DNA of 64,000 nt. Source: Pilasporangium apinafurcum. Taxonomy: Eukaryota > Oomycota > Peronosporomycetes > Pythiales > Pythiaceae. The stretch lies in assembly GCA_001600495.1 (NCBI GenBank), contig BCKE01000038.1:257780-321779 (forward strand), in the 5' to 3' direction. This document shows positions 1 through 64,000 of this stretch, in pieces (the stretch's first letter is position 1; every line of letters starts with the position of its first letter). The notes beneath the pieces were generated by a model. That model saw nothing but the letters and a program-made list of their open reading frames with translations. It searched no databases and was not told the origin of the DNA. Position numbers and translations under genes: made by a program.

Positions 1-2259
1 AATTTTTTTCTCCAATGCTGGCAATTCAACCGTTAATACTTTGTTTAGTTGTTTACTGATCACTTCGGAGGCGGCAATGTGCTCATTCATACGCATCGCA
101 AGCTCCTGATGTTGAGTAGACATGGCTGAGAAAGCGTTAGCACCAACCATTAGACCCTGCTTGGTATCCTGTCGTGAAGTGGCTCGCATGCGACGGATGT
201 CCAATTCCAACAACTCGATCTTTTCCTCGATACTGACAATCATTTTACCCTGAAATTGCTGTGCTTCATCAAGCTTACGGGACTTTGAGTCAATTTGGGC
301 GACAGCTTGATCTACGGCCTGTACACTTTGCGTATTGCTCGAAATATGGCCTTCATGGAGCGTCACAGCATCCTCCAAATCATTCATCGCGTCTTCAAGT
401 CGTCGCATCCGCGCACCGACCGACATATTTTGCTTCCGGAAAAGCGCTTTTTCCGGGTTTGTTCCGTTCAGGATCTGAAGACGTTTAAGCTGCACTAACC
501 GTGCAAATACCCGCATCCACAACGTTTTGATTTCCTCTCTTGCTAAAGGCATGCGCGTCTCTTGGATGTGAGCCACTTCTGCGGGCAATTCCGACTTCCT
601 GAGTGCGTCACTTTGGCGTTTGAGATTCCGCTCCTCACGGCGTGACCGATCGAGTGTGATTGCTGTGGCTATCGTGTGTTGAGCGCTAAAAAAATTGGAT
701 ATAGTGGCTGAGTGGTGTATGGCCACTGGAGAATGAGTGCGAACGGAAGACGGACGAAAGACTTCCAAGTTCTCGTCCTGAGATTTTTGTTGATGGAGAA
801 CACGTGATCTAGATGCCGACAGATATGCATCCGGGACTTCTTCTTCTTGGATTTCTTCGTGATGGTCGTCATCGATCACATGTTCGATAACTGGTGCAGC
901 TACCACAGGCTCAAGAAGATCAGTACGTGGGCTTACATGCTTGCTTGGAGCGAGTTCCTCCTCTGCCTGGTGGTTCGTAATAACCGTCTGTTCTTCTACC
1001 ACTACATCAATCGGCCCTTCGGATGGTATTGAAAGATAATCCTCAACACTCTCACTACTGCTTGGCGGTACTTCTGCAGTTTCATCTTCATTAACCAGCG
1101 GAATTGGTTGAATTACTTCGGTTGAAATGGATTCATGCAATGGCTCAGGCTCGTTTAGGATATCGATCTCATCAATGTTGGGGTCTATATCAGTGTTCAC
1201 AACCGTTTCAGTTTGTAAATCATCAGTCCCATCACCAGGTTCGAACTCGGATTCAGATGATACAGGTTCAGGTGTTTGCACTTCGAACGCGACTGAGGAA
1301 TAATTGGCAGGCTCTTGTTGTTCGTTGTCACTTTCATATGTTTGTAATCTGGGGTTATTCAATATTTCTTCTGACTCCAGAATATTATCGAACACATTAC
1401 TCGGCAAAAGTGTTGAATCGGGTTTGTCGATAACTTCTACTGATTCGACTAAAATAGGTGGAATATCAATTTCAGGTGCGGGTAATTCTTCAATCGATGC
1501 GATTGCGTTTTCGCTGGTGACGATACTTTCAGAATGCAATGTCGGTTTTCTCCCCACCATATAAGCGTCATTTGGAAGCGCTGTTTGCGACAGTTCTTGC
1601 TTGGTATTATTATTTTCCTCTTCTCCATCACTTTCATCTGTGCCAATGGACTTGACAACCATTTCCAAGCCTATACGCATATCGTCAATGGTTTGTTCGT
1701 GCTTATCCATCTTCTTGGTCAAGTCTTTGATCTCCATTTTGACACGTGAAAGGTACTCAAATTTCTTCTCTAGCATGTCCAAGTGCGCTTGCATCGACTC
1801 TTCCATTTGATGCACGTGCTGATACACTTGATTCGAAGATTCCACCAGGCGCTCATCTATCCCGGACGTCATTTTCTCCTCCATACCATGAAGATATGAA
1901 GTTACAAGCACTTTCACCTGTTCTCCAGTGAATGCCTCTATCTGCGACTCGATTTGACCGATGTGTTCCTGTACGCGAAGTTGCATTGCCTGTACTTCAT
2001 CGAGTGTCTCCATCGATTTCTGCTCGCTTTGCTGCTGCTGTTGACGCAATGACACACTTTCATTCTGTAACACCTGCAATGCATTTTGCAGTTGCAATTG
2101 TGTCGCTTCGAGCGTGCTCAGCTGTCGTGTTTGTCGGTCATTTGTCTGCATTAGCTGATGCACTTGCTTCGTTAGGATGGACACAATGTTGTCCATTGCG
2201 CTCTCCTGTGCTGCCAGCACATCTGCCAGCTCCGGTATCATCTCTTCAAGCTTATTCAT
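1..2259 (-). CDS. Large coiled-coil protein, 3' end outside window (partial)
   Basis: The frame is open for 753 codons from the ATG at 2259 to position 1, with no stop, so the C-terminus lies beyond the left edge. Residues 1 to about 260 are rich in Gln, Glu, Leu and Lys with heptad-like spacing and look like a long coiled coil. The middle (about 270-520) is acidic, Ser/Glu/Pro-rich and probably disordered. From about 560 onward a basic segment leads into a second coiled coil. I recognise no catalytic domain, signal peptide or membrane segment, so a scaffold or cytoskeletal role is only an inference. An in-frame TAA lies at 2311-2313. The codons between it and the ATG also read as plausible protein, so a short upstream exon joined near 2310 cannot be excluded. 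Confidence 0.75.
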   Translation of the reverse strand, partial: MNKLEEMIPELADVLAAQESAMDNIVSILTKQVHQLMQTNDRQTRQLSTLEATQLQLQNALQVLQNESVSLRQQQQQSEQKSMETLDEVQAMQLRVQEHIGQIESQIEAFTGEQVKVLVTSYLHGMEEKMTSGIDERLVESSNQVYQHVHQMEESMQAHLDMLEKKFEYLSRVKMEIKDLTKKMDKHEQTIDDMRIGLEMVVKSIGTDESDGEEENNNTKQELSQTALPNDAYMVGRKPTLHSESIVTSENAIASIEELPAPEIDIPPILVESVEVIDKPDSTLLPSNVFDNILESEEILNNPRLQTYESDNEQQEPANYSSVAFEVQTPEPVSSESEFEPGDGTDDLQTETVVNTDIDPNIDEIDILNEPEPLHESISTEVIQPIPLVNEDETAEVPPSSSESVEDYLSIPSEGPIDVVVEEQTVITNHQAEEELAPSKHVSPRTDLLEPVVAAPVIEHVIDDDHHEEIQEEEVPDAYLSASRSRVLHQQKSQDENLEVFRPSSVRTHSPVAIHHSATISNFFSAQHTIATAITLDRSRREERNLKRQSDALRKSELPAEVAHIQETRMPLAREEIKTLWMRVFARLVQLKRLQILNGTNPEKALFRKQNMSVGARMRRLEDAMNDLEDAVTLHEGHISSNTQSVQAVDQAVAQIDSKSRKLDEAQQFQGKMIVSIEEKIELLELDIRRMRATSRQDTKQGLMVGANAFSAMSTQHQELAMRMNEHIAASEVISKQLNKVLTVELPALEKKI

Positions 2260-2722
2260 GATCACTTCTCCATCAGGAGAAACATGCAGATAAAATTCGT
2301 TGTTTGGTGCTTAAATACCTGAAACGACTTTGACGAAAAGACACACAAAGAAAGAAAAGACAGGGACGAGACCAGCAAAAGTGTAGCCTTGGAAGAGCAC
2401 CAGAACACGTGATTTACTGTGCCATTGGTCTCAGCTGCGATTATGATAATGTACGGGCCAGGAAACAGCAGGAAAAATCAACTGGTAGTGCTTAGTTCGG
2501 ATGGTTGATATAGGATGGAGACTATTTTGCGTTCGAGTAAATGCATAAAACCCCACAATACTGATCTTTCAAGTATAGGAATGCAATCATCCCGCTGTAG
2601 ATTGGCCGGACGACTTTGATCCTCTGTGAAAGCAGCAGGGTTCATTTGCTGTTAGCTAGAGTGAATCCAAGGCATGTGATGGGTAAACTCGATACCGGTC
2701 TGGGATTGTATTTCGCCTCGCT

Positions 2723-2746
2723 AATATTTAACATATGTTAAATATT
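2723..2746. repeat. Perfect 24-bp AT-rich palindrome
   Basis: The 24 bases equal their own reverse complement, centred on CATATG. The palindrome sits directly at the edge of the dispersed repeat copy at 2747-2952, so it may be part of that element's end or its target. It could also be a simple AT-rich cruciform. Confidence 0.7.
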
Positions 2747-2952
2747 GAAGAAAGATCATATGAGGTACTATTTGGTAACTCAGGGACAACCTTTGTTTAC
2801 TTTGAGTTTCTTCCAAACCACTATAGCGTCTCGTCCAAGCAATCAAAGCGTAGGTCATTCTCCACACTAGCAAACTAGTGCAAAAATTCAACACCTCGAG
2901 GAAAAGCATAGCATATAAAAATCTTATATGGCTTGAATTAATGACGAACTCG
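2747..2952 (-). repeat. Dispersed repeat, copy A
   Basis: Read on the minus strand, this stretch aligns with 61186-61366 on the plus strand over its whole length. Shared blocks include a TTTGGAAGAAAC run, an AAAGTAAACAAA run, a GTACCTCAT run and a TATATGCTATG run, with scattered substitutions and one insertion of roughly 20 bp in this copy. It contains no ORF. It looks like a relic of a mobile element; copy B lies about 760 bp upstream of a transposase-like ORF. Confidence 0.75.
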
Positions 2953-3157
2953 TGAGTACTTCATTACAAAATAATTGATACCAATAGATGTAGCCATTTG
3001 TCAAAGAATATCGAGAATCTGATTGGTAAAAAATCCAGTTGGTCAATATCTGATTCTACCTGACTCTACCAACATTCCTAAAAACGAGGTTTTTTGTAAA
3101 CTTAAACAGTTTCAACGGATTGGTTATCATTCTGTATTTGTCCAACTGCTGGGGCTA

Positions 3158-4333
3158 ATGGAGTCATCGTCATCCTCATCACTGATGTTTGATGCTGTAG
3201 AGAAACCACCGCAGCTGACTGTGGACGATAGCAAACAGCAACAGCTTTCACAGGCGAGTGCGCCTCCTCTGGTGGACGAGCTGACCAGCCAACAGGAGCA
3301 GCCAGTCGCCTATCCATTCCAATATCAGTATAACGCTCATCCTCATTCGTACCATCATCAGCTTCGAGCACCAGTGTGTTATCCAGTGCATAATAATACC
3401 AGCAATAGCCACCTTTACTACCCCCAGCAACCATACTATCCAAGCTATGGTGATGACCGACGCTATTTAGCTACTGAGAGTTCACCTTACCAGCCACTAG
3501 TATATCCAGGACACCGCTACCCTCCTGTTCCCAGACCAGCCACACCGACCGGATGCTGTTTGGACACAACAAAACTCTTGGTATTCCACACGCTGAATGC
3601 GCTGCTGGGTTACGGAGCATTCACAGTGCTGATCTCGGCTGTATGCCTATCGGTCTCATTAATTCCCATTTTCTGCATTGGCCTTCTAGGCTTTCGACTG
3701 ATGCTCTATGGCGTCTTTGGTCTCGCGCAGCTCGATGTTGCGCTCTATAACTATATCGCACTACCAGACCAATATATCTACATGCGTGTACCACCGCATG
3801 TGGGTGTCTTTAGCGGTAAACGATTGGCACCGAGTCTGAAATCGTTCTCGCCGTTGTCGCTCATGGCGCTCATTTACTTCCTGACCATCAAGTTTGGCGT
3901 CGCGTTCCTCAGTTCAGTGGTGCTTTCCGTCGTACTTGCAGCACCACTCTCACTGCTCTACTCAATGATGAGTGATCAAGATGTGATGTTTTCGCTCACC
4001 ACGGCCGATGCAATTTCTTACAAGAGCGATCCAGTGGAGTATCTCGTGTGTGTGGTCTGTCTTACGGTCATCGGGGTTGCATTGATGCACGTGGTAGCGA
4101 AGTTGTCGCTGTACGCCACGCAGTTCTTCTGTTGCGAACGTGTTACTACCTACTATCATACTCGAAATGGGCAGGATAGTTGGGAATATGGCGATCATTA
4201 TCACCATCACCAGCATCGCAAACATAAGCATCACCATCATCACCGCCATCATCGTCACCATCGGGAATGTGAGGCTGAGCAGCAATCACCAGTGTTCTCT
4301 TCTGCTACCTATTACGGCACCGTCAATGCTTAA
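3158..4333 (+). CDS. Multi-pass membrane protein, tandem family copy 1 (His-rich tail)
   Basis: An intronless 391-residue protein. The ATG at 3158 was chosen because the product then starts like its paralogues, with a short polar N-terminus leading to an ASAPP motif; codons upstream lack an ATG. The first 160 residues or so are Pro/Tyr/Gln-rich and disordered. A core of about 200 residues follows with long hydrophobic segments: a double span ending in LDVALYNYI, a third after FSPLSL, and a fourth before the Cys-Cys motif FFCCER. The tail is extremely His-rich, then ends in YYGTVNA. The core resembles the bacterial four-helix Sensor-type membrane domain, but that is a weak pattern match from memory. 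Function unknown. It is the first of four intact paralogues in a row on one strand, implying local duplication. Confidence 0.85.
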   Translation: MESSSSSSLMFDAVEKPPQLTVDDSKQQQLSQASAPPLVDELTSQQEQPVAYPFQYQYNAHPHSYHHQLRAPVCYPVHNNTSNSHLYYPQQPYYPSYGDDRRYLATESSPYQPLVYPGHRYPPVPRPATPTGCCLDTTKLLVFHTLNALLGYGAFTVLISAVCLSVSLIPIFCIGLLGFRLMLYGVFGLAQLDVALYNYIALPDQYIYMRVPPHVGVFSGKRLAPSLKSFSPLSLMALIYFLTIKFGVAFLSSVVLSVVLAAPLSLLYSMMSDQDVMFSLTTADAISYKSDPVEYLVCVVCLTVIGVALMHVVAKLSLYATQFFCCERVTTYYHTRNGQDSWEYGDHYHHHQHRKHKHHHHHRHHRHHRECEAEQQSPVFSSATYYGTVNA

Positions 4334-4617
4334 CACCAAAAAGAAGAAGTATCTGGGAATGTATAGATGGAGTAGCTTCTGCTTGTCATCAGTAATTGAT
4401 TGTAAATGAATGTGTGTCTATGTGTTTGTTTCCAATCATTCCGCCATCCAAGTAATCCATACCATTGGATCAATTGAGAAACGGAATGATGGTCGAATGG
4501 TGATGCTTCGCCAACATTCTCATTAATTTCAGGAATGGTTGTCACAAATGAAGAGCTCCCTGAAAAACGAGACTTCGCTGTCAGGAGTCACTGCATTTCT
4601 TGTTCTGCACAGCACCA

Positions 4618-5592
4618 ATGGAGAAGCAAAAGACCGTCGACACGTACGACTACAGTACTTCCGCTGACCATAATCGCTATGATAGAGCTGCTACGAGCAG
4701 ATATCCAGTCCCCCATGCCCCACCGATGGATGATGAGAATCACAACGCTCCTTCGTATGCCATCCCAGTTTACCAAGACAATCAGCCGCCGTATGGGCAA
4801 TATCAACCATCGTATCAGTATCAACACCAACAACATCAGCCGTTGCGACCGAATGTGTATATTCCTCCTGCCTACAGTCGTGACTATCGCTCTCACGGCT
4901 GGATCGGCTCGACGCTGAAACTCGCCATTTTTCATTTGTTAAACGCGATTCTTGGGATTACAGCATTTGCGGTGGTTGTCACAGGCACGAGTGTGTCGAT
5001 CGGTCTCATCCCTGCGTGCTGCATTGGGTTATGTTTCTTCCGTGCTGTGCTGTTTATCGTCGGATACCTCGCGGAATTGGACGTGAGTCTCTACAACTAC
5101 ATCTCTCCTCCGGACGAGCACGTCTACGTTGGTATCCCGCACCAAGCGCATGTGTTTGGCCTGTCCGGTCAGCGATTATCACCCCGACTATCGTCATTCT
5201 CGCCGTTGGCATTGGTGGCCACGCTCTATTTTGTCACGATCAAGTTTGTGTTGGCAATCGCCAGCTGCATTGCTGTGAGCATGTTCTTGTCCTTGCCAAC
5301 CACGCTAATCTATGCACTGAGTGACGACCATGTAGCCGATTCCGTTGGATTTTTCGGAGATGATGAAGACAGTAGAGTCACACTGAGCAACGATCCACTG
5401 GGTTTTGTGATCATATGGTGTAGTTTGTTTGTCATCAGCATTGCGCTCATGCATGTAGTCGCCATTTTATCCCGCAAGGCTACACGGGTGTTCTGTTGTG
5501 AGAAATTCTCTACCTATCACTACATTCGCACAATGCAACCACCCGCAGCAGATGGACCAGCGTCTTCATATGGCGCCACAGGAGTGTATTAG
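4618..5592 (+). CDS. Multi-pass membrane protein, tandem family copy 2
   Basis: A 324-residue intronless paralogue of the gene ending at 4333, in the same orientation after a 284-bp spacer. The ATG at 4618 gives a polar, Tyr/Pro/Gln-rich N-terminal tail of about 95 residues. The conserved core follows: a double hydrophobic span, then LDVSLYNYI, a PPDEHVYVG loop, FSPLAL plus a third span with TIKF, and a last span ending at ATRVFCCEK. The C-terminus closes with SSYGATGVY, matching the YG[AT] ending of the other copies. This copy lacks the His tail of copy 1. A loop insertion of acidic residues lies before the last span. Its job is unknown; a plasma or internal membrane location is inferred from hydrophobicity only. 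Confidence 0.85.
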   Translation: MEKQKTVDTYDYSTSADHNRYDRAATSRYPVPHAPPMDDENHNAPSYAIPVYQDNQPPYGQYQPSYQYQHQQHQPLRPNVYIPPAYSRDYRSHGWIGSTLKLAIFHLLNAILGITAFAVVVTGTSVSIGLIPACCIGLCFFRAVLFIVGYLAELDVSLYNYISPPDEHVYVGIPHQAHVFGLSGQRLSPRLSSFSPLALVATLYFVTIKFVLAIASCIAVSMFLSLPTTLIYALSDDHVADSVGFFGDDEDSRVTLSNDPLGFVIIWCSLFVISIALMHVVAILSRKATRVFCCEKFSTYHYIRTMQPPAADGPASSYGATGVY

Positions 5593-6413
5593 CTCCGCCG
5601 TTATTGTTTTTAATCACGCGTTCCTCTCGCAAGCAGTACGAAATACCCAAATTTCAGGGCAGTTTTGACATATCGTCAAATCTGGAAATTTCTGTTGCAC
5701 TGAGCTAAAAGGACAGCAATATAGCTTTCTATCTTCTAATCTTAATTTTGATGGCATATTCATTGAGTGCTATGCCAAGATTGAGAACGGTCGCTTTGAA
5801 ATTAACCATTCCTAGCAGGTGTGCATGCCTCTTTCCAAGCTCATACAATTTGCTATATATTTAAGATATTCCAACTACGTACTTAGTTGAAATAATACAG
5901 TATATTCTATGCTGTTTGCGCTTAGTAGATGCAGTAGAGCATTTGCCAGCAGTCTCAGATCTCTAGGTTGAAGTATTCGAGAAATGGCGCGTGCGATACG
6001 GGTATATCGTACAAAAAAGTGATGTACACTTACAAAGTAAGGTGGAATATGTGAAAAGACATGCGCAAAGCGCTAGAATTTGCTCAATTTGTGTGTGAGG
6101 CATCCAAATTCACTCAAAATTCCACGAAAATTGTGGATTGCTTCACATTTAAGGGAATATCTGCAACCACAATGCTGAATTCAATATTTTTCGCTTTTTT
6201 TCATCTAGAGATATAGAGCTTTCATTGTACTAGCTTTCACCTGTTCACTGCAAATTCCGGATTTGACGATAGAGCTAATCGTCACCTGGTGCTTACTGAT
6301 TGCTAGAGGGACGCGTGATTAACCTTTATTCTCCCATTTCTCCCACCGATGGGATATACTTTGATCTGCTTTTCTTCTCCCTATCGATAGAAACTTGTTT
6401 TCAATTCTCCGCG
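5593..6413. other. Intergenic region before the Fanzor relic
   Basis: AT-rich sequence with no supportable gene. An imperfect inverted repeat lies at about 5650-5695 (AAATTTC on the left, GGAAATTT on the right). It might be a hairpin at the end of the inserted element, but no matching partner was found beyond 7802. Frame-matched sequence upstream of 6414 may belong to the degraded nuclease gene, but I could not recognise it. Confidence 0.5.
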
Positions 6414-7802
6414 ATGAGATCTTTTCTCCACTATCCCTCTTCCCAAGAAAGGATGCAAGTCAATGACAGTACATGCCCGAGGAGATCAACATTGATTCCG
6501 GTCTCAAGGATACCAAGCCAAGACTATCCAGATTGGTAGAAATGGCACGTAAAAAGTAGATCTCGAGGATTGCGGTTACCGTCCAAGACTGATTTGAGTA
6601 CGGACTCCTCGTACAAATATGTGAAGAGCATAGCATCCAAATCGTGGCTCACGCTGATCAAACGATGCAAGATAGATAAACCAATTCCAAACAGCATCTT
6701 GAAAGTGAGATTGTATCCAACGAAGGAACAGAAGCAACTTCTCAACAAGATGTTTGATATCAGAAAGTCTTGGAGTGTCCTCACTGACAGAGATGTCAAC
6801 GCTGCTAGAAACATCTTTTTCAAGAATGGACACCTCCAGCAGCGTCCCATGAAAGAGAAAGACATGACGGCACTTCCTGACAATTACGTTCCCGATACTG
6901 TCGTTGGGATTGACCCTGGTACGTGGTCGCTCTGCACTGCCATTCATGTGCGAGAAGCTGATGTGGAAGAGAAGAAAGCGAAATGCAACGGAAGGAAACC
7001 CAAATAGAACCAAGCGAAGGAGCCGAAGCAGAAACGACGAAAGAAGCGGAAGAAGAAAAGGGAGAGGAGACACAAGCACGGTGTTCGACGCAAGCGAGCC
7101 AGTAACCAACAGTACGGCATTCAACAGATGTCTACGCGAGAGTACAGGCATCTTGCCGGGATGAACAAGTGTACATTCTAGCACGAGAAATTGAAGGAGC
7201 GGGAACATGAGTATGGAAGGATTATCCGGGAGATACCTTCGTTCAAGACAGCGTCGTATGAGCAGTATATGACAAACGTCAAATACGTGTGGAGACATCT
7301 CGATTTCTTGGTGAGCTTTCGTGCATCGCATCCATTTCGTAAATGGCGTTTCCTTCAGTCGAGACTTAGTCAGAAGACATTGGCACATCTGGCAAAGCAG
7401 TTGGTACCCGCGCCAAATCCTCAGGTTTGCATTGACCTCGGTAATTGGAGTCAACAGAACTTCGTCAAGGGTTACGCTCATGGACCCGTGAAGTGATTCA
7501 CATGTAAGCTGGCAAGGCGTGCGGCCGTGCTGCAGACCAACGAATACTACACGAGTTAACGATGCTCCGAGTGCTACTAGCAGCTTGAGGAGACGCCATT
7601 TTTGATAAAAAAGGCTGATGGAACCGCAAGCATCAAGTTTTCCCTCCAGGTTCTTCGCTGTAACAACAGCGAGTGCAGAATCACGTGGGAACGAGATGTG
7701 AATGCGTCGAAGAACATCCTTACACTCGCTATGTGCCTCCTACATGGACTTCCAAGACTGCCAGAGTTACAACGAGGAAGAAAGAATGTAGGAAGAGAAT
7801 AG
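6414..7802 (+). pseudogene. Fanzor/TnpB-type RNA-guided nuclease relic
   Basis: One reading frame (the frame of 6414) carries the hallmarks of the TnpB/Fanzor family: an OrfB-type N-terminal motif KVRLYPTKEQKQLL (about 6705-6745), the RuvC-I motif VVGIDPGTWS (about 6900), a Lys/Arg-rich stretch, a helical block with FRKWRFLQSRL, a RuvC-II-like VCIDLGNWS (about 7430), then NEYYTS, RCSECY and LRCNNSEC (zinc-ribbon cysteines) followed by WERDVNASKNI (about 7690-7720). Six in-frame stops (at 6537, 7005, 7179, 7494, 7557 and 7578) make it non-coding as a single protein, yet I find no frameshift. The region between the N-terminal motif and RuvC-I is only about 50 codons, much shorter than expected, and holds an extra RDVNAARN motif. 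In living relatives such proteins cut DNA guided by an omega RNA; this copy looks dead. Confidence 0.8.
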
Positions 7803-8086
7803 AGTGTAGGAAAAGTATCCGTGGACATTGGGGGAGTCAACCAACTTTTCAAACATGTCCACACGGTTAGGTCGTATTCTGGTAATCACCAGTACGAATC
7901 TATTGAAGGCGCAGTAGTTCAAAGAGAACATGGATACATCCAGTCCATAGTTTTGAGGAGGTAGTCTTGCCATCATTCTCATGTGGAATGTTGACTTGAA
8001 TATTGGTTGATCATCCAACAAACAGAACTTTTACGAAGTTTACATTCACTGAATGGCACACAAGCGAACCTAGGAGGATCAAAAGT
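7803..8086. other. Spacer, probably 3' end of the Fanzor element
   Basis: No gene is seen. If the element carried a guide RNA (omega RNA), this side, downstream of the nuclease frame, is where one would look. I see no clear structured RNA or terminal inverted repeat by eye. Confidence 0.35.
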
Positions 8087-8499
8087 TTTGATGCTACAGA
8101 GAAACCGCTCAAGACCATGCACCACCCTTCTTTACTAGATGCGAATGTTTCTTAGAGGTCTGTAGTGACTGACTCCATTGATTCAATCGAGAAAGGAGTC
8201 GCAATTCCAGTTGTTACATCAGTCGATTTATTACCATCTGAACGATCCAGTTCATTATGACAGTAACTTAGAGATGTGCGTCTCCATCGCACTCTCCTTC
8301 CTCTTCCATGCGTTCTTCCCATATAGTGAGACTATTCGCAATCATTTCGATGGATTTTTTTGGAATGCTACTGTTCACAATCCTACCGTTGGTTTTTCTG
8401 GCGGTGGAGGTCGTGCTGATTCCACCGATTGCTCGACTTTCACAACGAGCGGCCAAATACTTCTGCTGCAGCGCCGCTGTATGCCACTACAACCAGTAA
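8087..8499 (+). pseudogene. Truncated fifth copy of the tandem membrane family
   Basis: The C-terminal part (about 8308-8499) encodes a final hydrophobic span ending in IPPIARLSQRAAKYFCC and then CHYN, matching the last span and Cys-Cys region of the neighbouring paralogues. Around 8225-8260 a stretch resembles the loop before that span (acidic and Asn-Asp-Pro residues). At 8087-8108 a 20-base piece matches copy 1 at 3188-3207 with two differences. The first three spans and most of the N-terminal tail are missing, so the copy has a large internal deletion. The Fanzor relic lies immediately upstream, so insertion followed by deletion may have broken it; the order of events is inference. Confidence 0.65.
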
Positions 8500-8768
8500 C
8501 GAACACGCAGCGTAAGTGCGAGAGCTGCAGGGTCCAAGTATTCATAGCTTTATGCGTGAGGAATTAAATGAAAATGTATCCATTTCTATTTTGTTAAAAT
8601 ATACTTCATTCGTAAAAATTTGAATAAATATCCATTTGGTTAAATAGAATGTATGTTTTTTTGAAGGAATGTTTGTCGTTCTATTCTGTCTTTGGAGTGA
8701 GATGGTGGTAAGCCAAGTGCACTCTTCGAATTTTTTTCCTCCACTCAACGACACAGTTGGCCACCAAC

Positions 8769-9641
8769 ATGAAAGACGTCAGCGATTCTTCCTACGCGCC
8801 ATACGTGCAGGCGAGTGCGCCACCACTACAGCCAACGAACGACAATCCTTCTCATTTCTACCTCTACGACCAACAGCAGCAGCAGTATCACCAGCAGCAG
8901 CAAATCCCCTTTGCTCGTCCCATTCCAGTGGATTATGACGATTATCCACATATTAGAAGCAGAAATGACCCCAGTAATACTCGTCGTAGTCTGCTCTACT
9001 CGACACTCAAGATGATTGTGTTCCATCTCCTCAACTACTGCCTCGGTGTGATTGGCTTCTGCGTCGTTATATTTGGTGTGACATTGTCCGCGGGGCTATT
9101 GCCGCTCTGTTGTGCGGGTGTCCTTGTCTTCCGTCTGTTAATGTCGATCATTCCGCTTTTGGCGGAGATGGACATCACCCTGCACAATTTTATCGCAACC
9201 GTAGACGAGCAGATCTATGTCGGTCTACCGCGTCATCGATTTGCGCTCAGTGGCAGTTTGGAAGGTTCTCGCTTGTCTCCAGAGCTGTTCACTTTTTCCC
9301 GGTCAACTGTCATCGCTATACTCTACTTTCTCACAATCAAATTTGGTGTGGGAATCTTCAGTATCGTCTCACTTTCGCTGGCATTCTCATTCCCACTCAA
9401 TGCGATTTCGTCAGAAGATATGCGTGAAGATTTCTCAGGCTTCTCTGGTACTTTGGTGTTAGTCGTACTGTCGCTGGTACTCTTTGTGATGGGGATGACG
9501 CTGATGCCATTCGTTGCGCGAGTGTCGATGACAGCAACCAAATACTTTTGCGCCGAGAAGTTTACAGCCTACACGCATGTGCGGCAGCATAACGCAGAGA
9601 ACAGAGCAGTGCATATGTTCTACGGTGCTACCACTGTGTAG
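8769..9641 (+). CDS. Multi-pass membrane protein, tandem family copy 3
   Basis: A 290-residue intronless paralogue. The first ATG of the frame, at 8769, gives MKDVSDSSYAPYVQASAPP, which carries the same ASAPP motif near the N-terminus as copy 1 and supports this start. A Gln/Tyr-rich tail precedes the core: a double span, MDITLHNFI, a VDEQIYVGLP loop, a third span with TIKFGVG, and a last span leading to KYFCAEKF. One of the paired cysteines seen in copies 1 and 2 is Ala here. It ends in FYGATTV. Two AATAAA-type signals occur downstream (near 9817 and 9912). Function unknown. Confidence 0.85.
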   Translation: MKDVSDSSYAPYVQASAPPLQPTNDNPSHFYLYDQQQQQYHQQQQIPFARPIPVDYDDYPHIRSRNDPSNTRRSLLYSTLKMIVFHLLNYCLGVIGFCVVIFGVTLSAGLLPLCCAGVLVFRLLMSIIPLLAEMDITLHNFIATVDEQIYVGLPRHRFALSGSLEGSRLSPELFTFSRSTVIAILYFLTIKFGVGIFSIVSLSLAFSFPLNAISSEDMREDFSGFSGTLVLVVLSLVLFVMGMTLMPFVARVSMTATKYFCAEKFTAYTHVRQHNAENRAVHMFYGATTV

Positions 9642-9683
9642 GAGGATGCGATGGGATAATATAAGTAGGAAGTATAGGTAAAG

Positions 9684-9718
9684 GTGAGGATGATGATGAT
9701 GATGATGATGATAATGAT
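9684..9718. repeat. GAT trinucleotide microsatellite
   Basis: A run of GATGATGAT units, ending with one ATAATGATAA variant, lies in the presumed 3' untranslated region of the membrane-protein gene ending at 9641. Confidence 0.8.
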
Positions 9719-9837
9719 AAGCTCTGGCCACTGATTCCTGAGTTGGTTCATGGATTGGAAGGAAATTGCGTCAATCCACTTGTCCGTTTGGATCCTGATT
9801 TCTCCCACCTACTACTAAATAAAACCTCATTTTCGAG

Positions 9838-9887
9838 ATAGTGACATAAATCATCTTTATACTTTTTGTAAATCATTATGTCACTAT
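9838..9887. repeat. 12-bp inverted repeat (hairpin) with 26-nt loop
   Basis: The left arm at 9838-9849 (ATAGTGACATAA) is the exact reverse complement of 9876-9887. It lies between two copies of an AATAAAACCTC motif (near 9817 and 9912), downstream of copy 3. It could be an RNA 3'-end structure or a tiny foldback element. Confidence 0.7.
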
Positions 9888-10023
9888 TTTGGCTTAAGGA
9901 CAATCTAAACGAATAAAACCTCGTTCCATATCATCCAAATCCTAAATCTTCTCGAAGAGCGCATTTCGGCCAGTGTTGAACTCGCAACAGTCATCGCAGA
10001 CAGAAGATTGAGAGGAAATCAGC

Positions 10024-10833
10024 ATGTCGGAGAAAGCAAAAGTAAAGGACGTCAAATACCCCTCGTTCCCAGAGGCCAGCGCACCGTCACCGGATGTGCC
10101 CATTGCACACTCTGTCGGCAGCCATGGGCATCATCGATCGTCCAAAGTATTCATTGCTGCCCGTGCCAACGGTAAAGAGCCTGGCTTCCTCCATTCGCTG
10201 TTGAAGCTGTCGATCTTCCACTGGCTCAACTCGGTCTTCGGCACGATTGCATTTGTCGTGATAGCCGTGGGCACCATCGTGTCAATTGTGTTGCTGCCAC
10301 TCTGTTGCGCTGGCGCGTTTGTGTTCCGCTTCGTGCTCTATCTCGTTGGATTCCTTGCCGAAGCGGACGTCGCACTGTACAACTTCATCACCCCGCCGGA
10401 AGAGCGCGTGTATGTTGGTTTCCCACGTGAGAAGTTGAGTGGATCAGGCGAACGCGTATCGGAGAAGCTTTTCAAGTTCTCGCCGATGTCACTGGCGGCG
10501 GCAGGCTATTTTGCCACCATCCGCTTTGGGCTTGGTTTGGTCAGCAGCGTCGTGCTCTCGTTCACGTACTCATATCCGTTGGGCGTGCTCACCTCGCATG
10601 ATGAGAGCGTCAAGTTGAATGGCGTCGTGCATGTGATCTGGTTTGTGGTGCTTACGCTCTGCCTTTTCATTGCCGGCAACTGGCTCATGACATTGGCGGC
10701 GCGACTCTCCCGTATTGCTACCCACCACTTCTGCGTGGAGAGATTTTCATCCTATAACTACGTCAATGCTGGTCATCACGGTTCTTCGTATCCAGCGGCT
10801 GTGCCATCGTATGGCACTAACGACCATGTCTAA
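10024..10833 (+). CDS. Multi-pass membrane protein, tandem family copy 4
   Basis: The shortest copy at 269 residues, intronless, starting at the ATG at 10024. The N-terminal tail is only about 55 residues and has the EASAPS variant of the ASAPP motif. The core matches the others: LLKLSIFHWLN starts the first span at about residue 58, EADVALYNFI follows the second, PPEERVYVGFP forms the loop, the third span follows FSPMSL, and the last ends near HHFCVERFS. It ends with SYGTNDHV. It is visibly more GC-rich than the neighbouring copies. Function unknown. Together with the other copies it defines a local expansion whose terminal tails vary most. Confidence 0.85.
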   Translation: MSEKAKVKDVKYPSFPEASAPSPDVPIAHSVGSHGHHRSSKVFIAARANGKEPGFLHSLLKLSIFHWLNSVFGTIAFVVIAVGTIVSIVLLPLCCAGAFVFRFVLYLVGFLAEADVALYNFITPPEERVYVGFPREKLSGSGERVSEKLFKFSPMSLAAAGYFATIRFGLGLVSSVVLSFTYSYPLGVLTSHDESVKLNGVVHVIWFVVLTLCLFIAGNWLMTLAARLSRIATHHFCVERFSSYNYVNAGHHGSSYPAAVPSYGTNDHV

Positions 10834-11222
10834 GCGGAGGGAGAAATGCAAGGACTGGCAGATGCCGATGCTTTATCATTTGACTGCGTATGAATCAAGA
10901 AAGTGCAAGAGCTTGATGGAATTAACGATAAGCATGAACTACACTTGGCAGTTTAGAGCATATGGAGCGCTTTCTCTGTTTGGGCAGTTCTTTTTGTTTA
11001 AGTGATAACTTCGTTTGGGAGAATTGATTTGCTGTCAACTTGTTCTTTTGTTCAACATTTACGCTTACAGGAAGTTCCTGTCCATTCAATCAGTTACTTC
11101 GTTCGTAACTCTGGACAGGAGAAAACATTCTATCACTCATGGCTACGACACATTTAAACGCTGGAACGCCACTCCACCTAACTGACGGAAGTTTAGACAG
11201 ATAAACAAACATCAAAAGAACC
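10834..11222. other. Convergent intergenic spacer
   Basis: This lies between the ends of two genes on opposite strands. No gene or notable repeat is seen; it should hold the 3' untranslated regions of both. Confidence 0.6.
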
Positions 11223-12002
11223 TTACGCTTCCAAGCCAAAGTCCTGCGTCCAGTATGTCTTATAGTTACCACAGCCAGAGTTGCTGGCGAGTGCAAAACC
11301 GACATTCTTGACATTGGCATTGAGTATATTGGCACGATGACCAGCCGAGTTCCACCACGAAGTCATCACTGACGAGACTGATGTTTGTCCTGCCGCGACG
11401 TTTTCTGCTGCTTCCTGCCAGTCATAGCCTTGTGCAGCCATACGTTCCCATGGTTGTGAACCGTCGCTGCCGTCATGCGTCATTGTGCAGGTGTTAGCCA
11501 TGTCCTGCGAATGCGCCAGGGCTGCTGCAACCAGCCGTGTGTCGATCGTGAGGCTAGAGAGTCCGTTCTGATTCCGGTACGAATTGATCGTGTCCAGCAT
11601 GAGTTGTGTGTCCGAGTCGCTTAAGCCATCATCATAGGACGTGGTAGTGGTTGTAGTGGTCTGCGTGGTTGACTGTGAAGCGCTGTCCGAAGGAAGAGAG
11701 AAGCGACTGGTGACATAGCCACATCCAGCACCGTAGTAGGTCACATAGCTCGCCGATGCGCCGTTCTTGAGCCAGCATGTGCCGCCGTTGTAGTTGTTCC
11801 ACGTCCAGTGCGTGCAGCTCGCGTCGTTCGCACAGAGATCGCCGCAGGCGTCTGGAATCGCTTCTACTGCGTAAATATCTGAGCCATAAAAATCGCAGTC
11901 ATAATCCCACATCACGCGGTTTTGGCTGCCCGTTTGGAAAGTTGCCGTGCTGGACGTCATGATGGCGGCAATAACCGATGTAATTAGAAAAACGCGCTGC
12001 AT
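11223..12002 (-). CDS. Secreted PAN/Apple + CAP (SCP/PR-1-like) protein 1
   Basis: A 259-residue intronless protein from the ATG at 12002. Residues 1 to about 21 form a signal peptide. Residues 23-100 or so form a PAN/Apple-like module with cysteines in CGDLCANDASC, CTHW and CWLKNGASA, which in other proteins binds protein or carbohydrate. A Ser/Thr-rich linker with a run of Thr follows (about 104-122). The CAP domain (about 125-259) has the expected LDTINSYRN start, HSQDMA, the EAAENVA motif, WWNSAGHRANIL and the closing CGNYKTYWTQDFG. CAP proteins are extracellular, and sterol or lipid binding is known for some members; the role here is unknown. It is a paralogue of the gene at 13043-13786, on the same strand. 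Confidence 0.92.
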   Translation of the reverse strand: MQRVFLITSVIAAIMTSSTATFQTGSQNRVMWDYDCDFYGSDIYAVEAIPDACGDLCANDASCTHWTWNNYNGGTCWLKNGASASYVTYYGAGCGYVTSRFSLPSDSASQSTTQTTTTTTTSYDDGLSDSDTQLMLDTINSYRNQNGLSSLTIDTRLVAAALAHSQDMANTCTMTHDGSDGSQPWERMAAQGYDWQEAAENVAAGQTSVSSVMTSWWNSAGHRANILNANVKNVGFALASNSGCGNYKTYWTQDFGLEA

Positions 12003-13042
12003 CACTATTGACGAAGACTAAAGAGAGCGGAGCGCTGGGTATTGATAGAAGTGATTGCCGATGGGATAATGGAGGCAAATTGGTAAGTGAGCAACGACAG
12101 AATGGACGCTGCGCTTGGTGTCGTCCACTTCGCTATGAGGATATGTTTGGCACAGCACACGCACTGTCAACGTTGACCAAATCCATCTGGGCTTCTGTAG
12201 CTGCTGACGTCGGATCGTTATTTCTAGCAGCTGTCCATGACGAGCTCGGTGCGTTATCTCTTTGTTACTATCATTGTGTGAACCAGCTGGTGGAGGACAG
12301 ATGGATGGAAGTGATAGTGGACCATCAGTATTAACCTCAAAAGATGTAAGAGAGCGGACAGTGCGTGTGGTGACTTGGAAGATGGCGAGATGTATAGGCA
12401 GCATCACTGTAAAAACCCCCCACCAAAATGGATCGACTGTGAACGTAAATCTGCACATATGCCATCCCCATCTGGCTGCATATCTCCTGCCAATCACGCC
12501 GAATAGTTAAGACACCTCTGCATATTACAGTAACCCGCTGTCTTGACAACGTGACGCTATGTTAATCTTCATCTGTTCACCGATGTAAAGGAAACAAAAG
12601 CGCATATACCGGCTGCTTGTTGTCATTCTCGGCTCTCAACTACACGATAGATGCTCGTCTCATTCCAGCATTGGATTGACTCAGTCCACGATTAACTTTT
12701 CCAACTTGTTTTTGACAAAGGCAGCATTGGCCCCATACAGTGTCGCTGTTATACATCTAAAGATCAAGAACGAACCAACCATGTAGGAGCAAGTTTAAAT
12801 AGCTGTGAGGTATGGTTGAATGACATTGGATTGGAACGAATAGATTACTCCATTTTACTCTTTGTCTTACAGTCATACTGAGTCAGTGATAGCACAGTAG
12901 CTTCCTTCGCTACGCGCTCACTACTTCTTCAAAAACAAATACTTTCTAACTTACGCGATCAATAACAGTATCTCTAAGCACAAGACTGACACATACTTAA
13001 CAGATAATCAACACAAACAAACTGCTCCTCCATTCGAACAGT
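12003..13042. other. Intergenic region between the two PAN-CAP genes
   Basis: About 1.04 kb. Short ORFs occur on both strands, but none has a recognisable protein or sensible composition. It should contain the promoter of the gene ending at 11223 and the 3' region of the gene at 13043. No repeat was noticed. Confidence 0.6.
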
Positions 13043-13786
13043 CTATCCTTCCTTGCCGAAGTCCTGCGTCCAGTATGTCTTGTAGTTACCACAGCCAGAG
13101 TTGCTGGCGAGTGCAAAACCGACATTCTTGACATTGGCATTGAGTATATTGGCACGGTGACCAGGCGAGTTCCACCACGAAGTCATCACTGACGAGACTG
13201 ATGTTTGTCCTGCCGCGACGTTTTCTGCTGCTTCCTGCCAGTCATAACCTTGTGCAGCCATGCGATCCCACGCCTTTGACCCGTTGCTTCCATCGTGTGT
13301 CATCGTACAGCGATTCGCCTGGTCTTGTGAGTGGCCCAATGCAGCGGCGACAATGCGGTTGTCAATGGTGAGGCTGGCTAGATTATTTGAGTTACGGTAC
13401 GCGTTCACTTTGTCGAGCATTTCCTGCGTTTCGGCACCGGTCAATCCGTTTGTCACTGTGGCTGATGGGACGTTAAAGCGTCCAATGACATACCCACAGC
13501 CAGCACCGTAGTAAGCAACCTTTGAGGCCGACGCGCCGTTCTTGAGCCAGCATGTGCCGCCGTTGTAGTTGTTCCACGTCCAGTGTGTACATGATTTGTC
13601 ATTGGCGCAGATGTCACCACAGACATCCGGGATGCCATGCACCGAGTAGGTGTCTTGACCGTAGAAATCGCAGTTGTTCTCCCACATAACGCGGCCTTGG
13701 CTACCCGTCTGGAACCCTGAGACGAATTCCATGGAGGCAGACACCATAACGGAGGCGACGAGAGCGAAAGCAGCGGAGCGTTGCAT
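13043..13786 (-). CDS. Secreted PAN/Apple + CAP (SCP/PR-1-like) protein 2
   Basis: A 247-residue intronless protein. I chose the ATG at 13786 because it opens a clear signal peptide (MQRSAAFALVASVMVSASM), whereas the extended frame upstream adds a polar stretch without one. A PAN/Apple-like module (about 27-105) and a CAP domain (about 113-247) follow. The CAP domain has HSQDQA, EAAENVA, WWNSPGHRANIL and CGNYKTYWTQDFG. It lacks the Thr-rich linker of its paralogue at 11223-12002. Over about the last 65 codons the two genes are almost identical at DNA level, but they differ much more upstream. Extracellular; function unknown, although such proteins are common in oomycete secretomes. Confidence 0.92.
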   Translation of the reverse strand: MQRSAAFALVASVMVSASMEFVSGFQTGSQGRVMWENNCDFYGQDTYSVHGIPDVCGDICANDKSCTHWTWNNYNGGTCWLKNGASASKVAYYGAGCGYVIGRFNVPSATVTNGLTGAETQEMLDKVNAYRNSNNLASLTIDNRIVAAALGHSQDQANRCTMTHDGSNGSKAWDRMAAQGYDWQEAAENVAAGQTSVSSVMTSWWNSPGHRANILNANVKNVGFALASNSGCGNYKTYWTQDFGKEG

Positions 13787-15514
13787 GGTGAACTGGTATA
13801 TATGTGTGTGGATGGGATTGAGTGATTGGTGAGGGGCAAATTGGTGACTGAACCATGCTGACAGGTATCTCGAGGTCATCAAATCTAAGTGGAAGGAATG
13901 GGAGGATAGTTGTCTCATCGTAATGGGGTTAAACAGCGAAAAGGTACGTGGTGGTTCAGTCTGCCATATGCCATTGGATCTACAAATTGTACAGAAAGAC
14001 TTGATAGGAGATTGGCCACAGTCAACAACACTGGATACTGTATCAGAGCAAAAACAGATGGTGGAAGCAACCAGCGAACATAGCAGCCTCGCTGTTCGCA
14101 GCGCACACGAAATGAAATGAGCGCCGATGGTAACATTAACAGAACCGTAGAGTATACGCTATGATTATACGGAGAGGAAGATTTGCGTTTGGTACCCACC
14201 ACATGTCAAGAAAGTAAAAGCGGCGTAGCACGAGCAACAGCGCAACACCAAAAAAAATACTCACAGCTAAAGGAGATCCCGACATACAGAACAACATTGT
14301 ATTTTGACAGTAACCACGCATTCACAACTGTAAAGACTGGTGATCCACGCATGTGGATCATGTGTGAAGCATTTTACCATAAAAGCATGGAAGCATCAAC
14401 CCGAAGTCAATGGTTTGGCATGGGCGTTCTGACTACTTCATACTATCTTATTATTGGCTAAAAATTAAACAAAACGATCAACTATTGGCCAATTTATGAG
14501 TGATAGGTCTAGTCAGTCGCCGACGTATCCATTTGCAGTCGGTGGAGATGAAAAGACTTGGATCATTTTGGTAAAATTGGGGACATGCATATGCCGCAAC
14601 CGTATCGAAAGCGCTGCCATCGTCTGTTGTTGTTCGATGGATTTTGTATGGATGTTTCAAACACTTGATCACCCATTGCTTCTGTGAAAATCTTGTTGAT
14701 CGTTGACCCTGAGGTCGGATTTCTTCGGGTTAGTTATTGATGCTCTGATCTTACATTCTTCTCTTCGTGGAACGAATTGTTGATGCTTCGATTGTAAGTA
14801 TTCACTTGCTAGAGCTAATTGTTGATGTTCCGACCATATTCTTTCTCTTCATGGCTGAGGGGGGGGGCAAGTCTTCTCCGTGTTGTAAAGATACTGGATG
14901 GAGATATGATTGAGCTTCTTCCTAGCTGATGTTAGCCATGAAAAAGGAATGCGTAGCGGTTCAGTGATGGCTCATACCGGTGTCTAATCGTCATGCTGTT
15001 CAGATAAAGTTTTGATCCTTCTGACATCCAAGGAAACATGGTTTCATTCATTGCATTCTCTTCAGCCAACCACACATGTGGATCCATGTCCAGAAAAATC
15101 AAGACATGTGGTTGATTGTTCAGAAGCCAGGCAGAATGGTTAAACCAAAGAGACCATGCAAGGACGGTCAGGAATAACTCTATGCTCCTCTAACAGACTT
15201 GAAAGCCAACGCTTTGTCAGGTATTTTTCATCTCTTGTTAACATTATACAGACCACATCGCCAATCAAATAGTGCCGATGGCCGCATAGAGAGATCTTGT
15301 TGACGTGTCACTGCTGTGACCCTCGATGCCTGTCCTGGTACGTCAGCGGGTTGTCACGACGTCAGCGTTGAAGTACAAGTCGAGGTCGCATACGTTATTT
15401 ACGAACCAAACCGTTATTTTAGGATTTATTTGCCTATTGTGTTTAAATACGGGATTGTGTCATTTTGCTCTTGGGTGCAAGTCACTCATAGCAAGTTGTA
15501 CGAAACGCGTGAAG
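13787..15514. other. Long intergenic region upstream of the FAR fusion gene
   Basis: About 1.7 kb with no supportable gene. It holds small palindromes (for example GATCCAC-GCAT-GTGGATC near 14341), a run of nine or so G residues near 14861, and a degenerate short tandem repeat at about 14731-14860. Promoters of the divergent flanking genes are expected here. Confidence 0.6.
14731..14860. repeat. Three degenerate tandem units of about 43 bp
   Basis: Units starting near 14731, 14774 and 14816 each begin with TTATTGATG/TTGTTGATG and continue with a diverged body; the first and third share TTCT-TCTCTTC-TGG. The period is about 43 bp. Function unknown. Confidence 0.5.
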
Positions 15515-18500
15515 ATGGAGGAGGTTTACGCAGGAAAATGCCTCTTTCTTACAGGTGCCACGGGCTTTCTCGGCAAAGTAAGACACTCTGCTTTACCTCT
15601 TCTGTAATTCTGCAATCTCTGTCAGGTGTTTTTTTTCACACCGCTGCGTGGGTTTTGATTAGGCGGTGGTAGAGAAACTCTTGCGCAGTTCCCCAAACAT
15701 CCAACAGGTGCAACACAGTGATTGTTTATTTCTTCCTTCGATAGTCTCGTTCATCACATATGTGTCGCTTATGATCGACGTAGATTTTTGTGCTGATTCG
15801 ATCACGCAAGGGTGTGCAGCCAGCAGTACGGTTGCAGAATGAAATCATCAACAGGTCTGGATTGCTCAATTGCTCCATCATATTTTTTAGATAGAGCCCT
15901 ATGGGCAACTTCACCACTCGCTCTTTGTATTTGTTTTATCGTACATGTTTGCTGATGATTAAAGCCCAATATTTGACCGCCTACGCCGCGAAAGAGGAAA
16001 GGACTTTGAGGCGTTTGCGGCATCTAAACTTTACCCAGTCGCGGGTGATGTGACGTCTCCTGGTCTGGGATTAAGCGATGAAGACGCACGATTACTAAGG
16101 GATCATGTGCAGATCACCATCCATTCTGCAGCGACAGTGCAGTTTAATGAACCGCTTGAAGTGGCTGTTGAGGTACGTGCATAATCTAGTGCTTCATTGG
16201 GTATTAACCGATTTAATGACTTATTTGGTTAAATAGATGAACTGCATCGGCGCACTGAACACCTTAGATTTCGTCCAGAGCTGTCCGCATGTGCTATGCC
16301 ACTTGCATGTCTCCACTGCCTATGTGAATAGCAACCTGCGTACGCTGCACATCAAAGAAGAGCTCTATCCGTTGGATTTCAATGCGCGCGAGGCCATCGA
16401 CGCGGTCATTAACGCTTCTCCAAGTGAACTGGAGCGTTTGAGTGTGAACCTCATGGGTACGTACCCCAATACATACGCACTCACCAAGTCCATGACGGAG
16501 CATCTACTCGTCCAGACGCTTCGTGAATCAACCACCAAGCCATTGCCGCTTGTTATTTACCGGCCAACCATTATCGGTGCGTCTTGGAAAGAGCCTGTGC
16601 CTGGGTGGGTCGACCAAATCGCGGGTGCAGGGGCTATTTTCTTAGCCGCTGGCATGGGTGTACTCACCATGCTGCCTGGTGACCCACGCAACATCGCTGA
16701 TCTTGTGCCTGTAGACCTTGCAGTCAACAGTTTGCTGCTCTCGATCTGCACGAAGATTAAGATGAGCGGACCACCTAGCCATCATCAGCATCAGCAGTTT
16801 CAAACACCGCCATTGATCGTGCATTGTGGCACTTCCGACCCACGTCAGAATCCTTTAAGGTGGCGAGTACCTGTGGGGCTTGTGCCTGAGTACTTCAGGA
16901 AGAATCCACCCGTAAAGGGTCTATTTCCAGCGAAATTCCATATGATTCCGACGCATCAGCACTTCCAGACCAAATGGTTTTTTTCCTATGCATTGCCATC
17001 GTCTGTGTACTCAACTGTGGCCAACAAGAGCGGCCATCCACATCATGTGAAGCAGGCTGCCAGGCTCTGGCAGCTTACATGGCGCGCCCGTACTCTTGTC
17101 GAGCTGTTTAAACCATTTACAGAGAACCAATGGATCTTTGTGGCTGATTCGAATGAACTGCTCAAGTCATATGCCACGAACGACTGGTGGCTCGACAGCC
17201 ACCAAATCGTCTGGGAACGATATGTCATCAATTTCTGCGTCGGGTTAAAGAAGTACATGCTCCATGAAGACGTCATCGACGTCGACATCGAAGGCGTCGA
17301 ACAGACGCAGCTTGCGCTCAGCACGGGGCGAATGTTGGCCTGGGACCCAGATCACCACGCCATCTCGTTTCCTGGACTATTATCTGATGTTTCATGGGCT
17401 TATACCTCAAGTCGCAAACCTGGATACACCAAGTCTGGATTGTTGGGACGATTTATGGGGCTCACGGGCTGGAAAGAAGGGATGAATCACGAAGCCAGTC
17501 ATGTGCCTCGCCAACACGTGGAATCTATTGGCTCCATGCGTAATAGCATCTTAGAGTCTCAGGCAGTTCGTGAAGCCATCGCTACGAAAGCAGAAGAACT
17601 GAGTATTGTAGTAGACGACGTGGAAAAAGAAACCGCGGCCATTTTAGACAAAATGACGGCGCAGATGGACTACCGATCGGTTCGCAAATTTGGATGGCTG
17701 CTACGAAAAGTTTGCCGACGCATGTACGATCAGATTCATGTGGATGAGAAAGGATTGATGCACATCCGCGAGATCCTGGGCAATCGCAAAGGCAGTGTCG
17801 TGCTGGTGCCGACACACCGATCGTATATTGATTTTCTCCTTATGAGCTACGTCTTCTTTGCGTACAATATCCCGGTGCCATACATCGCCGCGGGAGAAGA
17901 CTTCATGCACATGGGCTACTTGACCAAGATTTTTCGAGAATCAGGCGCGTACTTCATTCGTCGGTCGTTCAGTGATGACCCACTTTATACAGCTGTGTTT
18001 CGCGAATACACGCAAGTATGTTTTGGTGGTATGCATATGCTTAGTTACTTGATGGAGTAAACTAACGTGTTGGGCAATGTGTGTGCTGGCAGTATTTGGT
18101 GTCCAAGGGCCATACTGTCGAGTTCTTCATTGAAGGTTCACGCAGTCGCAGTGGGAAGCAGTTGCATCCAAAATTTGGCATCTTGAGCACCGTCGTCGAC
18201 TGCTTCCTTGCAGAAAAAGTGGACAATGTACGTATTTTATCAGTCGATTCGGCCTTTGCATCAACTTGAACTCTCTTCGGTGTTGTGGTAGCTTTATATT
18301 GTGCCGGTGACAATCGATTACGAGAAGCCTTTGGAAGTGCTTTTGCATCAAAATGAAGTGCTTGGTGAAGGCAAAATCCGAGAGGTAAATGAATGATTGA
18401 TACTTTTTCGTCTTTTGCCATTCCGCCTAATCATGTGCTGGTTGTGATTATTTGTAGTCGCTGGGTGCGCTAGTCAAGTCTGTTCCTGTACTGCGCAAGA

Positions 18501-19904
18501 AATTTGGCTCGATCTCGGTGCAATTTGGCGATCCAATCGATCTGAAAGACTATGTTGCAACTCAATTGGACATCCACGCGGATCAATTTATCTCCAGTGC
18601 AACACTGGTGGAAAATTTGGCCTATGAAATCACCGACGCACTCATCACACGTGCTACCTGCACCATGTCACATGTGGTCGCGACAATTTTGCTCATGTAT
18701 CGCCACGGTATTTCGAAGAAAGAACTCGTACAACAGTCGAATTGGCTTCGCATGGAGATCTTGAAGCGCGGAGGCCGAGTCATGGGTACACAAGGACGAT
18801 CACCTGCGATTGTGGTGGAGCATGCACTCGAGATGCTGCAAGAACTTGTCTGTACGACCAGAAGGAAAGGCCACGTCGAGCCAGCCATCACCAGCGTACG
18901 AAACTTTTATATATTCTCGTTGGTATAGATACATTGTCTAAACTTATACTTTTGTTTCTTTTCTGATGAGATAGAGAGAGCAATACCCAAATATGATTGG
19001 CTTGGGCTATTACCGCAACAAGATCCTGCACTGGTTCAACCGTGAAGGCGTGCTGGCATGTGCCTACCACGCCTTGGACGTCTTCAATGCCAGTGACAAC
19101 AGCACAACTAGCAGCAATTCCGCTGGTGTGGATGCGACGGAGCTGCTCGACGGCGCGGGCTTCTTGCATGAGATGCTCATGATGGAGTTTGTGCGGAAGG
19201 ATTGCAAGAACGACCGTCAGGAACTGACGTTGGCACTGCAGCAGCTGGAGGCGCAGCAAACGCTGGAACGCAACGCTGCGTCCAAACTCTGCGTGGGCAG
19301 CACAGGGCAGCCGCTCGTATCGCTGCTGTGCGCTGTCATTTGGCCATTCATCGACAGTTACTGGGTAGCGATCACGAGTCTGTTTGCGTTGCGAGCTCAT
19401 GTAGAGATCTCGCTGGAGGATCTGCTCAAACGCATCCAGTGGCTCGCCGAGACGGTCCGTCTTTCTATGATGCGCATTGCTAGTTGGTTTGCAACATAAT
19501 ATTAACAGTGTACTGTGTTTTGTGTTATCAGATGTATCATGAAAAACTTATCAGCTTCTACGAATCATGCTCATTGGAGACACTGCAGAACGCAATTACG
19601 CTGCTGGAACACTGGAACGTCATCGAACGCCACGCCAAGATGCGCAAACGCAGGACAGGACCAACCTTGGTATGTGGAGACACTTGCAACTACTGGCATA
19701 AAAAATACTCACCTGATTGTTCTATCTTTGCTATAGATTCGCTTGACTCCGCAATACGAACAGGAAAACGAGTTGGAGTTGCTGGCGCTGCGTGTGGCCA
19801 AATTCCGCAAGCTGCCGCATGGCACGATACCCACTACGGGGCTTACGAGCTGCCACCGTGAGAGTCACCTCATCGCCATGCTCCCTGCGCTTTCCAAGAT
19901 GTAG
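15515..19904 (+). CDS. Fatty acyl-CoA reductase / DHAP-type acyltransferase fusion
   Basis: Eleven exons: 15515-15577, 15663-15707, 15784-15854, 15965-16172, 16237-18015, 18093-18227, 18292-18384, 18458-18895, 18975-19454, 19532-19669 and 19737-19904, giving 1205 residues with consistent phases. The N-terminal half is a fatty acyl-CoA reductase: nucleotide-binding GATGFLG at 14-20, the YALTK catalytic pair (Tyr209, Lys213), and a FAR C-terminal region. The second half is a glycerol-3-phosphate/DHAP acyltransferase: HRSYID (His656, Asp661), the FIRR motif near 704 and EGSRSR (736-741). The last three residues are SKM, a PTS1-type peroxisomal signal. Such a protein could make fatty alcohol and acyl-DHAP, the two precursors of ether lipids. 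It ends 164 bp from the convergent 6-phosphogluconate dehydrogenase gene. Confidence 0.9.
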
Positions 19905-20068
19905 CCACAATACAACAAGAACTAGCTGAATAGATGTGCAAAATGCAAAATGAAGGGGTTTCTTTGTTTTTGTCAATAGACTAACAATAAACTAAAGAAA
20001 AATCCAAAAGAGCAAATACATACCCTCCATTACCAAACCTGTCTTTCTTTCTCATACACACCATCAAC

Positions 20069-21538
20069 TTATAGGTTGCCGCGAGTGCGTTCTTCAATGT
20101 TGCCAATGCTGTGATGCGCGTCAGTCCATTCGCAGTGGAAGAAACCTTCGCGGTCCGTGCGCTGGTACGTGTGGCCACCGAAGAAATCACGTTGTGCCTG
20201 CGTCAGGTTCGCTGGCAAACGTTCACGGCGGAACGAGTCAAAGTAGTTGAGCGAGGCCGAGAAACTAGGCGTTGGGATACCGCTTGCGACCGCCAACGAC
20301 ACGACACGGCGCCACGAGTATTGTCGTGCGTTCAATTCTTGCGAGAAATCTGGATCCACCAACAACGAGATGAGACTTGGCTCCTTGCGATATGCCTGGA
20401 CGATGCGATCCAAGAACACGGCGCGAATGATGCAACCGCCCTTCCAGATACGCGCGCATTCACCCAAGTCGACGTTCCAGCCCATTTGCACGCCGGCTTC
20501 ACGGATCAAGTTCAATCCTTGCGCGTAACTGGTGATCTTGGATGCATAAAGCGCCTGGCGGACATCATCGATCAATTGCTGCTTGTCAACGGCAGGGATT
20601 TCAGCTGGGCCGTTAAGGATCTTGGACGCGTAGACACGTTCAGACTTGCGGGCGCTCAAGTAACGCGAGTCGAGCGAGGCTGTGATGGTAGGTGCAGCGA
20701 TGGAGCGTTCCGCAGCTTCCTGAACCGTCCAGCGACCGGTACCCTTCATGCCGGTCTGGTCCAAGATCTTGTCTACCAAGTAGCCATCGTCAGTCAAATC
20801 ATCCTTCTTGCCAAAGATGCTGGCTGTAATCTCAATCAAGAACGATTCCAACTCGCCCTTGTTCCACTCATCAAAGACTTGGGCCAATTCAGCGTTGGTC
20901 AAACCGCCAGCAATCTTGAGAATGTCATAAGCTTCGGCGATCAATTGCATATCACCGTATTCAATACCGTTGTGCACCATCTTGACATAGTTGCCACTGC
21001 CAATGGGGCCCAAGTACGTCGTGCACGGACCGTCATCGACCTGCGCAGCGCACTTGACCAAGATTGGTTCCAGGGCATCAAACGCTTCCTTCGGGCCACC
21101 AGGCATGAGCGAAGGACCATTGCGTGCACCTTCTTCACCACCAGAGATACCCATACCAACGAAATGGATGCCCTTAGGCTCCAATTCGGCCGCACGACGC
21201 ACACTGTTTGGGAACCATTCGTTACCACCATCGACGATGATGTCACCCGGTTCCATGTATTGCGCAAGCGCTTCGATCGTGGCATCAACGGGCTTGCCGG
21301 CTTGCACCAAGATGATGACCTTGCGAGGCTTGGAGAGCGAATAGACAAACTCACCAACGTCCTTGTATCCCTTTAGTGGGAGGTTTCCTTCGGCAATGGC
21401 GCGCTGCGCCGTGGCGTCCACCTTATCAGGCGAGCGGTTGCAAACCGAGACACTGAAGCCGTGGGAGGCCATGTTGAGAGCAAAGTTTTGGCCCATGACG
21501 GCCAGACCGTAGAGTCCAACGTCCGCGAGGTTCGACAT
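20069..21538 (-). CDS. 6-phosphogluconate dehydrogenase, decarboxylating
   Basis: A 489-residue intronless enzyme of the oxidative pentose phosphate pathway: 6-phosphogluconate + NADP to ribulose 5-phosphate, CO2 and NADPH. Seen: the N-terminal Rossmann motif GLYGLAVMG at 8-16, the substrate-binding VDGGNEWFPN, GISGGEEGARNGPSLMPGG, and GSGNYVKMVHNGIEYGDM with the catalytic Lys; then the all-helical C-terminal domain with TGRWTVQEA and the closing HTYQRTDREGFFHCEW. Length is that of the usual short bacterial/eukaryotic form. I chose the ATG at 21538; the frame extends 11 codons upstream without another ATG. Cytosolic by lack of a targeting peptide. The NADPH could feed the lipid enzymes nearby, but that is biochemistry, not evidence from position. 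Confidence 0.97.
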   Translation of the reverse strand: MSNLADVGLYGLAVMGQNFALNMASHGFSVSVCNRSPDKVDATAQRAIAEGNLPLKGYKDVGEFVYSLSKPRKVIILVQAGKPVDATIEALAQYMEPGDIIVDGGNEWFPNSVRRAAELEPKGIHFVGMGISGGEEGARNGPSLMPGGPKEAFDALEPILVKCAAQVDDGPCTTYLGPIGSGNYVKMVHNGIEYGDMQLIAEAYDILKIAGGLTNAELAQVFDEWNKGELESFLIEITASIFGKKDDLTDDGYLVDKILDQTGMKGTGRWTVQEAAERSIAAPTITASLDSRYLSARKSERVYASKILNGPAEIPAVDKQQLIDDVRQALYASKITSYAQGLNLIREAGVQMGWNVDLGECARIWKGGCIIRAVFLDRIVQAYRKEPSLISLLVDPDFSQELNARQYSWRRVVSLAVASGIPTPSFSASLNYFDSFRRERLPANLTQAQRDFFGGHTYQRTDREGFFHCEWTDAHHSIGNIEERTRGNL

Positions 21539-21712
21539 GTTATTGAATAGAGAAGAGCTGTGACGAAGCAAAGAGCGTGAAGAAGCGCGTAGCAGAAGTT
21601 GAGCCGCGATGATCTGGAGGCCTCAAATTCCGAAATGACTTTGCGCAACTATGCCCAAGAAGATCTGCTCCCCCTAATTTTGAAGAGCTCCCTCTCTAAA
21701 GCGATGCATCAA

Positions 21713-21753
21713 CCCTTTCTAAATTAATCAATTTTTGATCAAATTAGAAAGGG
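21713..21753. repeat. 41-bp imperfect inverted repeat
   Basis: CCCTTTCTAA on the left and TTAGAAAGGG on the right flank an AT-rich centre containing TTTTTGATCAAA. It could be a foldback element or a cruciform in the region upstream of 6-phosphogluconate dehydrogenase. Confidence 0.6.
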
Positions 21754-22194
21754 ATGACGAGGGACAGGTTGAATACTCATGACCGGATAGGTTGTATACT
21801 CATAATTTGGGAGGAAAGCAAATGGTATGAGACACCCACGACCATTTTTGCAGTTGAAAGAGGAGAGGCTTTTGTTAAGCTACCACATGACCAACTTCTT
21901 TCAGTTGTCTTGCCAATGGATACGAACATACATACATATATACTGTGCTAGTTGTTATTCTTATCATCATCAATTGTTTTCGACGCTTTAGATCATGCTT
22001 CTTTTACCTAAAGCGGCATCATGTTGTCGCTCTGCCTAACTGTTTACGTCATGCCTATCTGCTATTTGACGCGCGTGTGATTTTTTCTTCCCAAGCACCA
22101 GATGTCCCGAATGTCCCGAATGTACTCATCTTCACGTGTGCCAATAAACCGGTTAGCGTTCGTTAAAAGAGAACCGCGCCGTTACAGATTCAAC

Positions 22195-22305
22195 ATGGGT
22201 GGGTGGGCCGGGTCACGGGTAAACATTTTTTTATAACCGGGTCTAAAAATACTTTTTGGTTTGGGTTTTGGTGAAACGTAACCGGGTGGGTCGGGTTTCA
22301 AATTA
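22195..22305. repeat. G-rich degenerate repeat with CCGGGT and GGGTGGGT units
   Basis: Repeated GGGTGGGT, CCGGGTC and GGTTTGGGTTTT words occur over about 110 bases. A shorter, related stretch with GGTGGGTGGGTTTGG and TATCCGGGTCTG lies at 32859-32908. The shared vocabulary suggests fragments of one dispersed repeat. The G runs could form quadruplexes. Confidence 0.5.
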
Positions 22306-23051
22306 AACGACTGGCGCCAGTTGGTTGGGAAGCTACTGGTCGCAGAAGGAGGAAGAGCATAACGGATGGGGAGATTCGCTCAGAACACGATTTAGAATTG
22401 CAGAGTCAAGTGGGTCTTTCTCTCATGAGAAAGACGGCTTGGGGAAATTCCCCGGACACCAGGGCAGAAAGTGCCAACGTCGATGCGTAGACCTCCTCTG
22501 TGCTGAAGCCTGCGAAGATGGTGGTTTTTCATGCTTGGCATGGGAGCTACTGGAGCATTAATGGTGGAAGTGTGAGGACTGATCGTCATACTAAAAGTTA
22601 TGCAATTGGCTCAACGGCATTTCAATGTAGACGTCGTGCTGCAGTCGTTTAGAGCTAACCCGACGGGGATTACTCATGTCGTGTTCTCCACGACACCCAA
22701 AAGTTGCATGTTTCTTGATTTTTTTTTTGGAGCGCGTTGATGATGCATTTTTCCCTTAAACATTCGCAGTGTTTGTGCTGATAGCTGTCGGGCGCCACTC
22801 GACATGCTGCTTGAGGCTTTTAATTTCCTTGGATGTCTGAGCGCTTCTTATCATCCACATTGTAGTTAGTGTATGTAAGAGAAACAAGTGAGTGCAAGGA
22901 TTAAAAATTGACATGCGCGTCGTTTGAAAGTCTTTTATGACTTCATGATACGACAACCTAGTTAATCCATTTTTTTGTATGAGTACTCCTTTCTTTGCAT
23001 TGTCAAGATCTATCTCGTCAACCAAAACATATCGTGTCTCTTTGCATTAAA

Positions 23052-25991
23052 ATGTCTTTTCTCGCTCTGCATGAGCAGCTAAAGGCTCTATTTTCTGCTG
23101 TTCATTGTTCAGAATTCACCATTAAGATCGACACCAGCGATGCGTTCGGGAGCAAAAATCGCGCCGAATTGCTCATTGCAGACTGCACTTTCCATTCGAG
23201 GTGACTTACGTGGAGAATCTGCATGGGCAGAACCAAAGTCCACAGCTCCATGCTCCCACAAAACAGACTACAAAAGCTTACCGTCCCCATCGCAAAACTC
23301 AACTACGAAACATCAGCGACAGTATGGGCGCCGCCGTTGCGCATGGCTGTACAACTATCCGCGCGTGAGTTTCACCCTCATCTACTTAGCTTGCACTTAC
23401 GCGAGCGGCTTGTACGTTTCGTCCAAAATGACACAATGGATGTTGCGCACGCTCAAAGTTCCGGAGGCACTCGCACAAGCCAGAGAGCAGTATCACAGCA
23501 CAAGCGCTCAGTTGGAAAAGCTGAACGCGTGTGTGTTGGAAGCATCAATGCGCAACCTGGTAGATGTGCAAGTGCAGGCTGAACTCCAGCGGCATCAACT
23601 TCAAGAACGGATCAATGCGAACTACCACGCACTTGATGCATTCGAGAATGCAACGCTGGCATGTAAGAGCAACTTCGATTTTGACCGGTTGTGAATGAAA
23701 TCTTGTCTTGGACAACACTAAATCTGATCGGCTTGGTCGTTCTGTTGTAGGTGCTGAGCGCACATTGGACACCATAGATCGTCAAGCAGCGGCAGATAAT
23801 TCACAGTTTAGCAGCACAAGCAGCGCCAATACTAGCACATTTCAGTGCTTCGTTGATGGGTTTAACAAATCATTTCGAGCCATAAATGCTTCTTCTCCAA
23901 ACAGCCGCTCTCTACTCCTACGCGTTCATAGGATTCTGATCACCAACACTCTCGCTGGTGACGAGCATTATTTGCATGGAAATGGTGGTGAATTGGACGC
24001 GGAACTCAATCAAATCTGGCAACCCATCGCTGCTGATATTCCATTCATTGGAAATCAAATGAACACGACGAAGCAAGCAATGACTCTTGAACTCGATACA
24101 CTCCAGCAATTCACATGGCCTGATCAGCTTATTGACGACGATAAATCCAACCCCGTGCAAGGTATTAAACCGCTTGTGACAGTTGTTAGAAAAGTACTTC
24201 GTTTCTTGGCCGGTATACACGTCAGTTTTGCTCAACTAGCTCACGCTATCGACCAAGAGTGGACTGCCTTGGAGACACGCATCGACAATCTTGTGGAGCG
24301 ACAGTCCGATCTGCGTCGTGAACTACTTCTGGTTGTGAATTCCACTCAGCATCAAGCTAATCGCACAAAGATACAGTTGCATGATGCCTTGAACAGTGTG
24401 GAAAGGAGCATTACCTTCACGTTGAACACTTTTGCACTGCAATGGAAACCTCAAGTACGTGCATTGATTGAACAGCGAGAGCGACCTTGGTATCAATTGG
24501 TAGAGCTTCTCAAAGGTGAGTACGAGTCAACACAACGACGACTTGAGCAAAAAGTTGTGGAACAGCATTTTCTCCCCGTGCATGCATTAAAGGAAGATCT
24601 TTCCCAAGAACAAGTACGTCTTCAGCGTCGCCAAAACCATCAACATCAAAATAACTCTCAGATGCCAACCGACGATGTCACCATTGACAAAATCGTCTTC
24701 AACAAAGCTCTTGTAGACATGGGCCACGGGTTTGCTTTCATTGTAATGTGGGGCGATATAATTCAAAGTTCACTGAGGATGCTGGACATGACTATGGCAC
24801 TCATTACAGAATCGTACTCAACAATGCCGATGGTCGACATTCGAGACGTTTCATCCATTCAAACCTGGGTAACATCTTGAGCAGTTTATAGTGCTTGGTT
24901 CTGTCAGTATTTATCGTTTTGATTGATTCTTGGTTGTTCTTCCATATTGTAGAAAGACTGGTGTGATATCTTTCGATGCAAACATAGCCTCTCAAGCATC
25001 TGGTTTACATTAGTGACGACCGATTTCCTCGCCGTACATAACGTCCTTCAGTTCCTGTTCGTGATGATGATTGTGATAGCAGGCACGACACTTCTCTTTC
25101 TATGGAAACAGGAACATCTATCGAGTTGTGCAGAACAACGATCCGGTTATGACAAGTTGCAAGAAGAATCGTGGTTTCGGTGGACGTTGAACTTTTTCAC
25201 AAATGGTGTCACAAACTCGACCATCGATCCTGTGGGAGAAATGGAGCATCATATAACGTTTGTTGACGAGTATATTGCAAGTGAATCATCTGATATTCAG
25301 AATGACGCTATGTCGACCTGGGACAAACAATCACGTATGGTGTTGTTTGCTTGTGTCTCTGCTAAGAGGTTGTCCATATATGCTCTAAATCGTCCCTCAT
25401 ATAGACACTCTGTTGCAACTGCAAGACTACCACAAAACCAGTGCAATTGTTAGTCGAATCTATCACGAATGCGCAATGGCCAACGCTACAGCCAAGATAG
25501 AGAACGAAAACACCTATGATCAATGCATGAACACGACAGAGATCGTACCTCCTGTTCAATTTGCTTGGAATTTAACGACAGAAACCTCTGCAATCTTCAA
25601 TAGTTGTTTCGACGGGGATCAACCTGGTCAAGATATAAGAGTGCAAAAGCTGGAATTCGATCAGTCTTGTGCATCGGAGAAGACAATTTATCTGACACTG
25701 ACCTCGTGGTGGCTACTGTTCGTTGTTTTCTTGGTGAACCATTTTATTGCGCGTATGATGATACGAGCCGTTGGGCTCTACTGGTGGAGATTCCTCAGCG
25801 CCGATCGTCTCCATTTTGTTGGTTTCTGTTATGAAGACGGCACAGTGCAAGCTGCCAGCACATTATCTGCAGCAATTAAACGCCATTTGAGCGAGTTAAA
25901 GACCCAAATCAGCTGGAAAATGTTTGGCGTTTGCTGTGCCTTGATGTGTGAAATCATCATAGCCATTATCACCATTCAGTCAATTCATTAA
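23052..25991 (+). CDS. Multi-span membrane protein of unknown function
   Basis: Model of five exons, 879 residues: 23052-23200, 23277-23662, 23751-24868, 24953-25352 and 25405-25991. The middle junctions have good GTAAG-type donors and consistent phases; the first (23200/23277) and the last intron (52 nt) are the least certain. After a soluble N-terminus, a first hydrophobic span (SFTLIYLACTYASGLYV) is followed by a long, mostly helical region with several cysteines and N-glycosylation-type sites. A second span (VLQFLFVMMIVIAGTTLLFLW) follows, then a loop of about 150 residues, a third span (WWLLFVVFLVNHFIARMM), and a final span at the very C-terminus (CCALMCEIIIAIITI). I do not recognise the family. 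The large Cys-containing loops suggest surface exposure. Confidence 0.7.
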
Positions 25992-26120
25992 GGAGATATT
26001 CTGCATGTCAAAAGCATGTAATTTTGAATATATCGTCAACTGCAAGAAAGCCACACCAATTGTTTAATTTTTCCTGATTTTCACATTGAAAACAGCTTCA
26101 TGAACAAAGATATCTTCTTC

Positions 26121-29100
26121 TCATTCCATTGCCAGAACCTCTTCGATTTCCAGAATGGACGTTTCTTGAATCGTTAACTTGGATTCGGCAATTTCATCGA
26201 TGATTTTTATCTTAGTAGCGATCGCTTCAACTACTGACGGGGTGGAAGCTGAGTCAAGAGATTCATCACCTTTATTGAAGCAGACTCGGAACGTTCGGAC
26301 CTCCATAGCTTGGAGTTCGACTTGAGTTCCCATTACAGGTATTGGTTCACTACCTTCGACACCATTTTCATTGTCATCATTGGTCTTCCAATCGATGTAA
26401 CCAGACCTGTCTGTCTTTGGAGCCACACCAGTAAGTGTTAGCTCCGTCACTTCGCTAATACTTGACTTCTTCACCTCGAAAAACTTTGTGAAATCGAAGG
26501 CCACCGACTTCGAAAGGGTCGAATGCTCATCCACAGCATATAAATGCGACAACCGAACCATCACACACTGTTTCGTGAGCTCTTCAAGCGTCGTCAAACC
26601 AACGTTCTCTGGGAATTCGTTAACTGTCAACCATGGAACTTTTCCGTCCACACCCGCTGGGCTTGATTGGACTGGTTTACGAAATAAAACAAGAGGTTGG
26701 AAAAATTGAGCCTCCATCTTTGAACGAATACTTTTCATTCCATCGTCAGCTGAGTCAACATTGATGAAGAAGTTGCCTCGAGCCACCAACCCCTTTGTCA
26801 CCGTTTTTTTTGTCACTGGATCATAAACAGACTCTGTTTCATTCAAGTTTTCGGCAACGCCCTTTGCATCATCTGCAAGCAGACGACGATGAACCATCAC
26901 CTCGAGTTGGCCATCTTCAAGGCTAGCACATCCTTGTGCTCGATCTGTCACTATATTGAGTTGATGCTTGTTGTCCTTGATATATGCGCCCGTAGTAATG
27001 GGGAAATAATTTGCCGCGACAAATTCTTGGTCGTCGTGAAGAGTTAAATTCCATGTATCACGATGGTTTCGTACTCGTGTCGCAAACTCAAGGCCATTGG
27101 AATCAGTGTACCAGGTCGACGCCGACTGAATTGCCTTCTTAGTATCAAAACGAAGAATCACTTCTTTCCCTATTTTGTCTTCAATCGGGATCGAACCAAC
27201 AGTCCACTCGATTTCGACAAACTCATCGTTGTCATTGATACGATATTCCAATGTTACCCACTTGCCAACTTTAAAAGCCACTCGTGAGGGTCCGCTATCC
27301 TGACGACGAGTTTCAAGAGCGACGAGGGTCAACGAAGGATTTGACTCGCCAGTCACGGAGTAAACCTTTTTCGAATCAGGACGGAACACGTACGCACCAG
27401 AGCGTTGCTCGTGCTCTCCTTGGTATGCTTGATAGTATGCGACGTTCAGAGACAATGGTATTTTAATATTCTTTCGCTTGTTTGTCAGGGACGTGATAGA
27501 ACCCGTTTTCGTGTCGATAAGCGCTTTAACAAACTCATTCTCGAGGGTGACAGAGTCAGTCGCATACTCATCTGGGCCGTTCGTTGTGTAGTCTTCGAAA
27601 TCATGACCACCTTTTTGCGTAATTAAGAACCGAGCCGTTTGCAGAGCCTTCAATTCCGTACTAAATACCAGTGAATATGGTGTATCTTGATTCTCAGGAT
27701 GAACAGGAAGCGCAGAAAACACTTCTTGATGGCGGATGATAGCATCACCTGAAAGGACTTGAATCTCCACATTCTTCCGAGTAATTGGAACTGAGATTGA
27801 TTGCACACTTTTTCGAGGAAGTGCATTGTGAACCAGTACTTCAAAGCGCTACAGATAAACAAACACAAGATACAATTAGAAAACGATTTCGACTTTTTAG
27901 CATATAACTGACGTCGACCCACCTCCTGCTTCGTGGAAACATTGCAGATGCTGACGTTGGTGAGCAGACAAAGTTCGTACGGCTCCTTCTCCCCAATCAC
28001 AAACAAAATTTCATTCAGTTCCTTCTGAGCTTCTAAAATGCCGTCATTTATTCGTAGTGCGTAATCGTCTGCAACACTCTGTTTTTCAGTTCCGGATAGC
28101 CCATCGTGGTGCTGAACAAGCCCAACGGCACGTTTGAGACTGTCCAGTGTGGCTGAGTGATGACTTTGATATATGGCATCAATTTGACGCGCTTGCTGCA
28201 ACAAGCCATTGGCTACACGCGTAAACCGCTTCAATGCCGGGCGACTAGTAAAGTAGCCAGACCAATACGCATGCTTGTCAGATCCGTAAGGGAAGAAATC
28301 ATCCGTTTTGACACTCCATGTCAATCCTTCTGCTCGTTTCAAGTCGGTATAATAAGACAAATTTGAATAGAGAACGTTGACACGGTTGTCCTGGTTGACA
28401 TAGTGCTGTAAGAATGCAAGAGAGGGCAAAATAATTAGCTTAATAGATCTAACGTTGCAGGGTGCTCCTTGTCTATTTGCTTACCAATAGTTTGTCGATG
28501 TTTTTAAACCAACGACGAGCATTGTCGTACGCAAAATCATCGCCCATAGGGATGAAAATGTGATTGCCTTTGGATGCCGCTCCTCGTCCCAAGGCATTCT
28601 TCACAAATGCATCCACTTGATCGCAGACATTAAAATCATGGAGTGATGGGTCATCTTGAATTTCATTGTTGCTGTTGCCATAGTTGTATTTCCCAGGAGC
28701 ACCATAGTGGTCGATGATCTCACCCGTAAAAACTTGCATCGACTTGCCACGAGATTTGCTCGGTCGCCAAATAAACTCCATGTTTTTCTCGCGCATTCGC
28801 TTGCCGTAATCCTGGTAGTCAATGCGTGCGAAATACAGCGCGTCAAAGCCGACACCACCAGAGAGCAGTGATCCCTGGGTAGCCGAATGACCGAAAGGGT
28901 CGATTTGCCACCCGATGCGAGGAGTAACATTGAATTCCTCCAACAATAATTGATGGCCATAAGCCGTTTGATCCACCATGGCGGTGTAGTGCGGCGTCGC
29001 TTCGTCATGCATGCACCAACCACCGTTGACGCTGAGATCGAGTTGCCCCTTTTTGACAAGATCTTTCACAATAGCTTGCGTTTCAGCACTCTGTTGGTGC

Positions 29101-29607
29101 CACCAGCGTTGAAAGAACGACTGTAGACATTATAGAAAGACAATGAATGGGAAACTGACGCAATACAAACCAGTGCAATGTACATCCAATGTTATACCTG
29201 CTCAACAAACATAAACTTGCGGTTCGGGTCCTTTAGCAGCTCTTCCACGGCGGTATCCAAAATAAATTGGACACGTTCCATGTAGTACTGATCCACGCCC
29301 ATGAGCCATCCTCTGTTGTAGTTTGTCCATACACAATCTTGTCAATATTCTTAACAAGCTAAATTTTCCATATACGAGTATAACAAAAGCGAATATAGAC
29401 GTACGGATCGTCATGTGAGTGCGGGATGAGATGGACATTGAGTTTGTCTGGGTCGATTTTTCCTTCCGTATTGTATCGCGCGTCCACCGGTAGCTTCCAT
29501 TTGGACGGTTCACAGGGTGTGTTCCCATTCACACCACTCACATTGGTGGTCAGGGCCACCACCGCGGCTGCAGCAACAGCAAGCCACACGCCTGTCTTCT
29601 TTCCCAT
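26121..29607 (-). CDS. Acid alpha-mannosidase (GH38)
   Basis: Five exons on the minus strand: 29607-29405, 29312-29198, 29120-28485, 28405-27923 and 27848-26121, encoding 1054 residues. A signal peptide (MGKKTGVWLAVAAAAVVAL) leads into the GH38 catalytic domain: HSHDDPGW with zinc-binding His and Asp (the codon for Pro is split by intron 1), DQYY, NGGW, IDPFGHS with the nucleophile Asp, and HHDGLSGTEKQ. The C-terminal half is the beta-rich domain of the family. It removes alpha-mannose from N-glycans, normally in the lysosome or vacuole. The frame before the first acceptor also reads on in other frames, but only the 29312 acceptor restores the DDPGW motif. It lies convergent to the membrane-protein gene ending at 25991. 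Confidence 0.93.
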
Positions 29608-30838
29608 TGCCTGCACGCGCTTCTTTTCTCCACTGACTGAAGATCTCCACCCAATATACAAGAGAACTAGAAAGATCTACTTCAACTCAGGCGTGCGTCA
29701 CTTCAATTCATTTTTCGATTCAAAAAAATGAATTGTGAGGGAGCGAGAATGAATTGAATACATTACAGTTTAATTCTCAATAGAGACTCATGTGGTTTTG
29801 GATTGAAATCCCACAATTTTCAACCACAGTGCTGTGGCATGGGAGTGGCTAAAAATGGGTGTATTAGAACTTGATCGCAAGTGACATAAGTGGTACATAC
29901 TCACAACTGGACAAAATGATAGTGTGCGTTGGCTAAGATTGCGCCTGCTTGCACGTTACTAGTGAGCGGAGTTGAGACATTGACTAGTATATACATAGGA
30001 TAATAAAATCCAGCTCATCGGTTTATCGATTCAAATCTTTTTAGCAATGAAACAATAATGCACTGCGTACACGAAAAGCACAGGAATAGAAAGCATCAGC
30101 ATGCATCATGGGAAGAGGCAAAGTGACATCCAATGGTTTTAAAATCTAGTGGTTTCCTCAGTGGGTGTGGGTCCGCAAAAAATGGATCTTTTTTATGCTC
30201 AACCACTCAAAATGGGGTTCCCTTACCCTAAAAGGTGCGCAAGTGACTACCATGATTTGCCAAAATCGGGTTAATTTATTGATATAGTTCAATGTGCCGA
30301 CGAATTCTTTGGAAAGTACCCAATTCTGTCTATTTTACGGTCTTGAGCGCGTGAACACGACTGCTCTATGAAAGAAAGCAACAATAGATTGTGCATACTC
30401 TTAGTAGTTTTTAATAATATCAACATGCAAGCATCAACCAGTTTGTTCCGCATTAAGAAAAAGAAAAAATGGAATTTTGGTTCCTTTGGTGCCTTCATGT
30501 CCACTTTCTGAGATGCATGCTTTCCTTTCCTTCTTTCGTTTCTCCATCCATCCATACGTACACTATGGATTGATCAGTGGGATCTGTGAAAAATTAGCAC
30601 CTAACGGTTTCCATATGATTTTGCACCAATGTTTTTGTTCCATATCTCTTCGCCCATCATTTTTGCCCAATCGTAATGCATTGCTACGTCCAACCCTACG
30701 GTGCATAAATTGCCCCACCCCTTGAAGTCGTGTGAACATCCGACTCTGACGCATTCTCGTCTTGCCAGGTCAAAGTTCCATTTCCAAGCAGGCGACCAGT
30801 TCTATTTCGATCATCACATTCCTTAGAGCTAGGTAGTC
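29608..30838. other. Intergenic region between divergent genes
   Basis: About 1.2 kb, AT-rich. ORFs on both strands are short and lack any recognisable or well-composed product. No dispersed repeat was recognised. Promoters for the mannosidase and the gene at 30839 are expected here. Confidence 0.5.
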
Positions 30839-31408
30839 ATGCCGCTGTTGTTGCGTCCATCCGCTCCCAGCCCCTCGATCGATCAACTAGCGTTCACCGT
30901 CCCCGCTGATCCGTTGGCTGAATCCCTTCGGAACAGCGGCACTACTCGCTCGCGAGCGGGCACAGAACCTCGTCAATCCCAGCAGCTTCAGCGCTGCTCG
31001 ACTCACATGCGCATGTCAACGCAACAACGCCGCAGCACGGAAGGAAATTTGACGGAATGCAGTCGTAAGAGCGGATTGTGCAATGATGAAGCGGATTCAG
31101 TCTATCACAACTCGAAGCGATCGGTGCGCGAAAGCGACCCAGAAGACCAGGACACAACCGGAAGCGAATATTCTGAAGGTGGTCGACCTTCGACCGCGCC
31201 GAGCTGTGCGTGTTCCACTACGTCAGAGGATTTACGATTGACATCATCGACGGTTGTGATTGAAGGTAATCAGCTTGCTGTGGTGGATAGGGAACTCCGA
31301 GCGCTTCGGAAATCGTTCCTGAAACAGATGACTTTGCGCATTACGAAGATGACACGGTCATTTGGTGGACGGAAACATATCACCAATGGGTCGGCAGCTC
31401 GAAAGTAA
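30839..31408 (+). CDS. Hypothetical Ser/Thr/Arg-rich protein
   Basis: An intronless ORF of 189 residues from the ATG at 30839. The composition is Ser-, Thr-, Arg- and Glu-rich and looks disordered up to about residue 140, with SRS- and RST-type clusters that would suit phosphorylation. The last 50 residues are more ordered, with a short hydrophobic strand (STVVIEGNQLAVVD) and a basic amphipathic helix (LRALRKSFLKQMTLRI). No signal peptide or membrane span is seen. I do not recognise it. Its codon use resembles the neighbouring genes and it has no long overlapping ORF, which supports a real gene. Confidence 0.6.
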   Translation: MPLLLRPSAPSPSIDQLAFTVPADPLAESLRNSGTTRSRAGTEPRQSQQLQRCSTHMRMSTQQRRSTEGNLTECSRKSGLCNDEADSVYHNSKRSVRESDPEDQDTTGSEYSEGGRPSTAPSCACSTTSEDLRLTSSTVVIEGNQLAVVDRELRALRKSFLKQMTLRITKMTRSFGGRKHITNGSAARK

Positions 31409-31812
31409 ACATTGCTGCCAGCTTCGATGCGTTGAGAAATGCTGATAGCGGTCGATCAACTTTGTGACTTTTGGACAAGGGAATTCAAGACGCGGATCGT
31501 GTGATTTGGTCGCGCTATCACTGTAATTTTAGTTGTAGAAGCGAGAGGAGCATAACTCTCCACCAATATTTAATCGTGCATATAATGGACTCAACTTGAT
31601 GCGTTCCTTCTCCATTTTTTTTCCTTGTATTGATATTTCTCTGGTTTGGTATGATAGTGAACAGTATGTGGATGTGATGACGATGGTACTCTCATTCAAT
31701 CATAATCAGATTTCGATGAGTTATTCAATCTAGTTTCCATTCGAACCTACTATACCGAATGTTGCCTCACATTCAACGGTGTCATCTGTTCAACTCACAA
31801 TTCGCAATTCAC
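31409..31812. other. Convergent intergenic spacer
   Basis: 404 bp between two convergent gene ends. AT-rich, without a recognisable feature; 3' untranslated sequence is expected. Confidence 0.6.
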
Positions 31813-32200
31813 TTAGTCATCGATTTTGCTCCGATTGCGTCGGCGAGCAGCATTTTGATATTGCACATAGAAGAAGAAAATCAAAATCATCAATAGCGCG
31901 ATACCAAATCCGATCAGGCGAGGTGCCAACAGCTACACATTAACAGCGAGTATGCAAAACCGATAACAAGTATTGAGCATTGCTGTTGATCCTGCATATA
32001 CAGTTCATAGACAGCATGATCATAACAGTTGAGCTTACCTTGTTTGTGACATCAATCGGGGTCTTGTGCTGTCGCTTGAGCCGCTCACTCATCTTGGAGT
32101 AGCGTTCGCCAGTGTAGATCGTAGGACCCAAACTAACGTCTGATAGGCGACCATCACCACCACCACCACGTCCACCAACGTTCCGATTTCTAAGCTCCAT
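31813..32200 (-). CDS. Small tail-anchored membrane protein
   Basis: Two exons, 32200-32039 and 31932-31813, joined in phase 0, encode 93 residues. A Gly-rich N-terminus and a polar, charged segment (TIYTGERYSKMSERLKRQ) precede one hydrophobic span (about residues 60-78: RLIGFGIALLMILIFFFYV), followed by a short basic tail ending in KIDD. The layout is that of a tail-anchored protein of the ER or another internal membrane, with the bulk in the cytosol. Family not recognised; it does not match SERP1/RAMP4 beyond general layout. The intron has a GTAAGC donor and a TGTAG acceptor. Confidence 0.75.
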
Positions 32201-32858
32201 TATCGTCTATGGTCTTCGCTCTGTATGATCTGCAGCTTCGTTTTTTAGGTCAGTAGCGAAATGTGGTCACGTACAACCTTTAATAATTAATTATATCATT
32301 TATGTTGCACTAAATTAAGAATATAAAGGGTAGCTTTTCATATAAGCAACATTATAATCCTGTCCACTTCTTCCTTCAACTTATCGAGCGGGAAATGGCT
32401 TTGGATTGATGGATGCAATCATGTCATCGCATCGCAATAATGGAAAACGATATACATGTACAGAAGTAGGGAAACCAGGCTTAAAAAGAAATGATGTCAA
32501 AGACCCTGCACGAGCCCACTGAAGTCAACTACTGATAATATTGTCATCGACTCTAGACAGTGGCAGCGTATGGTGATCAAGCCGTGCATGTCTGATACTG
32601 CTATAATCGGATCTGCCAAATCACGCAGCCACGTCCGCACTGTCGTAGCGCATTTCTACGCAATCCATGCTGCTCATCCATCGCTCCAGCAAAAAAAAGT
32701 CACCACCGGCCACTCGAAACCTCTGGAGTCAAAGATCTCCAAAACAATGCCACAACCTGAAGACATACACACCGATATGACTCGATTAAGTTTTCCAAAA
32801 CTTAATGTAGCAACACTTACAGTTTGGTTATATATTTAATTGAAGCGACATATAATAA

Positions 32859-32908
32859 ATGGTGGGTGGGTTTGGATTTGAATATGGGTGGGTTATCCGG
32901 GTCTGACC
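32859..32908. repeat. Second G-rich repeat fragment
   Basis: Contains GGTGGGTGGGTTTGG, ATGGGTGGGTTAT and CCGGGTCTG. These are the same words as at 22195-22305, in the same orientation. Confidence 0.45.
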
Positions 32909-33038
32909 GTAGCTCGTCAATCTAAAGGTCCACATCTTCCTTGCCTGCGTGTGTCGCATCAACTAGCGTAAGCAGCAGACGCCTCTCCCCCACTGCCACG
33001 CACGCACTTTCTTCTCTTCTTCTTCTTCAGCTCCCTCT

Positions 33039-33046
33039 CTCATTCC
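33039..33046 (+). promoter_or_regulatory. Initiator-like motif of the LCB1 gene
   Basis: CTCATTCC after a long CT-rich tract, about 45 bases upstream of the ATG at 33092. It resembles the initiator (TCATT-YY) of the known oomycete core promoter. The match is short, so confidence is low. Confidence 0.35.
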
Positions 33047-33091
33047 TGGTCTTGACACGCGAAAGAGAGAAGCCAATACTCGAGAACAACC

Positions 33092-34829
33092 ATGAGTGAG
33101 TGGTGGGCAACGAATGGCAAACCCCTCGTGGATGTAAGTGTCATTCGATTGACTGTTCAACAATTATACATAAATGGCTTGAAATATTAGCAATAGTGAC
33201 ACAATTGTAAATGCATTAAATAGGCATTGCTGACGCTGGATACGGCGCAGATCAAGGCTGCATTTGCGAACGCACCGCATTCGTACTATGAGTATGTTTT
33301 GACTATTGGTTGCTGTTATGAATCTGGTTCGTCTATTTCGTTTTGCTTACAATGTATTTCGTTTATATTTGTAACTTTGTAGATACATTCGTTCGATCTA
33401 CGAACGCAGTCCAGAGCATGTGATCATTGAAACATTCTTGATTATCTTTGTGATCTACATCGCCTTCGTCAAGAAGGATAAGCCACAACGAAAGGAAGTC
33501 AAGTTAACTGAGAAAGAGATTGATGAACTCTGTGAAGAATGGACACCTGAACCCATAATCCCTCCCAGTGTGAAAGTGGATTTCAACAAGGCCAAACCTA
33601 TTGGTGTCGTGGAATCTAAGCCCGACACGCACATGAAGTTGCAGGGCATTGACAAACCCGTGCTAAACCTCGCCACTTTTGATTTTTTGGGGCTGGGCAG
33701 CCGCAAAGAGCTCAAGGACGTTGCTATCAAAGCGCTCACCAAGTATGGCTGTGGCTCGTGTGGTCCCCGTGGATTCTATGGCACCATCGACACCCATGAG
33801 AAACTTGAGAAGGACATTGCACAGATGATGGGTACGACCTCCTCCATCACGTTCTCCGATACCGAAGCCACATCATCCTCTGTGTTGCCTGCTTTCGCTA
33901 AGCGTGGTGACCTCATCGTCATGGACGAAGGATGTAATGACTCGATTTTGGTTGGTGCCAACCTTGCACGATGCACGGTCTTGTACTACAAGCACAACGA
34001 TGTGGCAGATCTCGAACGCGTCCTGAAGAGCGTCCGCGATGCAGATAAGAAGGCCAAACGTGGCTCGGATTGCCAACGCCGCTACGTAGTCACTGAAGCG
34101 CTCTTCCGTAACCACGGCGACATGATCGATTTGCCAAAGATCATTGAATTATGTGACAAATATTTCTTCCGCTTGTTCCTGGACGAAAGCTTTTCGTTTG
34201 GTGTATTGGGAAAGACTGGTCGTGGAATTACGGAGCACTATGGTGTTGATGTCTCCAACGTTTCCATCATTTGTAGTTCCTTGGCGGGTGCAGCAGCTGG
34301 CGTAGGTGGATTTAGCACTGGGTCACAGGAAGTCGTGGACTATCAGCGCATTAATAGTGCTGGGTATGTGTTTTCTGCATCGGCTCCTCCGTTCACGTCG
34401 GCGTGTTGCTCGGAATCCATTCGTATCATGCGTGAAGAGCCGCATTTGTTTGTCAAACTCCGTGATAATGCTACTCTTGCTCATGATACTCTCACTGCCG
34501 GGATAAAGGGCTCGTTTAACATCTCGAAGGACCGCTGCTCGCCGATTATGCACCTGCGTGTGCAGAAGAAGCTGTTGGAGACTATCGGAGATGAAACGCA
34601 ACAGCGCTTAGCGGCTCGGGAGATCTGCGATAAAATCATGGACCAGTGCCTTGCCAAGGGGATTGCTATCTGCTCGCCACGATACAAGGCCAATCAGACG
34701 TTTGAACCGATGCCGAGTGTGCGTGTATCGGTCACGGCCATTCACAACAGCCAGGAACTCACCAATGCGTGCAAAGTGATCGCTGCCACATGTGTCGCTG
34801 TTGCCAAGGACGTGTTAGCGAAATACTAG
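33092..34829 (+). CDS. Serine palmitoyltransferase subunit 1 (LCB1-like)
   Basis: Three exons (33092-33133, 33224-33291, 33383-34829) encode 518 residues. A membrane span (HVIIETFLIIFVIYIAFV) near residues 50-67 anchors the protein in the ER. The rest is the alpha-oxoamine synthase fold of fold-type I PLP enzymes: NLATFDFLGL, the hallmark GCGSCGPRGFYG, DTHEKLE, DEGCNDS, and FLDESFSFGVLG. At the position of the PLP-binding Lys of subunit 2 the sequence is SLAGAAAGVGGFS, with no Lys, so this is the non-catalytic LCB1-type subunit. Together with LCB2 (not in the window) it condenses serine and palmitoyl-CoA, the first step of sphingolipid synthesis. Two small first exons and one large last exon. 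Confidence 0.95.
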
Positions 34830-35114
34830 AATGATGACAAAACACAGAAAGTAGATGGATGCCACCATGGCGTCTGCTAATGTAGATGCTGCATATCTTC
34901 CTGTAACCTGTAGCTACACACTTCTTTTTTGTATGCACTTGCATTTTGCCTTGATTTTTCATCGCTTTGATGGAATGAGACTTGAACATCAATCAATCGA
35001 TATAAAACAGCGAGATGGACACCACAATGATGGTGTTTTCATTCTGCAATTAGTTGTATTCTGTGACATTGTTTTGTCCGTGATGCGATTCTGACGTGTC
35101 TTTAATGTGCTCAA

Positions 35115-35499
35115 TTAATTCATCGACCCCAGCATGTCCTTCTCACGTTTCTGACGATAAAGCTCGAATTGCTCCCGATTTGTATATTGATGTAGACATT
35201 CGTTCATCGCGCGGTTCTGTTCGCGGCACCGAAACACTACCATCAGACCTTGCTCCTTTGCACATTCAGCGAACTTTTCCGTGATGTCGCGGCACTTGGC
35301 GATGGCGATGTCATTGAGCTCCTGGCGCAGTTTCTACAAGCATAAATAAGAGCAGCAGACATCTCACTAATGAGCACTAAGATAGACGCATGGATGTGCT
35401 GACTGATTCTGTCATTACATGTTCGGCTTGGTTGCTCCATTGCAGGCGAGAGGAGCGAAAATGTTCTTTCGCAGTCTCCTTATCCACCGGCTTCTCCAT
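35115..35499 (-). CDS. CMC1-like twin CX9C mitochondrial protein
   Basis: Two exons (35499-35419 and 35333-35115), phase 0, encode 99 residues. The second exon has CRDITEKFAEC and, about 20 residues later, CREQNRAMNEC. Each is a C-x9-C, together the CHCH fold of proteins oxidised by the Mia40 pathway in the mitochondrial intermembrane space. The spacing and the flanking helices fit the CMC1 (COX assembly mitochondrial protein) group, which helps cytochrome c oxidase assembly. There is no cleavable presequence, as expected for this import route. The gene is too short and too split to show as one long ORF. It is convergent with LCB1 and lies 140 bp from the stop of the GH89 gene. Confidence 0.85.
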
Positions 35500-35639
35500 G
35501 GTTGTGAGCGCGTGTCTAAATCATGTCCGATAAGTAACTAGGTTATACTAAATATATAGTATAAAGTAGTGTAGAAGCTACAGTAATTTTGGATTAATCT
35601 AAAACGCATTGATTGCACATGGCTACAATTTTTTCTTGG

Positions 35640-38190
35640 TCATTGCGAACCACCTATAAGCGCCCATGGCTCCATCAGCATGACGCTGTCTGCACCAATG
35701 TACTCGTTAAAGATGCGCGTCGAAATGGCGACTGTATCACCGCGTGGCTTCGTGGAGTAGGGCTCATGCCCTAATTGCCACTTGAGTTCGTAAGCAATCC
35801 GAGCCTTCTTCAACACATCATCATCCATTTCGCGACCTTCTGTGTATGACTGACAAACCTCAGTCAGCCACATTCGCCAACGCTGTAAGTAGTACCCTTT
35901 TACAAGCCCAGCCCATTCTTTCCCGGCGTAATCATGGATCGTCTCGGAGTTGTTGTCTCCCCATCGAGTAACTTGATTTCGCGCTTCGTATTCGTAATAA
36001 TCTTCGAGGTACGCGTTACCGTTCGCAAGAGCTCGTGCATCGGCAATCCAGTTGCCAAGCAAAAAATCGACATTCGTAGCGAGAATTTCATCCAACCGCT
36101 CTATCGTTTGCAGCATTTTGTCCTTTATTTTGCAGATGATGTCGGCTGGCACAACTTTCGCTTCGTACATATCCTTTAGCTCCAAGTACAGCTTGAGCAA
36201 ATGGTCACTTAAAAACTGGCGCGTGACATCGACAAGATCATGACGGAACGTATCTTGAGTTTGGAGGTCAGCAGACGAGAGAAGCAGATACCTCCACGCT
36301 TTCACAATGTCCTCCGGATCGTACGTGATTACTGTTGGCATGAATCCATCCCGCGCAAGTCTCCAGTGTGGGATCAAACAGACGATATTTTTGGTCACAC
36401 CGCCGTATGCCATCGTCCGATTGTACACAGACCGATACAGAACTAGCCAAGCTTTTTTCGCGTCTTCGTTGCGAGAATGATATCGTTGACGAGTGTATGA
36501 CTTGACCCAACTATGCATTGACAGCGGCGAATGCTCCCATGCCATTTGAAGAGCGAGGTCGTACACAATGTAGTTTTGATAAATACCTTCCATGGTGAGT
36601 CCAATGCCGATCATTGTCCCATTACTGGCTGTGTTCGAATATACAGGATCGCTGCCCAGCGTCGGTAAATCACCGCGCATGCCCGTATTCCCACCAAAGT
36701 TATGCAGCACACAGTAAATCCAGCTCTTACCAAAGTAATTATCCGTTTTGTTCCAGATAGGTTCTACTTCACTGTATAGATCCAAGATGACCATTTTATC
36801 ATCAGGAACACCACTCAGATAGGCGTTGACACGATCTTTTTGCCAATAACCACTGAGAAAGAGCCATCCTTGCATCAACCACACGGCCTTGGGATCCGCG
36901 GCAGTCATACTTGCGATAACAGCTTTCGATGCTGCAGCAAGTTTCTCTGGGCTGGTGAAATTAGGATCCATCTCGTTGTACGTATCACATTGATACAAGG
37001 ATGAAGTGTAGTTATATAGCGATGTTTGTTCTTCGATGAACCGCTTGCCAATTTCCAAGTACAAAGGATCTGTAGGTTCGAGCATGTATACGCAGCAAAA
37101 CTCGTCTGGGAAATTGCCCCAGTTGGGTGAACGAGTAAACCTTGAGTCTGGATATTTGTACTTGAGCTCTTCGGGGACGTGGCCAGCAAACGCTGGTAAT
37201 GCTGGTATCATGCCGAACTGCTTCATTCGATCTAGAATTTGGAGCTGCAGATTGTACTGGGCATCAATGAATGCCTGTGGGAGTGGCCCTTTCACCCAAC
37301 TTCCACGTAGATTCCCCATTCTGCCCCATGCCAGAAACGCTGACCCTGAGAAGAATTTGTTCAAACCAGCATCGCTGATGTTAAAGTATTTCTTAAAGGT
37401 ATTTTGCCATGCTTTCTCTTGGCCAGTAAACGCTAACGGCATATTGATACCTGTTGTGGAACAATTTTGGTTGGCATATTAGTCAACCAATCACAACCTA
37501 CATCTGTGGAGTACTAACCATTCAGAGCCATCCAGTCGATGTGCTTCTCCCATTGCGACCACCCCCAACTCCAGGAAGAATAGCTCACAGTGCAGACATT
37601 TTGGTAATAGGAGTATTTCGAGCTTCTTTGCTGATGAATCTTCTCGTCCACCAGTGGGAGTTGTTCGGGTAATTGAAGTTTGTGGTTGTCCCAGTCCGTT
37701 TGCGTATGCACCACACGCTTCAAGTACCTGCATCCATAGCAAGATATTATGTCAGAGTGGGTAAGTTAAGCAGCAAACTGTTTGCTGCATGTAATCGAAC
37801 ACGCTGACTACCATTGTAGGCCATATGCCATGGCCGTCCCTGTGTTTCCTGCAATCTCTACTTTGTTGTCACTACTAGTGGCAATCTCAAAGACATCTAG
37901 GTCTTCTTCCCAGTCATCTAGCTGGATCACACGAAGTGAAATCTACTGTGCCATGTGATATGTTTTAGATCGTTCGATATCGAGAGGAATTTCCATGATA
38001 CATGACTGGATGATTAATTTACCTGATCAACATACCCCAAACCAAGCCGTCTCTCAATGAGCCCTTTCGTGGCCACAATGGGGTCATGTACTGGTGGTTT
38101 CAGCGACGATATTGATCCATTACATTCACTGTTCACAAACGCCAAATAAACTATCAACACTAGTCGCCACATCTCCATCTTCTGCCCCAT
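35640..38190 (-). CDS. Alpha-N-acetylglucosaminidase (GH89)
   Basis: Four exons (38190-38023, 37942-37812, 37727-37519 and 37450-35640) with matching phases encode 772 residues. The first exon supplies a signal peptide-like stretch (MWRLVLIVYLAFVNSEC, preceded by MGQKME). Family motifs in order: GLQWYLK, RYYQNVCT-like SYYQNVCTVSYS, EKHIDWMALNG, FFSGSAFLAWGRMGN, PAFAGHVP, DTYNEMDP with a catalytic Glu, WLMQGW, and LHNFGGNTG. The human relative (NAGLU) removes terminal alpha-GlcNAc from heparan sulphate in lysosomes; the substrate here is unknown. It shares a 268-bp divergent promoter region with the CDP-diacylglycerol synthase gene. Confidence 0.94.
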
Positions 38191-38458
38191 ACTTGCGTCT
38201 TCTTCTTCCCCTTTTTCAAATCAGGAATTGTGGAAGATTTCCACATTATAGCTTGTCATCACTACTTCAAGGTTGTCCTAAATACATGTGGTAGACACTA
38301 ATTAAGTAGAAAAATATCCTAATCTTCTCTGCCAGGGCGGTTTGCTGTGGTACGCCATTACAGTACGAGCGCCTGCACGGAAGTGACATCATCAACCGCA
38401 TTCTGCAAGAAGAACGAAGGCGGAGGAGGGACCAGCAGCAAAAGAAGGAGCCGAAGCG

Positions 38459-40275
38459 ATGTCCTCCACGCCGACAACTGTTCGGAAACGCAAATCCCAG
38501 CAGCATCACAATCTTGACGACCATGGTGAACGTCGCTCGTCCGGTTCGGATAAAACCGTGACATCGGCCCCCTCACCGTCACCACTGAAGAAATTCCTCA
38601 CGCGTGTCATTGTTGGGTTCGCAATGATCGGCGCATTTGTCTGCATTATGTATGGCGGCCACATGTACGCGTGGGGAATGGTCGTGGTATTGCAGATTCT
38701 ACTTTTTCGGGAGCTAGTGAACGTGCGTTACCGCGCTGCAGCGGAGAAGAACATTCCGTGGTTTCGGTCCGTGCAGGTTGGGAGATTTAGTTTTGTTGTG
38801 GCAGAGAGTATGGAGCAAAAACAAAATTATGCTGATGATGTTGGTGATGCTGTGTGTATAAATTTCTAGTGGGGGTGGTTCTGGGTTGCACTATTTTTCA
38901 ACTATGGCGATTCGTTTGGTGCGTTCATTGAGAACCGCAAGATTCGGTTTGTGCCCAAGTTCATCGTGCATTACTTGCGCTACCACACGTGGATTTCGTT
39001 TACCATGTACGCCGTGCTCTTCGTCATGTCAGTGCTGAGCTTGAAGAAAGGTGCGTGTTGTTGCTCTGCTGAGACATGTACTAGCGAGGGGTTGCAAGTA
39101 TTTACACGGTACATGTATGAATCGATGCAACTGCAGGATATTATAAGTATCAAATGGGGCAATACACGTGGACGATCGTGACGCTTGGACTGATTGTGTT
39201 CCAGATGAAATATATTTTGACCAACATCTTCAATGGTAACCCAGTAACGTTCGGTCATAATTGTTATTGGAGTGTATTTGCAAACTCACATTTATTGATG
39301 GTTGCAACAACAATGTAGGTCTCTTCTGGTTCGTGTTCCCTGTGTCGTTGGTTGTCTGCAACGATTGCTTTGCATTTTTCTGCGGAAAACTCTTTGGTCG
39401 TAAGTTTTTCAAGGCACATTTCCTACGACTCTCGCCCAACAAGACCTGGGAAGGCTTCATTGGTGCATGTATCTGCACGGTCATTTTTGGTGTTATCAGT
39501 AGTGCGTGGCTCTCACAGGTATGTCCTTTAAAGTATGCCTCTATGTATGGTAGTCGCGTTATGGTGAATCTGATGTTGTTGTGATATTGCACAGTTCCAA
39601 TGGATGATTTGTCCTCTTGATAGCTTGCAATTGAAGGTGCGAAACCTGTTTTTAATGTTTTGCCAATTGTGGGTAGAAATTTACTTATCGCACTTCTTTT
39701 ATCGATATGTAGCTCATCCCAGATCCTCTGACTTGCACGCCTCCTCATGTATTCTTGCCTCAAACGTATGATGTTCCGCTTTCAATTGCAAAGTACATTG
39801 GGCGGACCCAAATCGAATATCTTCCCATCCAGGTTCGTAAAACTCTAACAGCTGTGTATACAAACCGTCATCCTCATTATTTTTCTGCACCCAGGTCCAT
39901 TCGGTGTGGTTCTCTGTGTTTTCGTCATTCATTTCTCCATTCGGTGGCTTCTATGCGTCCGCAATCAAGCGTACGTACAACTTGAAAGATTTCGATTCGG
40001 TGATCCCAGGCCATGGTGGTGTGATGGATCGGATGGACTGTCAGTTCATCACGGCTTTGTTCACGACTGTCTACTATAACACATTCATCCGGTAAGATCC
40101 GTTGTAATTATAATTATTCAGTGATGGTAATGAGTGTTTCATGAAATTTATTGCTGGTTGTAGGTCTCAATCGGCATCCATCGCCACGATCCTCAATTTG
40201 GCATCCCGTCTAACAGTTGACGAGCAGATAGAGCTGGTACAAAAGATTCAAGAACTCATCCAAAACGGGGGGTGA
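38459..40275 (+). CDS. CDP-diacylglycerol synthase (phosphatidate cytidylyltransferase)
   Basis: Eight exons (38459-38776, 38870-39050, 39137-39235, 39319-39518, 39595-39636, 39713-39832, 39895-40091, 40164-40275), all phases consistent, encode 422 residues. It makes CDP-diacylglycerol from phosphatidate and CTP in the ER, the precursor of phosphatidylinositol and related lipids. After a polar, Ser-rich N-terminus come multiple membrane spans. Signature stretches are [51 protein letters not shown] and, near the end, the CTP-transferase signature [14 protein letters not shown]. The sequence follows the human CDS1/2 order throughout. The 42-nt fifth exon is small but needed to keep the frame. 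Confidence 0.96.
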
Positions 40276-40489
40276 ACAGTAAGCGATCAGCAACAACAGT
40301 AACAAGCCTACAGTACTGTAGCCATTTCATTCCTTCAACTCAAAAAGATGTGTAGCCACCTCAGGCAGGCAAGATGTCATCGTCAAACATCGCATCTTGA
40401 CACAAATACACCAACAATTATCATTGTACTTCTTTACTTTACCTTGTTTTGAAAATTGAGTATCAAAACACTTCCAATAGCCTCCACAT

Positions 40490-40496
40490 TCATTCT
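40490..40496 (+). promoter_or_regulatory. Initiator-like TCATTCT upstream of the 65K-like gene
   Basis: TCATTCT, followed by TGCTC, lies about 20 bases upstream of the ATG at 40511, within the 235-bp gap after the preceding gene. It resembles the oomycete initiator. Weak evidence. Confidence 0.3.
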
Positions 40497-40510
40497 TGCT
40501 CTGATCCCCA

Positions 40511-42955
40511 ATGACAGCAAATGATGAAGCTGCTGCTACTGCTGACGGACAACCACCGCTCCTCCTGCTGCGCGTGAAGAAGCTACCGGGTGTGCTGTCC
40601 GCGGACGCATTGACAGCGCTGCTCTCACATTACGGGGCAGTCTCAGTGCGGTTGCTTAAGTGTCCGGTGCGTGTGTGTTGATAGAACAGCAACCAATGAT
40701 TCCCAAGCCATCACTCATTTCTTGCAATGGTTAACGCACAGAAAGATGTATTGACGACAACCAAGAAGAAACATCAGACCGCTATCGCGTCCTTCGCATC
40801 TGAAAAGGCGCTACTGAAGGCACAAGAGAAATTGAACCGGCTGGAATTGGCTGGATCTATGCTCGTGGCGGAGAAAATCGCACATGCGAGTGACGAGGAT
40901 GCTGCTGTTGCTTCTGCTGCTACTATTGCTTCACATACGACACAGCCGCCGCTACCGCCATCTCCTACTATCCCAACTGCCGTATCCACGATAAACAAAA
41001 CGGAAGTCGCGCCTACATCACATTCGTACTATGCACCATTGGCTCCGCATCTCGGGTGCGTCTGCTCTCTATCTTTGGGACTTTTAATGTAATTATTCAT
41101 TTTGACGCAATTATGTTGTGCATTACGTAGGCTGCATTATGCGCCATCACCATTATTAGAGTACAAATATCCAAAGGCAACGGAGGCGATCGTGCGAAAC
41201 ATCGCCAATGGTGAGTTAATCTCTATCTTACAGTCGTGTCTATATTTTGCTATTTCTCATCAGTTGAGTGCATGTATATGGTAGCACTGATAGCGTTGCC
41301 CAAATTTTACACCCAAGTCTTGCATTTGATGAATAAAATGAATTTACCCACACCGTTCGAGGAAAACGCGATTCCTGGTATGTTCTCGAAGATGTTGGAT
41401 GAACAAGATGGACAACGTAGCCAGCGGAAACGGAAGCTGCCAAATGCGATGACACAATTTGTAGAAGAAGAAGATGATGACGATGACGACGACGACGAGA
41501 TTGTCGATGCTACGAGCATGGGGAGCAAAGAAAATCAACCACCAGTTAAGAAGACAAAGAGAGAGAAGGAGGAAGAGCTAGAGACAAGCACAGCACAAAG
41601 GAATGATACCAGCCAGTTGTATCATTTCACTCGAAACAAGCCTATACTAAAACAACTAGTAAGCAAATCGAAGACTTTCACTACTAGCAGTAGTGATCTC
41701 GCGAAGGCATTTATGATGGATTGTAGCACCCCTCCTTCAGTGCGTCCTGGAGTTATCTCAGAAGTGGAATTGCAAAGAGGCCATCTTCAATCTGGAGGTA
41801 GGAGGAGACAAACCCAAAATTGTATTAGCAAGCATATTCCTAAACACTTTTGTTAGAATTGATGCAGGAACCTTTAATGGCGACTTATCATCCCGGTACG
41901 CTATCCCCAGTCCTTTTGGTGCAAAATCTCGCTGCTACTCTGGACGAAAAAGATTTATTGTATGTCTTCGGACATGTGCTACCGATGGAGTTCGAATTGA
42001 GGTGTGTAGTTATTATGCGCATGCTAGCACTTCTGTATTTTTTTGCTGACAGCGAATGTAACCTATGATATTCAGTGCCATCGACATTCAACTATCGCCT
42101 TCGTCCCATTCAGCAACTATTCATTATCCACGAGAAGAATTGGCAAAAGCAGCGCTTGAAAAGCTGCATGGGTTTGTATTGGAAGGCAAACCTCTGATTG
42201 TGGTATGAGGCCTAACATTGATCATTTCGCTCGAGTTGATAATACTGATTAGCTTCTCATAGAGCTTTCAAGATTCAATGCACCATGCAAATGAACCTTC
42301 GGCTAACATGACTAAGTCACTTGCTGCGGACACTCAACATATTTGTATTGGTAATCTACTCGACCATCGTTTATCTCCGGAAGGTATGCTATGATGTATT
42401 TCCTTCGCTCTATGCATTACGTTCTGCCCACAATATTTGATGGTCATATCAGAGCTTGAAAAGGAAAAAGCAATGAAAAATTATGAACGAGGAGTTGCGT
42501 CAACTACTCTTTACGTGAAGAACTTAGCAAAGTCGGTTCAAATCAACGATTTAAGAAGCATTTTTGGCTCTGTTTTGCCATCTACATCAAGCTCTGAGTA
42601 CGTGGTTGCTGTGTCATTGTCTCTTATTGTAATCTGCTCGATGTATAACACAATTCACAACTTCTGGTATATAGAACACTGAACATTCGCCACTTTACGG
42701 AAGGACGAATGAAATGTCAAGCGTTTATTGAGTATCCCAGCATTACTTTGGCAGAAGACGCGCTTGAGAAAATCCACGGGGTAGTATTGAAAGACAAGCC
42801 CTTGGTTGTGGTGCGTATTATAATTTTTCTCTATGTTCAAGCAGCTATTCACGGCACGTCATCAACTTTCTCACACTTTCGTATATTGTTCTTAGTGCTT
42901 TCGTAAACCCTCGTCGAATAATGCATCGAAAATGTCATCTACGATGCAAAACTGA
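40511..42955 (+). CDS. RNPC3: U11/U12-65K-like minor-spliceosome RNA-binding protein
   Basis: Ten exons (40511-40666, 40742-41055, 41131-41210, 41285-41797, 41857-42001, 42076-42202, 42263-42383, 42453-42597, 42675-42810, 42896-42955) encode 598 residues with consistent phases. An N-terminal RRM starts at LLLLRVKKLPG. A Pro-rich linker follows, then the segment PKFYTQVLHLMNKMNLPTPF (about 189-208), which is nearly the same in animal U11/U12-65K and marks the family. After a basic, acidic-run linker come two further RRM-type units, beginning VLLVQNLAATL (about 373-445) and TTLYVKNLAKSV (about 503-580), plus an RNP2-like ICIGNLL between them. The protein bridges U11 and U12 snRNPs during recognition of U12-type introns. 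The middle RRM-like unit is extra compared with the two-RRM human protein. Confidence 0.9.
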
Positions 42956-43034
42956 TAGAACAAACTCGCTTTGGGACCTTCTATTTTAACCTATCATTCT
43001 TATTAAATAACTAAGGCTGTCTCGACAGTTGGCA

Positions 43035-45152
43035 TTACAGAGGACGCAACTGGGCTTCGCTGATGCTGTTTACCACCCATTGGTAGTTCACAATCGCCAT
43101 ATTGGCGATCCCCTTCAACTGCTGACGCGTTTTCAAGTACTTTGTTGTCTCCTTCATAGTGTGTGGGTTGATTTTATCGCACACAATCACCAATCGTCGA
43201 GTTTGGTTTTCTTGTTTGGCCATCTCGCCGGCAATATCATCCAAGGACGGAATCAATTTCCCACCACCAATTCGAAGCAATGTATTCAGTTCCATCTGAG
43301 GAGGCATTGGTGGAAGAAATTCGCCCACCAAGTGGAAGCAAAACTTGTCAAACAGCTGTGTTCCGATAGTCGAAGGATCAACCTAGTGGGTGTCACCAGA
43401 GATAGAGGAAATTGCTCTGTAAATATATTCAAGTCATGAAAAGATTGCATCATCACTCACCAAATCTGGGCATTGGCTTAAGTGCGCTTCTCTCATCTTT
43501 CGTGACTTGCGAACGGCATTGTCAATCATTTTGCCTTTCATATGCCCGTCCGCTTCGAAGTCGACTTCGGACACATAGCCACCATGCGCAATGCAGGCTT
43601 TCACAGCAGAATATTATACATATATCAGAATAAACACGCATATACAGCTCATCCAGTTATCATCATCCTACCTTGAAGCCACTCTTCACTGACGATCCAC
43701 CGTCCACCAATGAGCGCCTTCAGATATTTCATCGACCGTATTTTCACCCAGCGTTTTACTGGAGCAGCATCACCAAACAACTTTCGTTTGCCTGACGTGG
43801 TTGATCGCTCTGTCGATGTTGGGAAGGATGGTTCAAAACCGTTGAGAGCTTCAGCAACATCGGAGCGGACGCAATACACAATCAAATGCGTGACACGATC
43901 CGACCAGTGACCCACAATATCGGCACCCAATAGCTCCGCACCCACTTCAATCTCGCGCATGATCTCATCTTTAAAACCCGAGCAGAGAAAGACCATCCCA
44001 GATTGCTTCCGTCTATTGTTTGCTGCTTCGCCACCACTGGATGAGCGCGAGGAATTTGCCTTTATCTTACCGTTAGCGCTCGGTGGCGTTGTTTCCTCAG
44101 CAGCAGATTTCGAGCGGCGACGTTGTCGTTGCTTCACTGCATGACTGGCTGTCAAGTCTGAGAAGATCTCTTCACTGGGCTTTGTGATGAAATAGTCATG
44201 TACGTTGTTGTCTCTGCTAGAACCAATGACGTATTTGACATTGTATGTGCCGTCTATTGACAGGAAGAACGTTAGTGGTCAGTCGTCGGCAGTATCCTTT
44301 TTTTAATGAAAATAGGAATACATTCAATATACCTCCATTGACCTCAGTAATGCGTGCAGTACCTCCCAGTTTGTTCACCCCCACCCATGTGCGTGTTGCC
44401 ACTTCAACCAAATCACCTACATGGAATGGCCCATTTAATGGGTACTGTTCATTGCTCGAAGGTACCTGTGCTGGTGGTGTCTCCTTCATTGGAGCAACTG
44501 TATTCGAATTGACAGAAGGTCGCTCCATTTTTGAAGTTTCATTCTCTATCGATGACGAGTTTTTCGTTGCAGTGGCTTTAGATTGCCGCCTGCGTGTTCT
44601 TATTGGAGTCGAATCCAATTGGTTTGGGACGATCATTCGTCCATGTTGAATTTCGACAACCGCAGGCGATAATTGCGTTGTAAATTGAGAGTTTGAACGG
44701 CTCATTGGTGGTGCATCCGGCGCAGTTGGTTGTTCTGCAGATGTAGACCTGGTAGTGCTGGTCTGCTCCAAAGGTTCGGGTTTGATGTTCACGTCAGTAG
44801 CTTCTGTTATTTTATCTGCGGGTTTCTGATCGGAGGCGTCGCTGATACATGAATCAGAAGGAGCCACTAGCATACTTGTGGCGTGCATCAATTGCTGAAG
44901 CATCGTATCGTACCGCAGTCGCCGCTTCTTTGCTGGCATCTTGCAGATCGGACAGACCGGTTTGAGCTCCAGTGCGCGGTGGATGCACTCCTCGCAGAAG
45001 CAGTGATTGCAGGGCAGCGACGACGGCTTATCGTATGCGCAGAGACATATCGCACATTGCAACTGCGTGACAAACCCTTCGACAGCGCGCTCCAAACGCT
45101 TGAGCGAGCACGCGGCCACTTCCTCCGGCGAAGCTGCTGGCCGGTTCTCCAT
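43035..45152 (-). CDS. BRCA1-like RING + Tudor-like + tandem BRCT protein
   Basis: Four exons (45152-44333, 44253-43672, 43597-43461, 43382-43035) encode 628 residues. A C3HC4 RING finger occupies about 33-70 (Cys33, Cys36, Cys48, His50, Cys53, Cys56, Cys67, Cys70). A Ser/Thr/Pro-rich linker follows. At about 245-290 lies a Tudor-like unit with VGDLVEVATRTWVGVNKLGG. A first BRCT is built around VFLCSGFKDE, THLIVYCV, and GRWIVSEEWL; a second around FCFHLVGEF, RLVIVCDK and YQWVVNSI. The RING-then-tandem-BRCT plan is that of BRCA1/BARD1, ubiquitin ligases in homologous recombination repair. Whether it is an orthologue of either or an independent build is not decided. Convergent with the 65K-like gene, 79 bp apart. 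Confidence 0.85.
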
Positions 45153-45489
45153 TGATCATCCGATAGTGCACCAACGATATAACTGCACGCAATTTCACCC
45201 AATTATCCATTATGTTGGCGCTAAAATGAAAAACACAAAAACCCATTATTTTTTGTGAATAGATGACAAGCGAAAATGGATTTTGGGTGCTCTGGGAATC
45301 ATCCACACTTGACATCGCCATTGAGCTCAGGAACAAAGCACTCATTCACACTTCTGTGGCTATTTGTTGTGCATCCACCTCCAAGAGAAAGAAGAGAGCT
45401 TACACAGGCAAAGCGTATGAGTTTACTCTTGGTACCATCTCTTGAACCATCTCTGACTGGGTATTTTGATGTGCGCACATATATAGGAA
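45153..45489. other. Divergent promoter region
   Basis: 337 bp between the BRCA1-like gene and the chromodomain gene. At 45341-45350 a CTCATTCACA, followed by CTTCT, resembles the oomycete initiator plus flanking region, 140 bp before the chromodomain gene's ATG. Small ORFs here are not credible genes. Confidence 0.4.
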
Positions 45490-46650
45490 ATGGGAACACT
45501 TCAGCAGTCGGCAGCGCTTGTTGATCGCGCGTTGGTGACACTCTGCGGAGAATTACCAGAGTCCTTGGGGTTGTACAATACTGCGCGGGACCAGTTTACG
45601 ATCAGCGCTATGCGACCCGTGGCGATGTTAGAGAAGCTACAACCGGAATCTCGGAAACATATCATCATCCGTGATTGGATGAAGACGTATGAGGCTGGCC
45701 AGGACCAACCACTGTCGACGGAAATTAGTTTTGACTCATTGCGGCAAGTCGTGAAGAAAGAGCGCAAGGAAAGCGCACGACTGGCGCGCGAGGCGAATAA
45801 AGCGCTGGAATCAGTGATGTTGCCATCGTCGCCAGCTACGTCGGAAAAGAAGAAGAAGAAGGACAAGAAAGACAAAACGAAGAAGATGAAGGAGCAGACT
45901 CGAGAAGAGAAGAATGACAAAAGCAAAGCAGCAAATGGTGCAAAGAAGGCACAAACAAGAGATACAGCAGCAAGCAAAAGTAAATCTACCAAGAAAAATG
46001 ATTCTAACAAAGCACTGATCTTGAAAGCAAAGAAGCGCCGAGTTGACGAGATTGAGGTTGAAGACAGTGATGAAGAGAGTGCATCGTCGTTTAATTCTTC
46101 GAGTGAATCCGAGTCTTCTTCGGAGGAATCCGAAAGTGATAGTGACTCTGATACTGAAGAGGAAACCAAATCGTCCAAAAACAAAGGTAAATCGAAGAAA
46201 ACTGCATCCAATCTCCCTCCTATGGAGGAAATATTGTCATCTGATGCAGATGAAGAGCCGAACGACATGTTTGACACAGAAGATCCCGACGTGTACGAAG
46301 TTGAATGTATCCTTGACAAAAAGAAAGGTGGCTTTGGTCAACCAGACATGTATCAGATCAAATGGGTGGGCTACGATGAACCAACGTGGGAACCGGCCAC
46401 AAATGTGTCTAAAGATCTGATCGATGAGTATGAAGGGCAGGCTGTACGTGAAAATGAATACGTCGTAGAAGAGCTCCGTGACCGTAAGAGCGCTCGCGAC
46501 GAGAAAACGAGGCTCAAGACGTTCAAGTACCTCGTGAAGTGGGTTGGCTACGACGACCTTACATGGGAACCAGCCGAAAATCTGCCACACAACCTTCGTC
46601 GCAAATTTGACCAGAAATTTGAGGCACGGAAGAAACGGAAAACGCGGTAG
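45490..46650 (+). CDS. Double-chromodomain protein
   Basis: An intronless 386-residue protein from the ATG at 45490. The N-terminal 110 residues are helical and partly conserved-looking; residues about 115-250 are low complexity, first Lys-rich (KKKKKDKKDK) and then acidic and Ser-rich. Two chromodomains follow: VYEVECILDKKKG with YQIKWVGYDEPTWEPATNV (about 273-318), and EYVVEELRDRKS with YLVKWVGYDDLTWEPAENL (about 324-376). Both keep the aromatic residues that in other chromodomains cage methyl-lysine, so binding of methylated histone tails is likely. No helicase, methyltransferase or integrase domain is attached. Nuclear location is inferred from the basic clusters. Confidence 0.9.
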   Translation: MGTLQQSAALVDRALVTLCGELPESLGLYNTARDQFTISAMRPVAMLEKLQPESRKHIIIRDWMKTYEAGQDQPLSTEISFDSLRQVVKKERKESARLAREANKALESVMLPSSPATSEKKKKKDKKDKTKKMKEQTREEKNDKSKAANGAKKAQTRDTAASKSKSTKKNDSNKALILKAKKRRVDEIEVEDSDEESASSFNSSSESESSSEESESDSDSDTEEETKSSKNKGKSKKTASNLPPMEEILSSDADEEPNDMFDTEDPDVYEVECILDKKKGGFGQPDMYQIKWVGYDEPTWEPATNVSKDLIDEYEGQAVRENEYVVEELRDRKSARDEKTRLKTFKYLVKWVGYDDLTWEPAENLPHNLRRKFDQKFEARKKRKTR

Positions 46651-47004
46651 ATTTAGTGTATTTTTTAGGAAACTTGGTCGTCATTTCGAAGAGTTAGTTT
46701 GGCATGATAGAGTGTGCATGTGCATCGAAAGAAGTGAAAATCGCGTGCACATAGTGAGTGAGGGGATACTTTGAAGATCAATAAAAATTGTACCCCAGGG
46801 GTATTTATATTATTCCTACATTTATAAGAACATTGCGTTGGTAATCTCTCTATAGTAGCAGAGAGGCCAAGTGATTGTGTGTTTGGGCGTCAGTCCTGAC
46901 ATTCATTCTCTCTTCACAGAGGAGAAGGAAGGGGGAAAGCGAAGTTGAACGCGACGCGAAGGGGGAAGCGAAGTTCCCGCTGCGTTTAGAGACATCAAGA
47001 GACG
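46651..47004. other. Intergenic region upstream of VPS8
   Basis: 354 bp. It contains an initiator-like TCATTCTC at 46903-46910 and a purine-rich stretch with GAAGGGGGAA repeats just before the VPS8 start. No gene is seen. Confidence 0.5.
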
Positions 47005-50000
47005 ATGAGCACAGTAGAGAGTCTGCTGGTGGACAGTGACGATGACGACCTCGGAGATATCGACCTCTCGTCTATCTCACTCGAAGATATCTTGAGGGAA
47101 GAAGAACTTGCTTCACAGGGTGCCACTACTACTACCAGTGCGGGGAAGAAGGATGGTGACGACGATCTCTTCTTTTCCCCTGCGACGTTCACACTCTCTA
47201 TCGCCCCTGTACCCGGGATGGAGGTTGTCTCTGCTGGTAGTACCACCCCTAATGGGATCATGAAGACAGTGCATCCGCTGGAACGGAAGCAGAGCACGAC
47301 GGAGCTGAGTGTCGGAGGGAATGCTGCGTCGGTGACGAATGCGAATGGTGGTGTTACTGCTGGACAGTTTCGAAGTCCGCTGGAGATCGCAGAAGCACGG
47401 GAGCAGCAGCTGCTAAGCTGTGTGGGCGTGGAATTGATTTCGCCGTTGCAGGTGAAACGAAGGTTACGTGCCAATGCACGCACGAAAAACACCAACAAAC
47501 GCAAACCAACAGCGAATCAAAAGAGCGAGTTGAAGAAGACAAAACAAACAACGGATGCGGCGAAGAAAGAAAAGAAACCAAAGTCGACTGGAGTAGTGAA
47601 AGTGCAGCCTATGGAGGCCATCAGTCGACAATTACGCAAGAATCTTGAGTTTAAAGAATACGGACCAGGATCGCCAACTGTCGTGGCGATTCACTCGAAA
47701 TTTATCGCGATTGGCACGTCCAAAGGACTCGTGATTATCTTCGATCATTTCCAGAATGTAAGTCAGTCCTTGTTGTGTATCAATAATGTATCTGACGATG
47801 TGGATGGTGAATGATACCCTAGATCCGTCAAGTTCTCGGAAACACCAACGATGCCGATAGCGATGGTGCCATCACCGCAATTGATGTGTCTCCTGGTAGT
47901 GACTATCTCGTGTGCGGTTATCAAAGCGGCCGGATCGTGTTGTGGGATATGATCAAAGGCACGTCACTTAAGGCTGTCTCAGATGCGCATGAAAGTCCCC
48001 TCGTAAGTCTTCGTTTTTTGAAGGATCAGAAACCAGTCCTGATCTCAGTGGATACCAAGTAAGTTTAATGCTGTATCATGACAATTTTATGATGAAACTT
48101 TGCTCCTGTATAACTGATTATTTTGCTATTGGTGTTTGTGACTGTCAGTGGTATTGTTAACAAAGTGAATTTCTCCAAGATGATGGGGATGGTATATGTC
48201 GTGGACGTAGACCCCTTGTATGATGGCTCCGTCGGCAAGATTTTGTCCATCTCAGTATTACCCCAGTCTGCTGGAAATTCAAAAATCTCACACATATCGG
48301 AACAGTACTCTCTTGCAGCACTGAGTAGCGAGAAAGTCACGTTTATCATTGCTATCGAACCAGAGGTGAAGGTTCTGTATCGTTGGGCTCGTCCCGACAA
48401 CATTTCTCCGGATGATCCGGTGCTGCCATCACTGGCATTCGCTTGGATTTCGCTACCTGTAAGTTCACGTGCATTAGCTCCAGTGCTGTCTCGTGGATGG
48501 GGCAATCGCGTTCAATTTTTGGAGGTGATTTTCCCTGGTGGCGCTAATCATTCCCATTCTCGCCATGGTTGGCCAACATTTGAAGAGCATGATCAAATCG
48601 AGTGCGCTAGTGATATTATGGCCATCCAATGGCTGGGAGATCAAGTTGTGGTTTATTTGAACTCCCATGATGAGATCTGTGTGTATGACACCATGTCACG
48701 CCAAGAACTTGAAGTTTTGGATGTCTCTTCTTTAGAACTTGTTTTTGCGTCATATCGTGGAAAAAATGCGCGCAGTTTTTCCAACAGTTTCCGTGGCGGT
48801 GACAATATTCTATATCTTTTGGGACTGAAGGAACTCCAAACAGCGAGAGTACAGCCGTGGACACAGCGCATTGACACACTCGTCGACGAAGGAGAATGGC
48901 TAGAAGCGCTAGCTCTCGCGCTGGACCACTACGAAGGTTTGAAGATTGCAGCAGCTGATCGCGCTGTTCGTGACCGCTTCCCACCAGTGTTCTTCCGCGA
49001 CAAGAATAATGATCAATGTTTAGTAGACATTTTGCATATGTGTCAGACCAATCAACGGACAGGAGAAAAGGAAGATGTGTTTCGCCATGAAGACAGTGCA
49101 GACGAAGTCCGATGGGTTTGCGGTGAAGAGCCATACCCTACAGATATTGCGAAAAAGCTCGAGGAAACACTGCAGAAGGCTCGCAGTGGGCAAGTGACGA
49201 AGAACTTCGTTCCGATCAGTGTCGCTGAGCGAGTGGCAGATTTGCTCATGGAATATGTCCGTTTGGCGATTGCAAATGCTCCTTCATCGTCTACAACGAC
49301 CAATGGAACGTCGTTTACCAAGACTGGATTAAAATTGGATTTAGCCAAGAGCCATTATCAGATGTTAGCTGGTGTCTGCATTGAATACTGCGCTATTATC
49401 GGTCGGACAGATTTGCTCTTCGGCGAGATTTTTACGCGTTTTAAGGATATTCGGAAGACGGATGTCTTTGTGGAGCTTTTGGAACCATATATTTTGTCAG
49501 AAAAGCTTCGGACACTTTCGCCTGAAGCCATGCAAGAGTTTGTGAAACACTACAGTGCAAATAACAAACTACCGCAAGTGGAGCAATGCCTGCTGCATTT
49601 AAATGTGGCTGAGCTTGATTTGGATACGATTGTCAAGCTGTGCCACGATCATGAACTGTATTCAGCACTCATTTACATTTATAATGAAGGACTGGATGAT
49701 TACGTCACACCAATCGATGTCTTGTTGGAAGCATGCACTAACGACAAGAAGGCCCTAACACCAGCTTCGTCTTCTACCCGACCCCAAGGGATCAATCGTA
49801 CTGGTAGTACCAGCAGCAAAGTCAGCAGTTTAGCATCTGCGTTTGGTGGAACTACACGTTCGACAAGTACGAAAAGCATTTCGAAATCACCAGCTTCATC
49901 GTCGTCAGATGATGTGCTGTCTGGACCAAGACGACGTCGACTGTACGGGTACAAACTCTTGCTTTACATCTCATATTCACTCAGCGGTCGAACGTTTCCA

Positions 50001-52554
50001 CAGCGTGAACTAATTTCGTCTCAGAAAGTTGGCAAGGTTCGTTCGCAGATTTGCAATCATTTATTCGAGAAAAGTGTTCTATCCAACCCTCTCCCGTATC
50101 CTCGACTCGTCACGCTGATTGATTTGGATGCACGGGAATTGTTTAACATTTTGGCCCGAATGTTTGATGATCCGACTGTTGATTTCGATGGTGAGAAGAA
50201 AGAAGCATCAAGCCGGCCAACGAGTCGATATGATTCGGCACGAAATGCAGGAATATCCAAGTGTCCCAGCCGGCTGTCGATGGTATTGTCACTGGCAGAA
50301 GTCATCTTTGGACCGGGTGGAACAAGCGACTTATCGAAAAGCACATTTAGCTCAGTGGAGCACGGTCATTTCTTCATGTTTGAGGCTCGTTTATTGAGTG
50401 GTGGTTCCATCGATCCTCAAGATTATGCTGATGCGCGAGCCGAGGCGTTTGGAAGTGCTGGTGGCGATGCAGGTGGCAAATCGATGATGGATTCATTGAT
50501 GAATTTCTTAGCCCTGGGTCCAGCATCATTACTATCTGGCGCAAAGGCTGACAGCTCTGCTGCCTCTCAAGAAGAAGGATTTGACAAGGCAGGACGGCAA
50601 GCCATGCTCGTTCGATTGCTTCAGAAATTAAACAAGGACGCTTACAACCATACGTCGTTGCTGCAAAGTGTCATTCGCGAAAAGATGAACCGTGCTGCTG
50701 TGATTTTGTACAAAGAACAGGGCAATTTTGCCCAAACGGTTGCGTCGTATTTAGATGATGAAGATCACGAATTCCGGATGGGTGCTTTTAACTACATCCG
50801 CGTTGGTACGTTTTACGCTTTTACAGTACTATTTAGGGTTGCATTTCTAACGTTGTGTTGTGTTTGTTGCCATTCAATTAGAAACGGACAAGCTGGTGGA
50901 TGATGATGGGGACAGTGCTAGTCGTCGTAAAGTAATTGAAGACGCCGTATTGACGCAAGCTGGAGCACTTATGGAAACCGATGGCAATGCGTTTGTTGTT
51001 CTCATTTTGGGTCAATTTCCAAATTTGAATAACAAAGTCATTCAGAAATTTTTGTCCATGGGGAAAAATGGAGCTAAACTGGAGTTCATGTATCTGAAAC
51101 AGATACTGACGGGATCTGGCAACAAATCTGACCTTGGTGAAGAAGCTGATCTTGTAAAAGAATTGCTTGATCGCTCAAAACTACGCATTGCCGACGATCC
51201 TGCTGTTCAAGAGCGTTTTGTTCGGCTATTATGTGAGTACGAACCCAATGGAGTGTTCCCATATCTGGAATCTCACGATAGCTACAAGGTCGAGGCATGC
51301 TTGAAACTGTGCAAAGAGTTTAACATTACCGATGCTGAAGCCTATTTACTCGAAAGAACAGGAGACGTGACGGGTGCATTGACATTGATTCTCCACAGTT
51401 TGGAACAGAAGCTTAAAATTTTGAAGCCAGCGTTACGAGGATACAATGCTACAACAAGCTCAACCCCCGACATGCTCGGCGGTGCAACATCATCAACCTT
51501 GACTAGACATCAGCAAAATGATAGCATTATCGAGAGTCTACAGGAGGGTAAAGATGCGCTGCAAACATTAGAAGTGGCGCTCGCTATGTGTCAACGAAAT
51601 TCGCTCCGTAATCGTGACGATCAAGCAGAAAAGTTGTGGTTCACGTTACTGGATAAGCTGTTGCGTATTCAAAATGCAGTCAAGCGATCTGTGACTGCCA
51701 AAACAACAACACGTATCACAACAAGAAGTGGTGGCGGAGCTCAGACTGCGTTCCAAGTAGCGCTTAACGAGCTTATCCGGATTATTTTGGAACGTATGGC
51801 CTCATCGGTGTCTCTCAAGTCCATTTTGTTTAAAATTACCAACGAGCATGGGAAGGGTGAATTTGGGGATTTCCGACCTACCATTTTTGGCATGCTGGAT
51901 ACGTATAACTACGAGCAGAACATCTATCAAACTGCAAACGGTCTGATTAGCGCAGATTTGTACGAACAAGTAACGCTATTGAAGAGTGCTAAATCCAAAG
52001 CCTATGCACCACCGTCCAACACATGCAGTTACTGCAATGTTGTGCTTTCAAAACCTCCTTTTGGTATGGGGCACTCAGGGACATCAGGTGGGGAGAAGTG
52101 GAACGTGAATACATCTATGGTGATGGTGGTGTCTGGAAAGACGTTCCATGAATCGTGCGGGAAAGCGTGGCAGCAAGGCGTGGACACCAATACGACACGT
52201 CCAAAGCCTCTGTTAAATCGACAGCACAGTGCAATGAGCAATGCTAGTATGAGCGGAGATGCTGGCCAAGATGACGAAACTGGCAGTCGCCTCCAAAAGA
52301 GACAACCAAGTACCAGAAGATATCTAAACCGCCTCAGAGCATCTCGTAAATATGCTCGTCGCCCTGTTGCGCCTCATATTGTTCTTGAGAGTCTCATTCG
52401 GGAAGATACTGGCCGAAATAAGTATCTTAAGAGTTCTCGTGCAGTGTTTTCTTTGAGACCTGATCCGGAGCAAGCGAGCAGGATCAAGAAGCGCATTGGA
52501 ACTCGCACGCCGGGCTCACTCACAGTGAATCCCATTCACAAAGGTGGCATATGA
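47005..52554 (+). CDS. VPS8: VPS8, CORVET vacuolar tethering subunit
   Basis: Four exons (47005-47757, 47823-48058, 48149-50805, 50882-52554) encode 1772 residues. The N-terminal 200 residues are disordered with an acidic start. A beta-propeller follows, with SKFIAIGTSKGLVIIF, GSDYLVCGYQSGRIVLWD and SGIVNKV-like NGIVNKVNFSK. The long helical solenoid runs to about 1600, with EWLEALALALDHY and EYCAIIGRTDLLF as typical stretches. Near the C-terminus there is a partial RING-like zinc site, CSYCNVVL and later FHESC. VPS8 belongs to CORVET, which tethers early endosomes with Rab5. The donor at 50805 (GTACGT) restores the frame exactly. The C-terminal zinc site looks incomplete or loop-expanded. 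Confidence 0.93.
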
Positions 52555-52872
52555 GCATAACGCAATACAGTGCATAAAAGATAATGCCAACACTATTCCT
52601 TCTTTCCGACGCGTAGCCAAGTGAACTGAGATGGCTCTGTAGCATGTCGGATGTACAAATGAAAACAAAGATCGATGAAGACAAAAGAATGACGAAAAGA
52701 AAGGGATGGAAAAGGTGCTCGTTTAAAGTGGAATGTACGACTGTTTGTCTTATATTGCGTGGTGAATTGTATATGAGTGTGTTGGTTTGCAGGTTACGTG
52801 AAGGCGACTCTACAGAGCCTTTTGTCGAGTGTGTTGGCTATTTTGGCGCATAAGCGATAAACTCGTAAGAAA
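52555..52872. other. Intergenic region between VPS8 and the MORN gene
   Basis: 318 bp, same-strand neighbours. No credible gene; small ORFs lack sense. It should hold the VPS8 3' end and the MORN gene promoter. Confidence 0.6.
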
Positions 52873-54561
52873 ATGAAAGCTGGAGGCTCCGGAGTGATAT
52901 ATGATGTTGGCTCGTGGCGGCTCGGAGATGATGGTTCAATCCATCGTCGTGGACGTCTGAAATATGCCAATGGAGACATATACGATGGTGAGTGGGTCAA
53001 CGGCAAACGTCACGGCAAAGGAGTGCTCAAGTTTGCCAACGGAAGCAGTTATGTGGGCGAGTTCGAAGACAATTTCTTCCATCACTTTGGCCTGCTTACG
53101 ATTTCCACAACTCAGCATCCGTTGACAAAGAAATGGATCCCAGGTGAAAAATATGAGGGCGAGTTTATGAAAGGCAAGAAACACGGCAAAGGAGTTGCAA
53201 AGGAGCGGAATGGAGATGTGTACGATGGTTGCTATGCGGACGGATATTACGAAGGCAAAGGCGTTTGTACATACGCAAATGGTGATGTTTACGATGGCGA
53301 GTGGAGTCACGGGAAATGGCATGGCAATGGGGAACTTCGGTTTCGAGATGGATCACGTTATGTCGGTGCATTCTATCAATCCAACTATCATGGATTTGGC
53401 CATTTTTTCTACGGGAGCGGGGGCAAAAATGGCTCCTACGTTGGTGACTTTGTTCAAGGCAAGCGACACGGCAAAGGCGTGCGTGTCTTCGGTGGGAAGG
53501 ATGGAAAAACATACGAAGGTGCGTGGGAAGATAATGAACCACACGGAATTGGAGTGATTGAGTGTGCTTCCTATAAATTCGTTGGTCACTTTGCTCGCGG
53601 TAAAAAATGCGGCCATGGAGCAATGTCACTTGAAAATGGCGAGTCCTATGAAGGCAACTTTATGGACGGCTTCTTTCACGGACACGGCAAGTATATTTAT
53701 AGTGATGGCGGTGTTTATGAAGGTACTTTTGTCAAATCCAAGCGACAAGGACGAGGCAAAAGAGTTTTTCGCAATAACGACTCATATGATGGCGAATGGA
53801 TGGAAGACTTGATGCATGGTCAGGGCGTGCTGACACGCACAACATTAGTAAAGAACGGTAGTGCTATCCTTGTATATGATGGCGAGTTTTGCCAAGGTGT
53901 GCAGACAGGTAGAGCCGATATTTCATACACATTTATTCCAGCGAATGCAGAATCTCAATTTGAATGGAATAACGAGTATGAGTTCCCTCTGCACTCGGGC
54001 TTTTGGCATTGCGGACGGGGTGCGTCCACATATCACGGAGAGGTGCTGTGTGGCTATTTCCATGGCCAAGGCGTTCTACGATCTCCAGATGGAAAGAAAT
54101 GGAGTGGCAAATGGGTGAATGGGAAGTTGAACGGTGTGGGAGAACAAATTTATTTGCCGCTGGAACTGGAGGGAATCTTGGCGCAGGAACGACAAGAACG
54201 ACGAGCACACACAACAAAAGATGTTAATAAGAAGACGACTAAGTATCTAGGGTTGTATCGAATCGTAAAGTACGAAGGTGAGTTTGTCGACAATGTCCGC
54301 CACGGCAATGGACAAGTGCTTTACGAAGATGGGGATCGACTCTGTGGTCAATTTATTAATGGCTTTGCAGATGGATTGGTTAAGTACCGCTTTCACAATA
54401 GTACCAAAGAACGATTCGCAGAATATCGACAAGGAGAACGAAAGCGGTGGCTGACAGAGGAAGAGGAAGTGGTCATACGCATGGAAGAACAGCAACAGGA
54501 GGAGGTGACCCGAGTGACGGTGTCTTGTCGTCAAACTGTCATTCGTGCGCTCATAGCGTAA
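52873..54561 (+). CDS. MORN-repeat protein
   Basis: An intronless 562-residue protein made almost entirely of MORN repeats: units of about 23 residues with the pattern YxGxWxxGxxHGxG, such as YDGEWVNGKRHGKGVLKF and YEGEFMKGKKHGKGV. Roughly a dozen or more units run from about residue 30 to 520, some irregular or expanded. The C-terminus is helical, acidic and Gln-rich. MORN arrays bind membranes or proteins and organise cytoskeletal structures; related all-MORN proteins also occur in cilia and flagella. The role here is unknown. It stops 38 bp from the convergent glucosidase II beta gene. Confidence 0.93.
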   Translation: MKAGGSGVIYDVGSWRLGDDGSIHRRGRLKYANGDIYDGEWVNGKRHGKGVLKFANGSSYVGEFEDNFFHHFGLLTISTTQHPLTKKWIPGEKYEGEFMKGKKHGKGVAKERNGDVYDGCYADGYYEGKGVCTYANGDVYDGEWSHGKWHGNGELRFRDGSRYVGAFYQSNYHGFGHFFYGSGGKNGSYVGDFVQGKRHGKGVRVFGGKDGKTYEGAWEDNEPHGIGVIECASYKFVGHFARGKKCGHGAMSLENGESYEGNFMDGFFHGHGKYIYSDGGVYEGTFVKSKRQGRGKRVFRNNDSYDGEWMEDLMHGQGVLTRTTLVKNGSAILVYDGEFCQGVQTGRADISYTFIPANAESQFEWNNEYEFPLHSGFWHCGRGASTYHGEVLCGYFHGQGVLRSPDGKKWSGKWVNGKLNGVGEQIYLPLELEGILAQERQERRAHTTKDVNKKTTKYLGLYRIVKYEGEFVDNVRHGNGQVLYEDGDRLCGQFINGFADGLVKYRFHNSTKERFAEYRQGERKRWLTEEEEVVIRMEEQQQEEVTRVTVSCRQTVIRALIA

Positions 54562-54599
54562 GAGTGTGCACACCAATTGATATAGTTCTAGTTATCAAT

Positions 54600-56078
54600 C
54601 TATAGTTCTTCGTGAATCGTTGAGTCAATCTGACTATCAATAGAGTACTCCTGTTGCTGCTGGTCGCGTTGTACTTGAGCAATCTCGTCCTGGAGCATCG
54701 TTAATTGCTGTTCGGTACACGCGGCTGACGTAGAGAAATGTATAGAGTAAATGCACATTTCATTTTCTTCGACTGCTGTTACACGATTACTCTCCCCACA
54801 CGTGATCGACACAATCACTTGACGATGTTGGCCGTTCGCACAAAGTTCGCCATGATCATAACGCTGGGTAGCGACGGACGTCATGTCATACACCGGTCTC
54901 CAGTTCTCCCACAATCCCAGTATAATTGGTCGAGGAGCCTCTGCTTCTTCGTCTTCGGCATCTCGATTCTCGGTGTTATCTGCAACACCAACTTTAGCGT
55001 AGCGTTCCGCATTCTTCCATGATGGGTAGGATGGTTCGGTCTGCGTGATGTTTTGAAACGGACAGAACACTATCACGTACTCACGTGGAATGATATTCGA
55101 TGATCCGCCTTTCATCTCTTTTTCATTAACTGTGAAGTCAAAGCATTGCCCCACAAGTGGCGCAAACGCACGTTTCCAATGGGCATCTTCAAATGTCGCC
55201 TTCGCAGTTAGCCGTTTCTGCATAAACACTTGAAACTGCATGACCTGCGCTTGGTAATAGAGTTCTTCAAATGCCTGACGGTCTTCTGGTAATGGTGGCA
55301 CACCAGCTGCTTGCAATTGCAGTTGTCTAGCTTGAAGTGCTCGTTGTATGGTAGTTGATAAGGACTGCAGTTGCTCCAAGTGATTGTGAAACGTGTTGAT
55401 GATCGTGTCGGCTTGGATAAGGTAGCTTTCTCGAATACTGTGACCAATCTTCACATTCTCCAAGCGGCGGTAAAGTTTGGCGAGTTTTTCTTTGTAATAT
55501 GCTGTACATGTATTTGGACAGTCAGACACTGAGGAAGCGGTCTTGATCATTTCGTCACTACCATCGCAGCAATCACAAACACCGTCCAAAACAAAGCCGG
55601 AATAGATGACTTGGCCTGATGTGCGACAATGAAATGATGGACCACGCAGCGCTTCATTTGCTTTGTTGATGAGCGTTGGTGCTTTCTTATTGTGAGATCC
55701 ATCTCCTACAATCGCTGGAGCTAGCACATATGAGCACGCTGAAGTCTCAGGCTCATCACTGCCATCTTCATCACAGTCGCAATAATCATCGTTTAGCAGC
55801 ACCGGGTCCAGTGAATCAGCGCAAAGCTCTCGCATCAACGTAGCAGTGGCTTTCTGCTCAGCCACGGTAGCCAAAATTGCGTTATCGTCCAGAAAATCCC
55901 AGTCGTCATCGTCGTCGTCGTCAGCATCTTCATCATCTTCCTCAGTAGAATGCACGTGTTGTGAGTGAGCAGAATGGTGAGAAAAAGAGGCTGCATGGAC
56001 AAGCACAGTTGTGCCACAGAAAGGAGACGTATGCAACACGCAAAGCGACAGGAACAGCCCCCAAACGACGCATCGCAT
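54600..56078 (-). CDS. Glucosidase II beta subunit (PRKCSH-like)
   Basis: A 492-residue intronless protein. Two in-frame ATGs are possible (56117 and 56078); I chose 56078 because it opens directly on a signal peptide (RCVVWGLFLSLCVL). An acidic Asp/Glu run (about 50-70) follows. Two LDL-receptor class A-type units carry CDCDEDGSDE and CDCCDGSDE, which bind calcium. A coiled coil follows (about 205-290), then an MRH domain with paired cysteines from GQCFDF to CGESNR and a Tyr/Glu-rich end. The protein finishes in HEEL, an HDEL-like ER retention signal. With the alpha subunit it trims glucose from N-glycans in the ER. The acidic run lies before the LDLa units, not in the middle as in animal proteins. 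Confidence 0.93.
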   Translation of the reverse strand: MRCVVWGLFLSLCVLHTSPFCGTTVLVHAASFSHHSAHSQHVHSTEEDDEDADDDDDDDWDFLDDNAILATVAEQKATATLMRELCADSLDPVLLNDDYCDCDEDGSDEPETSACSYVLAPAIVGDGSHNKKAPTLINKANEALRGPSFHCRTSGQVIYSGFVLDGVCDCCDGSDEMIKTASSVSDCPNTCTAYYKEKLAKLYRRLENVKIGHSIRESYLIQADTIINTFHNHLEQLQSLSTTIQRALQARQLQLQAAGVPPLPEDRQAFEELYYQAQVMQFQVFMQKRLTAKATFEDAHWKRAFAPLVGQCFDFTVNEKEMKGGSSNIIPREYVIVFCPFQNITQTEPSYPSWKNAERYAKVGVADNTENRDAEDEEAEAPRPIILGLWENWRPVYDMTSVATQRYDHGELCANGQHRQVIVSITCGESNRVTAVEENEMCIYSIHFSTSAACTEQQLTMLQDEIAQVQRDQQQQEYSIDSQIDSTIHEEL

Positions 56079-56268
56079 GCGGGAGCTGCTCCACCACGTG
56101 GCATGTGAGCATAACATGCCAACTATATAGATGGACTGACGCAGAAGAAAAATCACAATCTATTGGCTAAAATTCACTCACATGTATATATTTAGCCAAT
56201 CAATATTTGTTTTAACTCCTGAATCGTTGAAACACAAGATGGCTACATTTAAGCGGGCTAACCACCTA

Positions 56269-57195
56269 TCAGAGCTGCAAGGCATAGACGTTGGCGACTT
56301 GAAGCTTCGGAAGGAAGTTAGGGGCAGTATACAATTCTTTCGCGACGGTAGCATCGTCTTCTTCCCCCTCGGATGATGACGACCATTCCATCTGGAGTGT
56401 CGGATGGTGCATTGGCGGGTATTGCTCCCTGTCTTCGCCTTCATCTCTCTCTTCTTTATCCTCTCGCTTCTCTGGCTTTGCTCCACCGAATCCTGTCTTC
56501 GTTCGCGCGTATTCACTTGCGTGGAGTGCCACTCGCTTCTCCAACAATGTCCACCGATCGTCGTCGATGGCGGTAGTGTCTGCGGGCATGCGATCCATAT
56601 GACTGTCATTATTGGCACAAGTGGTCATGTGACTGCCAAGGGACGAAACGACCGGATGCGGCGTTAGTACTGCAGCTTTTATCGCTACGGGGCGGGTGCT
56701 ATTTGCCTTTTCAGGTTGAAGCGCTACCCCTTCAACAACATCAATGGGATTCTGAATCTTTCTGCTGCCTTCGACTTCATCTTTCACTTCCTCGTCCACT
56801 CGTGAGCGTTTAGGCATTCGCAACTCTCGTTCCAAGCCATTTGCTTCTTCTCTTTGCTGAATTCGCTTTGCTGGGAGGACCGTGCTGTGCGGAAGCTCTT
56901 CCCCGTCGCTCAGCTCTAACACTTCTTCTTCAGGCTGCCACGAGGCCTCGGAATCGCGAGTTCCCTCGTCAACCGCTTCGGGATGCAGCTCCATATGTGG
57001 TTCTTCATCAGCCACTGTTGATTGGCTGAGAGGGAAGAAATCTACTACCTCAATGGTATTCACCGTCTCTTCTTTTGTGTGTCTAGGCATTTGTGGCAGC
57101 ATATACCCAGGCACGTGTAGGATGCGAATCATCACATGCCACATTTGGAAGACCATATCCACTGAGTAACCATACACTTTCGACACGGTCTCCAT
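56269..57195 (-). CDS. Acidic low-complexity protein of unknown function
   Basis: An intronless 308-residue ORF from the ATG at 57195 (the first ATG giving a sensible N-terminus: METVSKVYGYSVDMVF). The first 40 residues are hydrophobic and aromatic (VDMVFQMWHVMIRILHVPGYML) and may pack as an amphipathic helix. The rest is Glu/Asp/Ser-rich and likely disordered, with KRSR-type basic clusters (RMPKRSRVDEE) that could be nuclear signals. A WSSSSEGEEDD patch near the C-terminus would suit casein kinase 2. I recognise no domain. Same strand as the glucosidase II beta gene, with 190 bp between them. Confidence 0.65.
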   Translation of the reverse strand: METVSKVYGYSVDMVFQMWHVMIRILHVPGYMLPQMPRHTKEETVNTIEVVDFFPLSQSTVADEEPHMELHPEAVDEGTRDSEASWQPEEEVLELSDGEELPHSTVLPAKRIQQREEANGLERELRMPKRSRVDEEVKDEVEGSRKIQNPIDVVEGVALQPEKANSTRPVAIKAAVLTPHPVVSSLGSHMTTCANNDSHMDRMPADTTAIDDDRWTLLEKRVALHASEYARTKTGFGGAKPEKREDKEERDEGEDREQYPPMHHPTLQMEWSSSSEGEEDDATVAKELYTAPNFLPKLQVANVYALQL

Positions 57196-57529
57196 TCTAC
57201 AATATGAAGAAAATACCGATAGAAAGAGACTTGGTTGCTTCTTTGGGTTCGCGCGGAAACACAACACTGACAGTCGTTGGCTTTGCTTTCAAATCTTAAG
57301 TGGATGTTGGGAGGTTTTATTCTCCTGGTCCCATAACCAAAATGCTAAAGCAATGAGACACGAACCCCAACTGCCGCACATGAAGCTCAGCTCCGCTTAC
57401 TATGCTGGTGAATACCACGTCTCATCAATGAGAGACGCATGCAAGCAGGCAATAGTTTAGTTTGGAATTTGGTCAAGTTGCCGTTATATGTCATTTATGT
57501 GTTTTTAACTGTTCCAAGTGCCGTGGATC
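57196..57529. other. Divergent promoter region
   Basis: 334 bp between divergent genes. No gene, repeat or clear initiator is seen. Confidence 0.6.
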
Positions 57530-59114
57530 ATGAACAGACACAATGATGTAGGAATTAATAAAGGAATGATGAGCAGCTCTGGTGGTAATGAGCGCAGCAG
57601 CAGTGAGAGTAGCGCCAGCGAGAGTGAGTCATACTATAGTGAAGCTAGTAGTAATAGCTATGGTAGTGATGACTCACTGCCTCTTGGGAAAATGACGGCT
57701 GCTCATCGGAAGAAACTGCGTCGATTACGTCGCATTTTCCTGAATCGTCCAACTATCAAACAAACCGGCCGAACAAAACGACACTCGCCATGTAAAACCC
57801 AGTTGAAGCACCAACGGACACCATTAACTTCACCACGTACGAGTAAATTGTCCCACCGCTCTGTTTTCTCATCCTCTTCTCCAGTCAGAAGATCCACCGA
57901 GCGGTTGGACGAACAAGAACTGGATGACATGTCAACCAATGACCGTCCCATGCGCCTGTCAATTGATCAACATATCCACGCACTCTGCGAACAAGTCCAG
58001 CGATTATCCAGCCAACGCGATGCCAGTTGCGTATTGTACTTTGGCGATATCTTTGTCTCTCTCATTATTGCTTGATTTTCATATTAGCTGTTGCTGTTCT
58101 TGAGTTCAGCTACAAATCAGATCCATACGATGTTGGAGCAGGCAATTGAGGAGCTTCAATTCCTCAAAAAGCAGGAAGAGCGCACGTTGCAAAGCCAAAT
58201 CAAACTTATTCATGAGGTAAGTATATCCATATAAAGTAGGCGGGTAAATCAGCTGTACTAACGTCGACTTGAATTGTCTCTCTGAGAAATAGAGTTATGG
58301 CCTGCGATTGGAAATCTTTGAGCAGCAATATTTAGGTAAAGTTCAAGAGATTCGGCAGGAGATGCGCGCAGCGATTCAACATCAGAAAGAAAAGTGTGAT
58401 CTCACTATCTTAGCTACTGCCAAGCAGCTACAGGAGCAGACCCAACTTGCTTTGCTGAAGGAACTGCCTACATCAGCAAAACAAGAGCTGGAGCTAGACG
58501 GCATTCAACTCTCACTACCATCTAATAAGGCTACTCAACAGATTTGTCTAAGCCCGTCATCTAATTGCGCCATTGGAAGAAAACACGAAGCGCCCCAGAA
58601 ATACGTCATCCCAAGGGTTGAAGTGGAAAAGCAAGAAAACGATGCTGAATTATCTCCAGTAGCTAAGCAGAAGGCAAAATTACGAGCACTTGAGGCGAGA
58701 TTGGCCATGTTTTCACGAGAGTCCATCCATCGAGCCGCTCGAGAGCAGCAACTGCATAACAACTATCACCAAAACAATCCAATTACTCCAAGTGATTCAA
58801 AACAAATGTTGCAATCAAGCTCGTTAGAAAGACAGCATTCCATCCAGGATCAAGATCCAAATGGCTGGCAGCCAACACCACTCTCTCCATTACGTAAGTA
58901 TCGTTCGTACTGGAGAAAAGGTATTTCACTTGAGAAGAACGAACTTGAAGACCAAGAAGAAGTAGGAGAAGGAGTGAAACGAACTGTAACGAAAACAAAG
59001 GCTATTCAAGGTCTTAGTCGCCGATTTCTCCGTCCAGAAGAAGAAGCAGAGCTCCAAAAATTGCGAGATAGCATTGGATTAGCCAACGATTGGATGGCAA
59101 AACATCGTCGTTAG
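57530..59114 (+). CDS. Coiled-coil protein of unknown function
   Basis: Three exons (57530-58025, 58110-58216, 58293-59114), 474 residues. The N-terminus is Ser-rich (SSSESSASESES) and then strongly basic (KKLRRLRRIFLNRP). A coiled coil runs from about 145 to 260, passing over both introns (EQVQRLSSQRDA, then QIHTMLEQAIEELQ, then FEQQYLGKVQEIRQEM). A second helical segment carries LRALEARLAMF. The first junction has an alternative (58030/58088), which would insert a short hydrophobic piece; I prefer the one keeping the coiled coil unbroken. No enzymatic motif. A centrosomal or cytoskeletal role would fit the make-up, but is a guess. Convergent with the BCP1-like gene, 68 bp apart. Confidence 0.75.
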
Positions 59115-59182
59115 TAAAAAACACAATACGAGAATCCCATCTGTCTAAATAGTCTACAACAGAGAAACGAAACGTTCCTTGT

Positions 59183-60199
59183 CTACATGTTAATCATGGC
59201 CGATATGTTAGCCAGCGCTGCCTTGTGCTTGGCACGTTCAATAAGCATGACAACTGTCATTTTCTGAGTTTTGTCCACCTGTTCCCTGTCACTTTGCGGC
59301 GTATCAAATGAGAATGACACCTCGGCGTCCTGCTCGAGGAATTCGTCCTCAAAGTTATGAAAGAACTTGGCGGTCTGTTCATATTGCGTCTTGGCTTTCT
59401 TGCCATTGCCTTTGCCACTACTGATACTGCCGCTTTGTTCGATCGCACAGGATGCCAAAATCAGAAAATAGTCGAATTGGAAACTGGCCCGGAGCTCTTC
59501 GGTTTCTTCGTTCTCAATGGCCCATTCAATGTCTTCATGCAACGCCGAATGGATTGCGGGTACCAGCTGATACGGTAGGTTGACCATACGCTCATTGATA
59601 ACTAAACCAACACGCTTGTTGTTGAGAATGGACTGGAAGTTGGATAGTTCACTTCCAGGGCACTTCTTGGTAATGTATTGCAGGATCTGTTGGATGCTCT
59701 TGGCCGACTGATGATGCTGCAAACTGAGTGCTGTGATGAATCCGTAGACATCTTCTTCTCCTTCGACACACACCATTGTGCCGGTCGTGACCTGATTGAC
59801 AATCGCATCTGCTAGTCCCGACACATCGAATGGTTGTGTGGGTGGCAAGTACGCGAGCAGAAACTGCTTGACGCTGTGAAAATGCGCTTCACGCGGGTCT
59901 GAAAAAACAAACTCCACGTTGACCTGTTTGCTTTTGGTGTTTTTGCTATCACCACTGACGTCTTCCATCTCTTGGTCGGAATCATCATCATCGTCGTCAT
60001 CGTCGTCATCGTCATCATCTTTCTGGGCGAAAGTGAGATCATCTTCACTATCACTGTCGCTGGAGGAATCATCATCGTCCTCCATCGCATCACCACCAGC
60101 ACCACCTTCATTATAGCTCAAAGCTGAGGATCCATGCGGCTTCTCATCTGCTACCGATCGTTTCCCTGTAGCAGCGCGTCCTCGTTTATGCGGTGGCAT
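59183..60199 (-). CDS. BCP1/BCCIP family protein
   Basis: An intronless 338-residue protein from the ATG at 60199 (MPPHKRGRAATGKRS). A basic N-terminus is followed by an acidic, Asp-rich run (about 40-75) and then the conserved BCP1 domain (about 90-330): VEFVFSDPREAHFHSVKQFLL, GTMVCVEGEEDVYGFITAL, ERMVNLPYQLVPAIHSAL, FDYFLILASC and EFLEQDAEVSF. Yeast BCP1 is a chaperone for ribosomal protein Rpl23 and aids nuclear export; human BCCIP binds BRCA2 and p21. The length and the Asp-rich N-terminus match the family. Its position near a BRCA1-like gene is probably chance. Confidence 0.93.
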   Translation of the reverse strand: MPPHKRGRAATGKRSVADEKPHGSSALSYNEGGAGGDAMEDDDDSSSDSDSEDDLTFAQKDDDDDDDDDDDDDSDQEMEDVSGDSKNTKSKQVNVEFVFSDPREAHFHSVKQFLLAYLPPTQPFDVSGLADAIVNQVTTGTMVCVEGEEDVYGFITALSLQHHQSAKSIQQILQYITKKCPGSELSNFQSILNNKRVGLVINERMVNLPYQLVPAIHSALHEDIEWAIENEETEELRASFQFDYFLILASCAIEQSGSISSGKGNGKKAKTQYEQTAKFFHNFEDEFLEQDAEVSFSFDTPQSDREQVDKTQKMTVVMLIERAKHKAALANISAMINM

Positions 60200-60428
60200 C
60201 TTCTGTGAATCGGTTGAACAGCTTGTTGAGTTGAGAAATGGGGCTGTTCGTAGTGCTGATGGGCGCTCTGTTTGGTTGAATAGAGTAAATGTATTCTGTT
60301 TTATTTCAGCCAATCAAGATGTTTTGTATTTTAATAACCTTTATGATACGATAATATATTATAATTATATACTATAACAACCTAAAAATCCTATAATTTA
60401 ATACTAATTGAAGCAACTAATAGTCGTC

Positions 60429-61094
60429 ATGAACTTCATTCCACCGCCGTATCCATTTCCAGAGAAGTGGCCGCAGGTTTTTCAGAGGAAAGACGCGCAA
60501 TGGCTGACTCCAAACACACAACTACCTTTAATTCATGTACACAACCCGTCAGTATCATCGCTGCCGACTTTGTTCCCAATGAGTAACAAAGGAACAATGA
60601 TGCCACCCCCTCAAACACAGTACCATTGGCCGTCGAGGTCGACTACAGGGTCGTATCAAGAAAAGGCTAGCGATGGAGATAAAGGAAATGAAGAAAATGA
60701 AGACAGCGAGTATGAGTATGGTTTTGTGTTAAGTGATGAATGGCGGGGTCGCTTTCAGCAATCAAAGCACAGTCGACAACATCCTGGCCAGACATCAGGA
60801 CGTACTCACCAGCTGAAGCAACAGCACCATAAGAGCAAAAAGAAGAAAACACAACGACAGCAGAAAAGCAACAATGCAACCACGATAACATCATATGAAA
60901 GCCGTCTCCAGCAAGAACTGCAAGCAGCAAAATCCCGAGAGTTGAAGCAGATGTGGCAGCGCCGACAGCATTACCAGCAGCAGAAGGATGGATCAGCAAC
61001 AGGTACAGCGATCATGGCGATGGAGACACAGCTTAATATGCTCTTTGATAGGTTTTGTGATACTCACAATCCAGTTGTTTGGCCGGCCGTTTGA
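60429..61094 (+). CDS. Gln/Lys-rich protein of unknown function
   Basis: An intronless 221-residue ORF from the ATG at 60429 (the frame opens just upstream without an earlier ATG). The start (MNFIPPPYPFPEKWPQVFQ) and the motif WPSRS are Pro/Trp-containing. The middle has an acidic Glu/Asn/Asp/Tyr patch (SEYEYGFVLSDEW) and the rest is basic and Gln/His-rich with a helical segment (SRLQQELQAAKSRELKQMWQRRQ). It ends with a short structured-looking piece (MNMLF-like LNMLFDRFCDTHNP). I recognise no family. The ORF is long for this stretch and has no better rival, so I hold it to be real with moderate confidence. Confidence 0.6.
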   Translation: MNFIPPPYPFPEKWPQVFQRKDAQWLTPNTQLPLIHVHNPSVSSLPTLFPMSNKGTMMPPPQTQYHWPSRSTTGSYQEKASDGDKGNEENEDSEYEYGFVLSDEWRGRFQQSKHSRQHPGQTSGRTHQLKQQHHKSKKKKTQRQQKSNNATTITSYESRLQQELQAAKSRELKQMWQRRQHYQQQKDGSATGTAIMAMETQLNMLFDRFCDTHNPVVWPAV

Positions 61095-62127
61095 GGTGCT
61101 ATACCCCAAGCCAACCCTGATTTACTCTTTGTCGTACTCTTTTTTACAGATAGGTTAAGGTTATCACGGTAAAAGTGGCCGCTTGCGAGTTCATGATTTA
61201 AGCAATATAAGACTTCTATATGCTATGATTTTCCTTGGAGTGTTGTAATTTGCACTAGCTTGTTAGTGTAGAGAGCAAGCTATGCATTGATTGTTTGGAA
61301 GAAACCCAAAGTAAACAAACAAGGATTGTCCTTGAGTTGTTGAATGGTACCTCATCTGATCTATTTTTTAACACGCAGTCTCTGAATCAATCAGACTAAA
61401 ATACGTAGGTGGTTGGCAATCTAAAAAATCCGGTTAAATTTGCCTACAAACGTGGATTGAGGAGCAAAACGCTATGTATTTCAGGATCTCATATTCGAGT
61501 TCAGATGTTCGTTATGAGTTGTAATTAACGAGTAGCTGTGATTTGAAGGCAGCACTCTCAAGAATTTCCTAACATATTTTTGCCAAAGGGCATCGCATTT
61601 TCGCTCACTTATTTGCATTTAACAGAGGTAAATGTGGTCTCGTCTGGTAGTATAGCAATATATCTTTGAAGAATCACTATCTTTCACGGCGTTTTAGGTC
61701 GTGCTGGGGAATACCGGGATGTCCGAAAGGTGTTGATGGTTGACTTCAATTCAAATTGCATGTCTTCTGACTCAGTAGGTGATTGTGCTCATCACCATTT
61801 CGCAGACTTATGAAACAAAAGTGTAACCCTGGTTACACTCACGTACAGTCATTTGTCCATTACTGTGCTATGGTTACATTACTCCATTACAGTTTCTGAA
61901 AACGTGAGAGGGACAGCGCAACGGTGAAGCCACCGTATCGTGTATATCGGGATCAATCCGCTAAGAACTTGGACTTTATAGTTCCTACGAAGAAAAAGAA
62001 AACCTCTTGCTATCACTTGTGTAAACGCAGTCGCTTTCAGAATTCTATGAGCGTATGCAAAAAACTGATATACTGAATCTTGATTATTGTTTGTGTTACT
62101 GCTGTTATTGCATTCAGAACTTAAGCG
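61095..62127. other. Intergenic region with repeat copy B
   Basis: About 1.0 kb, AT-rich. It carries the dispersed repeat copy at 61186-61366. A 7-bp GTAACC...GGTTAC motif with a near-palindromic look sits at about 61831-61839 (GTAACCCTGGTTAC). No gene is seen. The part to the right is probably the 5' flank of the transposase-like ORF. Confidence 0.5.
61186..61366 (+). repeat. Dispersed repeat, copy B
   Basis: Aligns with the reverse complement of 2747-2952 over its whole length; see that entry for shared words. It lies about 760 bp upstream of the transposase-like ORF, so it may be the 5' terminal region of that element. No ORF inside. Confidence 0.75.
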
Positions 62128-64000
62128 ATGGAATCCCCTCCTATATTAACATGTGCTTGCAGGGTTGCTCGCTGTCAAACCTGTTTAGCATGTAGTAGGT
62201 GTGGTTGCGGGCATGATGGATTTTCGCCGACTGAAAAAGCGAGCAGAAAACGTGGTCAGCGTGGTGTTAGCTTTGCCAATAACGCTTCCAAGAAGAAATA
62301 TAAGCGAGATGCAAACAAGTACAAACCGGGACTCTTGTACGAATCGCCGCTGATTCCAAAAGTTTCTCCACGCACACGCATGAAAAATGGACAGTACACC
62401 ATATTTTCGTCGTTCACGAGCTCGAATCCTGCTATTTCGACTCCTCAATGTGATAGTGTTGCAGACGTGCTGAGGATATTTGGTCTACATGATAAAGTCA
62501 ACTACATATACTCTCACATGCCTTCTACCGATAAACGATCTGACCCGTCAGCATGGCAAAACAATGACGAAGCTTCGACAAAAGTTGTTAAAAACATCAT
62601 TGGAGAAATAATTCAACGCGTGTGCACCTTGTTCTGCGGTAATTCGATGGAGGCCGGTGCTGCATTGTGGGATTATTTAGTGCGTGCAAACTTCAATCAG
62701 TCAAGTAGATTGGATATCTCTGGAAACACTCTTTTGAAGAACATTGTGGAATGCTATGTGATGGCACAAAAATCGTCGATAGAGAAGCGCGTGCTTCGAG
62801 CATGTATATCAAGTTATACACGTGAAGAGTTGAAGGAACTCAGTAATGAAGTGCCAGGATTTTCACTATCATGTGGCAGTTTTGCTGTAGCGCGTCAGGA
62901 TTTGAGCGCACTAAAAGAGGGCCGTCTTATCAAAAAAACTAACCGAAGCATCCAGCGGTTTGACACAAGAGCCGTTGAGTATGCTGTTGCCTATATTCTC
63001 TCACCTGATAATGTCTCTTTCTTGTCATGGGGAACAAAACGGCTTCAAGTGGATGGGAAGACAGAACTATTTCCTGCATTGATTCGACGCCGATCCAGAA
63101 CGCACATATACAAAACGTACATTGTGACGGTAACTACAAAAGTTCCTAGCGATGAGCCTCTTTCCCGCGCGACATTTTTTCGCATTATGTCGACAATTAC
63201 AGCAGGCGATGCAAAGCTGCGAAAAGGGATAGACTATGTGGTTGGCCTTTTGGTGAACGACCCGTTCGAACTATTGAAACAAATGTTACTCAGTCTGAAT
63301 ATCAATGACGAGCGCATGATTGCAGATATGGAAATCTACCGGGCGTATTTGAAGTATGGATTTGACTCGAAAGTGAAAAATACATCCAAAATGTCATGTC
63401 TACTTCATCAGATCGATTATGGACTCGATTCCAACGTCCCAGTAAGCAGCGGTAAAGCAGGAGAATTTTGCAGTGATTGCAAAAGTACTTTCTACTTCTA
63501 TGATCGAGTCAAGGCACTTTTGGATTTGAATAACGCACCAATGTCCGCAATCAAGATTGTAGATGACTGCAGTGAGAAAGCAAAAATATTTTTTGGTCAT
63601 CGCCTCCGTGTCATCAACCAGCAATTGGCGATTGCGAAGTTGATAGAAGACATGCGCATGCGGTGCATAGAAAACAGTTGCTTCAATGAAGCGTTAGTTA
63701 TATTGGATTTCAAGATGAAACTGGAACCCATGTACTTCCGTGAAAAAACCGTTGATCATTATGGGAAACGGGGAATAAGCTGGCACGGTGCATTGATACA
63801 ATACTTTGATGATGGTAATGACACCAACCAGCCATCCGCATTGATCAGTCAGAAAATGTATTTTGATCACATTTCGAAAGAAGACAGCAAACAAGACCGT
63901 GAGTCGGCTATTTCTATGATTGAAGCTGTGCTGATCCGACTCCGAAAAGATCTACCCGGTATCAAGAAGATCGTTCTACAGTCTGATAATGCTTCTTGCT
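62128..64000 (+). CDS. Transposase-like ORF with Cys-rich N-terminus, partial at right edge
   Basis: The frame is open from the ATG at 62128 to the window end (624 codons), without intron or stop. The first 30 residues carry a cluster of cysteines (CACRVARC, then C-x2-C-x2-C-x2-CGCGH), a likely zinc-binding knot. Later comes a helical region and, at about 530-545, ALVILDFKMKLEPMYF followed by YGKRGISWHGALI. Close to the edge there is KIVLQSDNASC. The two Asp-containing motifs (LDFKMK and QSDNA) in this spacing are typical of RNase H-fold transposases, whose third acidic residue would lie beyond the edge. I cannot name the superfamily. No stop or frameshift is seen, so the copy may be intact. 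A host gene is less likely. Confidence 0.7.
   Translation, partial: MESPPILTCACRVARCQTCLACSRCGCGHDGFSPTEKASRKRGQRGVSFANNASKKKYKRDANKYKPGLLYESPLIPKVSPRTRMKNGQYTIFSSFTSSNPAISTPQCDSVADVLRIFGLHDKVNYIYSHMPSTDKRSDPSAWQNNDEASTKVVKNIIGEIIQRVCTLFCGNSMEAGAALWDYLVRANFNQSSRLDISGNTLLKNIVECYVMAQKSSIEKRVLRACISSYTREELKELSNEVPGFSLSCGSFAVARQDLSALKEGRLIKKTNRSIQRFDTRAVEYAVAYILSPDNVSFLSWGTKRLQVDGKTELFPALIRRRSRTHIYKTYIVTVTTKVPSDEPLSRATFFRIMSTITAGDAKLRKGIDYVVGLLVNDPFELLKQMLLSLNINDERMIADMEIYRAYLKYGFDSKVKNTSKMSCLLHQIDYGLDSNVPVSSGKAGEFCSDCKSTFYFYDRVKALLDLNNAPMSAIKIVDDCSEKAKIFFGHRLRVINQQLAIAKLIEDMRMRCIENSCFNEALVILDFKMKLEPMYFREKTVDHYGKRGISWHGALIQYFDDGNDTNQPSALISQKMYFDHISKEDSKQDRESAISMIEAVLIRLRKDLPGIKKIVLQSDNASC

Follow-up and report, generated by a model that had tools for sequence, protein, structure and literature searches.

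A 64,000-nt stretch of Pilasporangium apinafurcum DNA (the window) encodes a protein which, by full-length sequence comparison, is the oomycete orthologue of FARAT, and which very probably acts as a peroxisomal two-enzyme protein making both the fatty alcohol and the acyl-DHAP used by AGPS. The gene is a further case of a fused enzyme that had been described before in several protists, one of them a related oomycete. As the preliminary description had proposed, a full fatty acyl-CoA reductase (FAR) is continuous with a full GNPAT-type acyltransferase (AT), the Pfam domains placing the join in exon 5 (Table 1). The NAD_binding_4 (PF07993; 217.6 bits), Acyltransferase (PF01553; 77.5 bits) and GPAT_C (PF19277; 219.4 bits) matches are all well above their cut-offs, and the Sterile match falls slightly short (34.9 bits vs 35.4). 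Signature motifs are intact in both halves: TGxTGF and YxxTK as TGATGFLGK and YALTK in the N-terminal FAR, and HxxxxD and EGxRSR as PTHRSYIDFL and FFIEGSRSRSGK in the C-terminal acyltransferase. The Globisporangium orthologue (P0002) was modelled with AlphaFold2 (mean pLDDT 86.0, pTM 0.85), and Foldseek matched this model to human GPAT1 at TMt 0.82 and to the rice FAR DPW at TMt 0.80. These motifs, together with the description of the Tetrahymena enzyme TtFARAT as bifunctional in PMC7375469, suggest that both activities are present.

Table 1. Features of the FARAT gene in the window.
Feature	Position	Strand	Evidence
FARAT gene, 11 exons, 1205-aa protein (fatty acyl-CoA reductase + DHAP acyltransferase)	15515..19904	+	Splice model, Pfam, junctions vs oomycete relatives
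Exons 1-5	15515-15577, 15663-15707, 15784-15854, 15965-16172, 16237-18015	+	Splice model
Exons 6-11	18093-18227, 18292-18384, 18458-18895, 18975-19454, 19532-19669, 19737-19904	+	Splice model
Exon 5 (1779 nt), an open frame running across the FAR/acyltransferase join	16237..18015	+	ORF list, splice model
FAR NAD(P)-binding domain, residues 12-294 (TGATGFLGK, YALTK), spanning introns 1-4	15548..16731	+	Pfam, splice model
FAR C-terminal 'Sterile' domain, residues 401-473, slightly under the Pfam threshold	17050..17268	+	Pfam
Acyltransferase domain, residues 646-775 (PTHRSYIDFL, FIRR, FIEGSRSRSGK), spanning introns 5-6	17785..18315	+	Pfam, splice model
GPAT/DHAPAT C-terminal region, residues 788-1137, spanning introns 7-9	18352..19630	+	Pfam, splice model
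SKM codons and stop, PTS1-type tail	19893..19904	+	Splice model; PTS1-like ends in relatives

The Pfam models for the C-terminal half cover both GPAT and DHAPAT, and GPAT1 is the best match among solved structures, as might be expected of an AT half that acts on glycerol-3-phosphate and supplies the synthesis of ordinary glycerolipids instead of ether lipids. We regard such a role as very unlikely. In a 40-row AT tree, comprising 25 FARAT acyltransferases, 6 animal GNPATs and 9 fungal, bacterial, unnamed and own GPAT rows, the FARAT and animal GNPAT sequences lay on one side and the GPAT rows on the other (SH-aLRT 98.8; vertebrate GPAT1 was not among these rows, and the 'fungal-type' and 'bacterial' labels of many rows rest on named neighbours and on reading). 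Motif I of the window protein matches the pattern P[TSC]HRSY[ILVM]DFL of the five animal GNPATs printed, unlike the PTHKTHLDYL found there in a separate GPAT of the same genome (L014, the matched part of which is intron-free). The presence of that separate GPAT, the fusion to a FAR and the PTS1 tail all argue in the same direction, and DHAP is said to be the substrate of Dictyostelium FARAT (PMC7375469).

Absence of AGPS from the species had been named as evidence against a role in ether-lipid synthesis. This objection does not apply, because AGPS is encoded in the same genome (contig C21, L011), matching mammalian AGPS (PDB 4bby) with E 1.1e-178 and the Dictyostelium AGPS structure 2uuu with E 2.5e-89. 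Near its N-terminus this protein carries a putative PTS2-like nonapeptide, RMRAIVAHI, at the place where many vertebrate AGPS rows show RLRVLSGHL or something close to it; the oomycete nonapeptide differs from the usual PTS2 in having M at position 2 and I at position 9. Atypical PTS2 signals in which position 2 is M and position 9 is M or V have been noted for stramenopiles (PMC7710942), and P. infestans is recorded with PEX7 and PTS2 cargo (PMC3178647). Among named oomycete AGPS proteins, R[ML]x5[HQ][ILV] occurs within the first 40 residues in 28 of 31 (22/25 from Peronosporales and Pythiales, 6/6 from Saprolegniales), the other three having odd or cut N-termini, and a PTS1-like end occurs in none of the 31. 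The genome also encodes a PEX14 domain (PEX14_N, E 9.1e-13), and a search with PF10520 (plasmalogen/vinyl-ether desaturase) returned nothing from it and nothing from the controls either, so the blank result does not establish absence of that family.

FARs elsewhere have a role in wax synthesis, and the FAR half might likewise supply alcohols mainly for wax esters rather than for ether lipids, a reading to which we give little credence. A genome search with the PF07993 profile, which a FAR split into many small exons could escape, gave eight matches. Two are the FARAT gene; the remaining six, judged by eye, comprise a single adenylation-reductase protein and five proteins resembling epimerases, and the search thus turned up no second FAR. 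Trees of the FAR half and the AT half, built from the same 39 fused proteins, had 26 of 36 splits in common (permuted mean 0.2, maximum 3), which indicates that the halves have been inherited together. Both results, with the presence of AGPS, weigh against a mainly wax-ester role.

The eleven in-phase exons described earlier hold up: the spliced CDS of 3618 nt is in frame and ends in TCC AAG ATG TAG (SKM and stop), and all ten introns are GT...AG, each 64-110 nt long. Since the join lies within a single 1779-nt exon, the fusion is independent of the intron calls; the uninterrupted ORF there (16237-18060, 607 codons) includes YALTK of the FAR as well as HRSYID and FIRR of the acyltransferase. 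The ten junctions of the window protein were also aligned with eight oomycete relatives. At junctions 1-9 it shows no private indel relative to most rows; a single row, P0013, accounts for stray gaps at junctions 1, 5 and 6, and the gap at junction 8 is common to every row shown. The least constrained of the ten is junction 10, which lies where a variable linker ends. That neighbouring FAR and GPAT/DHAPAT genes were wrongly joined by the exon reading can hardly be entertained: half-only oomycete proteins do exist in the databases (P0121, P0122), but the junction exon is free of stops, full-length oomycete orthologues share domain order and length, and assembled transcripts of other protists span both halves (P0044 from mmetsp, P0052 and P0056 from eukprot), so that a split-gene artefact was ruled out by the single junction exon and the relatives. 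At the level of the gene sequence, FARAT is confirmed here as one continuous polypeptide.

The SKM ending had been read as a PTS1-type tail, and its conservation in relatives agrees with this. A PTS1-like end, [SAPCGT][KRH][LMI], is present in 54 of 55 near-full-length fusions (FAR coverage at least 0.7 and AT coverage at least 0.8, window protein counted), the exception being P0039. A chance SKM was ruled out on this conserved tail, though the relatives are not independent of one another. It had been put forward that the idea would be refuted if related genomes had lost the SKM codons; the exact tripeptide is indeed not universal, but it remains PTS1-like in all 16 named oomycete fusions checked, which end in PxL[SA][KR][MIL] (SRM, SKM, SKI, SRL, AKM, SKL or AKL). 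The stretch before this ending varies. FAR-only proteins had PTS1-like ends in 0/34 cases, a count that is uninformative on ordinary FARs of about 500 aa because the length filter removed them. In the P0002 model, residues 1174-1190 and 1198-1200 have pLDDT <50, compatible with a free tail. SKM serves as a targeting signal in other organisms: an SKM-ending protein of Guillardia was peroxisomal in the diatom Phaeodactylum (PMC9244630), and a glycosomal Leishmania enzyme has the same ending (below). The window enzyme is probably peroxisomal.

A search of relatives for such fusions, as the preliminary description had suggested, returned full-length oomycete orthologues. The homologue lists held the best 120 of 228, 624 and 3624 matches, and the whole-protein search was confined to 0.55-1.75 times 1205 aa. 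Among the matches listed (best 120 of 228), identity over the full length was 65-71% to Phytophthora, Globisporangium, Pythium and relatives and 56-57% to Saprolegniales proteins; those at 56-71% across 100% of the query came from Phytophthora, Peronospora, Plasmopara, Globisporangium, Pythium, Lagenidium, Thraustotheca and Aphanomyces. No match in any of the three lists exceeded 78% identity. Several oomycete proteins matched with E 0.0 across the whole query, which is not attributable to chance. The same architecture occurs in metagenome proteins, and the ciliate Stentor has a truncated version of it. The linker motif D..WA[YF] was found in 65 of the 95 proteins that match both HMMs, in 0/40 FAR-only and in 1/88 AT-only proteins; it is suggestive, but was dropped as proof of a single fusion, being absent from 30 proteins with both matches. 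Separately, a Willaertia acyltransferase without a FAR (P0149) lay among the FARATs on a long branch in a 71-row tree.

In animals the same two reactions are catalysed by separate proteins, GNPAT and FAR1, the latter membrane-anchored, whereas one PTS1 serves both domains of the window protein. The Tetrahymena FARAT reportedly forms both ether-lipid precursors, to go by the title of a 2014 J Biol Chem paper. That enzyme (TtFARAT or ART1, EAS00429) is a ciliate FAR-DHAPAT fusion (PMC3143110), likened to ours by description only. The related fused enzyme of Dictyostelium that the preliminary description mentioned is documented (PMC7375469, PMC3143110): FARAT (fatA, DDB0305750) is a single 1279-aa polypeptide with, like the window protein, an N-terminal FAR, a C-terminal AT and a PTS1. 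It is amoebozoan, contains poly-Asn blocks and is compared here through its published description rather than by alignment; it ends in SKL, is peroxisomal by experiment, and its mutants retain 13% of ether storage lipid (PMC7375469). Fusions were listed in 2011 from Tetrahymena, Paramecium, Dictyostelium, Polysphondylium, Phytophthora infestans and Naegleria (PMC3143110), and PMC13256971 likewise gives FAR and DHAPAT in protists as one chain. With an oomycete fusion and a peroxisomal FARAT already in print, the novelty earlier seen in the enzyme's presence here and in its peroxisomal tail does not stand. The P. infestans fusion, XP_002902570 (PMC3143110), is probably the P0001 of our searches, a protein of 1218 aa with the same domain order, 71% identity across 100% of the query and a PTS1-like end, SRM as against SKM in the window protein. 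Leishmania LmDAT, a large glycosomal DHAPAT, also ends in SKM, but its FAR is a separate enzyme and its long N-terminal extension is described as having no similarity to known proteins (PMC3219689).

How the fusion arose was approached with trees whose rows were hand-picked from the matches (71 in the first tree with acyltransferases, 56 in the FAR tree, 39 fused proteins and 40 in the AT tree), with no amoebozoans knowingly included. It is possible, though we think it somewhat improbable, that a single FAR-GNPAT fusion arose early, near the base of the eukaryotes, already PTS1-tagged and peroxisomal, that it was kept by oomycetes, ciliates, Dictyostelium and Naegleria, that animal FAR1 and GNPAT came from it by splitting, and that the fungus Massospora retained it with a decayed AT. 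Consistent with such an early fusion are the splits common to the two halves, the grouping of animal GNPAT with FARAT and the Massospora fusion itself (P0092), whose decayed acyltransferase scores 74.3 bits with a FARAT profile, 69.5 with animal GNPAT and 25.9 with fungal-type GPAT. Two placements of animal GNPAT inside FARAT, for sets named after the 71-row tree had been seen, were also not rejected (p-AU 0.259 and 0.121; 40-row tree). Against it, or neutral, the best 40-row tree keeps the 25 FARAT rows together with animal GNPATs outside (support 86), and the base of the 56-row FAR tree is unresolved: arthropod FARs, P0066-P0067-P0069 and five short FAR+AT proteins stand there next to the main FARAT sets; the five short proteins are possibly a separate fusion. 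Congruent halves are moreover compatible with several fusions and do not by themselves prove a single one, and the 2011 account allowed for 'multiple evolutionary gains or losses' (PMC3143110).

For the window protein as an oomycete FARAT, the following pathway is proposed. The PTS1 receptor PEX5 would read the SKM tail and bring about import into the peroxisome, where the N-terminal FAR would use NADPH to reduce long-chain acyl-CoA to a fatty alcohol. The GNPAT-type domain at the C-terminus would transfer an acyl group from acyl-CoA onto DHAP, giving 1-acyl-DHAP. The AGPS encoded elsewhere in the genome would then replace the acyl group with the alcohol to yield alkyl-DHAP, the first ether lipid, with reduction and completion to follow (in Dictyostelium, partly in the ER). 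Substrate channelling between the FAR and AT domains is conceivable but speculative. The gene content predicts that the species makes ether lipids; the open literature searched yielded no reports of ether lipids in oomycetes.

The combination of a FARAT bearing a PTS1 with an AGPS bearing an unusual PTS2-like signal indicates that this oomycete is equipped for the opening steps of peroxisomal ether-lipid synthesis. Given how widely the fusion occurs, the origin of FAR1 and GNPAT as separate animal proteins can be put to the test; were an early fusion true, their separation, and not the protist fusion, would be the derived arrangement.

Joined FAR and acyltransferase regions were also found in proteins other than the oomycete fused fatty acyl-CoA reductase-DHAP acyltransferase (FARAT). 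The fungal protein P0092, from Massospora cicadina, carries a FAR joined to a GNPAT-like region in which the H-x4-D motif is retained as HHSNLD and the EGxRSR block is absent. The acyltransferase part of this protein scored 74.3 bits against the FARAT profile, 69.5 against animal GNPAT and 25.9 against fungal-type GPAT. Among the matches listed (the best 120 of 228), five shorter proteins of 787–896 aa (P0086, P0089, P0091, P0096 and P0103) combine a FAR with a weak, short acyltransferase match (coverage 0.28–0.35). These form a single group in the FAR tree of 56 hand-picked rows (support 98), and perhaps represent a separate FAR-acyltransferase fusion, possibly bacterial.

The open reading frames flanking the FARAT gene, read by eye, have no evident ether-lipid connection.

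Neighbours of the FARAT gene in the window, as read by eye
Feature	Position	Strand
ORF reading as CAP/SCP-type protein	13043-13918	-
ORF reading as 6-phosphogluconate dehydrogenase	20069-21571	-

Elsewhere in the same genome, contig C17 (L014) encodes a GPAT whose open frame extends over at least 916 aa with no introns. A stretch resembling an IQ motif, RIQQRYRLYQQK, was noted by eye close to the edge of this locus. The AGPS encoded on contig C21 (L011) bears the PTS2-like nonapeptide RMRAIVAHI close to its N-terminus, with Met at position 2 and Ile at position 9; the pattern R[ML]x5[HQ][ILV] occurs near the N-terminus in 28 of the 31 named oomycete AGPS proteins.

Further or reduced FARATs may exist in other lineages. 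PMC9244630 describes Guillardia protein 135385 as peroxisomal and 'fatty acyl-CoA reductase1-like', with the C-terminus SRL; judged by that description, this protein might be an unrecognised FARAT. P0149, from Willaertia magna, is a standalone DHAPAT-like protein of 717 aa ending in SKL, which lies on a long branch among the FARATs in a tree of 71 hand-picked rows. Naegleria is given in PMC3143110 among the organisms having a FAR-DHAPAT fusion. It is possible that the FAR half of P0149 has been lost, or that its gene model is broken.
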